The notes beneath the pieces are model-generated. The model had not been told where the DNA came from and made no database searches. It worked only from the letters and a program-made list of their open reading frames with translations. The translations under genes and the position numbers were made by a program. Shown here one piece after another: positions 1 to 64,000 of a DNA stretch of 64,000 nt. Source of the stretch: Prorocentrum cordatum (taxonomy: Eukaryota; Sar; Dinophyceae; Prorocentrales; Prorocentraceae); assembly GCA_963575745.1 (NCBI GenBank), contig CAUYUJ010014264.1, positions 148,829-212,828 of the forward strand. The letters run 5' to 3'. How positions within the stretch are numbered: the first letter of the stretch is position 1; each line of letters starts with the position of its first letter.

Positions 1-50
1 GCCGACGTCGCCGATGCATCGGTAATGCATCGACGATGCGGCGGGATCTT
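1..50. repeat. Family B palindromic repeat, truncated by the window edge
   Basis: The first 50 bases carry the GATGCATCG-rich palindromic core found again at about 8,880, 10,312 and 48,036. The left half lies outside the window, so neither its true limits nor any target duplication can be seen. Confidence 0.5.
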
Positions 51-732
51 CAAGGCAGGGCAAGGTCCCGCACGAGCACGGAACCCAGTCCGATACCGGA
101 CGCGGAGTGAAACAGGTACGCGACTTACACATGAATGACCTGTGCTGCTGGTGCAGCTATGGCCAGGCATCGAAAGCCGACGAGGGGGCGCGCGAGATGA
201 GAGACGGAGGCACGACGGGCAAGGACGAGAGGCGAGGCGAGGGGGGCGGGCGGGAGGGGCGACAGACAGAGGGAGGTGCTCGGCTGCAGCGGGGTGCGTG
301 GAGGCCGGTGCTCGCAGAGGCGGGTGCGAAGTAACGAAGCCGATGGCTACTCGCAGGCACGTGTATTATTGATACCAGTTCTCCTCCTCCTGCTCATCCT
401 CCTCCTTCCTCCTCCCTCCTCCTCCTCCGCCTCCTCCTCCTTCTTCTTTCTTCCTTTACTGCGGAGGCCATCGCGCTGGAGCAAGCAGTAGAAGCAGTGA
501 GGGCCTTGACCAAAGCTGCGAGCCACCGGCGGTCAGATGTATGACTTCGGCCTCGCGAAAAGGAAAAGGGGGGACGACCGAGGAAACACGAGCGGGACTC
601 GGACGCCGCTGCGCCCCATGATGCCTTCGCTGCACCCCATCTGCTCCGACCCCACGTGGGAGGTCTCTAGTCCTTGGGCGTTCCTTTCCGCTCGCGACGC
701 GCTCCCCCGATATTCCGCCTCCCCTGCCTCTT
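51..732. other. GC-rich intergenic DNA, nothing recognised
   Basis: The short open frames here have arginine- and glycine-rich translations typical of GC-rich non-coding DNA. A polypyrimidine (CTC-rich) tract covers about 375-460. Bases 636-655 match the CCCCATCTGCTCCGACCCC end of family B, so a relic end of that element may be present. Confidence 0.4.
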
Positions 733-901
733 GGCGGCGCGCAGAAGTGGGTAGGGGGAGGGGGGAAGGCTTCTTCGAAGGAGGCTGCTTCGTAGAAGGC
801 GCGTGGCCTTACATCTGAAGATAAGGCCCGCGCCTTCTAAGAAGCAGGGATGTTTCTAAGAGGCCATCCCCCCTCCCCCATGCCCCCCTTTGCGCGCCGC
901 C
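733..901. mobile_element. Family D palindromic element, copy 1 (MITE-like)
   Basis: This 169 bp palindrome has ends GGCGGCGCGCA and TGCGCGCCGCC. Inside lie polypurine and polypyrimidine stretches and then a CTTCTTAGAAG-type stem with arms around GAAGGCGC and GCGCCTTC. Two more copies of 167 bp lie at 15,968 and 39,027. The constant length, shared ends and inverted symmetry indicate a non-autonomous foldback element. I see no coding potential and no clear target duplication. Confidence 0.6.
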
Positions 902-1078
902 GACCTGCCTCCCCACCCTCCCCACCTGGACAGCGGGCGGTGGTCCTCGCTGTCGACTTGCATGGCGCTGCGTTCTGCTGCGTCCCGCGTGCAGGTGTAG
1001 TGGGCGGCGCGGGCAGGCAGTGGCATCGAGGGCTTGCTTCACGAATGCTGCCCCTCCCCGGCCTCCCCGTACTCCTGG

Positions 1079-1142
1079 CCTCCTCTCAGTCTTCCTCCTT
1101 CTCCTCCTCCTCCTCCTCCTCCTCCTCCTCCTCCTCCTCCTC
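1079..1142. repeat. (CTC)n microsatellite
   Basis: Near-perfect CTC triplets run for about 60 bp just before the first monomer of the large tandem array. Confidence 0.9.
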
Positions 1143-1634
1143 GTATTGGCGTCACGTAGGGCAGATCGGGCGGGTAGGCCCTGCCCGGCGGGTCGGGAAG
1201 GCGGGCCCAGGCGACCATGTCGAGCAGGCGGGTTGCTGAAGCGTGCGTTCTGTATGAGTTGCGAGGAAGTCTCGAGCAATAGCGCGATTCCTGAAGAGAT
1301 TTGAGGAAATCCTCAGCGAGAGCGTGATCCCTGAGTGTCGAGGACGCTGCGTCGGAATAAAGTGCGAGGAAGTCCCACACGAGCGCGCGATTCCTGTATA
1401 GATTGTGATGAAGTCCCCCGCGAGAGCGCGATCTGGGAACCAAGTGCGAGGAAGTATCAGACGGGAGTCGCTGCTGTTGTAAACCGGGGGCCAGGGGCAC
1501 AGTTTGTTAACACCCCACTTTCTCTTGTAGAAAAACAGGGTGCGAGCCCCGAGAGAAGAAGCATTTTGTTTTAAACATACAATGGTTGCCGGGCTGGGGG
1601 GATCAACAAGAATTCGTTCTCATAAATGAGAAAT

Positions 1635-1843
1635 GAGCAACAGCAGTAACATTTTCAGCAACAACAAAAACAATACCAGCAACAACAACAACAACAGTAC
1701 CAACAACAATGGCAGCACCAGCAACAGCAACATCAGCAACGGCAACAACAACAGTTACAACAACAACGTCGACAGCAACAACAACAACTTCAACAACAAC
1801 AACAACACCAACAACAACAACACCAGCAACACCAGCAACAATC
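1635..1843 (+). repeat. (CAA/AAC)n microsatellite inside the array
   Basis: An imperfect CAA expansion of about 210 bp lies directly after the GGATCAACAA block of the first monomer. The poly-Asn and poly-Thr open frames here are artefacts of the repeat. Confidence 0.9.
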
Positions 1844-2775
1844 ATGTTAATACTCTGTTCCCTTATCGGCCCACGTGCCATTCAACACGTATATCCTAAA
1901 CCCTCGATGCCCGCCCATTTCGTCTTCGACTGTGCCTCCATCGGGGTGTATCTTTTGCACCTGCAAGAGAGGACGGATGGAAGTAGGGACGAGGGGCAGG
2001 CGGCTTGCTGAAACGTGCGTCCTGCATGGATCGCGAGGATGTCTCCAGCGATAGCGCCACTCACAAGTGAATCGTGAGAAAAAAAACAAAGCGAGAGCGT
2101 GATTCCTGTGTCGAGGGCGCGGCGCCTGAATAAATGGTGGGGAAATACAACGCGAGAGCGCGATCTCTAAATACATTGCGAGGAAGTCCCCCGCGAGAGC
2201 GCGATCTGGGAACCAAGTGCGAGGAAGTATCAAACGGGAATCGCTGCTGTTGTAAACCGGGGACCAGAGCACAGTTTGGTGACAGCCCATTCCTGAACAA
2301 AAACACGGTGTGAGCCTTGGGAGAAACATTTTAACCAATTGAACCATACAATGGTTACCGGGCTGGGGTGATCAACGGTATTTCTAGAAATTAAGAATGA
2401 ACAACAAAAACAACAAGAACAATAACAACAACAATCATTCTAACACTGGTCGCTCTTACTTGCCCGTGAATCATTCAAAACAAGTTCCCCACACCCTCGA
2501 CACCCGCCCTTTTTGTCTTCGATCACACCCACTTTGGGTGGATTATTTCTCTTTGCGGGGGGCGTGGGCTTAGAAAGGCGGGCAAACCTGAACGGGCGGA
2601 CCATCCTTCGTGGGCACACATGTGCCCGCCATTGGAATTGGTATGTGCCCTGCAAAAGAGGGGGAAAACGAGGGAGAGTGGGAGGAAGGGAGGGGGAGTG
2701 ACGAGGAAAAAGGGAAAACGCCAAGAGAGAAGGAGCGAAGAGGGGGGCGGCTGATTAGAGGCAGAGAGAATGAGA

Positions 2776-3036
2776 ATATATATATATATATATATGCATG
2801 TACGTATGTATGTATATAGAGAGAGTAAGAAATAGAGAGAGGGGTGGGAGAGAGAGAGAGAGAAACAAAAAAAAAGGGAGGAAGGAGGCAGGAGAGGGGA
2901 GGGAGAATGGAGGAGGGAGAGGAGGGAGAGGGGATAGGACAGAGAGGCATAAGGATGAGGGAAGAGAGGAGGGAGAAAGAAGGGAGGAGAGGAGGGAGGA
3001 GGGAGGAGGGAGAGGGAGGAGGAGCAGGAAGGTAAG
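2776..3036. repeat. (TA)n then GA/GGA-rich purine tract in the array
   Basis: A short TA run at about 2,779-2,820 is followed by about 215 bp of almost pure purine (GAGA, GGAGG). It lengthens this monomer relative to its neighbours and explains the lysine-, arginine- and glutamate-rich open frames. Confidence 0.85.
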
Positions 3037-6000
3037 GGCGTGAACGTTCGAGGAAGTCCTAGGCGAAAGAGCCGGCCGTTCCTGAAGGAAGTCTCGGGCG
3101 GGAGCCCACGATGGGCGGTCGATCCCCTCACGGGCGGGCCGGGCGGGTGGGACAGTCAAGCGATGGCGAGAGCGCGATTCCTAAGTAAATTGTGACGGCG
3201 TCCTTGGCGCAGAGTGTTTCCTGAGCGTCGAAAGCGCGATGTCTGAATACATTGCATGGAATTCACAGGCGAGAGCGCAATTCCTCAATCAAATGTGAAG
3301 GGTTCTCTGACGGGAGCGGGGGTCTTGATTAAATTACGAAGAAGTCTTGAATCAATTGCAAAGAAGTCTCAAGCGGGAGCGCCGTTCTTGATTAGATTGT
3401 GAGGGAGCCTCAGATGGGAGCGGGGTCTTGATTAAATTGCGAGGAAGCCGCAAGCGGGAGCACCGATCCTGAATAAATTGTGAGGAAGTCTCAAGCGGGA
3501 GCGGGGGTTCCTGAGTAAATTTGGAGGAGGTCTCAGGCGGGAGCCGTTGTTGTTGCACTCGGGGGGGCCAGGGGCACAGTTTGAGCACCAAAACGTTCCC
3601 TGTCAAAAACTAGGGTGCGAGCGTCGAGGGGCACACTTTGATTGAGCAGAAACTGCATGCACCGGTGATGGGGGATCAACCATAAAACTTCTTCTTCTTC
3701 TTCAGAAATGAGGGTTCAATAACAATCAGTTTTTCGCTCTGATCTGGTCGCGTGCCATTCAACCTGTATCTCCCAAACCTTCGGTACCCGCCCTTTTCGG
3801 CTTCGACCGTGCCCCCCTTTCTGGGGGGATATATTTGCACCCTCCGTGTGTAATTGGAGCAGCCCCGGAGAGAAGAGAGGAGAGGACGGATGGAAGGGGG
3901 AGGGAGAAGGATGGAACACGCGATTAGCAGGAGGGGGGCTAGGAGCAGAAAACACGTGGTAGAACCCGGCGGGCCCATCGGGCGGGTAGACCGTAACGGG
4001 CGGGGCGAGAAGGCGGGCCCAAGCGGCCAGGTCGAGAAGGCGTGTTCTAGAAGAGTGAGTATTGATTGAACAGCGAGGAGAGCTCAAGGGATAGCGCGAT
4101 TCACAAGTCAGCAGTGGGAAAGGCTAAAGCGAAGGTGTGGTTTTAAATAGTCGAAGGGAATCCACAGCGAGAGCGTGATTCCTGAGTGTCGAGGGCGCTG
4201 CGTCTGAATACATTGCGAGGGAGCCCCGCGCGAGAGCACAAGTTGGAAATAAACTGTGTGGAAGTATCCGGCGGGAGCCGTTGTTGTTGTACTTCGGGGG
4301 CCAGGTTGTTGTTGTTGTTGCAGTTTGGTGGCACTTCCTTTTTCCTTTTGTACAAACAGAGTGCGAGCCATGGGGGTGGCACTGTCCTTGACAAGCACCA
4401 GATGCCCCCGAGGGGGGGGATCAACAATAGATCTTCAACATGAGAAAAATGGCGACGACAACAACAACATCATCAATCAGCTCTTATTTGCTCGCGTGCC
4501 AATCAACACACATATCCCAAACCCTCGGTACCCGCCCTCCTCGTCTTCGACCGTAATACCATGGGGATTCATCTCCTTTTACCTGCCACGTGCACTTAGT
4601 GCGGCCTCTAAACAGGGAAAGGGGGACGGATGAAAAAGGGGAACAAAAAGAATGGAGCACACGGGAAAGTAGCAGGAGAGGGGGTTCGGAGCAGAAAACA
4701 CGTGGTAGAAGCAGACGGGCAGATCGGGCAGGCAGACCGTACCAGGCGGGTCGGAAAGCGGGCCCGGGCGGCCAGGACGACCAGGCGGGGTGCGGAAGCG
4801 TGAATCTTGCATGTATCGTGGGGAAGTCTTTATCGATGGTGTGGTTCCCAAGTGAAGCCTGAGAAAAGCCAGAGCGAGAGCGTGACTCCTGAGTGTCGAG
4901 GGCACGCGACAGCGCGACTCCTGCATACATTGTGAAGGATCCCGCGCGAGAGCGCGATCTCTGAATGCATCGTGAGGAAGTATCAGGCGTGAGCTGCTGT
5001 TGTTGTAGTTCGAAAACCAACACCGCAGTTTGGTGACCCTTCGCTTTCCCTCAAAAAATAGGGCGCGAGCCCTGGGAGAAACAGTGCACCTGAAAGATGC
5101 AACGGTTACCGGGCAAGGGGATCAACCTTTTAAAAGAAAAACGAACATCCAACAAACATGTTAATACTGTTCGCTTTTATCTGTTTGCGTGCCTTTCAAC
5201 GCGTATATCCCGAACCCTCGGTACCCGCCCTCTCCGTTTTCGATCGTACCACTTTGGAAGTATATCTTCATCACCTGCCACATACAAAACGCACGTGGTA
5301 CAACCAGACGGGCAGATCGGGCGGCCAGACCCTAGCGGGCGGATCGGGAAGGCGGGCCCGGGCGGCCAGGTCGAACAGGCGGGTTGGTGAAGCGTGAGTC
5401 CCGCATGAATCGCGAGGACGTCTCGAGCGATAGCGCGATTCCTATGTGTTTCGTGAGGAAGACACAGCGAGAGTGTGATTCTGCGTGTCGGGGGCGCGGC
5501 GTCAAATGAGCGGCGACGAAGTCCCACGCGAGAGCGCGATTCCTGAATAAATTGTGAGGTACACCCGCGCGAGAGCGCGATGCTGGAATACATTGTGAGG
5601 ACGTATCATGCGGGAACCGTTGTTGTTGCAGTCCTTGGGCCAAACGCGCAATTTGGTGACACCACACGTCCGCTTGTAAAAAAACAACGATTGCAAAAAC
5701 AATGATTACCGGAGGGGGGATCAAAAATAATTGATCTGTTGACATGAACGTTCAACAACAACGCCAACACCAACAAAATCAGGTTAAGACTGTTCGCTCC
5801 TATCTGCTCACGTACCAACCAATACGTATAGATCATACAGGTACCCGCCTTCGTCGTCTTCGATCTTACCCCTTTGGGGGTATATCTTCATTACCTGCCA
5901 CGCTCATTTAGCGCAGCCCCTAAAACAACGGAAGAGAAGACGGGTGGAAGGGGGAGGGATAAGAATGGAGCACGAGAGAAATTCGCAGGAGGGGGGCAAG

Positions 6001-6319
6001 GAACAGAAATCAAGTGGTAGAACCAGACGGACAGATCGGGTGGGCAGACCTATAGCGGGCAGGCCGGGAAGGCGGGCACAACCGACCAGGTCGAACAGGC
6101 GGGTTGTTGAAGCGTAAGTCTTGCATGAATCGCTAGCGCGATTTAGATCTTGAGAAAAGGCCAAAGCGAGAGCGTAATTCCTGAGCGACGAGGGCGCATC
6201 GTCTGAATAAATCGCGAGGAAGTCCCACGCGAGGTCGCGATTCGTATACCAGTTGTGATGAAGTGCCGCGCGAGAGCACGAATTGGGAATAATTGGTGTG
6301 GAAGTATGAGGCGGGAGCC

Positions 6320-6381
6320 GTTGTTGTTGTTGTTGTTGTTGTTCTTGTTCTTGTTCTTGTTCTTGTTATTGTTGTTGTTGT
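6320..6381 (+). repeat. (TTG)n microsatellite in the array
   Basis: TTG/TTC triplets expand exactly where other monomers carry the short GGGAGCCGTTGTTGTTG motif. Confidence 0.9.
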
Positions 6382-7106
6382 AAGCCGGGGGCCAGGGGCA
6401 CACTTTGAGCTTAGTGACTGTACCCTAGTATAAAGCAGGGTGCGAGCCCCGGGGGAAGCACTTCAATTGAAAAATGGTCACCGGAGGGGGTGATCAACAA
6501 TAACTATTCTTCAGTAGTGGGAGTTCACCAACGATCACAATAACAGCCAGAAGAACAACAACAACACCAACAACAAAACCAACAACAGCAACAGCAGCAA
6601 CAAAAACAACAGCAGCAAAACAACCATCGTGATATTTTTCGGTGTTGCCTGCTAGCGTACCTGTTTCAAAACGTACATCCCAAGCCGTCGGTACCCGCGG
6701 TCTTCGTCTTCGACCGTACCCCCTGTGGAGGTATATATTACCTGCCGCGCGTACTTGGCGCAGCCCCTGAAACAGGGGAGAAGAGGACGGATGGAAGGGG
6801 GAGGGAACGGAATTGAGCACGGGATTCGCAGCAGGGGGGTCGAAGAAAAAAACACTTGGCAGAACCAGACTGGACCAGCGGGCGTGAGTACTGCATGAAC
6901 CGTGAGGAGATCGACCGATAGCGCGATTCCCAAGGAAATCGTGAGACAGGCCAAAGCGAGAGCGTGATTCCTGAGTGTCGAGGACGCGGCGTCTAAACAA
7001 ACAAAGTTAAAAAGTCCCGCGCGATAGCCCGATTTCTGCATAAAGTGTGAGGAAGTCCGGCGCGACAGCGCGATGTTGGAATATCTTGCGAAGAAGTATC
7101 AGGTTG

Positions 7107-7345
7107 GAACCGTTGTTGTTGTTGTTGTTGTTGATGTTGCTGTTGCTGTTGTTGTTGTTGCTGTTGATGTTGTTATGTTGTTGTTGTCGTTGTTGTTGTC
7201 GTCAATGTTGGTGTTGATGGTGGTGGTGTTGTTGTTGCTGTTTGTGTTGTTGTCGTTGTTGTCGAGGTCGTTGTCGGTGTCGTCGTTGTTGTTGTTGTTG
7301 TTGTTGGTGGTGGGGGTGGTGGTGGTGGTGGTGGTGGTGGCGTTG
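7107..7345 (+). repeat. Long (TTG)n/(GTG)n microsatellite in the array
   Basis: About 240 bp of TTG with CTG, ATG and finally GTG variants sits in the same monomer position as the 6,320 run. Its poly-Val/poly-Leu open frame is not a gene. Confidence 0.9.
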
Positions 7346-8126
7346 TTCGGGGCCCAATAATGCAGGTTGGTGGCACCAAGTTCCCCCTTATAAGAGCAAC
7401 AACAATCATGCTAAGACTGTTCGCTCATATCTGCTCGCGTGCCACTCACCACGTATGTCCTAAACCCTTGGTACCCGCCGTCTTCGTTTTCGACCATACC
7501 CCCCTTGGGGGCATATCTTCTTTACCTGCCACGTGCGTTTTGCGCAGCCCCTAAAACAGCGGAAGAAAGGGCGGATGGAAGGGCGAGGTAGAAGGATGGA
7601 GCACGACAGAAAGTTGCAGGAGGGGGCTAAGAGCAGAAACACGTGGCAGAACCAGACGAGCAGACCGGGCGGGCAGACCCCAGCGGGCAGGTCGGGAAGG
7701 CGAGCCCAGGCGGCCAGGTCGAGCAGGCAGGTTGCTGAAACGTGAGTCGTGCATGAGTCGCGAGGAAGTCTCGAGCGATAGCGCGATTGCCAAGGAAATC
7801 GTGGGACAGGCCGAAGCGAGAGCGTGATTTTCGAGTGTCGAAGGCGCGGCGTTCGAGCACATGTAAAAGAAGTGCCACGCGAGAGCGCGATTCTTGCATA
7901 AAGTGTGAGGAAGTCCCGCGCGAGAGCGCGATTTGGGAATCAAGTGTGAGGAGTATCAGGCGGGAACCGCTTTTGTTGTAAACTGGGGGCCAGGGGCGTA
8001 GTTTGGTGACACCCAGCTCTCCCCTTTTAGAAGCAGGGCGCGGGCCCCAGGAGTAGCATTTGTATGGAAAAACTCATGTTTACCCAGCAGGGGGCCAATC
8101 ATAATGATTCTTCAGATATGAGAATT

Positions 8127-8131
8127 TCACG

Positions 8132-8182
<51 letters not shown>

Positions 8183-8287
8183 GCAACGGCAACGGCAACG
8201 GCAACGACAGCAACAACAGCAGCGACAGCAACGACAACGACAACGACAGGAACGACAACAACAGCAGCAACCTCAACAACAACAACA

Positions 8288-8325
<38 letters not shown>

Positions 8326-8333
8326 AACAACAC
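8127..8333 (+). repeat. (CAA)n to (CGA)n microsatellite ending the array
   Basis: CAA triplets grade into CAG, CGG and then ACG/GAC triplets. They follow the last GGGCCAATCATAATGATTC block. The array stops here, since no further tail block follows. Confidence 0.9.
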
Positions 8334-8525
8334 GTCGTCGTTTTCCTTGCGTCAGCATATCTTGGGGGAGGGGGGGCCACCGCCGCGCAGGCCGACGAGT
8401 TCCGCCAGGAGTGCGCGGAGCTGCGCGCGACGCTGCGGCGCATGGAGGATCCCATGCCTCCCCAGAGGGGCCCCGAGCCCCGAGCAGATGGGGTCTGGTC
8501 CCGGACACATGTCCGGGGATCGGTG

Positions 8526-8660
8526 TTCTCGGCATCGCTCGAACGTGTGCAGTTTGTCCCTGGCGGGGACCCTCAAGGAGCATTTTTGGATCATCTTGCC
8601 AAGAAAAACACGCACGAAACCGAAACATGTACGGGGCATGGACATCCGAACGAGGGCGAC
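8526..8660 (+). repeat. Dispersed repeat family F, copy 1
   Basis: This ~130 bp unit runs from TCGGCATCGCTCGAACGTGT through a CACGCACGAAACCGAAACAT block. Other copies lie at 14,121 and 16,590 (+) and 39,981 (-). It has no terminal inverted repeat and no open frame. It is followed directly by family G, and a similar order recurs at 14.1 kb. A retroposed short non-coding RNA is possible, but I see no pol III box that settles it. Confidence 0.55.
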
Positions 8661-8689
8661 TGCTTGAGCAAGCAGACCCTGAAATGCTC

Positions 8690-8875
8690 GCGTCGCGAAA
8701 AAAACGCGACGGCAGGTTTTTTACCAGTTTCGGACTCCCGGGCCCCCCCCCAGGCCTCGGGGTCGTAAAAACACAGCCTGGGATGGAAAGCCGGCCCTGG
8801 AGAAAGGGCCGGGACTTCCGGGGGGCCTCGCATTGAAAACACCATGGCTGTCATCGCACGTCTCGGGAGTCAGAG
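8690..8875 (+). repeat. Dispersed repeat family G, copy
   Basis: The ~180 bp family has this order: CGGCGGGAGGTTTTTGGCC; GGCCTCCGGGGGCCCTCGCC; GACTCGGGATGAAAAGCC; AAAGGGTCGGGGCTTCC; CGTCGCATGT. This copy keeps the order with substitutions. At least nine full or partial copies occur in the window in both orientations, so it is one of the commonest repeats here. Confidence 0.6.
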
Positions 8876-8878
8876 TAG

Positions 8879-9035
8879 AAGGGGCCAGAGGATCACGCCG
8901 CATTGCTGATGCATCGGCGATGCGGCTCTATGTGGAGCCTGATTCTCTCCACGCCAACGGCGCTGGTGCATCGCCGACGTATACGTCGATACCTCGCCGA
9001 TGCATCGACGAGCTTGGCGATCGTCCGGACCCCCC
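8879..9035. mobile_element. Family B palindromic element, copy 2
   Basis: A GAGGATCACGCCGCATTGCT-type left arm and a diverged right arm enclose GATGCATCGGCGATGCGG and GATGCATCGACGAGC blocks. It matches the copies at 10,312 and 48,036. The outer ends are diverged, so the limits are approximate. Confidence 0.45.
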
Positions 9036-9049
9036 CAGGCCCCCGACGT

Positions 9050-9265
9050 GATGCTTTTTCCCTTGCGTCGACCCCCAGAGGTCTGGACCCCTTCCCCGGG
9101 GACCAGTGCTCCATCCCGCGTCGTCTCTTGACGGTATCCCGCGGCCCGGCGAGGGCCCCCGGAGGCCGAAAATACGGTGCTCCATCCCGCGTCGTCTCTC
9201 GACGGTGTCCCGCGGCCCGGCGAGGGCCCCCGGAGGCCGAAAATGCGGAGAAGCGCCTTCCGTCG
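9050..9265 (-). repeat. Family G, two partial units in tandem
   Basis: The segment CCCGGCGAGGGCCCCCGGAG with its flanks occurs twice, with a period of about 75 bp, in reverse orientation to the copy at 8,690. A local duplication after insertion is the simplest reading. Confidence 0.55.
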
Positions 9266-9470
9266 CATCTTTGTTCGCCGCGCGAGGGGGTCATGGGCCA
9301 GCTGCCCGGGCCAGCCTTGGGGAGGCCTCTGCAGAGGACGCGGCCTCCCGCGCGGCCAGCGAGCCGCCCGCCGCCCCCGTGGGGCGGCAGGGGCGGCCGG
9401 GCAGCGACGCCGCCGGCGACGAGCTGCACCTGCCCGCGCCGCGGTCCGCCGCCGCCTCCAACCCTTGCCT

Positions 9471-9649
9471 TTGAGTCGGGCCTGTCCCTCTACACAGGAG
9501 GAGAATTTCAACAAAAGTCACCAAAGATGGGCAGGGAGCGAGTTATTGTTTTGTTTTTTTTCTGGAGTATGTTTCATTGTGTTTTTTCTGGAGTGTATCT
9601 GTCATTCTTCGTCCGGGATGCGCCTGGAGGGGGACATGCCGGACCCAAG
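9471..9649 (+). mobile_element. TIR family A element, copy 1
   Basis: The left end is TTGAGTCGGGCCTGTCCC and the right end is the complement of TTGGGTCCGGCATGTCCC. The interior is AT-richer, as in the other family A copies. The flanking octamers do not match, so this copy is older or its flanks are rearranged. Confidence 0.6.
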
Positions 9650-9738
9650 CGTCGGTTTCCCCCCCTTCTCGGCAGGGGTCCCCCAACCTGCTCGCGCCGT
9701 TTTCGATTGCTTTTCTATCTGTAACATAGATTTGGAAC

Positions 9739-9892
9739 TAGGGGGCCACATGCGAACCCTACCCCTACCCCCCACGATTTCTGAGGGGGAGGGTGGGGTT
9801 CACTTCGCTCGGGAGCTCCCGAACAAAGAGAACCCCACACTCCCACTCAGAGATCGTGGGGGGTAGGGGCAGGGTTCGCATGTGGCCCCCTA
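9739..9892. mobile_element. Long near-perfect palindrome (family L) with TA-flanked ends
   Basis: Two arms of about 64 bp beginning TAGGGGGCCACATGCGAACC are inverted copies with only a few mismatches, around a short loop near 9,800-9,834. The TAGGGG...CCCCTA ends resemble the element at 59,950 and would fit a TA-target (Tc1/mariner-type) foldback element. It is single copy here and non-coding. Confidence 0.55.
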
Positions 9893-9924
9893 GGAACAGC
9901 ATGGAACAAAAACGCGGGAGAGGG

Positions 9925-10060
9925 GGTTCTGGCCGTGTGCGGCCTCGGGGGGCCCTCGCCGGGCCCCCAGGGCCGACGCAGAGAACTGCTCGGGGCGCAA
10001 GACCAGCCCGGGGGAGAAAGGGTCGGGACTCTTGGGGGCCGCGCAGCGAAGAAAGGATGT
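9925..10060 (+). repeat. Family G, copy
   Basis: The GGCCTCGGGGGGCCCTCGCC and AAAGGGTCGGGACTCTTGGG blocks are in the family order. Both the start and the CGTCGCATGT end are eroded. Confidence 0.5.
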
Positions 10061-10311
10061 CTGGGGCTCGAGCTGGCTCGAGGGCTGAGGTGCCCGTCTG
10101 CCGCCGTCGCCCGTGGAGCGCCCCGCGCCGCGGCGGCTGGACGCGGCTCACGAGATGCGTCCGCTTCCACCCCAGGGGGGGGGGCTCCGTGGACCGACTG
10201 GACCCCCGGGCCGCTTCCAGAGATGGCCGCCACGTCCGGCGTGGCATCTGCCGATCGGGCGGGATTGCCCCACACGGCCGCGGTCTCCAGATCGAGGGGC
10301 TGCCACTCTTT

Positions 10312-10712
10312 AGGCCTCCCAGATGGGGTCGGAGCAGATGGGGTCGGAGGACCGCGCCGCATCGCCGATGCCTCGGCGGTGCGGCTGGATGTGGGGCTCG
10401 ACTGTCTCCACGCCGATGCATCGCCGATGGCATCGCCGACGCCGCCAGCGCACCGCCGATGCATCGGCGATGCGGCGCGATCCTCCGACTGCATCTACTC
10501 GGGGGCGGCCAAGAGGGGGGTGATGACTAGGGGAGGGTGGATATCATGGCGAGGGCCGTGATCTCTCCCCAGATTTCATGGCGCCTCGTCTCGTTTCAAT
10601 ACGTCCCCGGCCCCCCCCTGAGCCGCGCTCCTGCCGCCAGCCATTTTTTGCGCCCCCCCCCCTCCTGGACGCCCCCCTCTTGGCCGCCCCCGATCTACTC
10701 GGGCCCCATCTA
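10312..10712. mobile_element. Family B element, copy 3, split by an H element
   Basis: The left end AGGCCTCCCAGATGGGGTCG leads into GCGCCGCATCGCCGATGC blocks. The inverted right half ends GATCCTCCGACTGCATCTACT at 10,499 and resumes at 10,693 as ATCTACTCGGGCCCCATCTAG. The intervening 193 bp is family H. With it removed, the right end matches the uninterrupted copy at 48 kb (CCGACCGCATCTACTCGGAC then CCCATCTAG). Confidence 0.65.
10500..10692 (+). mobile_element. Family H TIR element inserted in family B
   Basis: The ends are CGGGGGCGGCCAAGAGG and its inverted complement. ATCTACT occurs immediately outside both ends (10,493-10,499 and 10,693-10,699), as expected of a target-site duplication. 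The interior contains TGATGACTAGGGG and ATTTCATGGCGCCTC, which recur in the inverted copy at 59,020-59,202. It is non-coding and non-autonomous. Confidence 0.65.
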
Positions 10713-10790
10713 GAATCGCGCCGCCGGCGAACTTTCGGGCCCGGCCTCGCGGACGCCCGCGGTTCTTGCCGGCCGAGGGCCCGGCCCAGG

Positions 10791-11124
10791 GAGGAGGAGG
10801 AGGGAGGAGGAGGAGGAGGAGGAGGAGGAGGAGGAGGAGGAGGAGGAGGAGGAGGAGGAGGAGGAGGAGGAGGAGGAGGAGGAGGAGGAGGAGGAGGCGG
10901 AGGAGGAGGAGGAGAGGGAGGAGGAGGGATCGAGGAGGAGGAGGAGGATGAGGAGGAGGAGGAGGAGGAGGAGGAGAGGACGAGGAGGAGGAGGACGAGG
11001 AGAGGAGGAGGAGGAGGAGGAGGAGGGAGGAGGAGGAGGAGGAAGGAGGAGGAGGAGGAGGAGGCGGAGGAGGAGGAGGAGGAGGAGGAGGAGGAGGAGG
11101 AGGAGGAGGAGGAGGAGGAGGAGG
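10791..11124 (+). repeat. (GGA)n purine tract
   Basis: About 330 bp of GGA triplets carries few interruptions. It pairs in inverted sense with the CTC tract at 11,282-11,686. The poly-Gly, poly-Glu and poly-Arg open frames over it are not genes. Confidence 0.95.
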
Positions 11125-11254
11125 ACCACTACGCTTCGCACTTGGCGGAGCGCAGGCGGGATGCAATCGGGGGGCCCATCCGCCCCGGCCGGCGTGGAGC
11201 GCCGGCCAGCCCCACGGTGGGGAGGGGGCACCCAGGCCCGGCGGCGTCGTGGCA

Positions 11255-11284
11255 CGGGAACGCGGCGGGAGGTTTTTGGCCACC
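11255..11284 (+). repeat. Family G 5' fragment
   Basis: AACGCGGCGGGAGGTTTTTG is identical to the start of the full G copy near 11,740. Here it runs straight into the CTC tract, so either the tract has replaced the rest of this copy or the region between the two starts has expanded. Confidence 0.5.
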
Positions 11285-11686
11285 TCCTCCTCCTCCACCA
11301 TCTTCCTTCCTCCTCCTTCTCCTCCTCCTCCTCCTCTTCCTTCTCTTCCTCCTCCTCCTCCTCCTCCTCCTCCTCCTCCTCCTCCTCCTCCACCATCTTC
11401 CTTCCTCCTCCTGCTCCTCCTCCTCCTCCGCCATCTTCCTCCTCCTCCTCCTCCTTGATCTTCCTTCCTCCTCCTTCTCCTTTTCCTCCTCCTCTTCCTC
11501 GCCCTCCTCCTCCTCCTCCACCATCTTCCGTCCTCCTCCTTCTCCTCCTCCTCCTCCTCCTGCTCCTCCTCCTCTTCCTCCCCCTCCTCCTCCTCCTCCA
11601 CCATCTTCCTTCTCCTCCTCCTCCTCCTGCTCCTCCTGCTCCTCCTCCTCCTCCTCCTCCTCCTCCTCCTCCTCCTCCTCCTCCTC
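11282..11686 (+). repeat. (CTC)n pyrimidine tract
   Basis: About 400 bp of CTC triplets is punctuated at rough intervals by CACCATCTTCCTTC, which suggests a higher-order unit of roughly 60-120 bp. Confidence 0.95.
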
Positions 11687-11739
11687 GGGTCGCCTACGGC
11701 CCCGGGGGAAACCGTGCATGCTGGCATCGTGACAAAGAA

Positions 11740-11900
11740 ACGCGGCGGGAGGTTTTTGGCCAGGCTCGGCCTCCGAGAGGCCCTGGCCAGGCCCCTGGAC
11801 TGTCACAGTACCGACTCGGGACAAAGAAGCGGCCTTGGGAAAGTGGTCGGGGCTTCCAGGGGCCCCGCGTTGCAAAAAGTGCAGGCGTCGCATGTTAGGG
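11740..11900 (+). repeat. Family G, full-length copy
   Basis: It begins AACGCGGCGGGAGGTTTTTG, passes GGCCTCCGAGAGGCCCTGGC and GGGGCTTCCAGGGGCCCCGC, and ends at GGCGTCGCATGT. It is the best single reference for the family in this window. Confidence 0.65.
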
Positions 11901-12434
11901 AGGAGTACCAGGATCGAGGGCGAGAGGGGCAGGCAAAGAGGGGGGAGGGACCCGCGAGGTCCGCTGAGCCTGAGCGCATCCCGTGGCACAACCCCGAGGC
12001 TGTCTTCGCTGCCTTCGCGTCGGCTGGCTGGGCGCCCAGACGCGCTCTCCACGGTCGCGCCAGGATGTGGGCAGGTGGAGTTTTCACTGTCTGAGGTCTG
12101 GGGCAGAAGCGTGGGTGGAGCGAGAGACCGGAAAGGGAGAGGGAGGACATGGATGATGAGGACGAGGAGGAGGCCAGAGGAGGTTGAGGAGGACGGAGGG
12201 CGAACCAGAGGAGAGAAGGAGGAAGAGCAGAGTTGTGATTCAATCACCCTCAAAATTGACCGACGTACCTCGCACCCGTCCCTCCCACGGGAAGGCGTTG
12301 TCTAAGACGATGCTTGTGCTCATAATCGTGCGTATTTTATCGGGGCGATGGGGTCGCATTTCACGTGATTTGTTTACGTCGGGTGTACGTGCCAGGGCGT
12401 CTTATCATGTGCGGGACGGGGACAAGGGCGAGGG
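11901..12434. other. GC-rich intergenic DNA, nothing recognised
   Basis: There are only short overlapping frames and a GAGGAGGA-rich stretch near 12,150-12,230. No motif or repeat could be assigned. Confidence 0.3.
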
Positions 12435-12525
12435 CGGAGGAGGACGACGAGGACGAGGAAGAGGAGGAAGAGGAGGAAGAGGAGGAGGAGGAGGAGAAGG
12501 AGGAGGAGCAGCAGCAGCAGCAGGA
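12435..12525 (+). repeat. GGA/GAC purine-rich tract
   Basis: About 90 bp of GGA, GAA and GAC triplets ends in CAG triplets. It forms the left half of a second purine-then-pyrimidine pair with 12,820-12,906. Confidence 0.85.
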
Positions 12526-12819
12526 GCATGATGAGAGGGAAGAGGGAGAAGCCATCCCCTCGGTTCGCCCCGCCGTGGCCCCCGGGGCACGACGGCCAGG
12601 GCGAGGGCGAGGGCGAGGAGCAGGACGAAGAGCAGGAGGCACGACGAGGGGTGGGGGGCCCCGCCCGGCGGCGGGTGGGCGACGAGGGCCCCGTCCCCTC
12701 GTCGATCCCGATCTCGCGGCCGACGCCCGCCGACGCGGTTGTCCCGAGCGGCCCGATGCTGGCGTCGCCCGGCGCACCTCCCGCCCGCCAGGCGGGGACG
12801 GCATCGAGTCCTGGGCATT

Positions 12820-12906
12820 CCTCCTCCTCCTCCTCCTCCTCCTCCTCCTCCTCCTCCTCCTCTTCCTCCTCTTCCTCCTCCTCCTCCTCCTCCTCCTCCT
12901 CCTCCT
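12820..12906 (+). repeat. (CTC)n tract
   Basis: About 85 bp of CTC triplets is complementary to the purine tract 300 bp upstream. Confidence 0.9.
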
Positions 12907-13610
12907 GCTATGTGCATCCGTTTCTGTGATCCCCCGCTTAGCATGTTCTGCAGACGGCCTGGTTGTCTTCGGCAGATGCGCATGAGGGCAAACGCCCCCA
13001 CAGCGCCCCCAGAGTGGCATCGCAGGCAGCAGTTCTGGTCCAAGCGCCAGGTCGGCGGGAGGGGTGTGTGAACGGGGCCCGGGAGGAGGCTGGACAGGTG
13101 AGTCGGCGCTCAGACCGGCGAGGAGGCGGAGAGAGTCAGGAGGGGAAAGAACGCACAGACACAATTAATCGCCGATTCCCCCGAAAATATGGGAAAATAT
13201 GGGAAGTGGGGGGGGGGGAAGACGAAAGCCCAGAAAATATGGTGAAAGACTGGGAGTTCTGTTGTCTGTGTCTCTTCCTCTGTGTGCCCCATTCAGAGAG
13301 GGCGCGAGCCATTTCGACGACCGGCCGAGGAGCGGGCCCGATGGGAGGCGGTGGGCAGCCGCCCCGGGCCGTGGCAGCGAGTCGGGCCGAACGAAAGGGG
13401 GGATGGGGAACGGGGGGGGTACGAAATGTGCTGCGTGCAGCTGGTTTCGGCCCCACTGCGGGGCCCATTCCTCGAAACATGCATCAGCCACGTGAGCTGA
13501 TTCTCAAACCCCCCCATTTGCTATCGCCCCTTTCGCCCGACCCGAGCGAGGCGCGCCGGACCAGAGGTCAGCTTCGGGAGCTGGGCGGGCAAAGGCCCGC
13601 AGAGGATCGG
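12907..13610. other. Intergenic DNA, nothing recognised
   Basis: GAAAATATGG occurs twice around 13,186-13,245. An open frame runs from 12,963 to 13,793 but continues straight through the family A element, so it is not credible as a gene. Confidence 0.3.
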
Positions 13611-13942
13611 GGGTGGACAGACCTCCTACCCTTAAGTCGGGCCTGTCCCTCTACAGGGGGAATCTATTCAGAAGTAGTCAAGCAATGGTCTGGGGACGAT
13701 TTTTTGACCATTTCTGAGTATTTTAAAGCATTTGTTTGCCAATGTTGCATGTTTCGTCCAAAATCCCCATGTAGGGGGACAGGCCCGACTTAATCCTGCC
13801 CTGACACGTCGAGTAAGGAATTTGCCGCTTTCGGTTCGCGAGAGGGCGTCGCGGCCCTCATTTGTGCAGGTTCAGTTCCGTCGGTTTCGGTCCCAGGCCG
13901 TTCTCACGAAAAGGAGGTTCACTAAAGAGAGGTCTGTCCACC
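13611..13942. mobile_element. Family J element, copy 1, interrupted by family A
   Basis: The ends GGTGGACAGACCTC and GAGGTCTGTCCACC are inverted copies. A 162 bp family A element plus one copy of its 8-bp target lies 13 bp inside the left end. Subtracting both leaves 162 bp, close to the 164 bp of the uninterrupted copy at 15,620. Shared internal blocks are GACACGTCGA, TTTCGG.TC.CGAGAGGGCG and TTCACTAAA. Confidence 0.7.
13632..13793 (+). mobile_element. TIR family A element, copy 2, nested in family J
   Basis: The ends are TTAAGTCGGGCCTGTCCC and its complement. Flanking octamers are TCCTACCC and TCCTGCCC (7 of 8 identical). The interior includes AGTCAAGCAATGG, GGGGACGAT and TTTCGTCCAAAATCCCC, shared with copies 4 and 5. 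Confidence 0.75.
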
Positions 13943-14120
13943 GCCGAGAGGAGGCAGACCGCGAGGAGAGGGGAGGTCGGGAACGGCGCGCCTGTCTGGC
14001 ACCCCTGTGGGCCAGAGGGTGGCAGCGTCAGGCCTCACGTCGTGGACGGGGGCCTCGGCGGGAGGCTCCTGGCCGTGCTCGGCCCCCCCTTTTGCCAGGG
14101 CCCCAGGCCGTCCAGAACTT

Positions 14121-14250
14121 GGCATCGCTCGGACGTGTGCACTTTTTCCTCGGCGAGAACCATCGAGGACCATCCGGGACCATCGAGCAAAAAAAAATCA
14201 ACGCACGAAACCGAAAAATGCACGGGAAATGGGCGTGCGAACGACAGCAA
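14121..14250 (+). repeat. Dispersed repeat family F, copy 2
   Basis: It runs from TTGGCATCGCTCGGACGTGT to AAATGCACGGGAAATGGGCG and keeps the ACGCACGAAACCGAAAAATG block. It is followed by a G-like GTTTTGGCCTCGAGGCCCTC stretch. Confidence 0.55.
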
Positions 14251-14540
14251 GTTGAGAAAATCACGACGTCGGGGTTTTGGCCTCGAGGCCCTCGAGGCCC
14301 CTTCGGTGCGCATCCAGGGCGGCCCGGCCGTTCCCTGCCGAGCCGGCCCCTGCTGTGACGGCCCCCCTCGCCTCACTCCGAGACTTGGGCAGGTTGCCGG
14401 AGCGGAGCTTCGAGGGCGAGGGGGCCGTCACGGAAGGGGTCGGTTCGGCTGCGCCCGACCGCACCCCCCAGACATCCGATGCCTCGAGTTTTTCCGTGCA
14501 GTTGCCACGAGCAGCTTAGTTTTGCAGAGGTAGCCTAGTT

Positions 14541-14733
14541 TTAAGTCGGGCCTGTCCCCCTACAGGGGGACTTTCGACGAAAAATGAAAAATACCCCAAA
14601 AATAGTCCAAAAATACTCCAAAAATAGTCTGGGGATTTGTTTTGTTAGTATGTTTTGCTCTTTTGGGGTATTGGGGGGGTATGTTCTGTTTTTCGTCGAA
14701 AATCCCCCTGTAGGGGGGACACGCCCGACATAA
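14541..14733 (+). mobile_element. TIR family A element, copy 3
   Basis: The ends are TTAAGTCGGGCCTGTCCC and the complement of TTATGTCGGGCGTGTCCC. Flanking octamers GCCTAGTT and ACCTAGTT agree at 7 of 8 positions. Subterminal TTTCGACGAAAAA and TTTTTCGTCGAAAA extend the inverted repeat, and the interior has a tandem AAAAATAGTCC motif. Confidence 0.75.
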
Positions 14734-14994
14734 ACCTAGTTGGCACGAACATGCGTGCGCTCGAGTTGCTCCTCTCGTGGGGCACGAACAGCCCCTGCTC
14801 TGCCGGGGTGCCCTCGTGCTCTTCGCGCCTGGGCGTCCCGCCTTGGGATGCTCTTCGCTGGGAGCATCTCCGCGGGGCCTCGGGCCGCGGCGCAGGGGCG
14901 CACCTCCTAGATTCGCGCTCTCGTGGCAGGGTGTCGACTGCACCGGTAGGATACCCTCAGGAGTCTCGAGCCCAGACACGATCGCGTCGTAAAA

Positions 14995-15170
14995 AAAAAA
15001 AAATCAGGACGGGAGGTCTTTGGTCCATTTCGGCCTCGGGGGGCCCTCGCCGGGCCTCGGGACCGCCAAAAGACGACTCGGGATGAGAAACCAGTCCCGG
15101 GGAATGGGTCTGGACCGTTGGGGACGCCGTCGTGAACAAATCAGGACGTCGCATGTCCGGGACCCTTCCC
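14995..15170 (+). repeat. Family G, full-length copy
   Basis: Starting just after an A-rich stretch, it shows CGGGAGGTCTTTGGTCCATT, GGCCTCGGGGGGCCCTCGCC, GACTCGGGATGAGAAACCAG and a GACGTCGCATGTCCGGGAC end. Another fragment (CGAGGGCCCCCGGAGGCCGA) follows in reverse near 15,212. Confidence 0.6.
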
Positions 15171-15281
15171 CCAGGGCTGTATGTCATCTTGAGTCATTGC
15201 TTGACTCGCAGGCGAGGGCCCCCGGAGGCCGAAAGCGGGGAGAGCGGTCCGGAGTGACCCCTTCAATAATACGCTGGAGTC

Positions 15282-15482
15282 GCAGGCCTAGAGGTTGACA
15301 CCAACACCAACACCGGCGGTGTGCCTCCACCGAGGGAAGAAGATTCCGATCTCGGTGATGGTGGTAATCTTCTGGGTTCCAGGGCGACCGAAGTATTACC
15401 ACCGACACCGAAATCCAGGATCGTCTTCCCCCTGTGGAGGCGACCCCCTGTGTTGGTGTTGGTGCCCATCTCCAGGCCTCCG
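15282..15482. mobile_element. Family I long inverted repeat (foldback element)
   Basis: Two arms of about 100 bp share GCAGGCCTAGAGG-type ends, ACACCAACACCAACAC, GCCTCCAC.GAGGGAAGA and GGTGGTAAT in inverted order and nearly meet in the middle. It is a single copy here with no open frame. Confidence 0.6.
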
Positions 15483-15619
15483 ATGGGCGGTTTGGGCCCG
15501 TCCACACTTGACACCCGCCGGCGTGATGTCTGCTTCCATCCGCGGCCCGAGGGGCCCCGATTGCCTCCCCGGGGACAGGCCTTCGCCCCGGATCTTTTTG
15601 TCGTTGCCCTTGGGTCGGG

Positions 15620-15783
15620 GCTGGACAGAACCCCCAACAGTGACACGTCGATTAGTGAATTGTCCGTTTTCGGCTCTCGAGAGGGCGCCGTGGCCGTTGT
15701 TTTCCAGGCTTGCGCCCGCCGGGTTTGGGCCCGAGGTCGTTTTCACTAAACCACGTTTTGCTAAAGGGGGTTCTGTCCATCCC
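15620..15783. mobile_element. Family J element, copy 2 (uninterrupted)
   Basis: The ends GGACAGAACCCCC and GGGGGTTCTGTCC enclose GACACGTCGATTAGTGAATT and the inverted TTTTCACTAAACCACG. Its 164 bp length and internal order match the split copy at 13,611 and show what that site looked like before insertion. Confidence 0.65.
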
Positions 15784-15967
15784 CGATTGGGGGGCCCACG
15801 AGCGGGCCCCCGGCGGCGGAAGAGCCTGTGAGAAAGGCTCGCCGTGACAGAGACCTGCCGCCGAGATCCCCTCACAGCGTCGCGTTCAAGGTCGGCCCCT
15901 GGGCCCAGAGCCTCCCAGGGCCGACACGCACCTGTTGTCCGAGCTGCGTCCAGCCGTGGCGACAAGG

Positions 15968-16134
15968 GTCAGCGCGCAGACGGGGGTGGCAGGAGGGGGG
16001 AGGGCTTCTTAGAAGCACCCCTGCTTCTTAGAAGGTGCGGGTCTTTTCTATAGGTGTAAGGCCAGCGCCTTCTAAGAAGCAGCCTCCTCCTAAGAAGCCC
16101 TCCCCCCTCCCTCCACCCCCTTGTGCGCGCCGCC
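15968..16134. mobile_element. Family D palindromic element, copy 2
   Basis: The ends are AGCGCGCAGACGGGGG and CCCCCTTGTGCGCGC. The stem has GGCTTCTTAGAAGCA and CTGCTTCTTAGAAGGTGC with their inverted partners, and the centre reads near TATAGGTGTAAGG. It has the same length class as copies 1 and 3. Confidence 0.6.
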
Positions 16135-16589
16135 AAAAGGGCCCCCCCCCGAAAGCCAACTCCTGTCGTCGCCCTCCTCTGCTGGCCCCTCCCTGGGCGT
16201 CCGACCGGCGCGGGCCTGGCGGCGGGAACGGAACGCTGGCTCATCCGCCAGCCGCGCACGCGCGATGGGGGCAGGAGAAGCCCTTGGACCCCGCTGGCGG
16301 GGGAGAAGCTCGCCACGACGGGCGGGGTGCTACGCCTTCGGGGAGGGTGGAGGAGAGAATCTTGAAGCTCGTTGAGCGGCAGCGAGCACGATCTGTGTTT
16401 TGGGGGCGACGGAGGAGGGGGGCAATGCTCGTAGGGTAAGAGCAAGCCCAAGCAGCCCAATCATCGGTCAGAGCAAACCTCAGATCCGAGCTTCTCGCGA
16501 GTGGGGGTCGTAGGGACTGCGACTGACGGATCCAAAGCCCCCCCAGCGACCTCCAAAGAGAATCATCGATCTTGTCCCAGCTGAAAGGG
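16135..16589. other. GC-rich intergenic DNA, nothing recognised
   Basis: Open frames on both strands are short or continue into flanking repeats. No assignable motif was seen. Confidence 0.3.
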
Positions 16590-16715
16590 CGCTTGGCATC
16601 GATTGGACGTGTGTATCTCTTCGCGGCAAGAACCCTCGAGGAGCAGTGCTGCTCGCCTTGCGCGAAAGATGCACGCACGAAGCCGAAAAGTGCACAGGGA
16701 ATGGACGTCCGAGGA
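16590..16715 (+). repeat. Dispersed repeat family F, copy 3
   Basis: It runs from TTGGCATCGATTGGACGTGT to GGAATGGACGTCCGAGGAC and contains GCACGCACGAAGCCGAAAAG. No family G follows this copy. Confidence 0.55.
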
Positions 16716-16941
16716 CTCATCCTCCCCCTCGGTCCCCGAGCTTTCGCCGTCCTCTGAGCTGCCCCCTCTGCTGGCGCCGCGCCCCCCACAGAGCCCCCGA
16801 GGCCCCGCGGGCGAGCGCGCGATGCGCCCGGCGGACTTCGGCCACCTGTGCGAGAGCCTGCGCCGCGCGCAGGACCCCCGGTCCGGCCGGCTGGCCGGCC
16901 GCCGAGCCGAGCGGCAGCCGTCGGGAGCCTTGAGCCTGGGT

Positions 16942-17099
16942 TTGAGTCGGGCACGTCCCTCTACAGGGGGGATGTTCCAAGATAGTAAAAGTAGTCAGGG
17001 GACGATGTTTGGACAATGTTTGCTTATTTTGGGGGAGTGCGTTGCATGTTTTCTATTTGTCGTCCAAAATCCGCCTGTGGGGGGACATGCCCGACCTAA
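16942..17099 (+). mobile_element. TIR family A element, copy 4
   Basis: The ends are TTGAGTCGGGCACGTCCC and the complement of TTAGGTCGGGCATGTCCC. Flanking octamers GCCTGGGT and TACTGAGT agree at only 5 of 8. The interior has GTAGTCAGGGGACGATG and GTCGTCCAAAATCCGCC. Confidence 0.7.
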
Positions 17100-17262
17100 T
17101 ACTGAGTCAGTGCAAGCGGGGGTCAGTCAGAGCGCCGGAACTTGCACGATCCTTCAGGGCCAGGGGCGCACGGGCCCAGATCGGAGCCTGTGCCGCGCGC
17201 AGGACGCCATGTCCGGCTGGCAAGCCGCCCGCTGGGCAGCAGGCGGGGGGGGAGAAGCAAGT

Positions 17263-17430
17263 CCCAGACGTGCGACGTCCTCGTTTTTTCAACGCGAGGT
17301 CCCCGGAAGCCCCGACCCTTTCCCCCGGGCCAGCTTTTCATCCTGAATCGTTTTTTGACGGCCCCGGTATACCCGTCGAGGGCCTCGAGAGGCCGAAAAC
17401 GACGAAAGATTTGCGTCCTGATGTTTGCTA
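17263..17430 (-). repeat. Family G, reverse copy
   Basis: Read on the opposite strand it follows the family order: CGGCCTCTCGAGGCCCTCGA, GATTCAGGATGAAAAGCTGG, AAAGGGTCGGGGCTTCCGGG, then GACGTCGCACGTCTGGGAC. Confidence 0.6.
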
Positions 17431-17673
17431 CGACGCGATCATGTTTGGGAATGTTTGTTTGAAAAAGAGGCCCTGTTCTCTTGCAGCCAGCCAGTCAGTA
17501 CGCTCCGCCTCAGCTGCCAGAGCGCGCGAGCGGATTGCATCTGCCGCGCAACGACGAAGAAATTTTGAACATGAAAGAATGTCTGGCCAAAAAGCGGCCC
17601 CTCGGTGGCCCCTCGGCGCCCCCTCGGCGGCTCGTTCGCTGGCCCCCTCGGCGGCCCCTCGGCGATTCCTCCC

Positions 17674-17804
17674 TTGAGATCCTGGCGTTGCAGTTTTTGT
17701 CGCAGCCGGTGGGAAAAAGACACACTGTGGGAAAAAAACGCAAAAACACACATTGTGTGTGTTTTTGTTCCCACAGTGTGTTTTTTCCCCCCCACACACA
17801 CACA

Positions 17805-17837
<33 letters not shown>

Positions 17838-17930
17838 TGTGTGTGTTTTGTGTGTGTGTGTGTGTTTTTGTATGTGTGTTTTTTTCCCCTTGAGATCCTG
17901 GCGTTGCAGCTTTTGTCGCAGCTGGCGATG
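17674..17930. repeat. Direct repeat pair around an ACA/TGT hairpin and (CA)n tract
   Basis: TTGAGATCCTGGCGTTGCAG followed by a TTTTGTCGCAG tail occurs near 17,674 and again near 17,891. Between them lies an inverted repeat (CACACTGTGGGAAAAA against TTGTTCCCACAGTGTG) and then CA and TG runs to about 17,882. The direct repeats suggest a local duplication separated by microsatellite growth. Confidence 0.6.
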
Positions 17931-18006
17931 CTGTCTTGTTCCGGGCCCCGGGGCCCTCACAGATCAATCCGGCTCGAAACATGCAGCAGAAGGACGCGGT
18001 ATAGGG

Positions 18007-18153
18007 TTGAGTCGGGCGTGTCCCTCTACAGGAGGAATAGCCAAAAATAGTCAAACAGTAGTCAGGGGACGATTTGTTTTGACGATTCTTGAGCATGTTT
18101 TGATCATTTGCTCGTGTTCAAAATCCGCCTGTAGAAGGACACGCCCGACCTAC
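18007..18153 (+). mobile_element. TIR family A element, copy 5
   Basis: The ends are TTGAGTCGGGCGTGTCCC and the complement of GTAGGTCGGGCGTGTCC. Flanking octamers GTATAGGG and ATCTAGGG agree at 6 of 8. The interior AGTAGTCAGGGGACGATTTG is the best-conserved internal motif of the family. Confidence 0.7.
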
Positions 18154-18319
18154 ATCTAGGGCTTCATGCTGCAGTTCTGTCGCAACGTCGGATCTCAGGG
18201 GCGGGCGGCCTTTCGGTGGCCCCCTCGGCGGCCCCCTCGGCGGCCCCGCGGCAGCCCTTCGGCGGACCTCTGGCGGCGCCTTGCCGGCCCCCTCGCCGGC
18301 CCTCGCGACGAGAGGCACC

Positions 18320-18500
18320 TCCATGTTTGATGTACGATGTCTTGATTGGTTTGATACGGGGTCCCAGGAAGTCCCAGCCCCTTGCCTTGCCAAAGCCCGT
18401 TTTTGCCTCCTGGGTCGTCTTTTGACGGTCCCCGTGCCTAGCGAGGGCCCCCAGAGAGCGAAAACGGTCGAACATTTCCCGTCGCATGTTTTTCACGACG
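18320..18500 (-). repeat. Family G, reverse copy
   Basis: On the opposite strand: GACGGGAAATGTTCGACCG, CTCTGGGGGCCCTCGCTAGG, GACCGTCAAAAGACGACCCA, then CTGGGACTTCCTGGGACCCC and a degraded end. Confidence 0.5.
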
Positions 18501-18602
18501 CGAGTATGCTAGCTCTGGGGGCCAATAACAAATCCCCGGACCTGTTCCGGGGTGCGTTCTGGTAAGAAGGTCAAGGCGGATCCAGCCGTGGCGACGAGGA
18601 TC

Positions 18603-18849
18603 GGGGTGACCCAAAAGGGGGTCCAGCGGAAAGGGACAATATTTGGGAATAGTTGTACTGCAAATGTTTCGCGCCGGAGACTTGTACTGCATTGTATTGC
18701 AAGTGATGCATTGCACGCGAAAGTACAGCAATACGTCTGCGCCCCGACATGTGTTGCACGCCCCAAATGCGTTGCAACCCCACAAATCTATTGCACCCAA
18801 TCTATTGCACCACCCCTTTTGTCGCTGGACCCCCTTCTGGGTCAACCCG
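18603..18849. mobile_element. Family K foldback element with TTGCA-rich interior
   Basis: Inverted ends GGGTGACCCAAAAGGGGGTC and GACCCCCTTCTGGGTCAACC extend inward by AGCGGAAAGGG and CCCCTTTTGTCGCT. The interior repeats short TTGCA-containing units (ACTGCATTGTATTGCA, GCATTGCACG, CTATTGCACC). It is non-coding and single copy here. Confidence 0.55.
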
Positions 18850-19649
18850 AGCGGAGCCCCCTGGAGGCGCGACCCGACGAGGGCGAAACCAGCAGAAGCT
18901 TCGATCCTCGAACGGTCGATCCTCGATCACCTCGCCTCTCGCGAGCAGGCTTGGGCATGGCACGAGGGAAAAGCATCTCTGGAAACAAAAAAATAGACAT
19001 ACAAGACCGTTCGGGCGTCTGGACACTTTGAGCTAGCGCGCCTGTTGATTTCCTTCCGAGTGCTGTGCCGAACAGCGCAAAGAAAATCATCACCAACTCT
19101 AAGAACTATCAGAGTACGGCGCCCCGCGGCGGCCGCGCCCCCTGGGTGACTCTCTGGGGCCCTGCGGGGGGGGGGGCGAGCGCCGCGTGGTCCGTGTGCG
19201 GGCTGCCGCTCCGCCGGCGGCCCCCGCGGCCCATTTGCCCGCGCCGCTGTCTTCAGCAACTCTTCGGGAGGTTTCGGGAGGGGGGAGGATGGGAGAGGGA
19301 GGAGAAGGCAAGAGGAGGAGGGGGAGGATGAGGAGGATGAGGAAGAGATAAGGGGGATGATGTCAATGATGATGCTGATGACGACGATGAGGTGTCCGCG
19401 CGCGTTGAGGTGGAGGAGGTTTCGGGATTGGGCGACCGACCTGCCTGGGCGCGAGGCGCAGAGACGGCGCGCGCGCGCGACGCGATCGCGAGCGGGTGGC
19501 GCACGCCTGACGAGACAGTTCTGCTCGGCAGCATTCTGCATGAAAGCACAGGCGTGCCATCCCGTCCTTGCGGCACGCCGGGCAGGGGCTGGCTCGGCAC
19601 CGGGGGTCTGCGCTCGCCGACGTTGAGCCCGATCGCGCGCTTTGGCCCA
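18850..19649. other. Intergenic DNA before the RT remnant
   Basis: It is GC-rich, with GGAGGA and GATGAT runs near 19,260-19,400. The + strand frame from 19,392 may already belong to the N-terminal side of the following retroelement, but no diagnostic motif is visible before about 19,650. Confidence 0.3.
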
Positions 19650-20037
19650 CCCTGGAACCATTTATCTAGAAAGCTGCGGACGTTTCCCCGGATATGGCGC
19701 GGCTCTTGGATCGCGAAGAATTTGCTCGGCTGGTCCAATCAGCGGGTGACTACTGAATGCCAGGCATCGATGGGTTGCCGCACGGTTGTTAGAAGACCCT
19801 CGAAGCTCTGGAGGTCTGGAGGCAGCGCATATGCATCATCAGCCTTTCATCGCCCACCCCGATGACCCTCGCGCCCCGCCCCCCCGACGTTCATAAGATT
19901 ATCTTGTGCTCCCGGCCAAAAGGGGGATCGCCCCATTGATGCATCTGCTACGCCATCTAGGAAGCCATATTGTTCTCGTCCTCTCTCAATGGGCTGCAAG
20001 GATTGCAAGTTGGTGACTGCTGCTCGTGTTCGTCGCC

Positions 20038-20068
<31 letters not shown>

Positions 20069-21060
20069 GCTTGGTCAACGCTCTATCTTGGACAGTCAGA
20101 CGGGCAAAGTCTCTGGGCGATCGATGTTGGCCAACATCATCGAGCGCGAGGTCGATGGAGTCTTGGCTGCGATCGAAGGGCGCGACACGCCAGCTCAGTT
20201 CTTCACGGATTTCAGAGCAGCTGCCCCGAGTCCGATCATCGCCAGGCGTCTCTTCGCTTTGCGCAAGGTGGGCATTCGGCAGTGGGCCACTGATGTTCTC
20301 ATTAACCTCTATGGCGATAACGTGCCATGGCCCACTTCGGTGGATCGGCGCTGGCCTCTCGCTCAGTTGTCCTAGCGGGGCGCTTCCCAGGGCTGCTCTG
20401 CATCCACGTTGTTGTTCGCGCTGTCTCTGGACTCGTCTGCAGATGGCTACGCGCCGCTAGTCCTGGAGGGTGCAGGCTTTCACGGCGCGCCGACGACCTC
20501 AGGTTTTTGTCGGCCACCTTGTTCACCGACTTGACTCCGCAGCAAGCCCTGCGAGCTGTCGGCGGCTGTGGGGCTTGAGCTGCACCCTGGGAAGTGCATT
20601 GTCGTTGTCTGCTGTTCGACTCAGGTGCAACGGTCCACGTCCCACCTAATTACGCCTGGAAATGGTTGCGCACTTCTCGGCGATTAAATCATCTGAGCCC
20701 GTTCCCCACCCAGGCTGGCAAGTTCTTTCATCGAGCATGCTAAATTAGACATGCGGGGGCTGGGCTGGCTGAATCCATCGCGGCGCACAGCGCCCGGGCG
20801 ATCTCAGTGCTGGGCCATGCGCTTCAGTGGCATCGCCCAATCGCTCGTCTGCTGCAGCTCGAGGACAGAGCCTTTTCAGAGCTTGCTTGCAGGACCCAGA
20901 TTCAGCTTCGCAGGAACCACGATGAGGACGCCGACGGCTGTTGGACGCAACGATCAGGGCATTCCGGTCCCGCATTTGACCAAGGCTGCAGCGCGCAGAA
21001 CCGCTCGAGATTCGAAAGGTTGGAGGCGTTTCTAGGAGAATTTTGGGACCTTTCTGAGTG
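19650..21060 (+). pseudogene. Non-LTR-type reverse transcriptase pseudogene
   Basis: Short + strand frames in shifting phase keep RT landmarks in order. They are a PGIDGLPH-type approach (about 19,760), a RSMLANII segment followed by FFTDFRAAAP (the conserved F.DF..A block, near 20,200), GIRQWATDVLINLYGDN (near 20,300), an ADDL box at 20,489-20,500, and GLELHPGKCIVV near 20,580. A downstream frame keeps AISVLGHALQW (about 20,800). A (CT)n microsatellite at about 20,038-20,072 lies between the first blocks. Stops and frameshifts separate every block, so it cannot be translated as one protein. I recognise the motif series from dinoflagellate retroelement RTs; the clade is not assigned. Confidence 0.65.
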
Positions 21061-22450
21061 ACCCGGATGACCCCATCCCCATGAGGCCGCAGAGAGGATG
21101 AGATGTTGATTCATTCCTGTCCTACACATCGGATAATTTCTCTCAGCTTCTACCCAAGGCTCGTTTGATTAGCCCTACGGCCCCGTTTCGGGCGCCCCGA
21201 GCGAAGCCCACGATTGTTTTGGGAAGTGGCATGGGCCCCACGCACAGTCGCGCCGATATCGAGCGACGAGTTATGAGATAAATGCTCCCCCCCCCTCCCT
21301 GCCGATGCCTGGTTCCCCGTGCCAGCTACGAGGCTTCGTTCAGTCTGTTCTTCGGTCTCTCAGATTCTAGTGGTTGTCGCTCTCAGGACCCTATGGCGGG
21401 GACGCTGGACCTCCGCCAGGTTCCGCGCGCACCCGAAGCCCTGTCGATTTGGCTGCCTGAAGCCAAAGACGACCAGTGCCACTGCTTTTCGCTGCCCGGA
21501 AGTTACCGCTCTCTTCTCCATGCGGGCCTCCCCGCTCCATCCGCTCGGTTTTGCCAGCCCGTTCCCGACGCTCTGCGACGCCGATGGTCGGGCCCCCGAT
21601 AAAGTCAGGGATCTTGCCCCGCGCGCTGCTGGAGGGTTTCGCGCGCACCCACTCACAATTGAGAGTCGCCACCGCAGTTCTGGGGGCCTCTCCGGGACAG
21701 ATATTTGAGGGCCGCCGTCGGTTGCTTATGCAACGCCCATAATCAGAGTGGCAGCGCAATCGGTCAGGCATTCCTAGCTCTATATGCATTGCCTGCCCGT
21801 GCTGTGGTCGGGACATGTGCAAGCCGTGTCTCTGGTCGCTCTTTTTTTTCTGTTGCCGCCCCCTCGCCGCGCCGCCGCCGCTGCCGCGGCTGCCGGTTCC
21901 TCTGCTGCCGTCGTTGCCTCCGCGATTCGTGTCCGCCATCTCTCCGTGCGTGGCGGCGCCCAGGTCCGCCTTGCCGCCCTGGCCTCTTTCGCTTCTCTCG
22001 CGCCCGTCTGCGCTTTCGGTCCGCCCGTTCGGTTCCGCTCAGCGAATCCGCCAGGCGCTGCGACGCCCTCACCTCTGCGAGGCGCCTGATGCGACTAGGG
22101 CGCGGCTGCTTCGTCTGGCTCTTTTTTATGATTGTCTCCCCGCGGTTCCCGCGCCAGGCCGGCACAAGTGCAAGCCGCGTCTCCGCCCGCGCTGTGTCTC
22201 TCTCTCTCTCTCTCTCTCGGGTGGCAGGCTTAGCCGCGCGGTCTCGGCTGCGATCGACCGATCGCCTCTTTGCCTCCCCGACGGTCGCACGCTCGGCGTT
22301 CCGCCGCGGACTCCCCCGGCGCGTCCGTCAGTGCATTCGCTCCGGGGCGTGGCGCTGGCAGGTAATTTGGGACGCAGGCCCGTTGTTCCTTCATCCCGAT
22401 GTTGCGCAGGAAATCTTGGTGTTGCGCAGGGAAAAGATAGCGTAATCACT
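21061..22450 (+). other. Region 3' of the RT remnant, probably its decayed tail
   Basis: Leu-, Pro- and Arg-rich frames (longest 21,815-23,137, ended by the ATC microsatellite) follow the RT on the same strand. A CPCCGRDMC-like cysteine cluster near 21,800 would suit the C-terminal zinc-knuckle region of such elements, but the evidence is thin. A (CT)n run lies at 22,197-22,219. Confidence 0.3.
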
Positions 22451-22451
22451 G

Positions 22452-22508
<57 letters not shown>

Positions 22509-22539
22509 CCATCACCATCACCATCACCATCACCATCAC

Positions 22540-22578
<39 letters not shown>

Positions 22579-22635
22579 AATCGCCATCATCCTCGCCGTC
22601 TTCGCCATTGGCACCATCACTATCATCACCATCAC

Positions 22636-22690
<55 letters not shown>

Positions 22691-22692
22691 GA
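22451..22692 (+). repeat. (ATC)n microsatellite
   Basis: About 240 bp of ATC/CAT triplets has ACC variants near 22,507-22,540 and 22,620-22,640. The poly-Ile, poly-Met and poly-Asp frames over it are artefacts. Confidence 0.95.
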
Positions 22693-22904
22693 CAGCGTCA
22701 CCATTGCCACCGCCATCATTAGTAGCACCATCACCAGCCATTACCACCTGCATCATCATCGTCATCATCGTCATCGGCAGCTCCATCACCGTCACCATCC
22801 GCATCCTCATCGCCATCACCATCGTTATCACCATCATCCCAATCATCATCGTCATCGTCGCATGTTGGCGCGGAAATGGGCGTTGACGGTTGCAATTTGC
22901 ACAG

Positions 22905-23120
22905 GTTGCTTGCACCACATAATTCGCACCACAGATCACAACATATCGTTTCCACCATACAGCTTGCACCACGCAGCGTACACCACAGAGTTTACACCAC
23001 ATAGTTTACGTAGTGAAACCACAAAGCCTACGCCACATACATTGCACACAAAGCTTTCGCCACACAGATTTCACCACTTAGCGTACACGATGTACCCTGC
23101 ACCACATAGACGGCACATCG
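22905..23120 (+). repeat. ~15-17 bp minisatellite (CACCACATAGCTTGCA type)
   Basis: About a dozen diverged units share CACCACA followed by a variable 6-9 bp (TTGCACCACAT, TACACCACAGAGTT, TTCGCCACACAG). The same motif reappears at 57,340-57,400. Confidence 0.7.
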
Positions 23121-23660
23121 AGCGTGCAATAACATGAGCCCAGGGGTTTGGGTCCACGGTGGCGAACATGCATGCGTCGCGTCTCTTTCGGGGGGTTATT
23201 GGCAATGTGGTCGGTGTTTTGGGGACTATTTGGGGCCTTTTGGTGTCTTTTGATATTTTCATGGGGGCTGTTGGGTGCCTTTGGCAGCAAAGTTGAGCCA
23301 TCCTGGTTGCATGAAAGGCCTTACTGGGCTGTCTTGCAATCCTTGAAGAGCCGTGGAGTACGCGAGGGAGGCGCCAGGCAAGACGTGGCATAATACCACT
23401 CAACGTGCCAGGGGCACGGTGGCGGATCACGCACTGGGGAATTGTGTGGCACAGAGGCCACGGCATCTTAAGTACAGTTCCTTCTTGACGTGAGCCGCCG
23501 ACGCACCCGAGATCAGCAGTAGTAGTAATAGGCGCTGCCGCCCCACGACCAGCTGCCACACTGGAGCCGCCTACATGCGCTGGACGCTACAGTATAGCAG
23601 GGTCGTGGGGAGGGGCGGGGGGGAGGGGGGGGGCGAACGGGCCCTGCTCTGCTCGCACGA
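23121..23660. other. Intergenic DNA, nothing recognised
   Basis: There is a GGGGCTTTTTGGTGTC-like TTTTGG-rich stretch near 23,210-23,290 and G-rich runs near 23,610-23,635. Neither strand has a convincing open frame. Confidence 0.3.
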
Positions 23661-23806
23661 AGAGGAACGGCAGAAACATAAACGTTCGGAGCTCCGCGCG
23701 GATTTCTTGGATCTGCGCTGGGCCCTCGCAGTGGCACCACTGGCGCCACCCCTGTGAGGGGGGTCCGGCGCCGATCCCAGAAATCCGCGCGAGCCTCCGA
23801 AAGTGT
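23661..23806. mobile_element. Family E foldback element, copy 1
   Basis: Arms GCGCGGATTTCTTGGATCTG (near 23,696) and CCGATCCCAGAAATCCGCGC (near 23,770) are inverted copies. The left side extends through GAGGAACGGCAGAAACATAA, which aligns with the intact outer end of the 59,950 copy. The loop GGCACCACTGGCGCCACCCC corresponds in reverse to the GGCGCC hairpins of the other two copies. Confidence 0.6.
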
Positions 23807-24039
23807 CTTCCAGTGTTGGATTGTGTTCTCGAATCTGTTGCTGCCCTCGCCTCCCTCCCCTCCCCCTGTGCGTGCGGCGCCCCGCCGATGTCGGCACGAC
23901 CCTCACACGGCTCGTGCCCCACAGGAAGCGCAATCGAACACGATCCTCACACCCGCGCCATCCACAGGTTGCCTATGGTCGGGTCCAGGACAATGTTTTG
24001 TTTCCCTATCTGATGGTGCCCCAGCCCTTAGTGGGCCCT

Positions 24040-24260
24040 GGAAACGACATTGCCGTTTTTTTACCAGTTCCGTTTTGCCGTTTTTTTTGCCGGTTCCGAC
24101 GCCGTTTGTTTACCGGTTCCGTCGCCGTTGTTTGACCGGTTCTGGCTCCCGTTCCAATCCTGGAGCCGTTTTTTTGCCGTTTCCGGTTGCCGTTTTTGCG
24201 CCGTTTCCATGTTCAAGGGGCATTTTTCTGGAAACGGTGAAAAAAACGGCCCTGCCGTTT
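24040..24260 (+). repeat. GCCGTTTTTTTGCCGGTTCC-type minisatellite
   Basis: Roughly eight diverged units of about 20-25 bp alternate GCCGTTT(T)n with CGGTTCCG. They give a phenylalanine- and proline-rich frame (23,754-24,485) that I do not take as a gene. Confidence 0.7.
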
Positions 24261-24468
24261 CCGGGGCCCACAGAGCCCCAGCCTCTCTCCCCATCTTGTC
24301 GCCTCCCGCCTTCTGCGCCAGAGGGCCGGGGCGCCACGCCGGCGGAGCACCGCCGCGGCTTCGCCCTCTTCGCGTTCGCGGCGGTGTTTGGGCGGCAGGC
24401 TCTGGAGGCGGGTGGGCGGCGGGAACGCGATAGCCAATTCCAGGGGCAGCGACAGGGGGGGGGCGCCT

Positions 24469-24648
24469 TACAGTCGGGGCGTTGACCTAAGGAACCCTAA
24501 ATAAGGAACGAGGCCCCTTTTTTCAATCAGTTAACCTTCGATTTCCTGCCGAAAACATAAGGACAACCTGAGGCAAGCTGTGAAACACTGAAGGAACGGG
24601 GAGCCCCTCCCCAACGAAAAGGGTTCCTTCTTCAGGGCCCCGACTGTA
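24469..24648. mobile_element. pogo/Tc1-like MITE with TA target duplication
   Basis: The 180 bp element starts TA-CAGTCGGGGC and ends GCCCCGACTG-TA. Subterminal GGAACCCT and GGGTTCC and internal GGAACGAGGCCCC and GGAACGGGGAGCC extend the inverted symmetry. CAGTCG-type ends next to TA resemble the pogo branch of the Tc1/mariner superfamily. No transposase is encoded. Confidence 0.6.
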
Positions 24649-26601
24649 TCTTCAGTTTGAAAGGCATTGCCGATCGATCCTCTGCGTCTGCGCAATTCTC
24701 AGCTGAAGGTGTCAGAGGAGTTGCCACTGGAACAGCTGGCGTATGGCAGCGAAGCGATCACAGCGTCCTCGACTGTTCGATCCCAGCTCCTCTTATCATT
24801 GGGATTCAGGAGTCTCGAAGGCTTCATCAGCTGCGCCTCGTCGAGAGCGCTCGGGGGGGGGCCAGAATCGTCCCGAACGCCGCCGAAGGCCCGAGTCATG
24901 GCCCGAAAGCCAAGCCCAGGGGCGGAAGCGTCGACCCCGAATCGAGTGCCCCACTCGTCACGGGTCGGGAGTTGGGCCCACAGGCCGCGCTTGCATCGTG
25001 CCAGTTCCTGCCAGAGTGAACGTCAGGGCCACTTGTGCATTAGATTCGTGTCGCAACGTCGACGGGGCCAGGGATGGCGACCCAGATTGTCGCCAAGAAG
25101 TTCCAGATCTGCCCATACATCGCCTCTGGATCAGTCGGTGATAGCGGGCTTGGGGCGAAGCTCCACCTAGCACGGTACAGTTTCGGCCCCCCCTCTCCCT
25201 CCCTCTTGCCCCACAGCCACACACATCCACACACCAGATGCCGAGGTAGATGCCGCCCGCTTCGCGTTGCTATTCGGGCCGCTGGCGGGAAACTTGGAGG
25301 AGCCAGGGGCGTTTGTCGAAGACGCCGCGCCAGCACATCTGCGCTATGCTTCTTCTGCAGTCACCCTCCCCTCTTGCCCTCACCATCATTCTGAATCCTC
25401 CACCTCCTCTCCCATTTCTCCTTCCTCGCCCTCATCATCCTGCTCGTTCGTCTTACCAACCCACTCTCTAGATTCAATAGGACAACCATGTTGAGATGGC
25501 TTGTTGCACGAACGGATGCATGAGTTTGTGGGCACGGAAAAGGATGGATTGTGGGAGTGACAGGTTGACTAAATGATGATTTTCAACAGTGAGAATATTG
25601 GATGACCGCGGTACCAAGAAACAGCGCCAGGGCGGCGAATTCTCCAGGGTTGGCGACGAAAGTATCCGAAGAGAGAGAGCCCACGGCTGGCAGCGACTCA
25701 TCATTGAGCAGTGCGTGAAAATATGCAACATGTCATGACGTAATGTCCGAAACTCGGCACACGTAGAGTTCAGTCGATGGAAGCAAACACAACATAAGTA
25801 CAAACGGTCAGATGTCCGAGAGTTGATGATTATGCAGCTGCTAATTCTTCTAGTCATGCATTGCCACCCATAGTTTCGACGCGCATAACGTATATGGCAA
25901 TCCTCTCATCTGGTGCCGCCTCTCTCGGTGCCGCTGCCTTTTTTGTCCAGCACCAGGCTGTCCAATTCCGTCTGGAGCGGAGGTTTTGAGTCCATGTTGT
26001 GAAGTGAGTTCTCACATTGGAGGATGTTTCCCGGTTGGTTGGTTCTGACATCCTCATCGTATAGTTCTGACGCAATCGTGAAGGATTTGCGCCTGCACAT
26101 TTCGGCCTGCGCAACGCAGCACGGGGGCAATGTCGTGGATTCGGTGTTTGCCATTTGCCGGTTTTTCAGCGGCGGTTACGGGTTCACATCTTGGATTTCC
26201 GAAGCAAGCGAAAGGTTGAGTATTACACGCGTTGAATCAGACATGGACGAAGATGTTCAATTCACACGCCGACATCGGAGTATGTTGATTCCAACCAGTA
26301 TCGCCTCGTGATCCGTATCCGTACCGCTTTGAAGCCAGCAATGGCCACAAATGTTCTGTTGGCGTTTAAGCCGAGGCTGGTTTTGATGCACGCTGGCAAA
26401 GTGCATACTACTTCGTCGTAGGATCATAGCAATAATGGCGAGCTCCAATCGCATTGGATGCGATTTCAATCAGCGGCACTCCCTGTGTGAATGTGCATGT
26501 GTGTCGTGACACGCTGTACGCCATACCACGTCTGAGTTTTTGTTATGCCTAGTTGAAGTCTCCCGTGCTGTCAATTGCGTGTGCTCTTATTCATGCAAGA
26601 A
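24649..26601. other. Mixed-complexity intergenic DNA with unassigned frames
   Basis: Three overlapping + strand frames at 24,657-25,170 (up to 167 codons) have balanced, non-repetitive composition. The one from 24,743 begins MAAKRSQRPRLFDPSSSY. I could not match them to any family. Short - strand frames around 25,474-26,154 and 26,257-26,469 contain Cys/His pairs (ICGHCW) but no recognisable domain. An exon of a split gene or a decayed mobile element are both possible. Confidence 0.25.
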
Positions 26602-26757
26602 TAGAGGTGTGTGTGTGTGGTGTCCCGCCTCGATGCTGCGCGCGAGGCCGCGACCGCCAAACATTGTGTTTGTGTGTGTGTGCCGTGTGTGTGTGTAGGC
26701 GTGCGTCTGTGAGTGTACATGCGTGTGTGTGTGTGCGTGTGTGTGTGTGTGCATGTG
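26602..26757 (+). repeat. Interrupted (TG)n microsatellite
   Basis: TG runs are broken by a GC-rich 40 bp stretch near 26,622-26,665 and end at about 26,757. Confidence 0.9.
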
Positions 26758-26799
26758 TCCGCTCCTGTGGCCTCGGCGGCTCCTCCGTCTGCTCCTCAG

Positions 26800-27345
26800 C
26801 CTGCTGGTTCCAGGAGGACCTTCCACGCCCTCCCCTGCGGACCCTCGGAAAGAGAAGGCGGCACGGCCCGTGGGTTGCAAAGCCCCGGGCCCGCTTTCCA
26901 ACCCTTCCCGGGGTCCTCGCAGCCAGGTCTGAGCCCTGGCAGGTGAGGTCCTTCGCCCCCTCCCCGCAGACCCCGCGAAGGGAAGGCGGCACGGCCCCTG
27001 GATCGAGAAGCCCCAGGGGGGGGACGAGGTGCGCGCCCTGGGGCCGGAGAGCGGCTCTCCTCCCGCCCGTGGAGTCCTCGCGGCAGGGTCGAGATGTGCC
27101 GCGCGGATGCGCGGATCGGAGCAGGAGAGTGAGGAGGAGGACGAGGAGGAGCACGAGGATTTGGCGGAGGATGAAGACCAGGAGGATGAGGCGCGGCACG
27201 AGGCGCAGGATGAGGAGCAGGATGGGCAAGAGGAGGAGGAGCACGAGGATTTGGCGGAGGATGAAGACCAGGAGGATGAGGACCAGGAGGATGAGGCGCG
27301 GCACGAGGCGCAGGATGAGGATGGGGAGGACGAGGAGGAGGCGGA
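26800..27345 (+). repeat. Two local tandem duplications, one encoding an acidic frame
   Basis: First, GAAGGCGGCACGGCCC with surrounding CCTTC.CGCCCTCCCC repeats at a spacing of about 125 bp (about 26,818 and 26,946). Second, GCACGAGGATTTGGCGGAGG with its following ~70 bp repeats 90 bp apart (27,151 and 27,241). The second duplication gives an open frame (27,029-27,391) with EDEDQEDEARHEAQDE repeats. It starts and ends in repeat DNA, and I do not regard it as a proven gene. Confidence 0.6.
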
Positions 27346-27391
27346 AGAGCACACGCTCCTACGGGGCCCTGGGGGGCCCAAAATTACATGA

Positions 27392-29050
27392 GGAGCGAGA
27401 ATGGATCAGGCGCAGGGCAATCGCTCCGTGTTGGTTTTGGGGTGTGGGTTGTTGCTTTCCTTTTGGAATTACTGCCTGAGACGTGGGCTGCGCGGCGCTA
27501 TTGGAGGAGAACCCAAAAAGGAAGCCAGGGAACGGTCCTTCGCGTATGCTTGGCCGCTTTATTGGCTCTCGTGCCCCCGCTGGCGTTCCGGCATGCGGGG
27601 TTGCGCTTCTCGTTTGTGGAGAAACCGCATTCTTTCTTGTTTGGGGTTTTCATCCAGTCATCCTCGGTTTGTCGTTTCTGGGTGCTACTTCGTCTGTTTC
27701 CACCGCATCGTCGCGAGCGTGGCCGTGACACCAAAGAGTGTGCGCGTGTGCGTGCGTTGCGATACGATGGTCTGTGCATGGTTTTGGGTTGCGTGTGTGT
27801 ACGTGTGCTCAAGTGTTTGTGAGTGTTTTTACGTGTGCGATGTTGTGTATGTTTGTGTGTGCGTGTGTGTTGCCACGCGACCGTGTCGCCAGGACACATG
27901 TGTTTGGGTGTGGTGGTGTGTGTTTGTTCGTTTGTTGTTCTGGTCTTAATGCTCACGTGTGCGTGCGGGGTAGGTGCGTGCAGTTTTCTGGTCAGCGCGC
28001 GGCTTGTATCTGGATGACGCGCATGTGCGATTGTCATCGATTACAGGTTAGTGTGCAAACTCCTACGCACTGGAGACTGGCTGTGCGAAAGCATTCCCTG
28101 ACGCCACCTCCGCCGGGGCGCCGAGTTTTGCGCTCGCGTTGGCCGTCATATGCCAGACAGTACAGACCATTGTGGTGACGTTGTTTGTATAGAGAGTCCG
28201 TGCTTGCGGCCACCATGCATGCATTGATAAGATCGTAATTCGCAGAACCAGCGTGATCCCCTCAGATCCATGCCCCGCAGGAGCTGGAGAGGGCCCACGT
28301 GGAAAGGACTGCGTAGAGGCTTTGTCGTAGCATCCCTGCTGGGGGCGGCGCTGCGTGTTCCCCTGGGCGAGCCGGCGCGCAGGCCTTGAGGCCGTGGCGC
28401 GCGGCGGCGCGATGCTTCCTAGGCGGGAAAGCGCAGGTGGCATCGGTGGAGCGCAGCAAAATCCGGCAGTAATTGTTCGGTGGGCTAGGTGTGCTGAAGT
28501 CGTAAGGTTCCGAAGCTGACCTAGTTCAGGCCGCGTGCCCAGGCACGCAACTCAGAGATGCCCGAATCTCTTCTGTCTGCATGTACACGTTCGCGGTCAC
28601 CACGCATTGTGCATTACTTCTTGTTGCTTGGGAGGCTTATACGATAGTGGATACCATGCTGTTGGTAGCACAGCCAGAATCCTAGCGAGTCGTTGTCGAT
28701 CTGCCGTTTTCTCCTATTTATCTTCAGGGCACCATCTCATCCTACTCACTATACTCCTCTCCTCTGGACCTCCCAAATCTTTTCGCTTTATGGGCTGACC
28801 TGACTTGGCACGTTCGGAACAAATTCGTGCGTTACAGTTCATTTTTGGATCGCCCAGATGGTAAATGGCAAGTATTGAAGAGTGAAATATGGGCTTTGAG
28901 GATTGGTGGAACATGGCTAGTGGGAGTGGGTAGCGGGTTAAGGGATGGCAGCGAGTCTGAGTACCAACAGTCGTAGCAATTGCATTCGTAGCAGTAATAA
29001 TAGCTTGAGTCGTAGGTAGTAGCATTAGTCGTAGGTGGTGTATGTAGTGT
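27392..29050. other. Intergenic DNA with TG-rich stretch
   Basis: TG/CG-rich sequence spans about 27,735-27,905. A 144-codon + strand frame (27,388-27,822) has a hydrophobic AALLALVPPLAF stretch but no recognisable family, and it runs into the TG-rich DNA. The sequence becomes less GC-rich from about 28 kb. Confidence 0.25.
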
Positions 29051-29441
<391 letters not shown>

Positions 29442-29479
29442 TAGTAGTCCTAAAACAGTAGTCCTAAGAATAGCAGTTG

Positions 29480-29590
29480 TACGACCCCACCGCCCCATGA
29501 CCCCACGTCCGAACGACTCCACGACCGAACAACCCCACGACCCTACGACCACGATCCCTCGAATCCGCGACCCCACGACCCCACCTCTTT
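29480..29590 (+). repeat. CGACCCCA-type minisatellite
   Basis: Around ten diverged 8-11 bp units (ACGACCCCACCG, ACGACTCCACGACCGAAC, ACGACCCTACGACC) follow the GGT tract. Confidence 0.65.
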
Positions 29591-29799
29591 TCTCCGGCGC
29601 CCGCAGCCTCGAGTCCGATCCGCAAGCTCCATCTCGAAAACCGGGACGGGTGAAACTAAGTGTTTCTGGAGAATCAGGGCGAGTGCCACCGAAAAATGTT
29701 GTTAAGCGGCGCGCAAGGAGGAGGGAAAGGAGGAGAAGGGTGGAAGAGAAGGAACCGGCGACGACGACGGACGCGGCCGCGCCCTCACTCGATCACCGG

Positions 29800-32450
29800 C
29801 AGCTCGTCGATAGAGCATTCTGGCTCGATTTGGGTTGTAGGTAGATCGGCATGTTCGTGTAGAAGCGCGTGCTCCATAGACCGCTGTAGCGTGGCACCGT
29901 GGTACCCAGAATCCCCCACCAGCTGCGTATCAAGCCCATTGCAGTACCTTTACGTGGGCGTGTCGGTAGCCCCCAGCATTTCTCCTGCGCGAGTGTTGGT
30001 ACTAGACACGCGGATTGCTGACCCCACCTACCAAACACTTCACATCCCAGGCACTGTAGGGATCCCAATCCGGAGTTCGTAACCTCAGCGTAATTGTTAT
30101 TGTTGTCGATTTATGCACGTTCCAGCAGTGTACCTGCTTGATTGCTGGTCCCGGGTCTTGGTCCTCCGTTCCGTGCAATGGGTGACAAGATCGTGATGTC
30201 GCAGAACAGCGGGAGCCCACGAGCAACATTCAAACATGGGACCACGAGATCCATGCGGCGCAAATCTCTGGGAGGCAGGGGGATGTGTGTCTCGCGCAGG
30301 AGTCGTTCCGCGTTCCGATCGGGGATCAAACCCCCGGCCTCCGTGAATACTCGCCGTCAAACCGACACCATCCACGCATGTCGTGTATTCAGACGTGCGT
30401 TGTGGTTGGTTGTGAGTTTGGAGTGGCCATCATGTGGATCCCAACCGTAGCAGAGTCTTCCTTCCAACTCCAAGTCGTCTCCGAATCGCACATAACATAT
30501 GTGGAACGTCCGTAGTCGGGCAGATTGTGAGCCACGTCGCCACCTACGTACCCATGCACGAACGAAACCGTGTTTTGCCCGTAGTCGCTGCGTTGCGGCG
30601 GGCTCCGGCTCCTCCTCCGAGGGTATACGCGAGGCTTCAATGTGTTGGGATGCGTGGTATTGCCATCCGTGGCTCCAATCACCAAATTCTACAGAGTGTT
30701 GGGGCGGGTCAGGCGGCCGGCCTCCGGAAGCCAGAGTCTCCTAAGATGGTCGGCCAGCCCAACCAGCATCGTCGCCAGCTTTTCCCGCTGATTCGGCGGC
30801 TGCTACACAGGGCGGGTAAGCATGGAAATCATCAGTCTGCGCTATGCTCAAGGCTTGAAGGTCGCGTAAGATATCTCGCCCTATGTTTGGGAAACCATTC
30901 ATTAAATCCAGCTGCGCAGCTTGCCCAGTACGCCGCCGGAGCAAGCCGCTGTGAGTGCCAGAGACCCAGCCCCCAAAAGCGGAGTGGAAGTTTAGCTTGC
31001 GCAACCCATGTGTCATATGCGATACCATAGATTAGCCCGTCCCGGGATAGCGAACATAGCACGACATGCATCGATAATTTTCATCGTGTCGGAGTTGCTG
31101 ACACGGATTGATGCGGCGTTGTTGTGCGGAGCAGATGCTCCAGTCAAGGGGCGCCACAGACATGCAACAGTAGCCACCCAGACTGCAGAGCAAGGAGCTG
31201 GGTTAGTAGCTGAGATAGCTTCGCCTTCTCCTCCGCCTGTGTGGTTCCGAATGTAGTGATGTATGCGTCGGTGCCGAATGATACCTTGTTCCGTCTCGGG
31301 TTTGTCATGGACCCATGCATCCGGCACGCGTTTGTCGAGGCTCGGCGGGCATGCATTATTTTTTTGTTACTCCATGCGGCAAGCTTCCCAATATTCCGAA
31401 AATGTTGCCCGCACGTAGTCGTAAATATCGTTGACGTTATGTCGGTCGCATACAACATTTTTGTCGTCCAAATAAACGATGATCTCGGCTCCATGCGGCA
31501 AGCGATTGCGGACGCGTTGCATAGTTGGTTTGAGCGCGAGGCATAAATAAACAGGGTTGTCATTCAAGCATCGCCTTGTTCTTTTTCGTCAGCTTGATAG
31601 ATATCGCGCGTACGCATTTGAAGCGGGATTGGACGCCATACCATTGCGCGACGAAAAGGACGAACCATTCCAGAAATTGATCGGCTATGAGCTCCGGGTT
31701 CGGCAAATGTGTCGAATGCTCCATCGATGCTGACTATGATTTTATAAGGGTCCGTTTGATCTGCTTCGCGAGCGTGTGCTACGAGCCGTATCGCAACCCG
31801 GACATGGGAGTTCGGTTTCAAAAGTGTTGTGAACGAGACGATATGATTTAAAAACAAGAGGGAGTTCTGCCTTGGCGACTTTGCTGGCTGCATCAAATAA
31901 TGCCTCGAACGCCACTTCGCCCCCCAACCATATTATGTAGCATTGGCACCGGCTACCCTACAGACCACCTCTAAACCAGCGAAGAGATGTTGGTCAAATT
32001 CTGCTGCGTGGCGTGCCCCAGATGCCCCCAACGCAGCTGGGAGGTCCTCCGATATGATGGTCGGGGTCCACAATCTCGTTATAAATAGTATTGCTCTCAG
32101 GGGCCAGCCAACCCTTTCGAAGTTAACACCCGAGCTGCGTGATTGAGCTTCTGTTTTTGAACGGCATGACTGAGCTTGCGTTTTCGGCTCGAAAGTTTTT
32201 GTTGCATTTGTCTGAATCCGTCATCGCGCAAGTTTTTGCGGGTTGCTGCTGTCGGCGTGGCGGTTGTTCGTGTTGGGGCACAGTGAAGATGCATGCCTTG
32301 TTGAGTAGCCGGTTTTAGTCTCATTATATAATACACCAATGCGTTGCGTGGACGCGCAGCCTTTCTAACCGGGGTTGGCCGTGGCCGAGGATTCTCGTGG
32401 TGCCAAACGATCCAGGAAAAGGAAATTCCCACATCCAGCGTTTCGTACAG
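29800..32450 (-). pseudogene. RT retroelement pseudogene with intact YLDD box
   Basis: Reading the - strand from 32,450 down, blocks in drifting frame are: a basic N-terminal side ending HAARVLTSKGLAGP (about 32,100); GEVAFEALFDAASKVAKAEL (about 31,910); YKIIVSIDGAFD and a DIYQADEKEQGDA segment (31,740 and 31,570); AEIIVYLDDKNVVCD with the YLDD codons at 31,463-31,474; LQSGWLLLHVCGAP (31,150); LPLRFWGLGLWHSQRLAPAA (30,960); FGDWSHGWQYHAS (30,650); GLIPDRNAERLL and LFCDITILSPIARNG (30,320-30,200); and a last W/R-rich block near 29,900. This order matches the RT family with a C-terminal nuclease-like region that is abundant in dinoflagellate genomes as I know them. Many stops and frame changes make it a pseudogene. 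Confidence 0.7.
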
Positions 32451-32606
32451 ATTGGCAGATACATCGAATATTATTATGTCACATATTTTTGGCGCGACCG
32501 AAGGGACTGCAATATAATTTTTTGCAGCGCACACTCGCACGCAGCAGAGGTGAAACGGTGCAGAAATGTCGTTTTTATTCACGCCGGACAGCAGGCTAAA
32601 TTGCGT

Positions 32607-42599: not shown

Positions 42600-45500
42600 C
42601 CTCCCAGGAATTAATACCGTCACTCTCGGGGCTGCGGCCTCTCCCTGTGGAGAGCCGCCCAGCCTCCGCCAAGCACGCGAAATCAGATTCCTCCTCCTCC
42701 TTCTCCTCCTCCTCCTCCTCCTCCTCAACTAGCCCGAGGCAGCGGAGCACTACCAGGCGCTGCCACGTCTGGCTCGGGAGGGCCACCGGGGCGGCACAGG
42801 CCCCAGGCGGCTCGTGCACACCCCCATGCGGCTCAGCCCGCTGCGGCTCCCGCTTGCCACGAAGCTTGCAGGCCGTGTCTCTGCCGACACCAACAGGGGC
42901 CCCTGTGTGCAGATCCTTGGTGCGAGCCCCGGTGCTAGGGAACCTGCCCTCGGCCCATGCAGCGCCTTTGCTCACGATGGCGCGGCCCTGCGCGAGCCCC
43001 ACGGCATGGCCCTAGCACTTTTGCACTGGCCTTCAGGGCAGAGACGCAATGGAAGCAATCTGTGATCGATCCGGCAGGGCGCTCAACTACGTGGGTACAT
43101 AAAAGTGCGTGCCCGCCGAGGCGCAGAGCCACCTCACAGTATTGGCCCCTCGACCCCTCCCAAACGAATTCGAGTTCGGGCTCATTCTGGCCGCCCCGAC
43201 GCAGGCACTCAGCTGCGTCGGCCTGGCCGTCGACGGTTGTCTCGGACTCGCCAGCGGCAGCGTCCGGAACGGCTGGCGGTGCATCCACATGCGCATCCGC
43301 GGCTCCACCGACGGTCCACCCATCGGCGGGGCCCAGCACGGCCTCGTAGTCGCTCGCACCGTTGTCCACCATGACGCTCTGCAGCTCGCCGAACCAGCGG
43401 GCGTTCTCGCGAGTCAGCTCCTCGAAGCCCTTCCACGGGTGGACTTCCCTGCTCGTGGTGCCCGCGACGTGGGCGCCCAGCTTGGCCAAGCGGTCCATGG
43501 CAGCGTTGGCCTCCCGCTCCCGGTGCGTGGACCTCCCCGCGTCGACGTCAGCGGGCGTAGCGTGCCCAAGAGTCTTGTGGGCAATCAGCTCCCCAGGGCC
43601 GAGATGTCCCCACACGCGCCGCCAAAGACGAGGCCGCTGGTATCCTCGTGGCCGGGCACCGGCCTCAGGCCCGCCCTGCAGCGTGTCGACCGTGCCCTGA
43701 GGCAGTCGATGTAATCGTCGTGGGTGCCTGGCCAAACGAGGTCGCACGGCATGAAGATGGCAAAGTCCTCCCCGCCTCTGGACGTCTGCTGCGGGCCAGC
43801 CCAAAGGGGAGCCGGCCCATGCGCCGCAGCCGCCGTGCGCCCGAACCGGTCGGCCTGGATAACCGCCCAGCCAGCGCGGGCCAACTCACAGATCTCCATG
43901 TAGAACGCGCTGCCGATCTGTGAACAGTGGGCCCTGCAGTAATCCGTCGGGTGGGCGGTTGCCCCACGAAACCAAGTCAACTGGCTCCACTCGGGGCAGC
44001 AGGGGGCCTCGGGTAAACCTTTCTGCGCCTTCCACGCTCCACTCGCGTACTCGGGCAGCCCGGCGCCGGTGGCGTGCTCCAACCCGCTCCATGCGCAACT
44101 GCTGGTGCGCCGGGCACTCGTAGCAACAATGCCACACTGTGCCGAGACCACTCCAGCGGAGCGTGCAACGGCCATCCTGCACGAGGTCGTGGCCAAGCAC
44201 GCGGGCCTGGCTCCAGCTGGTATTGCAGAAACCAGCCCTGAGGGCCCGCTGTTGACGTCGTGTCCAGACTGCGGTCACGCGCTGGAGGAGTGGTCTGAGA
44301 CCGCTCCAGCACTCTGGAAGAGCCCCAGGATGATCCGGCCCACCTGCCTCGTCCCCACCGGCCGCGGCTGCAACGCTCGATCCGACCCTGCAGAGGGCCA
44401 CTCTGCCGGAAGCTCGGACGGCGGCGGCCTCTACTTAGGGTCCTGAGCTGGTGCGGCAAAGTGCGATGGAGGTCGCACTGCTCCGCCGTGTCGGTGCAGA
44501 CGGCTGCGCTGCTGACCATCGTCCAACCTACGCGGTCGAGCGTACGGACCAAGACATCCCGCTGGAGATCAGGCCACCCGCCAAGGGGGCTTCGCAGTTG
44601 CGAGCTTACGCTGGCCGGCTTCCAGCGTCACCTGCAATACCCTGGCGGCCACTGCGCCAGTCCATGCCGCCTCACACCACTGCTGGAGCACGTCCGCCGT
44701 GCTCAGTACGAGCGGGTCCACGCGGCAACCAGTGCGGTGCGAGTGTAGGCTGAGCCCCACACTGGCACCCTTGGGCAATCGGCCCATGCTGGTGACCGCA
44801 CTCACCCGCAGACTGTGGAGCTGGGACGGCGGGAGGCCCATCACGACCCCACCCCACACTCCGGAAGATGTAGACCCTAGACGATGAGCCATGGTGACGT
44901 CAGCTCCAGCTCCGCGAAGAATGGCATAGCGATGACCACGTCGGCGGGCTGCAGCTTGGCGTAAACAGGTCGTCGCTACGCGCCGCAGCGCCCCCGTGTT
45001 GATGTCGCCGCCCAGGCCTTCAGCCCCATCAACCCTGTTCGTCGCTGGCAGACTCCACGCCGCATCAAGGGCAAAGGCCAACTCGCGTGAGCTGGCCAAG
45101 TACTTCCTGTTGCCGGTATTCACGGGGAGCGAGAGCCCCCTGAAGGAGCCCAATAGAGATTCTACCCCGCCGCCCAGGCTCGCGACGACCATGTCCTGGC
45201 GCCCCGTCGACTGCAGTACCACGTCGCCCACGACGTTCCAGATCTGCAGTCCAAGCCTGCCAGCTGCGGCCGGAGGAGGACCAGCTTCGCGATGGCAGTG
45301 GCTGCCGAACATCCGGCAACTATGGAGCCATTGGCCCTCATGGCCCCAGACACGGCACCACCATATAGGACGCGACGGGGCCCGCTGTACAACATGCAGA
45401 GGCCCTTCAGCAGCCGCAGCAGGAACTGGAATTCTACGGCGGCGTAGGTCCGTCCACCTGACGACCGAGACGTGCCCCAGAAAAAGTCATCTTGTGTTGG

Positions 45501-46390
45501 CATATCGGGGCGCGCATCTTGCTCCACAGCTTGGTCACAAAACTCAGCAATCCGATCGGTCGGAGCCCCCCATTTGGGCTAGGCAGGAAGACCAGCGTGG
45601 AGAGAAGCTCATCGAGGATGATGGGGTTGCGGTCGTAGTCCACGATGACGTCCAGCAGCTAGAACTGGAACTCCATAAACAACTGCAAAATCCATCGGGT
45701 GTGGATGTCGTCCCAACCCAATCCGGCCGTCTCCCGATAGCAACGGCACGCCTGCTGCAAGTCCTCCAAGGTGAGGTCCGCAAGTCTACGCCGTCGGTCA
45801 CCGCCCAATTTTCCGGGGCAGCGTCGTGGGATCTCAACGGGTTGTTCCAGAGCGCCGCCCAATTGTCCAAGAGCTGGTCCGCCGCGTCCTGCCCGCCCAC
45901 CGGCCAACGACCTCCAGTCGTGGATTCCGCCTTGCCTCCAGACTCATATTTGTTCGAGGTCTTGTTGGCAAAACGGTGCGCCTGCTTGCCACCACTCTGG
46001 ATAGAGGCGCGGGCCCAAGATTTCCCGCTACCCTGCGGCGCCCCAGATCCTGCTCGAGACGCTGCCAAGTCCCAGCGAGGTCGCGCAAGCGACCTAGACC
46101 TTCACGTAGCGCACGAAGCTGGAGATCACATTTGCTACAGTCACAATTTTCTGGCATCGCAGGCGCCTCCATACCGCGATGATGTCTTGGAGCTTCTCCA
46201 CCCAGAGCGTCTGTCGAGCTCGCCAGGCTTGTCCCAACACAGTCTGTGAGAGGGAGTCCAAGCGTTGACACCAGCGGAACGACCACCATGCAGTGGTGAG
46301 GGGTGACGAACGCTGGCGTTGCTTGCGCTCCCGTGCCGTTGCCAACGGCGAACGCTTGTCATAAGATGCCCAATCGCGCTGCTCCACGCC
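42600..46390 (-). pseudogene. RT plus RNase H retroelement pseudogene
   Basis: Reading the - strand downwards: LGQAWRARQTLWVEKLQ (46,230); LTLEDLQQACRCYRETAGLG (45,770); DYDRNPIILDELLSTLVFLP then NGGLRPIGLLSFVTKLWSKM (45,640-45,520); GSIVAGCSAATAIAKLVLLR (45,310); the catalytic-box equivalent reading VVGDVVLQ instead of V.DD (45,223-45,228); NRKYLASSRELAFALDAAWS (45,090). The RNase H part has FTD/GSAFYME split by one extra base (about 43,912), GGEDFAIF, DYIDCLRA and VDAGRSTHREREANAAMDRL (43,530). The order RT then RNase H on one polyprotein and these motifs match a retroelement family I know from dinoflagellates. A (CTC)n run at 42,690-42,724 lies in the 3' part. Frameshifts, stops and the D-to-G change make it inactive. 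Confidence 0.75.
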
Positions 46391-46779
46391 GTGGAGGCCA
46401 GGGAGGGCGGGAATGTGGGAGGGGAGAGGAGGGGTGGAGGCGAAGGCGGTCTGTGGAGCAGCGGGGGAAACGACGGGAGAGCTCAGAAAGAAATCAGTTT
46501 AAGAGGGGGAAGGCACCAGCAGTGTGGGTGGTGATGCAGTCACCGTGCTACCATAATGAAGGCCGAATAGGGAACGAGGGTACGTTTCTGGCCACGGCGA
46601 GCCTCGGCCACGACTGGATCCCAATACATTTTTTTCGTCGGCGGCGAGGCGGCGAAATCCGCTCCAGCGCATTGGCCGGCGGGCAAAGAGAGGGGGGGGA
46701 CGGCCGAGAGGAAGAAGGGACGCACAGACGTCGAAGAGTTAGACGATGAGCAGCCGGGGGCTGGGTCCCAAGGCATCCA
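46391..46779. other. GC-rich DNA upstream of the retroelement
   Basis: It contains GGCCACGGCGAGCCTCGGCC (near 46,594), the same unit that is tandem at 47,087, and GTGCTACCATA (46,548), which recurs at 47,039. No RT upstream region is recognised. Confidence 0.35.
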
Positions 46780-46945
46780 GCGTCTCGATTTTTCGAGACG
46801 CGGGCCCCTGACCTCCCGACCACTTCCACAGGTACGGTATTTCGTCGCGAGTCGTTTTTTGACGGTCCCGAGGCCCCGTAGGAGTCCCTGGAGGTCGATA
46901 ACGCTGGAACACCTCTTTCTCGAACTTTGGAGACGTCAGACGTCA
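46780..46945 (-). repeat. Family G, reverse copy
   Basis: The strand-reversed blocks GACCTCCAGGGACTCCTACG, GGACCGTCAAAAAACGACTC and CGCGTCTCGAAAAATCGAGA follow the family order with erosion of the middle. Confidence 0.45.
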
Positions 46946-47086
46946 GAGGTCTGGGCCCCCGACCAAGTGTAAGGAACGGCCCGAGAACCACGGCCCCTCC
47001 CGAGCCCCAAGCGGTCCTTCCTGTGGTGCTGCAGCCATCGTGCTACCATACTGCGCGCTGCGTGTCAGGGAAGACGGTGCGCTTCC

Positions 47087-47215
47087 GGCCACGGCGAGCC
47101 TCGGCCACGACGGGGTCCCCCGACCAACACCTGAGGAACGGAGGTCGGCCTCTGGCCACGGCGAACCTCGGCCACGACGGGGTCCCCCGACGAACATCTC
47201 AGGAACGGCCCGAGA
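47087..47215 (+). repeat. 67 bp tandem repeat
   Basis: GGCCACGGCGAGCCTCGGCC followed by ACGACGGGGTCCCCCGACCA occurs at 47,087 and 47,154. Partial copies lie at 46,594 and 47,425 (CGAAACATCTCAGGAACGGC). Confidence 0.8.
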
Positions 47216-48014
47216 GCCACAGGTGCGCAGCGAGGGAAGGGAGGGGGGGGAGTGAGCAGGAGGAAACCTTCCGGGAAGGCGGCGGGGCTTCTCAGCAGGC
47301 CTCCGGTCTTCCGAAAAGCTTTTGGCGACTTCGGGGAAGGCTCAGGCAACTTCTCAGAAGGCCGGGGGACTTCCGAGCCTTCTGAGGAGGCCCGTACCTT
47401 CTCACTCCCCCCCCGGGCTCGCCGCCGAAACATCTCAGGAACGGCCCGAAGGCCACTGCGGTCCTTCTTGTCACGGTCATGATGGGAGGCGGCAAGGAGG
47501 GGCTCCGCCTGCGCATCTGCTCGAGGACGTCGCCCAGGTCGGCCTGACACGGGGGGTGTGCGGGGTGCTGGCCTGCGACGGACACTTCGAAGCAGGGATC
47601 GCCCTAACTCATGTGTCGTTTTCGTTCAGTTTTCGTTTTCCCTCGTTCTGTCTTCGATCCGCCTTCGCTGCGAAACGAAATCGAAACGAAACCGGCCCAC
47701 GAAATCACCAAAACACCGTTTAGGTCGACCCCTGCCTCGAGACCAGACGCCCTGGGCCTCTGAGCGTCAAGTCATGTCTTCTACGCTGCTCTGCCGCTGT
47801 CAGCCCTGCCGTGACTCTTGCCCTCAGAGAAGGTGGGCGGGACTGGGCGGGGCGCAAATCCGAGCCTCCCTGCGCGACGAGCACCCACTGCCTCCAACAC
47901 TGCTGGTCCTCCCGCAACACCAGGGCAAGAACAGGCGATGAGAAATAGTCCTGGCTGGAGGTCGACAGTGTACCGTCTCCTGGTCACAGCAAGCAGGTCT
48001 GGCACCGATAGTGG
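47216..48014. other. Intergenic DNA, nothing recognised
   Basis: CTTC/GAAG-rich palindromic pieces lie near 47,260-47,410. Near 47,610-47,700, TTTTCGTTCAGTTTTCGTTT is a rough inverted copy of GAAACGAAATCGAAACGAAA. There is no gene. Confidence 0.35.
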
Positions 48015-48218
48015 TACGCTTGGGATGTTCTTAGTGGCCTCCTAGATGGGATCGCGCCGCATCGCCGATGCATCGGCGATTTATCGGCGATGCATCGGCG
48101 ACTTCGACGTGAAGCATATCGGGCCCCACATCAGCCGCATCGGCGGTGCGGCGTGATCCTCCGACCGCATCTACTCGGACCCCATCTAGGAGGCCTAGAG
48201 ATACGCTGGGGATGTTCT
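48015..48218. mobile_element. Family B element, copy 4, flanked by a 17-bp direct repeat
   Basis: The ends GGCCTCCTAGATGGG and CCCATCTAGGAGGCC are perfect inverted copies at about 48,036 and 48,183. They enclose GCGCCGCATCGCCGATGC and GATGCATCGGCGA blocks. Outside them TACGCTTGGGATGTTCT (48,015-48,031) and TACGCTGGGGATGTTCT (48,202-48,218) differ at one base. This is the cleanest copy of family B. Confidence 0.7.
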
Positions 48219-49440
48219 CGATCCTCGATTTTTGAAGCTGAAGTCTCCGGGCAACACCAAACATACTGTTGCGCCCTTACGAGCAGCCTTGCACCACTAA
48301 GCTGTCAGGCCCCCGCCCTCGGAGAAGGACGACGGGCATCCACCACGTAGGGGCTTCAGAGTCGGAACCCTCATTGTGTACCTGCACGAGGGCGCCCGCA
48401 AACACCGATCGAACACCTGACTGAATACAAGCTCGCGGACCTTTGGGGTGCTAAACGGAGGATGTGCTGCATGTGGGCAGGCTGGAGACAATGCCCACGA
48501 GCTTGCCCTTCGCCTCCATCACAAACGCCAGAATTAATGTTCTAGCATTTCAACGTCGCAATTTAGCAGACTGCCATTCCTCTGAAAGTGCTTCGGAACA
48601 AGGGCCTACAAACGATAGAAGGCGTTTAGCATTACGGGTAGAAAGCTCCAGCCTAGACGACACCTAGCATGGCAACTCGCGCAATGATGCAGCCTTCACC
48701 AGTACTTCCTGGTCCTTTACATCGTCGTGGCCAACGTAGACGTGCACACCCACTTGCCTGAGACATGGCCAACCCAGAGAGGCGACAAAGAACACGATCC
48801 AACACGTCGCTCGTACCAATAACACGATCCAACACGTGAATGCATATAGATGTGGATTGGGAGGGCAAGACGAGGGGGGCAGTTCGAAGATGTGGCACGT
48901 GGAACATACAGAACCGAGTGCGTCGATGATCCAAACACTCACGCCACACATGTATCGATCATGCATTTGTCACCACGCCGTGTGGCACTCTCTCCTCTCT
49001 CTCCTCTGTCTCTCTCTCCTTCCTCTCCACAGATCTCCCCCTCTGGCCCCCAGACCACGGGCTTGAAAGGGAACATGGGGTCGGCGGCTCGTCCAGGGGG
49101 CAAGGCCCGGACGATCTCAAAAAGAAGACAGCCGCAAGGATGGCCAGGGACAGCCCGAGGCCGCCCAAACACGGCCCAATCTACATCCAAGACAGCCCAG
49201 GAACCCAGGAGGTCCCAAGAAGCCTCCAAAGGCTCGCGAGAGGCCGCCAGAGACGCCTCAAGAGGGCCCAGGAGAGAGGCCCCAGGCTGTACATGTGTAC
49301 ATGCTCTGTCGAGGCTTGCAGCTGCAGCCTCCACAACTTCGGGGGGCCCTTCAGACGGCTCCAAGATGGCCCGAGAGTCCTGAGACTCCCCCACGGCAGC
49401 CCCAGCTGGCTCGGTGGCAACTCATGGGAGCCTCCCATAC
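48219..49440. other. Intergenic DNA, nothing recognised
   Basis: CACGATCCAACACGT is repeated at 48,792 and 48,824. A 177-codon + strand frame (48,850-49,383) is low in family signal. CTCTCTC runs lie near 48,990-49,020. Confidence 0.25.
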
Positions 49441-49449
49441 CATCTTGTC

Positions 49450-49592
49450 GGCTCTTGCGAATCGACGCTAGTCGACGCTGAATCGACGCTAATCGACGCT
49501 AACTCGATGCCAACCAACGCTAACCGACGCTAATTCGGCGCTATCTCATCGACTCCAGACGCCAGTCGACGCTAGCCGACGCTAAAGACAGA
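49450..49592 (+). repeat. ~10 bp minisatellite, TCGACGCTAA type
   Basis: About a dozen units of AATCGACGCT and its variants (ACCGACGCT, GTCGACGCTAG, TTCGGCGCT) lie in tandem. Confidence 0.85.
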
Positions 49593-50239
49593 GTTAAGAG
49601 GGTATACCAGGCTCCCATGACTTGCCACCGAAAGATGGCCCCAAAGGGGGCTCCAAGACGGAACTAAGTAAGCCAAACGACTGCCGAATCAGGAGACGAC
49701 CATATACGGCTAGCCAGAAGACCAGCCACAACGACCCTACGACTCTCCCCGGCGGCCCGAGGGCCCCCAGAGGATCACCCGAAGACCCCTGGAATATACC
49801 CCCACCGCTCCCGAGGAGCTCGAACGACATCCAAAAGACTCCAATGAAGGGGCACAGGAACACACAAATAAATACACACACATTCCAACAATCCTTATAT
49901 TTGATCATATTTTCTGGGTTTCCGTCTTCCCCCCCACTTTCCGTATTTTCCCATTTTTCCTTGAGAACCGACGGTTAATTGTGTCTGTGTGTTTTTCCCT
50001 CCTGATCCAAAGAGGCTCCCGGAGCACCCTCCTGGGTGGGAATCAGCGCGCCTTCAGCCAAACGTGCAAAGCCACTCTGAGATCACAGGAAACGTCGATC
50101 TCAACGTGTCGGCGGGACTGGCCTCATACGCAGAACAGATGAATTTTAACTCCAAAGGCGCAATGTTTGGACATGGTGGATCGCGGCTGGGTCGTGGGGC
50201 GGGGCGCGAGGCGACGACTACTGAAGCAAAACCCACTTT
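49593..50239. other. Intergenic DNA, nothing recognised
   Basis: Short frames only. No repeat or motif could be assigned. Confidence 0.25.
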
Positions 50240-50815
50240 CAAACAATTCGCTCGTCACTGCTCGCGTGTCCATCAACATGTATACCCACAAAGCCCTCGA
50301 CGCTCGCCCTCTTCGCCTTCGACCGTACCCCTTCGGGAGGGACCTTTGTTATGACATTCGCTGAGTGAACCCTACAGAAGGTCAGATAAGCGGACTGGTC
50401 GGGCGGAGCCGAAGAGACCGGTCGAGCGGGAGGACCCGACAGGACGGACCCCAGAAGGGGGGCCCGGACGGGCGGGACACTTACGCGGGCGGGCGGGCGT
50501 ACAAACAAACGGACGGGACTACCTTAGCAGGCGGGTCGGCCGGGAGCACACACTGGTCGGAAGAAGTATGTAGAAGCATGAAGTAGGAAGGTGGATACAG
50601 CATATTGGGTTCGGGCCCGCCCACGGAATATAACAAGCAACAGCCACACCAGAGCGACTCTTGAAGTAGGACGGCGCTTGAAGTAGGTCGGGCGGGCGGA
50701 ACCGAACGGGTGGGTCGGGCGGGCGGACCCTCACAATTGGGGCGGGCGGGCGGACCCCAACAACCGGGTCGGGCGGGCGGACCCAAACGGGTGGGTCAGG
50801 CGGGCGGGACATTCA
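50240..50815 (+). repeat. Orphan monomer of the 1-8 kb array
   Basis: CGCTCGTCACTGCTCGCGTG, a TATACCCACAAAGCCCTCGA-like stretch and TCTTCGCCTTCGACCGTACC match the tail block of the array monomers. The following GGGCGGGCGGACC units are an expansion of the GGGCAGATCGGGCGG section. The GAGAGCGCGAT block is absent. Confidence 0.65.
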
Positions 50816-51278
50816 TGTGCGAATTTTGAATAGATCGTGGGTCAGTTGGCAAACAAGCAAGCTCTCGTGCGAATATTGTGTATGCACCTGGGTGGCCTCT
50901 ACTGAGGCTAGGTCTGCAGCATTATCGCATTATCTTGCCATTGTGTCTTCATTGGGATCTATGAGCCAACCGAGCTCTTTCCGATTCCATGCAAGGAGAA
51001 AAGAAAGGACAGGAGGGGACAAACAGACACCCCTGGGGGCATGAACCAATTTCCAACAACCCGAACGCGCCCTAAGACCGACATAACTGCCGCGAATTTC
51101 AAGTCTCCAACCTGCCCGCACCCTGACGGAGCTTCAAAGCCCCGGGGAACAAAAACACGAACGAGCCTTGGAACCCGAGGAAACAGGCCGCACAGCCCGA
51201 ACAACTCACACCGAAATCAGGATTACGGAAAACGCGGATGGTTTCCTGCTGTGTGCGGGCCCGCTTCCGAGGACGATG

Positions 51279-51358
51279 GGGAGGAGAAACAGGATGAGGA
51301 TGATGAGGAGGAGGAACAGGAGGAGGAGGAGGAGGAGGAGGAGGAGGAGGAGGAGGAG

Positions 51359-51390
<32 letters not shown>

Positions 51391-51447
51391 GGAGGAGGAG
51401 GAGGAGGAGGAGGAGGAAGAGGAGGAGGAGGAGACGGAGGAGACGGA
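51279..51447 (+). repeat. (GGA)n microsatellite
   Basis: About 170 bp of GGA and GAA triplets. The Glu-, Arg- and Pro-rich frames over it are artefacts. Confidence 0.95.
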
Positions 51448-52049
51448 AAAGGACGGACCAGTGCAAACCCGAGAGTCATCAACGATGTTGGAATGACCCC
51501 TCCTTCCAAGCTCCCTCTTCACAGGCCCCTACAACGGTTCATTTCCACTGAGGGGACTGCCTCGTTGGAAGACATCCGTTTGAAGACCTTGGAACATGCC
51601 GAGAGATTGTTTTCGGGACTCCATCGCCATTGGTCAACCTGACTCTTGCGTGTGGACGATCCTGAATTTTGCCAGAAGGCCATTCCTGGGTCTTCAACAC
51701 CGCGAACCAAAACAACTGTTGCACCCTCGTAACCCCGAGCCCTTGCAAAACCATTTCTGGTGCGTTGATCATGGGAATCAGTGACACTCATCATTTGTTG
51801 GGAAACAAAAAAAAACGGATGTGCGCGGCGCTGAAGCAGGAGGAGGAGGACGAGGAGGATGGGGGAAGAAAAACCTCAACCTGGGCGGCAGCAGGTCGGG
51901 CCTCACCCAACGTTCCCGGCGCCGACAACGACCTCGAAGCTCGCGCTCTCGAACTCCTCCCTCTCGCCTCGACCGACGGCTGGACCCTCGCGTCGGCGGG
52001 CGCCGCAGCCATCGCAGAAGACGCAGCTGGAACAGAGGCCGCCACCCCT
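51448..52049. other. Intergenic DNA, nothing firmly recognised
   Basis: A + strand frame from 51,669 and - strand frames from 52,171 overlap here. Neither shows a known domain in this part. Confidence 0.25.
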
Positions 52050-53790
52050 TCCCTCAACCACTCACGGTCATGTGATACATTCGCTCTGCAATCTCGTCTC
52101 CCATCAGAAACGTCTGCAACACACGCTCGAATTGATTCATTGGGGCAACTCCGGCTTTCATCTCCGCGCATAATTGACCACGCAGGAGGTCAACCCTGTC
52201 AGAGACGGATCTGCGATCATCAGTACTTTCACGGTGTCGGACGTGCGCGCCGTCTCCACCTTCACGAATGGGCACTTTTGGGCCACTTCGGCCAGCGGCA
52301 ACGCCGAGACGGACTCGCGCCACTGGTTCATCTTTGCGCCCGCCTCGCCGACATCGTAGCCCGCCGCGACGCACCCTTCCGTCAGACCAGACCGACCAGC
52401 GCTGCCATGAGCACGGATGTCTTGGGCGTTTTCCACCCGAGCCTTCATGCGATTGCGACTGCACTGGATCGGCCCCGCGCTCTCTGCCATCGAGAGTGCG
52501 ACCAGCACTGTGGACACTGTCTGCCTCGGGCGCATGGTCGCATTTAGCGGCGGCTTCATCGTCGCGGGCACTATTTTCTGCACCTGCTCGATGCCGAGCC
52601 TGTTTCGACTCTCGATCTCCGCCTGCGGCGCCACCGTACTTGAAGGCTTCTTGGCCGCGGGTTTCTGCCTTCCTCCTTCGGCGGCAGCAGAGCGGTCTCG
52701 GTCGCGTCTCTCGCCGTCGTTCAATGCGCGCGACTTCGCTGCAAGGGCCGCCGAGAACATGCCGCGCAAACTCGGGCAATGGAAGTGGAAGGCGTGATGC
52801 AATATGTCTCTGCAACAGCTCGAGAAAATCAAGTGGCTCATGGCGTTCAGGGCGCGCTCTCACTTCGGCATCACCATTCGGAGCATCCTACTTTGAGGAA
52901 TCAACGCGGCATCGTCCATATCTGTAGGCACGGAAAAGGAGACGTCTCGCAGTGTCAGGGCGTCTGCAAGTAGAAGTACACGCAATCCACTGACTAGCAA
53001 CCGCCAACTTAGATGCCAACGAGGGGGCCCTATGCTGTCCTCCAGAGGCGCTTCTCGCTGGCGCACAGGGGGCGCCCGCCGAGGCGCGAAGCGTCGATCA
53101 CATTGAAGACCCTCGCGAGTAAGTAGCGTGCAGCAGTGACCACCCTCGGCAAGTTCCCCAGGCTCTTGCGGAACCTCGCCGCGGGGGGCATCGCGAACCA
53201 ACCAGTCAACGCGAGATTGATGTGTGCCTCGCTTCTGAAACGCTCTGGACGCATCCGTATCCCCATGCACTATATTATGGTATGGTTGCCCCCCCATCGC
53301 AGAGCCACGCCGCCTGCTGGCCCTCCTCCTCCGCGCGCGAAAGGTACTCCGCGCCCAGGAGCCACTGTTTGGCCCAAGGATTTGTCCTGGAAGTGCCCCG
53401 AAACCTGACATCATCAACTGGGGGCCAATCGAGTGGCGAAGATGTCGGGGCCTCGAAGTCCAGGGGCCCGAAAACCGCAATAAGTTGCTGCGCGTGGTAC
53501 TCAAAGAAACGAACGATGTTTTGCCGCTTTCGAAGTCTTTGGACCCTTAGCTCATGTGCCATCGGAACATGACCGGCACGCGTCCATATCTCGATTGCTG
53601 GAGGGGCGCGGGCGACGACCGACTCGGGGCCGTCGTCGCCAGCGGCGGGAACTCTGACAGCCGCCCCCCCAACAACGACTTCCGACACTTAGGGCAGATC
53701 CAGTCGAGACGAGCTTCCTGCGATGCTGTCAGCGCCGCTGCCGCCCCCGATGCTGCGGCCCCAGTGATGTCACTGCGGAGCGCCATCCTA
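52050..53790 (-). pseudogene. C-terminal remnant of a third retroelement
   Basis: On the - strand, LDWICPKCRKSLLGG (about 53,690) gives a CxxC pair. It is followed by HVPMAHELRVQRLRKRQNIV, then HAQQLIAVFGPLDFE and NPWAKQWLLGAEYLS (53,560-53,340). The spacing of R.QRLR...NIVR, AVFG and NPWA.QWL resembles the post-RT region of dinoflagellate non-LTR elements. Further down, AQKCPFVKVETARTSDTVKV (about 52,230) may be its last conserved block. Frame changes occur between blocks. The catalytic RT part is not recognisable. Confidence 0.4.
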
Positions 53791-55900
53791 TTGGTCCTTC
53801 AGGGCGTGCGCCGTCACCGAAGCCTGCGCGTGTGAGCGCGTTCCCGAACGACCGCAGCACGTCGAGCCTCTACCTCAGGCGCCCGCGAACCAGTCGGAAT
53901 GAACGGGGCGCCCAAGAACGGCGCGATCGGAAACGCGATCCTCGGAAAAAGAATAGCTTCGTTGCCCTGGAACGCTGCCGGCAGGAAGCGATTGGCCCCG
54001 TGCCCGGCGCCGCGAAGAAACGCCTGTTTTCCTCCCCCGTCGCCCATGCAGATTCCGCTCAGAAGCAGCTGCTCAGTCAGCAGCCTATCGCGAAGAGGAG
54101 CGTCGCACCGCGTGCCTGTCAACGCACATGTCCCCATGCAGCGAAATTGAATGAACGGCGTGATGTGCCTCCGGTCAGAACTTCATTGGCGGGGCGTGCG
54201 CCTCCTGGAACACAGTGGCAGCATTCTCATCTCCCGCGCAGTTGCCCTCCAGGTTCTGCAGTGCGTTCTCGCCCCCGTCCGCGCATGTTCTGAAACGGGC
54301 CGACCTACGACGTTGCCGTGGCAGGGCAGCATCATCGCCATCATAACTACAAGCCGCAACATCATCCAACGAGTTCTGTAGAACCGAGCGCAAGGCATTA
54401 CCCGCACCATGTTTCGCATCTTAGGGAGATAGCCGAGCGCGCCGCGCTGGGGCAGCAGTAGCGCGCGCAGCTCTCGATCGTGAGCGGCGCGACAGATGCC
54501 CATGCTCATGTGCAGGAATAAGTCGGACCTCCCTCTGGGCCGCCTTGACCCGCACCTTGCCAAACGAGCGTAGCTCGCGCAGCAATCTGGTCCCAATGGT
54601 CCTGGTCTCGCCGTTGTCTTCAGGAAACTTATAGGTGGGCGACGTATCTCATGGGTCCACCGGGCGGCCCCGATGTCGAATCTGAGCAAGAAGTGCCTGC
54701 GCCCGCCTCTGAAACACCCCCCCGCCCCGACGGAGTAGCGACGCGCGAGCCAGCGGCGCGATCGCGAACCTCGGGTCTCTGGGGCATCGAGCGCGACCAG
54801 ACCTCGTTGGGAAGGCCCCGCGGGGCCGCAGCCCTCCGCCGCGGCGCAGCCCTGAACCCTCGAGATGGAAGGTCGCAGTCGGCCGCGCCCCAGTCCGCCT
54901 CGAACGGCAGCGGGGCATCGGAACAATCGCGTTCGGCAGCCTTGAGCAGGCGCGCACCTGAACTCATTGTTCGGCTGGGCAACCATGCCCCCCTGGCTAG
55001 ACGACATCGCTCAATCCCCCGCGCACTCCTCCATGCTAGGCGCATGCTCCGCAACGTGGCCGCGGCGCCGGCGTCGAATGCCAGCGCCTGCTCCAGCCGC
55101 GAGCCAACAAATCATCCGCTCCTCCGAAGCCCGGCCGCCAGCTTGGGCCCCCCGCAGTTCTTCAGCGAGCGGCCCCTCCCTAACGTTCACAAAACTGTCT
55201 CCGTGGTGCCTTGCGCCGACGAGTTTGATGAGCGAGACGCAGCGCGCTGTCGACATCCTCTGTCGCTGCCGCGCGAGCGCGCCCCCGCTCCTGCAGTGCG
55301 AGCGCGCGCTCTTGGACAAGAGTCTGATGCGGGAAGCGCGCGTGCAATGGCCTCGCACATAGCCAGTCCATTCTCCTAAACCGCGCCGACTAGCGCCTCC
55401 CACGCAGCCTCGAGCGACGGCGCATCCTGGACGAGCTGCTCGACCGAGACGCGCCCCCCGCACGACAATCAAGGTCCTGACGGCCGACCCGACGGCCTGG
55501 CGGAGCCCTCGGCGCGGTGCTCGTGGTGCGGCGCCTGGCCACTGGAAGGGGCGCCGTAGTAGCTCGGCCCGAGCGCGTGCCATGCGTTGACAAAAGAGAG
55601 CTCCAAAATCCCGACCATGCCTCTTTTCATCGGGGCACCCGCTTGATATTCCACCCCCAACCCGTGCTGTCCAGTACCGGTGGAGTCGGTCCAAACTGGG
55701 CCGTGCTTGCCAGTGGCCAATCCAACACCATCGTTCACGTCTGACGCAACCAACGGAACACTGCGACACGGCAGCGACGCAAACGCGCACATGCCGAAGT
55801 CGTGGACAAGAGGATCGCCGCACTCAATTGAACCTGCTCGTGTGGATCGCGGGACCGTGGTGGGTAACATAGCCCAATCGACGTGACGTCACCATTGTAT
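53791..55900. other. GC-rich region with long frames on both strands
   Basis: The - strand frames at 54,183-55,007, 55,011-55,823 and 55,469-55,870 and the + strand frame at 54,651-55,379 overlap. The frame starting 55,870 (-) has balanced composition (FGMCAFASLPCRSVPLVASD) but no family I recognise. If the - strand retroelement continues upstream, its RT would lie here, yet I see no catalytic box. Confidence 0.25.
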
Positions 55901-57339
55901 GTCTTGGCAGGCAATGCCGCGCCTCTGTCGCGAATGTCGATCAGCGCCGTCCATATCCTGACAACGTCACAAGGCCGCAAAGTAGCCTTGCCCAGATAGA
56001 CGGATATCCCACATGAAGAAGCAGTACACTAACCTTTTCGGATGCCAACCACAATGGGCCTCCTTGAAATTCGGCAAATCCTCAGTGCAATGTGCGTCCT
56101 TCTGCGTACACTTCCCTTGTGCGCCCACAAAGACCAGCACGTCTACATTAGCAGACTCAATTTGGATTTCAAGCCCACGACCACGATCAACAATACTCAA
56201 TGTGTTTCAGCACATCACACGCAAACGGAGTACTCTCAACTGGAGAAGCACGCGACCCACTTATACAAATCTGCTACTCTAGGGACACGTAAGGTCCCCT
56301 GCAGGTCACAAACCACGTCCTGGCTCGCCACAGAGCCGTGGTCCACGATGCCCAAGGGGAGCAACGGCGAGAGAAAACACAAGTACAAATTATGACCTGA
56401 TGTAATGAAAAAAAAAAAGGGTACGTTCGGTAACGGGGCAGGCAGGGGGGCAGCATCGAAGTCGCGGTTCGCGAGACTTCCCCGCCTGCCGCACAGCCGC
56501 AGGAACGTCAACACATGGGCCGCGCGGCTGGAGAGGAGGAGGAGGAAGAGAGAGGAGGCAGGACGTAGGAGGCAGGAGGAAAGAAGAGGGGAGGAGACCG
56601 CAGTGCTCTTGTCAAGGCGGGAACCCGACACAGGAGGATTGGAAACCAACGAAACAAAAGATGCGCCTGCGGCGGGCCTCTTCAGAACCTCGCAGACTGC
56701 CGACGACCCCGCCGTCCCCTCACTCTTATGCGCAACTGCGGGGTGCTACGTTGTTCATCGCCCTGCATCTTCCTCTTCGTCTTCTCCCTCCTCGTCCTAA
56801 TATTAATTGTTCTTCTTCTTCTTCCCCGACCCTAACTTCGGGATGCCCGCTTTTCGGGGAGAGGAGGTTCAATGGAAACTCGGCGCCGGGGAAATAGAGG
56901 CCCAGAGGGGGCGGCCGCATACGCCAGGCAGAAAGGGTACCCGCCCGTTTGCGCCCGAGGTTGCCTGAGTGGATGCAGCAGCCTCGATGCCTGACGGGGG
57001 CGTCTTCATTGGGAACTGCAGTAGAGAGTAGATTGCAATAGAACGGGCACCAGCTTCCTATGATGGCGCCTTGGAGACAAGAGACACACATGCTTTTGAC
57101 AACATCTCGTGCTGCTGCGAACTGCGGTGATGCCATCTACTGCGGTCCCATGCCTTGCACGTGCACCCAAATCAACAATGCAACCCTCACAATAACATGA
57201 TCGCACCTAGCCTGATCCGAGAACGTGTTACTACTTAGTCTTCTCCCCCCCGTGAGAGCCTGCGTCAACAGGGAGGGCTAACGACACGGCAGGCGGAACA
57301 ATGGGGATCATTTCTCACCGCGAACCACTCGTACTGCGC
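55901..57339. other. Intergenic DNA, nothing recognised
   Basis: There are A-rich (56,405-56,416) and purine-rich (56,530-56,600) stretches and small frames only. Confidence 0.3.
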
Positions 57340-57400
57340 CACGTTGCTTACACCACATAGCTTGCACCACTTAGCTTACACAACCACACTGCAACAATTT
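57340..57400 (+). repeat. Minisatellite related to 22,905-23,120
   Basis: TACACCACATAGCTTGCACC and CACTTAGCTTACACAACCAC are units of the same CACCACATAGCTTGCA type, with three to four copies here. Confidence 0.65.
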
Positions 57401-58394
57401 CCTGTTCGGGGCCTACGCTGGTTGACGCCTTGCCACCAGAAACCGTGGGGCAGATCCTTCGGCGACTCCGAGCTTGGCATGGCACCCGAGGCCCTGCGGG
57501 CCCATCGCGAGAGAAGAGATCACCGTGCGCACCCGCTGGCAGGCCAACTTCCCCTCTGCTGCGCCTGCTGCAGGGTCCTCTCCTCTCTCGGCTACACGTA
57601 AGAGTGACCCTGGGTAAGAGTGACCTTTGGTGCCTGGCTTTTTGGGGGGCCGCTGGGGGACCAAACCTGGGCGCGCAAGCAGCTGCTGCGCTTCGTTTTC
57701 AGCCATCTGGGGGCCCATCTGCGCCCGCAAAAAAGGTCACTCCAGTGAAAGGTCGACTCTCGAGGGCACGGGCCACCGACCCCCCGCTCGGCGCGCGCGC
57801 GCCGCCGAGCGTGGCGGCGCGGGGGGCGGCAGGCCCATGCCGGGCGCTGGCGCTGCGAGCGGCGCGGGCCAGTGAACGCCACGTGCTGTGACGACGCCGA
57901 CGACGCCGACGACGGCGGCGACGACGACGACGCCGACGCCGACGGCGGCGGCGGCGACGACACCGAAGGCGCCAGACGGGCACGGCCCCCTGGACACCGT
58001 TGGCTCCCGTTGGCTCCCCTTCCCCCTTGCACCCCCCCCCTTCGCTGGTCGTCGCTCGCTCGCGACGGCAGCGCTCTTTCCCGCGGGCAGCGCCCTCCAC
58101 CCCCGTGGCCAGGAAGGGGTGCTGGGCGCGGCCGAGCCGCTCCCTCCCGCCACCCTGTATCGACTGCAAAGGAAAGCTCCTCCTCCTCCTCCTCCTCCTC
58201 CTCCTCCTCCTCTTGCTTCCTCCTCCTCTTGCTTCCTCATCCATTACCGCCCCCCCCTGCTCCCCTGCTCCGCCCTCCGTGCTCCTCCCTCTCCCCCTTC
58301 CTCGTCCTCCTCCTCCCCCTTCTCCTCCTCCCCGTTCTCCTGCGTCCGTCCAAAACAATGTGCGGGCAGCACGGCCGCAAACAAGCTCGCGCCA
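57401..58394. other. GC-rich DNA with (GAC)n and (CTC)n tracts
   Basis: GAC/GCC triplets lie at about 57,890-57,965 and CTC triplets at about 58,176-58,212. A 447-codon - strand frame (57,699-59,042) crosses both tracts and is not credible as a gene. Confidence 0.5.
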
Positions 58395-58515
58395 AATCGC
58401 GGCGGGGGGCCCTCCCAAAGCGCTGGGACCGTGAACAAAAGCAACCTGGGATGAAAAACCGGGCCCGGGGGAAGGTTCGCGACACTTCTGGAGACCCCGC
58501 ACTTCACAATTCAAA
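58395..58515 (+). repeat. Family G, partial copy
   Basis: CGGCGGGGGGCCCTCCC, AACCTGGGATGAAAAACCGG, GGTTCGCGACACTTCTGGAG and a CGCACTTCAC end keep the family order with a deleted front. Confidence 0.5.
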
Positions 58516-59019
58516 ACGTTGGATGTCGGCCCGCAGGAGGCTGGGGTGGGGCCTTTCCGCGACGACTCTCCCGCCACCATCAAAGACGCGGGCAAATGCG
58601 GGGGGGAGGGCGGAGGCCTCGCTGGTGTGAGCAGGAGGGGGCCAACAAGTCGCCAGGGAATCGGGGACCGACAAGTCGCCGGCCCCGAGACGGAGGGCCC
58701 CCCCGAGGGGGAGGAGGCCCGACCCCCCTCGCCTGCAACCCGTGGGGTGCGGGCGAACGGTCGGCTTACCGAGGGAGAGGGGGCACGGCAGTTACGACGA
58801 AGCTGGAACCGTGGCAAAATCGGACCGGACAGATCGGTGATCTCTGAGATCTGGCGGCTCTGACAAAAGGGTGTCGGGCGCCGCGGCCGTTCCAGAGAGC
58901 TGCGCAATGCTCTGAGAGCGCTCCAGGACGCTCTGGATTTATCCGGATCCTGGGCCCGCCCCAGCAATGCCAAGAGAGGGCGCCACCTGCTGGAGGCGAC
59001 GGCGTCCCTGAACCCCCGT
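58516..59019. other. GC-rich intergenic DNA, nothing recognised
   Basis: No repeat or coding motif was seen on either strand. Confidence 0.25.
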
Positions 59020-59202
59020 GATCGGGGGCGTCCAAGGTCCAAGGGGGGGCGTCCAGGAGGGGGGGCCGCAACGTATGGCCGGCGGCGTGTGCGCGTATTG
59101 AAATAGGAGGAGGCGCCATGAAATCTGTGAATATATCATGGCCCCCGCCATGATGTCCACCCCCCCTAGTCATCGCCTACCTCTTGGCCGCCCCCGACGA
59201 GA
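59020..59202 (-). mobile_element. Family H element, copy 2 (inverted)
   Basis: In reverse it reads CGGGGGCGGCCAAGAGGTAG, GCGATGACTAGGGGGGG, GGACATCATGGCGGGGGCCA, ATTTCATGGCGCCTCCTCC and CCCCCCTCCTGGACGCCCC, the order of the 10,500 copy. No target duplication is apparent. Confidence 0.6.
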
Positions 59203-59779
59203 ACCCCTCCCCCAGGAGCCCCGAAGACGCTGGGAAACGTCCCCAGGCCCCTCCTCCCTTCTTCTCGGTCCTCTCGATCCTCCCTCCTCGCTCCTCCCTC
59301 CTCGACCCCCGACCACGGGGTCTGTGAGGTGGTGGTCCCCGCTGGTGGTGGCCCCCTACGGGCACTGCCCGACAGAGGGGCCAGGCCGAGTCCCCGAGGT
59401 GAAGGGCAGCGATGGGGGAGGACAGGCTTGGGGGGGCAGGAAAGGAAAACGTCGCCACCACCACCACAGAGCCGAGCATCCAGAAGGACGCGTGGGCAGA
59501 AGAGCGCGCGATTGGCAACTCTTCGGGAAAAAAGACGAAAGGCGAGACGGAAAACGGAGCGCTTCACGACTGAGAAGCAGGAAAACGGGGCGCCCGACTG
59601 GGAAACGTCGCCAGGACTCGGCAATACATCGCAGACAGATCCGCGGTGGGCCCCCCGATGGCGAGAGACCACGCGCTCCTGGGCGGGGGTGGGCCCTGGG
59701 GCCCCTGCCAGCGATCAACGAGCGATTGGCCCCCCCCCCCCCCACCTGAGCCGATCCCCTCGAACGTTGCCCCTGAAGC
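59203..59779. other. GC-rich intergenic DNA, nothing recognised
   Basis: Overlapping frames on both strands have no family signal. A run of C bases lies near 59,732-59,745. Confidence 0.25.
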
Positions 59780-59922
59780 GAGCATGCCGAACACAGGACG
59801 CACGAGGAACGCGCCACGACGGACAGATCAAGAGACATCCTCCTCTCCCTGAGCATGCCGAGCACAAGAAGCACGAGGAACGCGCCACGACGGACAGGTC
59901 AAAAGACATCCTCCTCTCCCTC
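59780..59922 (+). repeat. 71 bp tandem duplication
   Basis: GAGCATGCCGAACACAGGAC starts at 59,780 and its near-copy GAGCATGCCGAGCACAAGAA at 59,851. Both run through ACGAGGAACGCGCCACGACG to CATCCTCCTCTCCCT. Confidence 0.9.
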
Positions 59923-59949
59923 CCCCCTCCGAGTAGTCATCGCCGGCAT

Positions 59950-60153
59950 TAGGGGAACGAACAATTAATTTCACAAACATACAAACTCGGAGGTACGCGC
60001 GGATCTCTCGGATTTGCGCTGGACCCCCCCCCTCTGGCGCGCGAAGCGCGCCAGGGGCGGCGCCAGAGGCGCCGCCAGGGGGCCCCAGCGCCGATCCGAG
60101 AAACCCGCGCGGACCTTCGAGTTTTTATGTTTATGTCATTCTTCGTTCCCCTA
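59950..60153. mobile_element. Family E element, intact copy 3 with TA-flanked ends
   Basis: TAGGGGAACGAA and TTCGTTCCCCTA bound a 204 bp element. Arms of about 85 bp continue through CAAACATACAAACTCGGAGG, CGCGCGGATCTCTCGGAT and GCGCTGG. The loop has two adjacent hairpins (GCGCGC core and GGCGCC core) shared with 41,411. TA at both ends fits a Tc1/mariner-type target. It is non-coding and is the best reference for this family. Confidence 0.75.
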
Positions 60154-60512
60154 GTCATGCGCCTCTTTCTCCTGCGTGGGCTGGGCCCCACTGGCCGATT
60201 TACCCCCCTGATGGAAATATAGGCTGTTCTCTTCGGGTTTCGAGGGGCATATCCCCAACCGAGGTGGTGAGACGGTGGGGCTCGAGATTTGGATGGGGAT
60301 GGAGATGGGGATCGGTTAAACGATACTGATCCCTGTCTCCGAATCGTCGTCGCCGTCATGCTCCTCTTTCTCCTCCTCCCCCTGGGGTCGATGGGATCTT
60401 CACAGATTCACGGCCCCTGGCCAGGCCCATCCAGGGCCAGGAAAGGTGGTTATGCGCGCCTCTGGCGTGGCCAGGGATGCTGCTTAACCAATCCTGGGCC
60501 CATGGCCTGGGG

Positions 60513-63500
60513 TTAGGTCGGGCATGTCCCCCTACAGGCGGATTTTGGACGAAAGGTTAAACATACGCAGTACATGTATATATCTCTATGTATATAATCA
60601 AAACAAACAAAATATCGAACAATTGTCCCAATACTAAATCTTGACTACGTGAACAACCACCCTTCGGGTGTTACGGAGGTTGTGGGGGGGAGAAGAGGGG
60701 GGGAACCAACATCTGCCTCAATCGATCTCACTATCGATCTCACTCAACGGGACACCACGGGACACCACGGGACACAACGGGACACCTCTCGATCTCACTA
60801 TCGGTCTCACTATCGACCTCACTCAACGGGACACTAGAAGACACCACGGGACACCACGGGACACCACGGGACACCCTGGGACACCACATCGATCGCACTA
60901 TCGATCTCACTATCGATCTCACTCAACTGGACACCTTGGGACACCACGGGACACCTATTGATCTCACTATCGATCTCACTTTTTCGGACACCACGGGACA
61001 CCTCGGGACACCACGGGGACTTGTCGATCTCATTATCGATCTGAATATTGATCTCACTTTTTGGGACACCACGGGGCACCACATCGATCTGAGTATCGGT
61101 CTCAGTATCGATCTCACTCAACGGGACACCACGGGACACCACGTGACACCTGTCGATCTCACCATCGATCTCACTTTTTGGGACACCACGGGACACCTCG
61201 GGGCACCACATCGATCTCAATATCGATCTGAGTATCGATCTCACTCGACGGGACAACATAATTAGGACACCATGGGACACCACGGGACACCGCGGGATAC
61301 CGCGAGCCACTGCCGGACTGGCGGGCGGGGGAGAATCGTTTGTCTCGACTTCGCCCTAGCAACGGCGGACACCACGGGACGCCACGGGACAGACGGGACA
61401 CCGCAGGCCACCGCCGGACGGGCGGGAGGGGGAGAATCATGTGTGTTGACTTCGCCCTAGCAACGGCGGGTTCATTCCTCTCGCGCGCACACGCAACTTC
61501 GCCTCGCCCGCACGCACGACACGAACGAAACGAAACGATTTCCCGGTTCGGGGTCTCCGTTCCACTGCGATCTCACCCGGTAACCTCCGATACGACCACC
61601 CTTCGGGTGAGAAGGAGGTCGCGGGGGGGGAGAAGGGGGGGAACCAACATCTGACTCAATCGATCTCACTATCGATCTCACTCAACGGGACACCACGGGA
61701 CACCGCGGAACACAACGGGACACCACGGGACACTTGTCGATCTCACTATCGATCTCACTATCGATCTCACTCAACGGGACACCACGGGACACCACGGGCC
61801 GCCACGGGACACCACGGGACACCTCTCGATCTCACTATTGGTCTCTCTATCGATCTCACCACCGATCTCACTCAGCGGGACACCATAATTGGGACACCAC
61901 GGGACACCACGGGACACCGCGGGACACCACATCGATCTCACTATCGATCTCACTATCGATCTCACTCAACGGGACACCACGGGACACCACGTGACACCTG
62001 TCGATCTCACTATCGATCTGAATAGCGATCTCACTTTTTGGGACACCACGGGGCACCACATCGATCTGAGTATCGATCTGAGTATCGGTCTCAGTATCGA
62101 TCTCACTCAACGGGACACCAAGGGACACCACGTGACACCTGCCGATCTCACCATCGATCTCACTTTTTGGGAGACCACGAGACACCTCGGGGCACCACAT
62201 CGATCTCAGTATCGATCTGAGTATCGATCTCACTCGACGGGACAACATATAATTAGGACACCACGGGACACCACGGGACACCGCGGGATACCGCGAGCCA
62301 CTGCCGGACGGGCGGGCGGGGGAGAATCGTTTGTCTTGACTTCGTCCTAGCAACGGCGGACACCACGGGACGCCACGGGACAGACGGGACACCGCAGGCC
62401 ACCGCCGGACGGGCGGGAGGGGGAAAATCATGTGTGTTGACTTCGCCCTAGCAACGGCGGGTTCATTCCTCTCGCGCGCACACGCAACTTCGCCTCGCCC
62501 GCACGCACGACACGAACGAAACGAAACGATTTCCTGGTTCGGGGTCTCCGTTCCACTGCGATCTCACCCGGTAACCTCCGATACGACCACCCTTCGGGTG
62601 ATAAGGAGGTCGCGGGGGGGGGAGAAGGGGGGGAACCAACATCTGACTCAATCGATCTCACTATCGATCTCACTCAACGGGACACCACGGGACACCGCGG
62701 GACACAACGGGACACCACGGGACACTTGTCGATCTCACTATCGATCTCACTATCGATCTCACTCAACGGGACACCACGGGACAACACGGGCCGCCACGGA
62801 ACACCACGGGACACCTCTCGATCTCACTATTGGTCTCTCTATCGATCTCACTACCGATCTCACTCAACGGGACACCATAATTGGGACAGCACGGGACACC
62901 GCGGGACACCACATCGATCTCACTATCGATCTCACTATCGATCTCACTCAACGGGACACCACGGGACACCACGTGACACCTGTCGATCTCACTATCGATC
63001 TGAATAGCGATCTCACTTTTTGGGACACCACGGGGCACCACATCGATCTGAGTATCGATCTGAGTATCGGTCTCAGTATCGATCTCACTCAACGGGACAC
63101 CAAGGGACACCACGTGACACCTGCCGATCTCACCATCGATCTCACTTTTTGGGAGACCACGAGACACCTCGGGGCACCACATCGATCTCAGTATCGATTT
63201 GAGTATCGATCTCACTCGACGGGACAGCATAATTAGGACACCACGGGACACCACGGGACACCGCGGGATACCGCGAGCCACTGCCGGACGGGCGGGCGGG
63301 GGAGAATCGTTTGTCTTGACTTCGCCCTAGCAACGGCGGACACCACGGGACGCCACGGGACAACACGGGACACCGCAGGCCACCGCCGGACGGGCGGGAG
63401 GGGGAGAATCATGTGTTGACTTCGCCCTAGCAACGGCGGGTTCATTCCTCTCGCGCGCACACGCAGCTTCGCCTCGCCCGCACGCACGACGCGAACGAAA

Positions 63501-63601
63501 CGAAACGACTTCCCGGTTCGGGGCCTCGGTTCCACTGCTATCTCACTCCCCAACCTCCGATTTCAAAATATTTTCCCTGTGCAGGGACATGCTCGACTCA
63601 A
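60513..63601 (-). mobile_element. TIR family A element, copy 6, carrying a satellite array
   Basis: The ends are TTAGGTCGGGCATGTCCC and the complement of TTGAGTCGAGCATGTCCC. Flanking octamers GCCTGGGG (60,505-60,512) and GCCTAGGG (63,602-63,609) agree at 7 of 8. Just inside the left end, GGATTTTGGACGAA, ATTGTCC and TTGACTAC match the inverted interior of copies 4 and 5. From about 60,650 the interior is replaced by about 2.9 kb of satellite. At 3,089 bp it is roughly 20 times longer than its relatives. No transposase is visible. Confidence 0.75.
60656..63565 (+). repeat. Three-unit ~0.94-0.99 kb higher-order satellite
   Basis: ACCACCCTTCGGGTG marks unit starts at 60,656, 61,595 and 62,586. 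Each unit contains strings of GGGACACCAC-type 11-mers, runs of ATCGATCTCACT 12-mers, two copies of a GGAGAATC...CTTCGCCCTAGCAACGGCGG segment and a CGAACGAAACGAAACGA stretch. Units two and three are almost identical; unit one is more diverged. The frames across it (RSHYRSHYRSH, TGHHGTPRDT) are repeat translations. Confidence 0.9.
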
Positions 63602-63609
63602 GCCTAGGG

Positions 63610-64000
63610 TCGACCTCACCCGGGGCGGTGGATGTGTGGCCGTTCCATAAACCTCGAAACCCAACAAGGTTTCACGCCTTGGGGGCAGATTTGTGCTTCC
63701 GCCGACGGACCCGCTGCCGTTGTACTCTCCCCGACTTCAAGCCCTCGAAGACGAGATTCTACTCCGCCAACTTCCAACCGTCCGCAAACGGACGCGGAAT
63801 TCTGGAGACGAAGCCTCTAGTCTGGGTGGAAACGGAAACCTCGAATCTCGCTGGCGGCAGGCGGAAGTCGGAGACGAGGGCTGGACAACGGCGGATGTCG
63901 GAGGCGAATCACCTCGGCCGGCTTCCAGCCCTCGAATTCGCCTTCGAGGACTGCCATCCCCAGACATGCGACGTCCTGATTTTTTCAGGACGGCGTTCCC
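63610..64000. other. Window end, with the start of a reverse family G copy
   Basis: CAGACATGCGACGTCCTGAT (63,962 onward) is the reversed end of family G, cut by the window edge. The preceding ~340 bp has repeated CGGA.GTCGGAGACG and CAGCCCTCGAA pieces but no recognised gene. Confidence 0.4.

Follow-up and report, generated by a model that had tools for sequence, protein, structure and literature searches.

A tandem trimer of a Helitron2-like element nested in a family A MITE of Prorocentrum cordatum and the probable steps of its formation

Near the right end of the window, the 64,000-nucleotide stretch of Prorocentrum cordatum DNA that was analysed, an array of three related units is enclosed by the two halves of a short MITE-like element, termed family A. 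The best explanation of this locus, to which a probability of about 0.82 is assigned, is that a dispersed element, named S, invaded a family A MITE, dimerised, and expanded to a trimer. In the proposed order of events, the family A MITE would have inserted first, with an 8-bp target duplication. S, a putative non-autonomous Helitron2-like rolling-circle element with internal minisatellites, would then have inserted at TA|T in the MITE interior, where the target was not duplicated. A second S would have become joined head-to-tail to the first, most likely via TA|T of the first copy's own end (CCTA|TACGACC), and one unequal crossover, or an equivalent exchange, between misaligned dimer units would have produced the middle unit and the trimer. 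The features of the locus, with window coordinates and strand, are as follows.

60505-60512, no strand: left octamer GCCTGGGG, imperfect 8-bp target duplication of family A, from the terminal inverted repeat (TIR) and octamer scan
60513-60647, plus: left portion (135 bp) of the interrupted family A MITE, including its TIR (TTAGGTCGGGCATGTCCC...)
60648-61590, minus: S unit 1, 943 bp; the Helitron-like orientation is the minus strand
60648 edge, minus: diverged 3' end of unit 1 (the left edge in the window), CGTGAACAACCACCC in place of CCTATACGACCACCC
60658-60670, minus: 3' hairpin of unit 1, CACCC-GAA-GGGTG
61584-61601, plus: join of units 1 and 2, CCTCCGA|TACGACCACCC, the form predicted by self-insertion
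61591-62581, minus: S unit 2, 991 bp, a mosaic with its left part as in unit 3 and its right part as in unit 1
61597-61609, minus: 3' hairpin of unit 2
62337-62383, no strand: interval containing the exchange point of unit 2
62575-62592, plus: join of units 2 and 3, identical in its 18 bases to the join of units 1 and 2
62582-63560, minus: S unit 3, 979 bp
62588-62600, minus: 3' hairpin of unit 3
63542-63560, minus: array 5' end as read on the Helitron-like strand, TC plus the 5' asymmetric terminal inverted repeat (TCGGAGGTTGGGGAGTGAG)
63561-63601, plus: right portion (41 bp) of the interrupted family A MITE, including its TIR
63602-63609, no strand: right octamer GCCTAGGG

The inverted arms of the host element (60506-60538 and 63576-63608) are 76% complementary across 33 nt, and the ends of family A lie within them, at 60513 and 63601. 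Outside these ends, GCCTGGGG and GCCTAGGG are identical at 7/8 bases; random octamer pairs from the window reach 7 or 8 of 8 matches at a frequency of about 0.0008. The preliminary description of this DNA, in which family A inverted ends and an octamer duplication surround three head-to-tail units of ~0.98 kb, is thereby confirmed, with octamers that agree at seven rather than all eight positions. A TIR scan of the window and 37 non-redundant S loci returned 18 TIR pairs, six from the window and 12 from the loci, with two right ends (L026 and L034) each paired with two left ends. The octamers of these pairs match at 8/8 in three, at 7/8 in four, and at 1 to 6 of 8 in 11. The octamer and flank counts, and those of joins and edge footprints at the fetched loci, leave out L011 and L037, which are duplicates, and L048, which is the window copy. 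Because 7/18 pairs have octamers with 7-8 of 8 matches, compared with ~0.0008 for random pairs, family A is regarded as MITE-like with an 8-bp target duplication, and it combines the two MITE hallmarks of TIRs and a target duplication of constant length. MITEs with 8-bp target duplications are a known class, which family A resembles in its imperfect TIRs and the length of its duplication; its window copies measure 147-193 bp. The window DNA is 59% G+C; the interior of the split copy is 27% G+C and holds 13 TAT/ATA per 116 bp, compared with 11.6 per kb in the window. An element that targets A|T could plausibly have landed in this A+T-rich interior.

When the S array is cut out at TA|T, the window family A copy is restored to 135+41 = 176 bp and aligns end-to-end with eight uninterrupted copies. 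Against these eight diverged copies, the TA|T offset lies within 3 points of the best offset in 7/8 and is the best (tied) in one; it falls 7 points short for L015, and the exact join base is not fixable by comparison with diverged copies. A second family A copy, in locus L018, is split at another position by a single S, and with S removed, its 109+51 bp align likewise. The octamers of L018, TGTTAGCC/TGTAAGCC, are identical at 7/8 bases, which is what insertion of S into already completed family A copies would give. Besides the window, L018 is the one locus of the 37 fetched in which S lies inside a family A pair, as judged by a TIR scan in which diverged TIRs could be missed, and in L024, S adjoins a broken family A arm.

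Two origins had been offered for this arrangement: that family A captured or seeded a satellite, or that the satellite invaded an existing element. The second holds, with S as the invader. The first, in which the satellite was acquired or seeded by family A and the two move together as a single unit, agrees with the octamers that flank the composite and with the second S-bearing family A copy, L018, whose octamers match at 7/8, but it is contradicted by three observations and considered exceedingly improbable. The position of S is not the same in the two copies (135+41 bp in the window and 109+51 bp in L018), the window has three units and L018 has one, and S has ends of its own with thousands of end-motif copies. 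Occurrence of the unit across the genome without family A ends, together with unduplicated octamers at every other satellite-bearing copy, had been proposed as evidence against a satellite-carrying family A; the unit is indeed widespread without such ends, but the S-bearing L018 copy does have octamers that match at 7/8. The suggestion that a mobile element could spread repeats through the genome fits S, and not family A.

S is a dispersed non-coding element, with a window-strand span from CCTATACGACCACCCTTCGGGTG to CTCACCCCCCAACCTCCGA. When the left-hand portion of the array (60505-61000) was used to search the 4.13-Gb assembly (21,875 contigs), 97 matches were obtained, and 30 of the 39 best matches outside the window's own start at query position 149, which corresponds to window position 60653. 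In the 37 non-redundant S loci, which were fetched as the best matches of this search, the boundaries of S are sharp within unrelated flanks. An exact 26-mer adjoining one S end occurs 571+564 = 1,135 times in the assembly, and the opposite end, represented by an exact 19-mer, occurs 1,496+1,479 = 2,975 times; the backwards control of each occurs 0 times. The lengths of 14 dispersed copies range from 794 to 1,167 bp, with pairwise identities of 80-92% (median 85.8%, 91 pairs). Central tandem repeats, as blocks of 10 and 12 bp, are present in all three window units. Classical satellite DNA, which has long head-to-tail arrays as its main form, was considered as a description of S and set aside, as S units are dispersed. 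Direct S-S joins were found at 2/37 other loci (L009 and L013), and exact S-S joins of the two forms described below total 23, compared with 1,135 and 2,975 end motifs. S pairs with short spacers were also seen, tail-to-tail in L015 and head-to-head in L031 and L047. A 23-base motif of the S 3' end had 0 occurrences in viral contigs.

On the minus strand, the consensus ends of S are TC-GGAGGTTGGGGGG... and ...CCCCCCACAACCTCC-TTAT-CACCC-GAA-GGGTG-GTCGTATAGG. These were derived from 45 rows of 5' ends, four of which look like chance matches, and 50 rows of 3' ends, one of which is very diverged; all were retained. The 5' end is TCGGAGG on the element strand (CCTCCGA as the right end on the window strand, with its last G in 37/40 and its last A in 39/40); in canonical Helitrons, TC occupies this end. 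The asymmetric terminal inverted repeats (ATIRs) of the consensus are GGAGGTTGGGGGG, which lies 2 bp inside the 5' end, and CCCCCC(A)CAACCTCC, which lies 27 bp inside the 3' end; they are degraded in window units 1 and 2. In predicted folds of the two consensus ends, the 5' inverted repeat also makes a 9-bp hairpin (GGTTGGGGG/CCCCCAACC), and a 3' hairpin lies 10 nt from the end, with the 3' inverted repeat just upstream of it. S ends in TAGG, rather than in the CTRR of canonical Helitrons, and shares with canonical Helitron1 an insertion point between A and T.

The consensus ends of S match the terminal plan published for Helitron2. As given in excerpts of PMC3627910, this plan comprises a 5'-T, ATIR copies spaced 0-2 bp from the 5' terminus and 20-30 bp from the 3' terminus, a 5' hairpin built with the ATIR, and a 3' hairpin. 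S shares with the non-autonomous Helitron2 elements of these excerpts the 5'-T, the ATIR spacing, both hairpins, and the lack of a target duplication; it differs in its 3' TAGG and its A|TA target, and no RepHel partner was found in the matches listed. Non-autonomous Helentrons of the HINE/DINE-1 type (excerpts of PMC4067079) and the oyster Cg_HINE (excerpts of PMC7492417) resemble S in being non-coding, with subterminal inverted repeats, a 3' palindrome, genome-spread central tandem repeats, and no target duplication. In contrast to S at A|TA, these elements are described there as inserting in T-rich or TT targets, and in the window it is whole S elements that are tandem, not just their central repeats. 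The Fusarium FoHeli elements (excerpts of PMC5148889) are comparable in their ATIRs, in the evidence for joined ends, and in nested or composite copies ascribed to self-insertion; FoHeli1/2 differ from S in that they end in ATTTT, insert between TNAT and A, and include coding elements. As far as that literature goes, S constitutes a new family of an already described type.

The target of S is TA|T on the window strand, or A|TA on the element strand. In the flanks of 46 left and 40 right ends, which include a few array-internal ends and one right end that is probably a chance match, position -2 is T in 39/46, position -1 is A in 40/46, and position +1 is T in 32/40. No target duplication at S ends was seen by eye in the flanks of the fetched loci. 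The excerpts of PMC3627910 describe most Helitron2 families as free of target duplications and some families as having them. Locus L020 provides a filled site in which a 1,686-bp S filled with ATC repeats sits inside another S. When its flanks are rejoined, CACTATCTA|TCTCACTTTTT differs from the corresponding S sequence, CACTATCGATCTCACTTTTT (window 60965-60984), by one substitution, with no gain or loss of bases. With the 80 bp rejoined from L020 as query, 371/433 join-spanning matches in the other loci and the window are gap-free within 7 bases of the join; because the L020 site is itself a 12-bp repeat, many of these matches reflect repeat units instead of a single homologous site, but the register is kept. 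The inserted element (3425-5110 of L020, on the reverse complement) belongs to a second S type, whose interior is long and ATC-rich; the S around it is of the first type.

Both joins in the window read CCTCCGA|TACGACC, which is the product expected if S inserts at TA|T within the CCTA|TACGACC end of another S. This form (CCTCCGATACGACC, a 24-base query) has 16 exact occurrences at 14 loci, with two of the occurrences in the window, and the plain end-to-end join CCTCCGA|CCTATACGACC has seven with a query of unequal length (22 bases). Locus L009 has the self-insertion join with two substitutions further in. Self-insertion further predicts a companion footprint, TACCTACCTATACGACC (search form TACCTACCTATACGACCACCC), at the outer edge of an array. 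This footprint is exact in L009, where it may have arisen by chance because the stretch consists of TA-rich repeats. The diverged left edge of the window array is without the predicted extra CCTA: GACTA is followed there by 11 nt to the shared ACC, compared with 15 predicted.

Self-insertion is the probable, and not the sole conceivable, source of the window dimer. Other routes to a dimer do exist, because seven plain joins and a third form of join, in L013, are present. With the nesting retained, the dimer might instead have been made by rolling-circle read-through (a concatemer) or by circle integration, and CCTA later lost from the join. The plain joins, the window edge lacking the extra CCTA, and the joined ends and tandem insertions reported for Helitron2-type or other Helitrons in excerpts of PMC5148889 are in line with such a route. 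It is judged rather unlikely here, as the exact form given by TA|T self-insertion is seen in both window joins and in 14 more, about twice the number of plain joins, and L009 has the second predicted footprint.

The probable growth of the array from two units to three is recorded in unit 2. The three window units are 92.6-97.5% identical, with 97.5% between units 2 and 3 and 93.4% between units 1 and 2. The latter value is above those of all 91 dispersed pairs compared, and so the array members are more closely related than average. The preliminary description of units 2 and 3 as almost identical fits the overall value, but over its final ~200 bp, unit 2 resembles unit 1 (99.0%) more than unit 3 (93.4%). 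Up to position 747 of unit 2, 56/61 informative substitutions match unit 3, and from position 793 onward, 11/11 match unit 1; so sharp a split was given by 0/20,000 shuffles. This mosaic is as would result from one unequal crossover in a dimer: an out-of-register exchange in [unit 1][unit 3] would produce exactly this middle unit and two identical joins. A similar mosaic could be left by gene conversion, which would not, however, increase the number of units on its own. The patterned manner in which the units differ (92.6-97.5% identity) also argues against the trimer being an assembly artefact, that is, a collapsed or duplicated unit, as do the direct S-S joins in L009 and L013. A draft genome rich in repeats is prone to raise this concern, and such an artefact is considered very unlikely.

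Mobilisation of S would presumably depend on a RepHel protein supplied in trans. The Helitron_like_N domain has at least 151 matches in the genome, with those listed all over the cut-off and a best E of 6e-56; 150 of 1,615 candidates were scored, and matches were found in 0/14 control genomes. Many of the matches lie in open frames of >1,000 aa, and some share scores and frame lengths across different contigs; the genome perhaps holds a large and young Helitron population. Among the matches listed, none is a RepHel-coding element with S ends, and of the eight Rep matches listed for contigs as far as C892, none is on the same contig as any of the exact S 5' ends listed. The matches listed do place an S 26-mer ~29 kb from a Rep domain on contig C550 and one S end 2.6 kb from a Rep domain on C1584. 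An S/RepHel composite on C1584 was considered and is unsupported, as the first 351 bases there are an ordinary repeat-filled S.

That no autonomous partner is tied to S among the matches listed is also compatible with movement by another duplication-free enzyme, such as an IS200/IS605-like Y1 HUH transposase or a tyrosine recombinase, in place of a RepHel Helitron2; hairpin ends without target duplication are common to such groups (excerpts of PMC3627910). This alternative is improbable, since ATIRs at 2 and 27 bp, with the 5' copy in a hairpin, are Helitron2 features in the same excerpts and Rep domains are abundant in the genome. Rolling-circle transposition by a Helitron2-type RepHel would be the presumed chemistry of S.

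Transposon-to-satellite origins are usually inferred from mature arrays. At this locus, an otherwise ordinary nesting, the MITE, the S insertion, the dimer join, and the unequal exchange can be read base by base as a record of how a jumping element can become a tandem repeat. It is tentatively proposed that, since the terminus of S carries its own preferred target (TA|T), self-insertion yields ordered dimers that unequal exchange expands, which would make S a built-in satellite generator in a dinoflagellate-like genome. If so, joins and edge footprints would mark each step of satellite generation by a rolling-circle family. Because S has thousands of end motifs and a join that can be recognised, cases of self-insertion can be counted and set against those of the concatemer route. 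Other short tandem arrays dispersed in this genome may likewise owe their origin to Helitron2-like elements that carry minisatellites.

Elsewhere in the window, a varied 41-bp unit (GAAGTCCCACGCGAGAGCGCGATTCGGGAATAAAGTGTGAG at 7869-7952) recurs as five separate short tandem arrays inside a 7-kb region (1353-1455, 2151-2228, 3344-3544, 5523-5600, and 7869-7952), and approximately three copies of a 95-bp unit, with 93% matches, occupy 34332-34627. A search of the window against Rfam gave 0 matches at the gathering score, and a Pfam search of ten of the 57 listed open reading frames of at least 200 aa gave 0 families. Five family A copies are clustered inside 9 kb (9471-18153), and several of their octamers centre on CTAG. 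With introners (excerpts of PMC7789003) considered as background, an introner role for family A is conceivable, and the G+TTRAGT at its left end could resemble a splice donor. Finally, a 571-bp family A copy (L030:4963-5533) has identical octamers, TCCTTGGA, and encloses a different minisatellite-bearing stretch of the GGGCTATA type with a possible hairpin (CCCAATCA/TGATTGGG); this insert is perhaps another non-autonomous element nested in family A.
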